A stretch of 10,046 nucleotides of DNA from an uncultured beta proteobacterium (GTDB lineage: Bacteria; Pseudomonadota; Gammaproteobacteria; Burkholderiales; Burkholderiaceae_C). The notes beneath the pieces were generated by a model, which worked only from the letters and a program-made list of their open reading frames with translations, was not told the origin of the DNA and did no database searches. The first letter of the stretch is position 1; each line of letters opens with the position of its first letter. This document shows, in pieces, positions 1 through 10,046 of this stretch. The DNA lies in assembly GCA_903927495.1 (NCBI GenBank), contig CAIYNH010000829.1, positions 1 through 10,046 of the forward strand, read 5' to 3'. Position numbers and translations under genes: made by a program.

Positions 1-1383
1 GGCCAAGTTCCATTGGGCCTTCGCGTCTTTTTGTTCAGCAGCTTTTTCTAGCCAATCCCGGGCCAACACCGGGTTTTTGGCAACCCGACTACCCTCGAGG
101 AAAATCACACCCAAAGCACTTTGCGCCAAAACATGGCCTTGATCTGCCGCGCGCTGATAAAAAGTAATCGCATCATTAATAGCCGAAGCCCCAGAGTTCG
201 ATTCATAACGCTGCCCCATCTGGTATTGCGCCTGCGCTGAGCCACCAGATGCGGCCATCTCCAGATAAGTCAAAGCCAAGTCATCACGCCCCTCGCCAAA
301 CATAGTTGCCAGCTTCATCATGACGTTCAAATCTCCAAGTTGGGCGGACTTCATGGCCCACTGCACACCGTCAGCCAGAGCAATGGATCGGGCCCGACCT
401 GCCATATAAAGGCGCCCCAACGCACAAACTGCCTCCTGAGCACCAGATATTGCTGCTTTTTCGTACCATTCAACGGCATCTTCGTCTTGCCCATTTTCTT
501 CAAGTAGGCGCGCCAGGGCCAATTTCCCCAGAGAAAAGTTACTTTGAGCGGAAAGTTGATACCAGCCTTGTGCTTGTGCCCGATCTTGTGCGACAGACCA
601 GCCGTGCTCGAACATCATCCCAATGCAATATTTGGCCTCTGCGTCACCACTTTCGGCAGCATCAACCCAGCGCTGGGCATCCTGCCTGCGCTCCGCAGTA
701 CCGGAATAGCGTCGAGCACGCCCCCCCGACCGATCCCGCCCCAAGCCACTCTCATCAAGCAATGACATGGCGACCAGTGCAGCAGCATGATTTTGTTTGG
801 CCGCTTTTCGGTACCAGATAAATGCTTGATCGGTATCCGCATGAACACCAATGCCATGTGCGTAGCGGTCCCCCAGAGCACATTGGGCGGCTGCCAAGCC
901 TTGCTCGGCCGCACGCAAACACCAGTCAAAAGCCTGTTGTTGCACATGGGAATCGGCCAAATCGCTGTAAACATCGGTGACCAATGCGAATTGTGCCTCA
1001 GCCACACCCTCGTGCGCCGCCTTTTGAAAGAGACTGCTGGCGGCAACCGGATGTGGCTTGGAGAAAAAACGCCCCAACCGATAGACAGCCTTGGGATGCC
1101 CTTGATCAACAGCCTTGATAAACCATTTGCAGGCTTCATGCTCGTCCTGCTCAACTCCAACACCATTGGCATAGCGTGTGGCCAACAGGTACTGTGCGGC
1201 CGCCAAACCACGTTCAGCTGACTGCCGAATCCAGTCAATCGCCTGCACAAAGTCCTGCTCAACGCCAATTCCGTTGGCATACATCAAACCCACCTCATAC
1301 TGCGCCTGTCGGATACCAAGGCGGGCATCTTTCAAGGCGGTGACGAAGTTGCGCTTGTCTTTTGCCAAATTTCTTGTCGCCAT
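1..1383 (-). CDS. Sel1-repeat (TPR-like) protein, C-terminus beyond the left edge
   Basis: The reading frame starts at ATG 1383 and stays open for 461 codons to the edge, so the C-terminus is missing. The start is supported by a GGAGG sequence about 10 nt upstream and an in-frame TGA just before that. From about residue 26 the protein is a chain of Sel1-like repeats, roughly 12 complete units of about 31-36 residues plus the start of another. Good examples are QAQYEVGLMYANGIGVEQD (27-45), AAQYLLATRYANGVGVEQD (62-80) and AAQCALGDRYAHGIGVHAD (165-183), each followed by a W/F..KAA..G helix. Such alpha-solenoids usually act as protein-interaction scaffolds. No signal peptide or membrane segment is visible at the N-terminus, so a cytoplasmic location is likely unless the unseen end differs. 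Unit 6 carries about 12 extra, basic residues (216-235) encoded around a run of seven G. The gene lies 36 bp after the efflux lipoprotein gene and is probably co-transcribed with it. The family call is firm; the specific role is unknown. Confidence 0.88.
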   Translation of the reverse strand, partial: MATRNLAKDKRNFVTALKDARLGIRQAQYEVGLMYANGIGVEQDFVQAIDWIRQSAERGLAAAQYLLATRYANGVGVEQDEHEACKWFIKAVDQGHPKAVYRLGRFFSKPHPVAASSLFQKAAHEGVAEAQFALVTDVYSDLADSHVQQQAFDWCLRAAEQGLAAAQCALGDRYAHGIGVHADTDQAFIWYRKAAKQNHAAALVAMSLLDESGLGRDRSGGRARRYSGTAERRQDAQRWVDAAESGDAEAKYCIGMMFEHGWSVAQDRAQAQGWYQLSAQSNFSLGKLALARLLEENGQDEDAVEWYEKAAISGAQEAVCALGRLYMAGRARSIALADGVQWAMKSAQLGDLNVMMKLATMFGEGRDDLALTYLEMAASGGSAQAQYQMGQRYESNSGASAINDAITFYQRAADQGHVLAQSALGVIFLEGSRVAKNPVLARDWLEKAAEQKDAKAQWNLA

Positions 1384-1419
1384 TGCCTCAAAGCCTCCGA
1401 ATCAATCGATACAAACCCG

Positions 1420-2820
1420 TCATGTGACGTTCTCGCGCCCGCCACCCAGCGCTTTGTACAACTGTACATTCGATTCAAGTTGCGCTCGCTTCACTTGGGC
1501 GGCCATTTGCTGCGCAGCAATCAATTCACGTTCAGCCTCCAGTACATCCAGATAAGCGCTGACCCCGGCGGCATGTCGACCTTGGGCAATTTCCAGGCGT
1601 CGGGTCTGCGCCTGGATGCTGACCACCGAGGCCGCCACTTGCCGTGCCAAAGACTTGCGTGCGGCCAATAAATCAGCAACCTCTCGAAACGCAACTTGAA
1701 TTGAACGTTCGTATTCCGCCACGGCGATCACTTTGCGCGCTTCTGCCAACTCCACGCCGGCAGCGGTACGGCCTCCGTCAAACAAGGGCATGCTGATGAT
1801 CGGTTGAAACGCCCAAGCCCCGCCGCTAAACAAACTCGTCAAACCCTGACTGGCCAGGCCCAAACTGGCGGTCAGCATCACTTTCGGCAAAAATGCTGCC
1901 CTGGCAGCGGCAATATTGGCGTGGGTCGCCAGCAAACGTTGCTCTGCCGCCATGACGTCGGGGCGCAACAGCAATACATCAGAAGGTAAACCAGAGGCGA
2001 GTCCAATGTCCAAACCCTGCTGATCAAGGCGCGCACCGGGCTTCAGTTCAAAGGGCACGTTTCCCAGCAAAAAATCAAGCCGATTGCGGGCAACTCTTAA
2101 CTGATATTCGTAACTGGCCAAGGAGCCCTGGGCAGACTCCAGCAGACTGCGGGCTTGCTGGTACTCAAAATCATTGGCAACACCACCCTGCAATCCTTTC
2201 TGAATTAACAGCATTGAATGCTCACGCAGCGCTACCGTAGACTGCTCTAGCGCCAACAGCTCCTTAAACTGTAGCGTCGTAAGGTACGATAGGGCCACAT
2301 CCGAAACCAATGACAAATAAACTGAGCGGCGTGACTCCTCCGATGCCAAATAGCTCAGACGCGCCGCTTCGGTCAAGTTGGCCACACGCCCCCAAAAGTC
2401 AATTTCATAAGAAGCGGATGACATCGACAAATCAAAGCGCTGACTGGTCAACGGTGCGCCAATGCCGCTCAGGTCTGATGAGGTCCGTGTCACATTGCCA
2501 GAACCCATGACATTAAATGTGGGTCCCAGGTCGGCCTGGGCAATGCCAAATTGCGCTCGCGCTTCCTGTACCCGACCTGCGGCAACGCGCAGGTCACGGT
2601 TATTTTCCAGCGCCAGTCCAATCAATGCTTTGAGTTGAGGATCAATGAAAAAGCTGCTCCAATGCGTTTTAAGCGCAACGACTTCAAGCTGGCCAGATGA
2701 TGTACCCCATTGATTGGGCACCGGCAAGTCGGGTCGCTTGAACTCATTGGTTTGAGCGCAACCCGCCAGACAGACGACAGCAATAAAAAATACAGACTTC
2801 CAGCCCACACCAAAACCCAT
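1420..2820 (-). CDS. RND-type efflux outer-membrane lipoprotein, NodT/OprM (TolC-like) family
   Basis: This 466-residue protein would form the trimeric outer-membrane channel of a tripartite efflux pump. The frame is open further upstream, but the start at 2820 is chosen because it gives a textbook lipoprotein signal: K8, a hydrophobic stretch, and lipobox L18-A19-G20-C21. Residue +2 is Ala, consistent with outer-membrane sorting. A longer form would overlap fliT and bury the lipobox. Family motifs follow in order: FKRPDLPVPNQW (27-38), VQEARAQFGIAQADLGP (84-100), YEIDFWGR (138-145), LLLRPDVMAAEQRLLATHAN (283-302, the start of the second OEP repeat), and a long helical region with ARAAFLPKVMLTASLG (306-321). 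Length and the two-repeat layout are normal for the family. Unusually, no membrane-fusion or inner-membrane RND gene adjoins it: fliT is upstream and the Sel1 gene downstream, so pump partners must be encoded elsewhere. The ribosome binding site is weak (only GGAA close to the ATG). The substrate cannot be deduced. Confidence 0.92.
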   Translation of the reverse strand: MGFGVGWKSVFFIAVVCLAGCAQTNEFKRPDLPVPNQWGTSSGQLEVVALKTHWSSFFIDPQLKALIGLALENNRDLRVAAGRVQEARAQFGIAQADLGPTFNVMGSGNVTRTSSDLSGIGAPLTSQRFDLSMSSASYEIDFWGRVANLTEAARLSYLASEESRRSVYLSLVSDVALSYLTTLQFKELLALEQSTVALREHSMLLIQKGLQGGVANDFEYQQARSLLESAQGSLASYEYQLRVARNRLDFLLGNVPFELKPGARLDQQGLDIGLASGLPSDVLLLRPDVMAAEQRLLATHANIAAARAAFLPKVMLTASLGLASQGLTSLFSGGAWAFQPIISMPLFDGGRTAAGVELAEARKVIAVAEYERSIQVAFREVADLLAARKSLARQVAASVVSIQAQTRRLEIAQGRHAAGVSAYLDVLEAERELIAAQQMAAQVKRAQLESNVQLYKALGGGRENVT

Positions 2821-2846
2821 TTCCAGACATGATCTAAGGCTCAGTC

Positions 2847-2874
2847 TAAATAACAAAAGGCGCTCTAAAGCGCC
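2847..2874 (-). terminator. Intrinsic terminator after fliT
   Basis: On the minus strand, about 26 nt past the fliT stop codon, a perfect 6-bp GC-rich stem GGCGCT/AGCGCC with loop TTAG (2859-2874) is followed directly by the U-rich tract TTTTGTTATTT. It should end the fliS-fliT transcript. It lies only about 27 nt before the efflux lipoprotein start codon, so that gene needs a promoter overlapping this region, or read-through. Confidence 0.75.
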
Positions 2875-2899
2875 AATAAGAGGTGAAAAACGAGCTTTT

Positions 2900-3196
2900 C
2901 TAGTGCAGCAAGTGCTGCCCTTCAAACTTGTGTTCAAAATGATCCAGCCACGGCTCAGCCAAGTAGCGAATTTGGGCATCATTGCACAGTATGCGTTGCA
3001 TGATGCGTGTTTTCTCTCTTCTTGAGCTGGCATCCAAGGCTTCTGTTGCTGCGCAATCGCGCAATTGCTCAATCAACACGGCGCACGCGCCCTCGTAACG
3101 CACCACGCCATCCCAGTCTTCGGCCCGGGCAGCCTCCAACATCATGGCGCTGCTGCTTTCGATGGCTTTGTAGTAATCAATCAAGATTTGTGACAT
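2900..3196 (-). CDS. fliT: Flagellar protein FliT (FliD export chaperone)
   Basis: This is a 98-residue, almost wholly helical, charged protein directly after fliS, the usual place of fliT. Family knowledge: FliT binds the FliD cap protein and escorts it to the flagellar export gate, and in enteric bacteria also restrains FlhDC. The sequence begins MSQILIDYYKAIESSSAMML and shows amphipathic helices (for example residues 24-47 and 57-84), with a hydrophilic C-terminus. Length fits the family (about 95-120). The gene starts 13 bp after the fliS stop, so the two are co-transcribed; its ribosome binding site is weak (AGAAAG), suggesting translational coupling to fliS. FliT sequences diverge strongly, so the assignment leans on size, helical character and gene order. 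Whether it recognises the enlarged FliD made here is an open point. Confidence 0.75.
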   Translation of the reverse strand: MSQILIDYYKAIESSSAMMLEAARAEDWDGVVRYEGACAVLIEQLRDCAATEALDASSRREKTRIMQRILCNDAQIRYLAEPWLDHFEHKFEGQHLLH

Positions 3197-3209
3197 GACA
3201 AACTTTCTG

Positions 3210-3632
3210 CTATTGAACCGGCCGAAGGTACGCCGGCCCTTTGCCTTCGATCAGCTTCCAGCCGTTGCTCACCGGCTCAATCAAGCTGGCCACTTCATCC
3301 AGAGCCGCTACGTCATTGCGAGAGTTGGCAAGAACCAGACGAGTTACGCAATAGTCGTACAGGGCATTCAGATTGGCAGCGATTTCACCGCCTTTTTCCA
3401 GATCCAGCGGGGCCTTCAGACCTTCTTCAAGGATGCGAATGGCATTGCCTATTTGCTGGCACTTGGCGGGTACATTGCCAGCCTGCATAAACAATTTGGC
3501 ACTGCCAATGTTGCGCTGAAGCGCCTCAAACAGTAGACAAACCAGCTTGTGCGGGTCAGCCATGTCAACGCTGGACTCAACGCTAACCCTTTTGTAGGCA
3601 TGTGCTGCGCGGGAGTTGACGGAGGTGTACAT
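3210..3632 (-). CDS. fliS: Flagellar export chaperone FliS
   Basis: FliS holds newly made flagellin in the cytoplasm, covering its C-terminal D0 helices to prevent premature polymerisation and to deliver it to the type III export gate. The 140-residue protein shows family hallmarks: MYTSVNSRAAHAYKRVSVES at the N-terminus, ADPHKLVCLLFEALQRNI (25-42) and NLNALYDYCVTRLVLAN (87-103). The ATG at 3632 is preferred: an AAGGA ribosome binding site sits 7 nt before it. A TTG two codons upstream (3638) is in frame but only about 1 nt from that site. A sigma-28 promoter lies just upstream, and fliT follows 13 bp downstream. Both flagellins encoded in this window are its expected clients. Confidence 0.95.
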   Translation of the reverse strand: MYTSVNSRAAHAYKRVSVESSVDMADPHKLVCLLFEALQRNIGSAKLFMQAGNVPAKCQQIGNAIRILEEGLKAPLDLEKGGEIAANLNALYDYCVTRLVLANSRNDVAALDEVASLIEPVSNGWKLIEGKGPAYLRPVQ

Positions 3633-3659
3633 ACTCAATTCCTTATCTTGTTATTTTAA

Positions 3660-3686
3660 TTATCGGCATAGCCGGCAATAACTGAA
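3660..3686 (-). promoter_or_regulatory. Sigma-28 (FliA) promoter for fliS-fliT
   Basis: On the minus strand an exact sigma-28 -10 element, GCCGATAA (3667-3660), stands 11 nt after TTCAGTTA (3686-3679), a 5/8 match to the -35 consensus TAAAGTTT. Transcription would begin near 3653, about 20 nt before the fliS start, leaving room for the AAGGA ribosome binding site. This places fliS-fliT among late flagellar genes, switched on once FliA is freed by export of its anti-sigma factor. The -10 is exact; the -35 is weaker. Confidence 0.75.
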
Positions 3687-3726
3687 GCGGATTGAGTGAA
3701 CATTCAGGGCGCAACGGTGACATTTT

Positions 3727-3763
3727 AAAATACTATATAAACAGTAGCTGCTAATGCTTACTG
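3727..3763 (-). terminator. Probable weak terminator after fliD
   Basis: On the minus strand, about 33 nt after the fliD stop, CAGTAAGC and GCTACTG can form a 7-bp stem with one bulged A and a 7-nt loop (3742-3763), followed by TTTATATAGTATTTT. The stem is short and only moderately GC-rich, so termination may be partial. With the sigma-28 promoter just beyond, it suggests that fliD and fliS-fliT are largely separate transcripts. Confidence 0.4.
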
Positions 3764-3796
3764 AGAAAGCTCTGCAGCCGTTTTTATTAAATAGCA

Positions 3797-6700
3797 TTAG
3801 GCGGTTGACTTGTTCCAGGTGGTCACCTGTTGCGACACATAAGCGTTCAGCGCGGTCAGCGATGCCATCTGCGCATCCAGCGCGCTGTACTGTTTACGCA
3901 GACGTGCCTCAAAAGAAGCAGCCCGGTCATTGACCTTGGTTTGCGCGGCCGTGTTTCTACTTAGCACGCCCTGCAGCGCCGCTGCCTTATTGACCACCGA
4001 GCCACCCGTGGCCAAGACGCCGTGGGCCAAATCCCGGAACTTGACACCAAACCCATTGGTTAAGGCATTGCTGTTATTGGTGGTAAATAATTTCTGCAAC
4101 TCTGTACCGTTGTTGGCGGCTGTGCTGAGCTTGCTGGTGTTCAGTGTCAACGAGCCATCTTTTTGCAGTTCCAACCCCACATCCGACAGTCGCGCGTAGG
4201 TACTGCTACCTGTGCTGGTAGATCCCACCATACTGCGCAACACACTCTGCAAACCCAGCACTGCCGAATCGCCCTGAAACAACGAGGCAGTTTTGGTTGC
4301 CGAATCATATTTGGTCAAATCAGCCAAGGATGCGCTCAGGGCGTTGTAGGCAGTGACGAAGTCCTGCACGTTTTTAACTGCAGGTGTCACGTCTTCACTC
4401 ACAGACATTGTCAGTGGCGACTTAGTTTCGGTGCCAAGCCCATAGTTGGTGGTGGTTGTAGCAAGCAGATTGATGGTGACACCAGGTACGTTATTGGTCA
4501 GTGTATTGTTTTTTGATGTCACGGCCAGGCCATTGATGCGTGCCCTGGCATCTTGACCGTATTTTGCGGTAATGCCAGAACTGGCCATGCCAAAAGCGCT
4601 GGTTTGCGGATCGTAGGCAAAGCGCGACAACCCGGCGTTGTCGGTATTGATACCATCACTTGCGTCACTTGCCTGCACCCGAAAACCGGCCGAGGCACCA
4701 GTGTCTTTGGATGCCAACAGCAACCGATCGCTGGTGCCATCAAAGAATGTGGTGGCAACAACCCCCGCGTTGGCGGCGTTGATCTTCACCGCCAAAGTAG
4801 CCACCGTATCGGTTGCGGTTGCGGTTACGACCACATCCGTGCCCCCCGCCGAAGTGAATGTTGGACGTGCGCTGGTCATGCCGGTTGTGGCTGAAGTTAC
4901 CGCCGTGGTCGCGGTTGCAACCGCAGCTGTGGCAGTCACAACGGCTGCAGCTGCTGTGGCTTGTGCTGTAGTCGCTAGATTTTTAGTAGCAGTGGCGGCA
5001 GTCGCGGCAGTCGCGGCGGCGGCCTGAGCAGTCACAGCAGTGGCTGTGGCGGCCGCCGGAGCGACTGCAGCTAGGGCGGCAGTGGACTGATTGGATGTGG
5101 CAGTGGTGACCGCGTTAGCTGCCGTTAGGGCATCGGCTGCGGCGGTCACTTGGTTGCTATTGGCAGTGGCAAGGGCATTCGTGGCAAAGACGGCCGCTGA
5201 AGCGGCAGCCACTTGGTCGGTGGTGCGTGTACTGACCAGGCCATTGGCAATGGCGGCCAGGCCTGCCGCTGTATTTCTGGCTTCGGTGCGGGTAGTTACC
5301 AAATCGTTGGCTGTCAAAGCGGCGGCAGCAGCGGCAGTTTGATTTGCCACAGCCGTGGCGAGAATACCGGTAGCCGTGGCGACGTCATCGGTAGCTGTGG
5401 TCTTGGCCGTGGCTGCGCTGACTTTGGCTGTCAGTGCGGTCAGCGCTGTTGCAGCGGCGGCAGTCGCGGCATCAGCCGCCGTAATCGAAACACCTTTCAG
5501 TGCTGAAGCATTGCTTGCATCTGCGGTCGCAGTAATAGCGTCGGCTGCCGCTCGAGCTGTAGGGTCGGCGCTGACCAGCGCGCCATAGGCCAAGACCCGT
5601 GCTGAGCGAGCGCTGTTTTCTGTAGTCTGCAAAGCCGGGGTCTTATGGTCGTTAGCCACAATGGCATCCACCCACGCCGTATAAGCATTGGAATAGGTCG
5701 CCAGGGCATCGGCACCGGTGCCGGGATTAGAAATCGAATAATTAGTCGAATAACTGGCCAGTGCAGATTTCGCTGCAGCATCATCGGCCAAGGCTGCATC
5801 GGCTGGCACACTGACATCGTAAGCATTGCTCGCCGCAGTGGCCGATGCAGCATCGGCTGCAGTCGAAGCGGTAGTCGCCATCGCCAACACACTATTGGCA
5901 TTCGTGAGTGCAGTGTTGGCGCTGCTTAGCCCAGTATTCGCATTGGCCAAGGCGGTGTTGGCCGTGGTCAGTGCAGTATTCGGAGCTACCGCATCTGCAA
6001 TTGCTGTGGCAAGAGCAGCATCAGCCGCGGTTAAGTCTGCGTTAGGTGCCACAGCATCACTGGTGGCTGTTGCCAGCGCTGTATTGGCCGATGCCAAAGC
6101 TGCATTGGCATTCGTGGATGCCGTCGTGGCGCTCGTCACAGCGGTGTTGGCCGTGGCCAGGTTAGCGTCAGCTGTAGTCGATGCAGCAAGAGCACTGGTC
6201 AAAGTTGAGTTTGCCGTAGCCAACGCACTGTCGGTTAGCGCAGATGCAGCGGAGGTCGTCGTCAGTGTGGCGTTGGCACTTGTCAAGGCAGCGTCTGCAG
6301 TCGTCCATGCCGTGGTCGCCGTCGTCAGGTTGTCATTGGCCGTCGTCAAGGCAGTATTAGCGGTTGTCAGGTTGTTGTTGGCGGTAACCAGTGCGGCTTG
6401 GGCGACTGGCAGCGCGGCATCTGCTGTTGCTACGCCGGCATTGTCAGTGCTCGCGCTGCCCGAAACCCCGGCCCAGGAGCCGATGCTGAACGTGAGCGAC
6501 CCGGCCCCCACATAGGAGCCTGCGGTCAAAGGTGCCGAGGAAACTGACTGCTTTTGCGCCAGCGCATCAACATCGAGCGTGAAGGAGGTTGCCGCCGCTG
6601 CCGAGGTTACCGAAATGGTGGCGGCACTGCCCGATGATGAGGCCGAGCGAGCCACCCAGGCGCTGCTGCTCGCTATTGCAGTAGCTACATCGGACAAGGC

Positions 6701-6865
6701 CGAAAACTGGGATTGAATCGTACCAAACGCCGAAATTTGCGCCTGCACATTGGTGGCTTGAACGGCCAATGACTTGAGTGGTTGCTTTTCCAAAGCCACC
6801 ATCTGGGTCACGATGCTATTGACATCCAGACCGCTACCAATACCTACTGATGAAATCGTTGCCAT
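3797..6865 (-). CDS. fliD: Flagellar filament cap protein FliD (hook-associated protein 2) with a giant Ala/Thr-rich insertion
   Basis: FliD forms the oligomeric cap at the filament tip, under which exported flagellin folds. The start has a good AGGAG ribosome binding site 6 nt upstream. The N-terminal part is canonical: VGIGSGLDVNSIVTQMVALE (7-26), FTLDVDALAQKQSVSSAPL (95-113) and GSLTFSIGSW (122-131). The fold resumes at about 669 with TFTSAGGTDVVV, then a flagellin-hook IN-type motif (LAVKINAANAGVVATTF, 691-707; DRLLLASKDTG, 713-723). The C-terminal domain is complete (VQDFVTAYNAL 833-843; SDVGLELQKDGSLTLN 894-909; final helix YSALDAQMASLTALNAYVSQ 993-1012). Removing residues 141-668 leaves 494 residues, the normal FliD size. 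The extra 528 residues are low-complexity Ala/Thr/Ser/Asn sequence with two repeat arrays. They split the middle (D2-type) domain, which in known caps faces outward, so the block probably projects from the filament tip. No sigma-28 promoter is visible upstream; the flagellin A terminator lies in between. The reading frame is intact throughout, which argues against a pseudogene. Confidence 0.93.
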   Translation of the reverse strand: MATISSVGIGSGLDVNSIVTQMVALEKQPLKSLAVQATNVQAQISAFGTIQSQFSALSDVATAIASSSAWVARSASSSGSAATISVTSAAAATSFTLDVDALAQKQSVSSAPLTAGSYVGAGSLTFSIGSWAGVSGSASTDNAGVATADAALPVAQAALVTANNNLTTANTALTTANDNLTTATTAWTTADAALTSANATLTTTSAASALTDSALATANSTLTSALAASTTADANLATANTAVTSATTASTNANAALASANTALATATSDAVAPNADLTAADAALATAIADAVAPNTALTTANTALANANTGLSSANTALTNANSVLAMATTASTAADAASATAASNAYDVSVPADAALADDAAAKSALASYSTNYSISNPGTGADALATYSNAYTAWVDAIVANDHKTPALQTTENSARSARVLAYGALVSADPTARAAADAITATADASNASALKGVSITAADAATAAAATALTALTAKVSAATAKTTATDDVATATGILATAVANQTAAAAAALTANDLVTTRTEARNTAAGLAAIANGLVSTRTTDQVAAASAAVFATNALATANSNQVTAAADALTAANAVTTATSNQSTAALAAVAPAAATATAVTAQAAAATAATAATATKNLATTAQATAAAAVVTATAAVATATTAVTSATTGMTSARPTFTSAGGTDVVVTATATDTVATLAVKINAANAGVVATTFFDGTSDRLLLASKDTGASAGFRVQASDASDGINTDNAGLSRFAYDPQTSAFGMASSGITAKYGQDARARINGLAVTSKNNTLTNNVPGVTINLLATTTTNYGLGTETKSPLTMSVSEDVTPAVKNVQDFVTAYNALSASLADLTKYDSATKTASLFQGDSAVLGLQSVLRSMVGSTSTGSSTYARLSDVGLELQKDGSLTLNTSKLSTAANNGTELQKLFTTNNSNALTNGFGVKFRDLAHGVLATGGSVVNKAAALQGVLSRNTAAQTKVNDRAASFEARLRKQYSALDAQMASLTALNAYVSQQVTTWNKSTA
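4904..5407 (-). repeat. Second repeat array in fliD, 63-bp (21-residue) period
   Basis: This array encodes FliD residues 487-654 as eight consecutive 21-residue units without a gap. The clearest units begin at 508 (NQTAAAAAALTAND), 550 (DQVAAASAAVFATNALATAN), 571 (NQVTAAADALTAANAVTTAT) and 592 (NQSTAALAAVAP); those at 613 and 634 both begin AQA. A weaker unit (466-486) may precede them. Each unit equals three heptads. Composition is almost all Ala and Thr, with F560 the only aromatic residue and few charges. High helix propensity is likely. The register was found by eye; unit identity is low to moderate. Confidence 0.65.
5471..5818 (-). other. Non-repetitive central island of the FliD insertion
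   Basis: This stretch encodes FliD residues 350-465, which separate the two repeat arrays. Unlike its flanks it contains tyrosines (372, 376, 391, 395, 427), a tryptophan (398), prolines (354, 381, 410, 435) and more charged residues. This suggests a small folded domain or turn joining two helical arms. I recognise no family in it. Confidence 0.5.
5819..6406 (-). repeat. Array of 28 heptads (21-bp units) in fliD
   Basis: FliD residues 154-349 divide into 28 successive seven-residue units in unbroken register. The consensus is [T/S/N]-A-[N/D]-x-x-L-[T/A]; examples are TANTALT (168-174), TADAALT (189-195), SANTALA (259-265) and SANTALT (315-321). Ala at unit position 2 and Leu at position 6 give the 4-3 spacing of a coiled-coil core, with Thr, Ser and Asn outside. 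Copies are also similar in DNA: GCGGTGTTGGCCGTGG occurs at both 5952 and 6141 (plus strand), exactly 189 bp or nine units apart. This implies growth by tandem duplication followed by divergence. Confidence 0.8.
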
Positions 6866-6957
6866 ACCAATCTCCTGCGCGATTTAACTCTTCATGGAGT
6901 GTGACACCATTGGCTGCGCTATAAACCTCAAATAAAGCCCGCAAATCCCAAAATGCC

Positions 6958-6991
6958 AAAAAACGGCGACGGACACAAGTCCATCGCCGTT
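6958..6991 (-). terminator. Intrinsic terminator of flagellin A
   Basis: On the minus strand, about 57 nt after the flagellin A stop, AACGGCGA pairs with TCGCCGTT (8 bp). After one mismatch GGA/TCC extends the stem around a 6-nt loop, and the 3' arm runs into a tract of six T. This is a strong factor-independent terminator that separates flagellin A from fliD. Confidence 0.85.
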
Positions 6992-7047
6992 CAAAAAACC
7001 CGCCGCTTGAGCAACCGGTTAAGCGTCAGGTGTTTTTTACCTTTGCG

Positions 7048-8580
7048 TTAGCGCAGCAGCGCCAGCACACCTTGCGGCAACTGGTTGGCCTGCGCCACCA
7101 TGGCAGTACCGGCCTGTTGCAGAATCTGAGCGCGTGACAAATTAGCGGTTTCCGTGGCAAAGTCGGCATCTTGCACCCGTGAGCGTGATGCGCTCATGTT
7201 TTCGGAAGTGGTTTGCAAGCTCGAAATCGCCGTTTCAAAGCGCGATTGCAAAGCACCAAACTTCGCACGCTGACCAGACACAACACCAATCGCGGCATCC
7301 ACAGTTGACAGGGTGCGCGTGGCTGAATCGACAGATGACACATCAAGCCCTTCAACCTTTTGAAGTTGACTGGATGAATTTCCAGTGAAATAGCCGGCAC
7401 CACCAGCCGCAGTAGCCGCAACAATGCTAAACGCTTTATCAGAGTCCAACAATACAACTCCAGTGGTGTACGCTGAATTAGCATCAGCCGCCACACCAGC
7501 AGCACCTTTATCACCAGCGATACCTGCCACGGTCCCCACCGTGATCACGCTCGCTGCCGCACTCTTGTTCCCAATTAGGATGTCTTCCCCAGAAGCATTG
7601 GTCAATGAGATGCCGTCGCTGGTGGAATTTAATTTTGCCGTCACGCCGGTCACAGAAGACTTGTCGTTAATCGCAGTAATTGCTCCTGACAAGCCTTCAG
7701 CATTATTTAGCGCACCCATGGTAAAACTGACAGTGGCGGCAGTGGTGTTGGTTGATGTAATGTCAAGGGTGTAGCTCGCATTACCAACCAAAGCTGTCAT
7801 ATCAATTGATGTCCGCGCACTGGCTGTAACACCGGTACTCGCCGACTTAGCATTTATAGCAATAGCGGCTTTTTTGGCACTATCTCCTGCATTCAGGCCG
7901 ATAACAGAACTACCGGATGACCCGTTGATCGCAAAGGTTGCGTCTGCTGCAATCTGGTTGGAAGCCTTGGCAACCGTGAAAGAAACATTCGATCCCGCAG
8001 TGCCTGTCCCCAATGCCAAATCGCCGGTATTGTCGGTCGCTGTTGCGGCCTTCGATCCAATGCGGTTGTTTCCATAACTAGCCACATTAAAGTTACCCGT
8101 TGTGGCTGAAATGGTCTGATTGGCGTTGGCACCCACTTGGAAATCAGCCGATGTCATGCTTCCGTCTAATATTAATTGCCCATTAAATTGCGTCGTTTTT
8201 GCAATCCTGTCCAATTCAGATGTGAGTTGACCGACTTCCTGGTTCAAGGCGTTACGATCGCTTGCGGAATTTGTCGCATTTGCGGATTGCACAGCCAGTT
8301 CACGAATACGCTGCAAGATGGTTGAGGATGCACCTAACGCACCTTCTGCCGTTTGCGATAACGAAATGCCGTCATTGGCGTTGCGGGCCGCCTGATTCAA
8401 GCCGCGAATTTGCGACGTGAAACGCTCCGAAATACTCAGGCCAGCGGCATCATCCTTGGCGCTGTTGATGCGTAAACCCGATGACAAACGTTGAATGGAT
8501 TGACTCAAGGAGGCCTGACTGGTGGTCAGGTTTCTTTGTGCAGTCATCGAGTTGATATTGCTATTGATGGTGGCAGTCAT
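7048..8580 (-). CDS. fliC: Flagellin A (complete filament subunit)
   Basis: This 510-residue flagellin is exported through the flagellar type III apparatus and polymerises into the filament. Residues 1-140 are the conserved N-terminal D0/D1 helices: [20 protein letters not shown] (38-57), [20 protein letters not shown] (60-79) and QRIRELAVQ (90-98). The last matches the D1 segment seen by mammalian TLR5 in enterobacterial flagellins. The C-terminal D1/D0 helices (about 425-510) end [14 protein letters not shown]. The middle (170-415) is the variable, surface-exposed part and holds two flagellin-IN-like segments (about 213-252 and 294-338). It is rich in Ala, Ser and Thr and has no Cys. The start has an AGGAG site 8 nt upstream. 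The leader carries a sigma-28 promoter and two hairpins, and a strong terminator follows. It is a paralog of the divergent flagellin B. The symbol is generic; fliC versus flaA/flaB naming cannot be settled here. Confidence 0.97.
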
Positions 8581-8609
8581 TTTGGTTACTCCTAGTAAAA
8601 ACTCACTAA

Positions 8610-8627
8610 ATCCGGCGATATGCCGAT
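8610..8627 (-). promoter_or_regulatory. Leader hairpin just upstream of the flagellin A ribosome binding site
   Basis: On the minus strand ATCGGC and GCCGGAT form a 6-bp stem with one bulged G and loop ATATC. It lies about 16 nt before the AGGAG site (8593-8589). The element aligns with the hairpin in front of flagellin B, including the following ATTTA-, T-rich and AGGAG segments, so it looks inherited and probably functional, for example in mRNA stability or translation control. Confidence 0.5.
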
Positions 8628-8633
8628 CCCAAC

Positions 8634-8651
8634 GTCAGCACTACTGCTGAC
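8634..8651 (-). promoter_or_regulatory. Perfect 7-bp hairpin in the flagellin A leader
   Basis: GTCAGCA and TGCTGAC are perfect inverted repeats around a 4-nt loop. They lie within the predicted flagellin A 5' untranslated region, just upstream of the first leader hairpin. No U tract follows, so it is not a terminator. Its function is unknown. Confidence 0.4.
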
Positions 8652-8722
8652 CGCTATGACCGGTGCGCCTTTGCTGGTAACGCCATCCGGACGACGAACC
8701 CGCAATGAGCCCGTTGGATTAG

Positions 8723-8749
8723 TTTTCGGGTAACCCACGGAAAACTTTA
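8723..8749 (-). promoter_or_regulatory. Sigma-28 (FliA) promoter of flagellin A
   Basis: The minus strand has an exact -35 element TAAAGTTT (8749-8742), a spacer of exactly 11 nt, and CCCGAAAA (8730-8723), a 6/8 match to the -10 consensus GCCGATAA. Transcription would start near 8716, giving a leader of roughly 135 nt. A FliA promoter is what is expected for a late-class flagellin gene. Confidence 0.8.
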
Positions 8750-8978
8750 ACCACATAAATCGGAAAACTCATTTATCACGAGAAATTGTGGCAACAAATC
8801 AAATAAGTCGGCTCTTTTCATGTCTGTTCTTTCATTTAGGGGTAAACCCTTATTCAGTTTCGCAACGACCCATTTAAATGGCTGGTTTTTTCGGCTCTTT
8901 TTCTCTGAATACAAAAAAGCAGCGTCTTCACAATTTACCCATCGTTACTGATTTGTCTGCAGTCAAAGCAGGCGTTGC

Positions 8979-8998
8979 AATCGGCGACGACGCCGATT
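8979..8998 (+). promoter_or_regulatory. Leader hairpin just upstream of the flagellin B ribosome binding site
   Basis: AATCGGCG and CGCCGATT form a perfect 8-bp stem with loop ACGA, 9 nt before the AAGGAG site. The sequence downstream (TTTAATCTTTT) is U-rich, so it could also act as a weak attenuator. It aligns with the hairpin in front of flagellin A. Confidence 0.55.
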
Positions 8999-9020
8999 TA
9001 ATCTTTTAAGGAGTTTCGCA

Positions 9021-10046
9021 ATGGCCTCAACCATTAACACCAATATCCAGTCGCTGACTGCGCAACGAAACCTTAGCATGTCGCAAGCATCTTTGGCCAC
9101 TTCAATGCAGCGCCTTTCCTCTGGCATGCGCATCAACAGCGCTAAAGACGACGCTGCCGGCCTGGCCATCAGCGACCGCATGACGTCACAAGTGCGCGGC
9201 TTGAATCAAGCGGCACGCAATGCCAATGACGGCATCTCGCTGTCGCAGGTTGCAGAAGGTGCCCTTGGTAGCGCCACCTCAACCTTACAGCGCATTCGTG
9301 AACTGGCCGTGCAGTCAGCCAACGCCACCAATTCGGCCAGTGACCGCGCCGCGCTGAATCAGGAAGTGAGCCAGTTAACGGCTGAGTTGGATCGGATTGC
9401 CAAAACCGCCCAATTCAACGGACAAAATATTTTGGATGGCAGCTTTACCTCTGCAGCCTTTCAGGTGGGTGCCAACGCCCATCAAACCATCATTGCTACC
9501 ACCGCAAATTTCAGCACCAACAAGTATGGCAATAACCGTATTGGCTCCGAAGTTGCGACCACCACTGGTGCTACGGGTGATTTGGTCGGAACGGGTGTCA
9601 TCGAAGGCACCAACCGATCAGTCGCGGTAGTCGGCACGACCAGCGCAATTATTGGAGACACGGTCACCATCAATGGCACGTCAGGAAGTTCGCCTGTGAC
9701 AATCACGGCTGGTGAAAGCGCCAAAGTGGTAGCTTCCAATATCAACGCAAAATCCAGCACCACCGGCGTTCTGGCGACAGCTCGTACGCATGTCGATGCC
9801 GACACATTTACCGCGACACCAGGGAGCTACGCCCTGTCCGTCACATCCAACAACTCAACACCTGTGACAGTTGCATTTAACGTAGGCGCGCTGAACAATG
9901 CCGACGGTTTGGCAGCAGCAATTACCGCGTTCAATGACAAGGCATCTCTGACAGGCGTAAGTGCCAAAATGAACACTGCCGGCACCGGAATCACGCTCAC
10001 CAATGAAACCGGGGCTGACATCCAGATTACCAACAACACAAGTTCA
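9021..10046 (+). CDS. Flagellin B, C-terminus beyond the right edge
   Basis: The frame is open for 342 codons from ATG 9021 to the window end, with AAGGAG 7 nt upstream of the start. The N-terminal D0/D1 region is closely similar to flagellin [61 protein letters not shown] and [11 protein letters not shown]. The variable region also matches A in outline, with [16 protein letters not shown] and [18 protein letters not shown] corresponding to the two flagellin-IN-like segments of A. The part seen ends within the second of these, so the C-terminal D1/D0 helices should lie beyond the edge. It is a paralog of flagellin A in divergent orientation, with many substitutions, so it is an established second flagellin rather than a recent copy. 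Its promoter is not obvious. It would share the FliS chaperone and the FliD cap. Confidence 0.95.

Follow-up and report, generated by a model that had tools for sequence, protein, structure and literature searches.

What is an insertion of 537 residues doing in a flagellar filament cap protein, and how is it likely to be folded? The gene that raises this question lies in the middle of the window, a stretch of 10,046 bases that makes up one entire contig of a genome assembled in 1015 contigs and 75.6% complete.

Results

An intact FliD with a large insert in a head turn

Genes on the minus strand of the window are ordered flagellin, fliD, fliS, fliT (Table 1), and the neighbors expected of a fliD gene, fliC, fliS, and fliT, are all present. 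Two flagellin genes are divergent (7048-8580, minus; 9021-10046, plus), the second truncated by the contig end, and both encode a Flagellin_IN motif. An outer membrane efflux protein gene (1420-3072, minus) has a listed start that overlaps fliT, with the true start probably further inside the listed frame; it adjoins a gene for a Sel1-repeat protein (1-1383, minus), truncated at the contig end.

Table 1. Features of the fliD locus, in window coordinates.
Feature	Positions	Strand	Basis
fliD, filament cap protein (HAP2), 1022 residues, intact	3797..6865	-	ORF; Pfam FliD_N, FliD_C
FliD N-terminal core, residues 1-131	6473..6865	-	Pfam; anchoring to homologs; AlphaFold
Insert, residues 132-668 (537 residues)	4862..6472	-	comparison with insert-free relatives of the same genus
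Ascending arm, residues 138-348 (predicted helices 138-204, 212-348)	5822..6454	-	heptad register; AlphaFold
Tip segment, residues 384-462, Y..Y..W..NDH motif (~79 residues)	5480..5716	-	alignment; profile
Descending arm, residues 453-666 (predicted helices 453-597, 608-666)	4868..5509	-	heptad register; AlphaFold
FliD C-terminal core, residues 669-1022 plus stop	3797..4861	-	Pfam; anchoring to homologs
fliS, downstream neighbor of fliD	3210..3638	-	PF02561, E 6.7e-32
fliT-like, presumed FliD export chaperone	2900..3196	-	PF05400, E 1.4e-18
Flagellin, 510 residues, upstream neighbor of fliD	7048..8580	-	PF00669, PF00700

The fliD reading frame contains no internal stop. Pfam FliD_N matched residues 11-106 (67.5 bits; cut-off 24.8) and FliD_C matched residues 770-1003 (135 bits; cut-off 25.4); with both domains above their cut-offs, the protein is FliD, and it has the D2-D3 head fold of solved FliDs. 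The best NCBIfam FliD equivalog model, NF005955, scored 149.5 bits against a cut-off of 387, a miss that concerns subtype and not FliD identity, as these models fit full-length FliDs of other lineages. Without the insert, the core is 485 residues, a normal FliD length, as most frames listed for 200 genomes of the family were 450-540 residues. An earlier note on this DNA had described an otherwise complete FliD split by a very long insertion in the head region, with a remainder of normal length (given as 494 residues), and had proposed a Pfam search for the FliD_N and FliD_C halves; both halves are present, one on either side of the insert.

The insert lies between the flanks GSLTFSIGSW, which ends at residue 131, and TFTSAGG, which starts at residue 669. 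The block delimited in the earlier note (141-668) is the same one, begun nine residues too late. In the closest insert-free FliDs of the genus examined (L052, L058, L060, and L061; cores 63-70% identical), this site is a 5-residue turn; it has 3-14 residues in other FliDs and up to 38 in more distant FliDs of the genus. Alignment with solved FliDs placed the site between two strands, directly after the stretch GTL... Excerpts of a report on Pseudomonas aeruginosa FliD assign residues 104-230 to Head 2, here called D3 (PMC5072837), and by our mapping, which uses residue counts, the insert would fall in this head domain. Third-codon-position GC was 0.54 in the insert (window 4862-6472) and 0.62 in each flanking part of the FliD core.

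Other sequences at this turn suggest that it takes insertions readily. Ala-poorer inserts of ~100-114 residues, called beta-type from sequence, occupy it in L062, L065, L068, L071, L072, and L085, and those of L065 and L068 look, on inspection by eye, as if the neighboring FliD head segment had been duplicated in tandem. The FliD frame of L105:1-4014 (MAG Rhodoferax sp. OV413 isolate ME-21oct19-171) has a 906-residue coiled-coil-like insert at the same site, with no tip match, a weaker 7-residue periodicity (0.21 vs 0.13 expected), and what looks by eye like a larger number of charged residues; P0041 (1209 residues) seems similar on the same inspection. The L105 insert is possibly a second, independent coiled-coil insert. 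Passages of a further report state that the P. aeruginosa FliD head domains D2/D3 could be replaced and that a version lacking them still made filaments, with some of the replacing tags reducing motility (PMC8533109). Such a replaceable head may explain why the site can bear this cargo.

Two heptad-repeat arms flank a tip segment

Ala (36%), Thr (20%), Ser (8%), and Asn (7%) dominate the insert, in which charged residues are few (6 Lys, 7 Arg, 27 Asp, 2 Glu). Compared with shuffles of the insert, residue identity was elevated at lags of 7, 14, 21, 28, 35, and 42 (z 7.7, 6.4, 11.1, 4.4, 4.4, and 8.8, respectively), and z stayed at or below 1.9 at every remaining lag between 1 and 44. Thus, the earlier description of a low-complexity Ala/Thr/Ser/Asn block was right about composition and wrong in implying a featureless sequence, as the heptad periodicity is strong and a tip segment can be recognized.

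A single register runs through 29 heptads of the ascending arm (residues 145-345), with a large apolar residue in 76% of them, Ala three positions later in 86%, and Asn or Asp at the next position in 69%; Thr plus Ser make up 50-66% at three N-arm heptad positions that would be exposed. Within residues 463-662 of the descending arm, Ala fills 90% of one heptad position, and the hydropathy spectrum of the arm has its peak at 5.25 residues and not at 7, so that the heptad of this arm depends on the Ala column. Periodicity is therefore present in both arms, clearly in the N arm and as one Ala column in the C arm. The heptads differ, one arm having a Leu column and the other an Ala column, as would be expected if the unlike helices of the two arms pair. 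In Alacoils, a fixed position of each heptad is occupied by Ala, a feature that the insert shares by sequence.

AlphaFold predicted helices almost throughout the insert, with an arm length of ~31 nm, nearly twice the height of a cap (~13 by 17 nm in Salmonella, according to excerpts of PMC12221982). The prediction and the structural matches would be compatible with side-by-side packing of helices that run in opposite directions. Predicted helix breaks lie at matching heights on the arms, at residues 205-211 (6233-6253) and 598-607 (5045-5074, with Pro603), and this pair could be a hinge. Predicted helix 453-597 overlaps the end of the tip profile. The tip segment was recognized in an alignment of 38 FliDs, and across 16 selected segments eight of its residues (Tyr, Tyr, Trp, Asn, Asp, Glu, Ser, and Lys) did not vary. 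Conservation over 151 pairs was 0.48 for the tip, 0.45 for the arms, and 0.68 for the core. The invariant aromatic residues would fit the core of a small bundle.

Foldseek, run with a shorter homolog, returned 27 matches at E <= 0.001; every one was an entry for FliD or a cap complex, and outside these groups no protein scored below E 1.5. When the query model was used in VIA-align, enterococcal PrgA (6z9l) was the best match among solved proteins other than FliD; VIA-align re-examines Foldseek's own candidates, and the lack of a chain in its list does not show that no such match exists. No solved FliD matched the insert among these structural matches or in the scans made. The corresponding SEC10/PgrA surface exclusion domain model (NCBIfam TIGR04320) matched residues 149-240 only, with E 0.00083 and 18.8 bits against a cut-off of 70. 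PrgA differs in being a Gram-positive surface protein and not a flagellar cap, and it probably shares only an architecture with the insert. SMC/Rad50 proteins and chemoreceptors also have antiparallel coiled-coil hairpins but are cytoplasmic machines, and the scans made found no sequence relation of the insert to either.

Arm lengths are matched across homologs

If the insert is a hairpin, the arm before the tip should equal the arm after it apart from a constant, and matched lengths across homologs are a signature of an antiparallel coiled-coil hairpin. From 134 input sequences, 130 were anchored; the four dropped, which by count are P0030, P0041, P0057, and P0071, had no N-core match. The profile located the tip in 76 of the 130, of which 67, including the query, have a single tip and nine have several. 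Among the 67 single-tip proteins, ascending arms ranged from 20 to 252 residues and descending arms from about 0 to 211, with r 0.995 and a median difference of 36. Phylogenetic contrasts (n = 66), for which the tree was inferred from the core columns alone, gave r 0.990 with a slope of 0.97, and the two arms changed with the same sign in 33 of 35 sizeable contrasts. When indel units were allocated at random between the arms, none of 5000 simulations came as close, at each of three unit sizes.

The correlation was 0.9897 on 62 contrasts with the motif Trp as a second anchor, 0.83 after removal of the 20 largest contrasts, 0.984 in long-armed and 0.755 in short-armed proteins taken alone, and 0.974 with multi-tip rows retained. 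An early version that used the best-scoring tip of each protein gave r 0.796 (73 rows) and r 0.224 for 24 proteins with inserts of at least 250 residues, because proteins with several tips distorted the pairing; the first and last tips were then taken. C-arm length modulo 7 was 3 or 4 in 61 of 67 proteins; N-arm length modulo 7 had no clear peak, which a variable stretch between arm and tip might explain. Eighteen single-tip proteins have long arms (N 162-252, C 122-211 residues); 17 of these are relatives whose cores are 65-72% identical to that of the query. Taken with the heptads and the predicted helices, these results make it very probable that the insert is an antiparallel coiled-coil hairpin.

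Distribution and evolution of the tip-bearing insert

A protein search with the C-terminal core gave 180 matches, 120 of them listed; it considered only proteins of 562-1788 residues and so favors FliDs with inserts and misses those without. Of the listed homologs, 116 could be anchored on both sides and have inserts of 82-718 residues of several kinds. Tip-bearing inserts span 99 to 718 residues (73 proteins), metagenomic FliDs with the tip reach 1194 residues, and the matches listed include other FliDs longer than 1000 residues (P0021, P0025, P0028, P0041, P0054, and P0072). The tip did not score above 5 bits in 43 of the 120 listed proteins, many of which have Ala-poorer or short Ala-rich inserts. 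A search with residues 372-464 found no tip outside FliD, its seven matches all having FliD domains; this search had a short reach, covered proteins of 562-1788 residues, and missed most known tip-bearing FliDs.

From stop to stop, the window frame (1028 codons) is the longest listed both in 200 genomes of the family, of which 144 have FliD_N and the other frames listed are at most 714 codons, and in 89 genomes of the genus (58 with FliD_N), in which the others reach 686. Tip profile A4 was found in three of these 89 genus genomes and, when 399 genomes of the family and 369 of the class were sampled, only in the window's own; the family draw listed just four other genus members, and G238 and G249 were therefore missed there. 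FliDs of this size and architecture are thus not common among the sampled genomes; the earlier note had named their being already common as a finding that would undercut its claim. The architecture is also not unique.

Seven of 39 loci from named records have a tip insert: L099 and L125 from Rhodoferax, L098 from Curvibacter, and L094, L095, L096, and L115 from Burkholderiales or betaproteobacterial MAGs. L125, from Rhodoferax sp. U2-2l, has a short form and is the only one of the seven not labeled a MAG; it is apparently a cultured strain. Nearest to the query on the core tree are P0017 (with L067 and L099; 121-residue insert) and P0001 and P0018 (368-residue multi-tip inserts). Between P0017 and the query, arm length differs by 212 residues on the N side and by 203 on the C side, so insert length has changed greatly within a small group. 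Nine proteins (P0001, P0018, P0028, P0051, P0054, P0060, P0061, P0070, and P0072), and also L095, have multiple tips; the nine contain two to five tandem tip matches, some partial and mostly 75-85 residues apart. In multi-tip FliDs, the two arms remain of roughly similar length, with the poorest match in P0028 (170/226). At least nine gains or losses of the tip label are required on a core tree of 163 FliDs, with states assigned by a crude Ala cut-off (tip 83, turn 34, beta 33, Ala-rich other 13); L105, with its coiled-coil-like insert, landed under beta, so this class is not pure.

Discussion

The explanation that we favor, with moderate confidence, is a FliD cap with coiled-coil hairpin arms that serve as contact spacers. 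Its site, heptads, matched arms, and tip motif are read from the sequence, and its helices and fold come from prediction. The short head turn, in D3 by our mapping, would be replaced by a long antiparallel alpha-helical hairpin, with the chain rising along one arm of ~30 heptads, turning in a small bundle of helices at the tip, and returning along a matched arm. With five or six copies, as in known caps, the filament would end in the same number of stiff ~31 nm arms, each holding a tip bundle far from the cap plate. We infer that the arms are spacers that present the bundle so that it can first touch, or adhere to, a surface, a particle, or another cell. Changes in arm length would come from gain or loss of 21-bp repeat units, and the need of the two helices to pair would keep the arms matched.

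The fragmented, metagenome-derived genome raises the question of whether the insert is an accident of assembly, as 21-bp repeats are where assemblers err and the arm difference is 46 in the query against a median of 36. Other database homologs share the site, arms, and tip, with arms (N/C) of 244/209 in P0021 and 242/211 in P0025 that closely resemble the 252/206 of the query; the short form occurs in the Rhodoferax sp. U2-2l record; and inserts of several kinds are anchored at this very site throughout the homologs listed. The architecture thus appears genuine and an artefact exceedingly improbable, a concern that is largely cleared, with the proviso that the exact heptad count is not assured in a genome so divided and incomplete. 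The earlier note had also offered a glycosylated brush. A disordered, possibly O-glycosylated Ala/Thr/Ser brush would agree with the Thr and Ser at the exposed N-arm positions and with the scarcity of charge. A brush needs neither a heptad register, nor matched arms, nor 7-residue steps in the C arm, nor predicted helices; a folded rod is what heptads and arms of equal growth imply, and we therefore consider a brush very unlikely as the main reading, and sugars on exposed Thr and Ser would be compatible with the rod as an addition to it. The long arm suggested in the same note fared better and is likely, given the matched arms and the predicted ~31 nm helical hairpin.

Whether the arm has a specific use is harder to judge. 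A small helical insert could have arisen once or a few times and been lengthened by 21-bp slippage in a head region that tolerates change, with folding keeping the arms matched and no specific ligand involved. The replaceable P. aeruginosa head domains, as described in passages of PMC8533109, the recurrent gains or losses of the tip label, the beta-type and 906-residue coiled-coil-like inserts at the same site, and a tip hardly better conserved than the arms are all in keeping with such near-neutral growth. Long arms in 18 single-tip proteins, 17 of them close to the query in core identity, and the eight invariant tip residues speak against it, as does, by reasoning and not from data, the cost of several copies of a 1000-residue subunit per flagellum; we regard it as rather unlikely. 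Adhesion or surface contact may be the likeliest role of the arm, an assignment that we make by analogy and hold at somewhat less than even confidence. One P. aeruginosa strain appears to adhere to mucin by means of FliD, according to excerpts of PMC8306008, and the extra domain D4 of Campylobacter jejuni FliD was postulated by its authors, in the excerpted text, to relate to adherence through heparin binding (PMC7316729). By analogy with these two cases, the arms would hold the tip bundle out for surface contact. The modest conservation of the tip, and aromatic residues that fit a bundle core, count against this role.

FliDs with additional domains are already known, and the C. jejuni protein, as excerpted in PMC7316729, resembles the present one in adding a domain to a FliD core; it differs in that the insert here occupies a head turn, is predicted to be a long coiled-coil hairpin, and has arms of variable length. 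A search of the open-access literature found no paper that describes a length-matched coiled-coil hairpin, or such an insert, in this turn of FliD.

The contact-spacer reading, extended to the group, leads to a tentative picture that we think has perhaps one chance in three: some Rhodoferax-like bacteria would have a crown of stiff coiled-coil antennae, ~31 nm long here, that carries contact bundles ahead of the filament, with a length that can evolve by heptads in two co-evolving arms and with the bundle repeated two- to five-fold in some relatives. If this picture is true, folded arms nearly twice the height of the cap would change how the first surface contact of a swimming cell is seen and would show how far the FliD head can be re-used. 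Because their two arms change together, the homologs provide a notably clean natural series at one site, from no insert to ~30 heptads, in which arm length could be compared with attachment, drag, export, and filament growth, and the short form in the apparently cultured Rhodoferax sp. U2-2l would make the arm testable.
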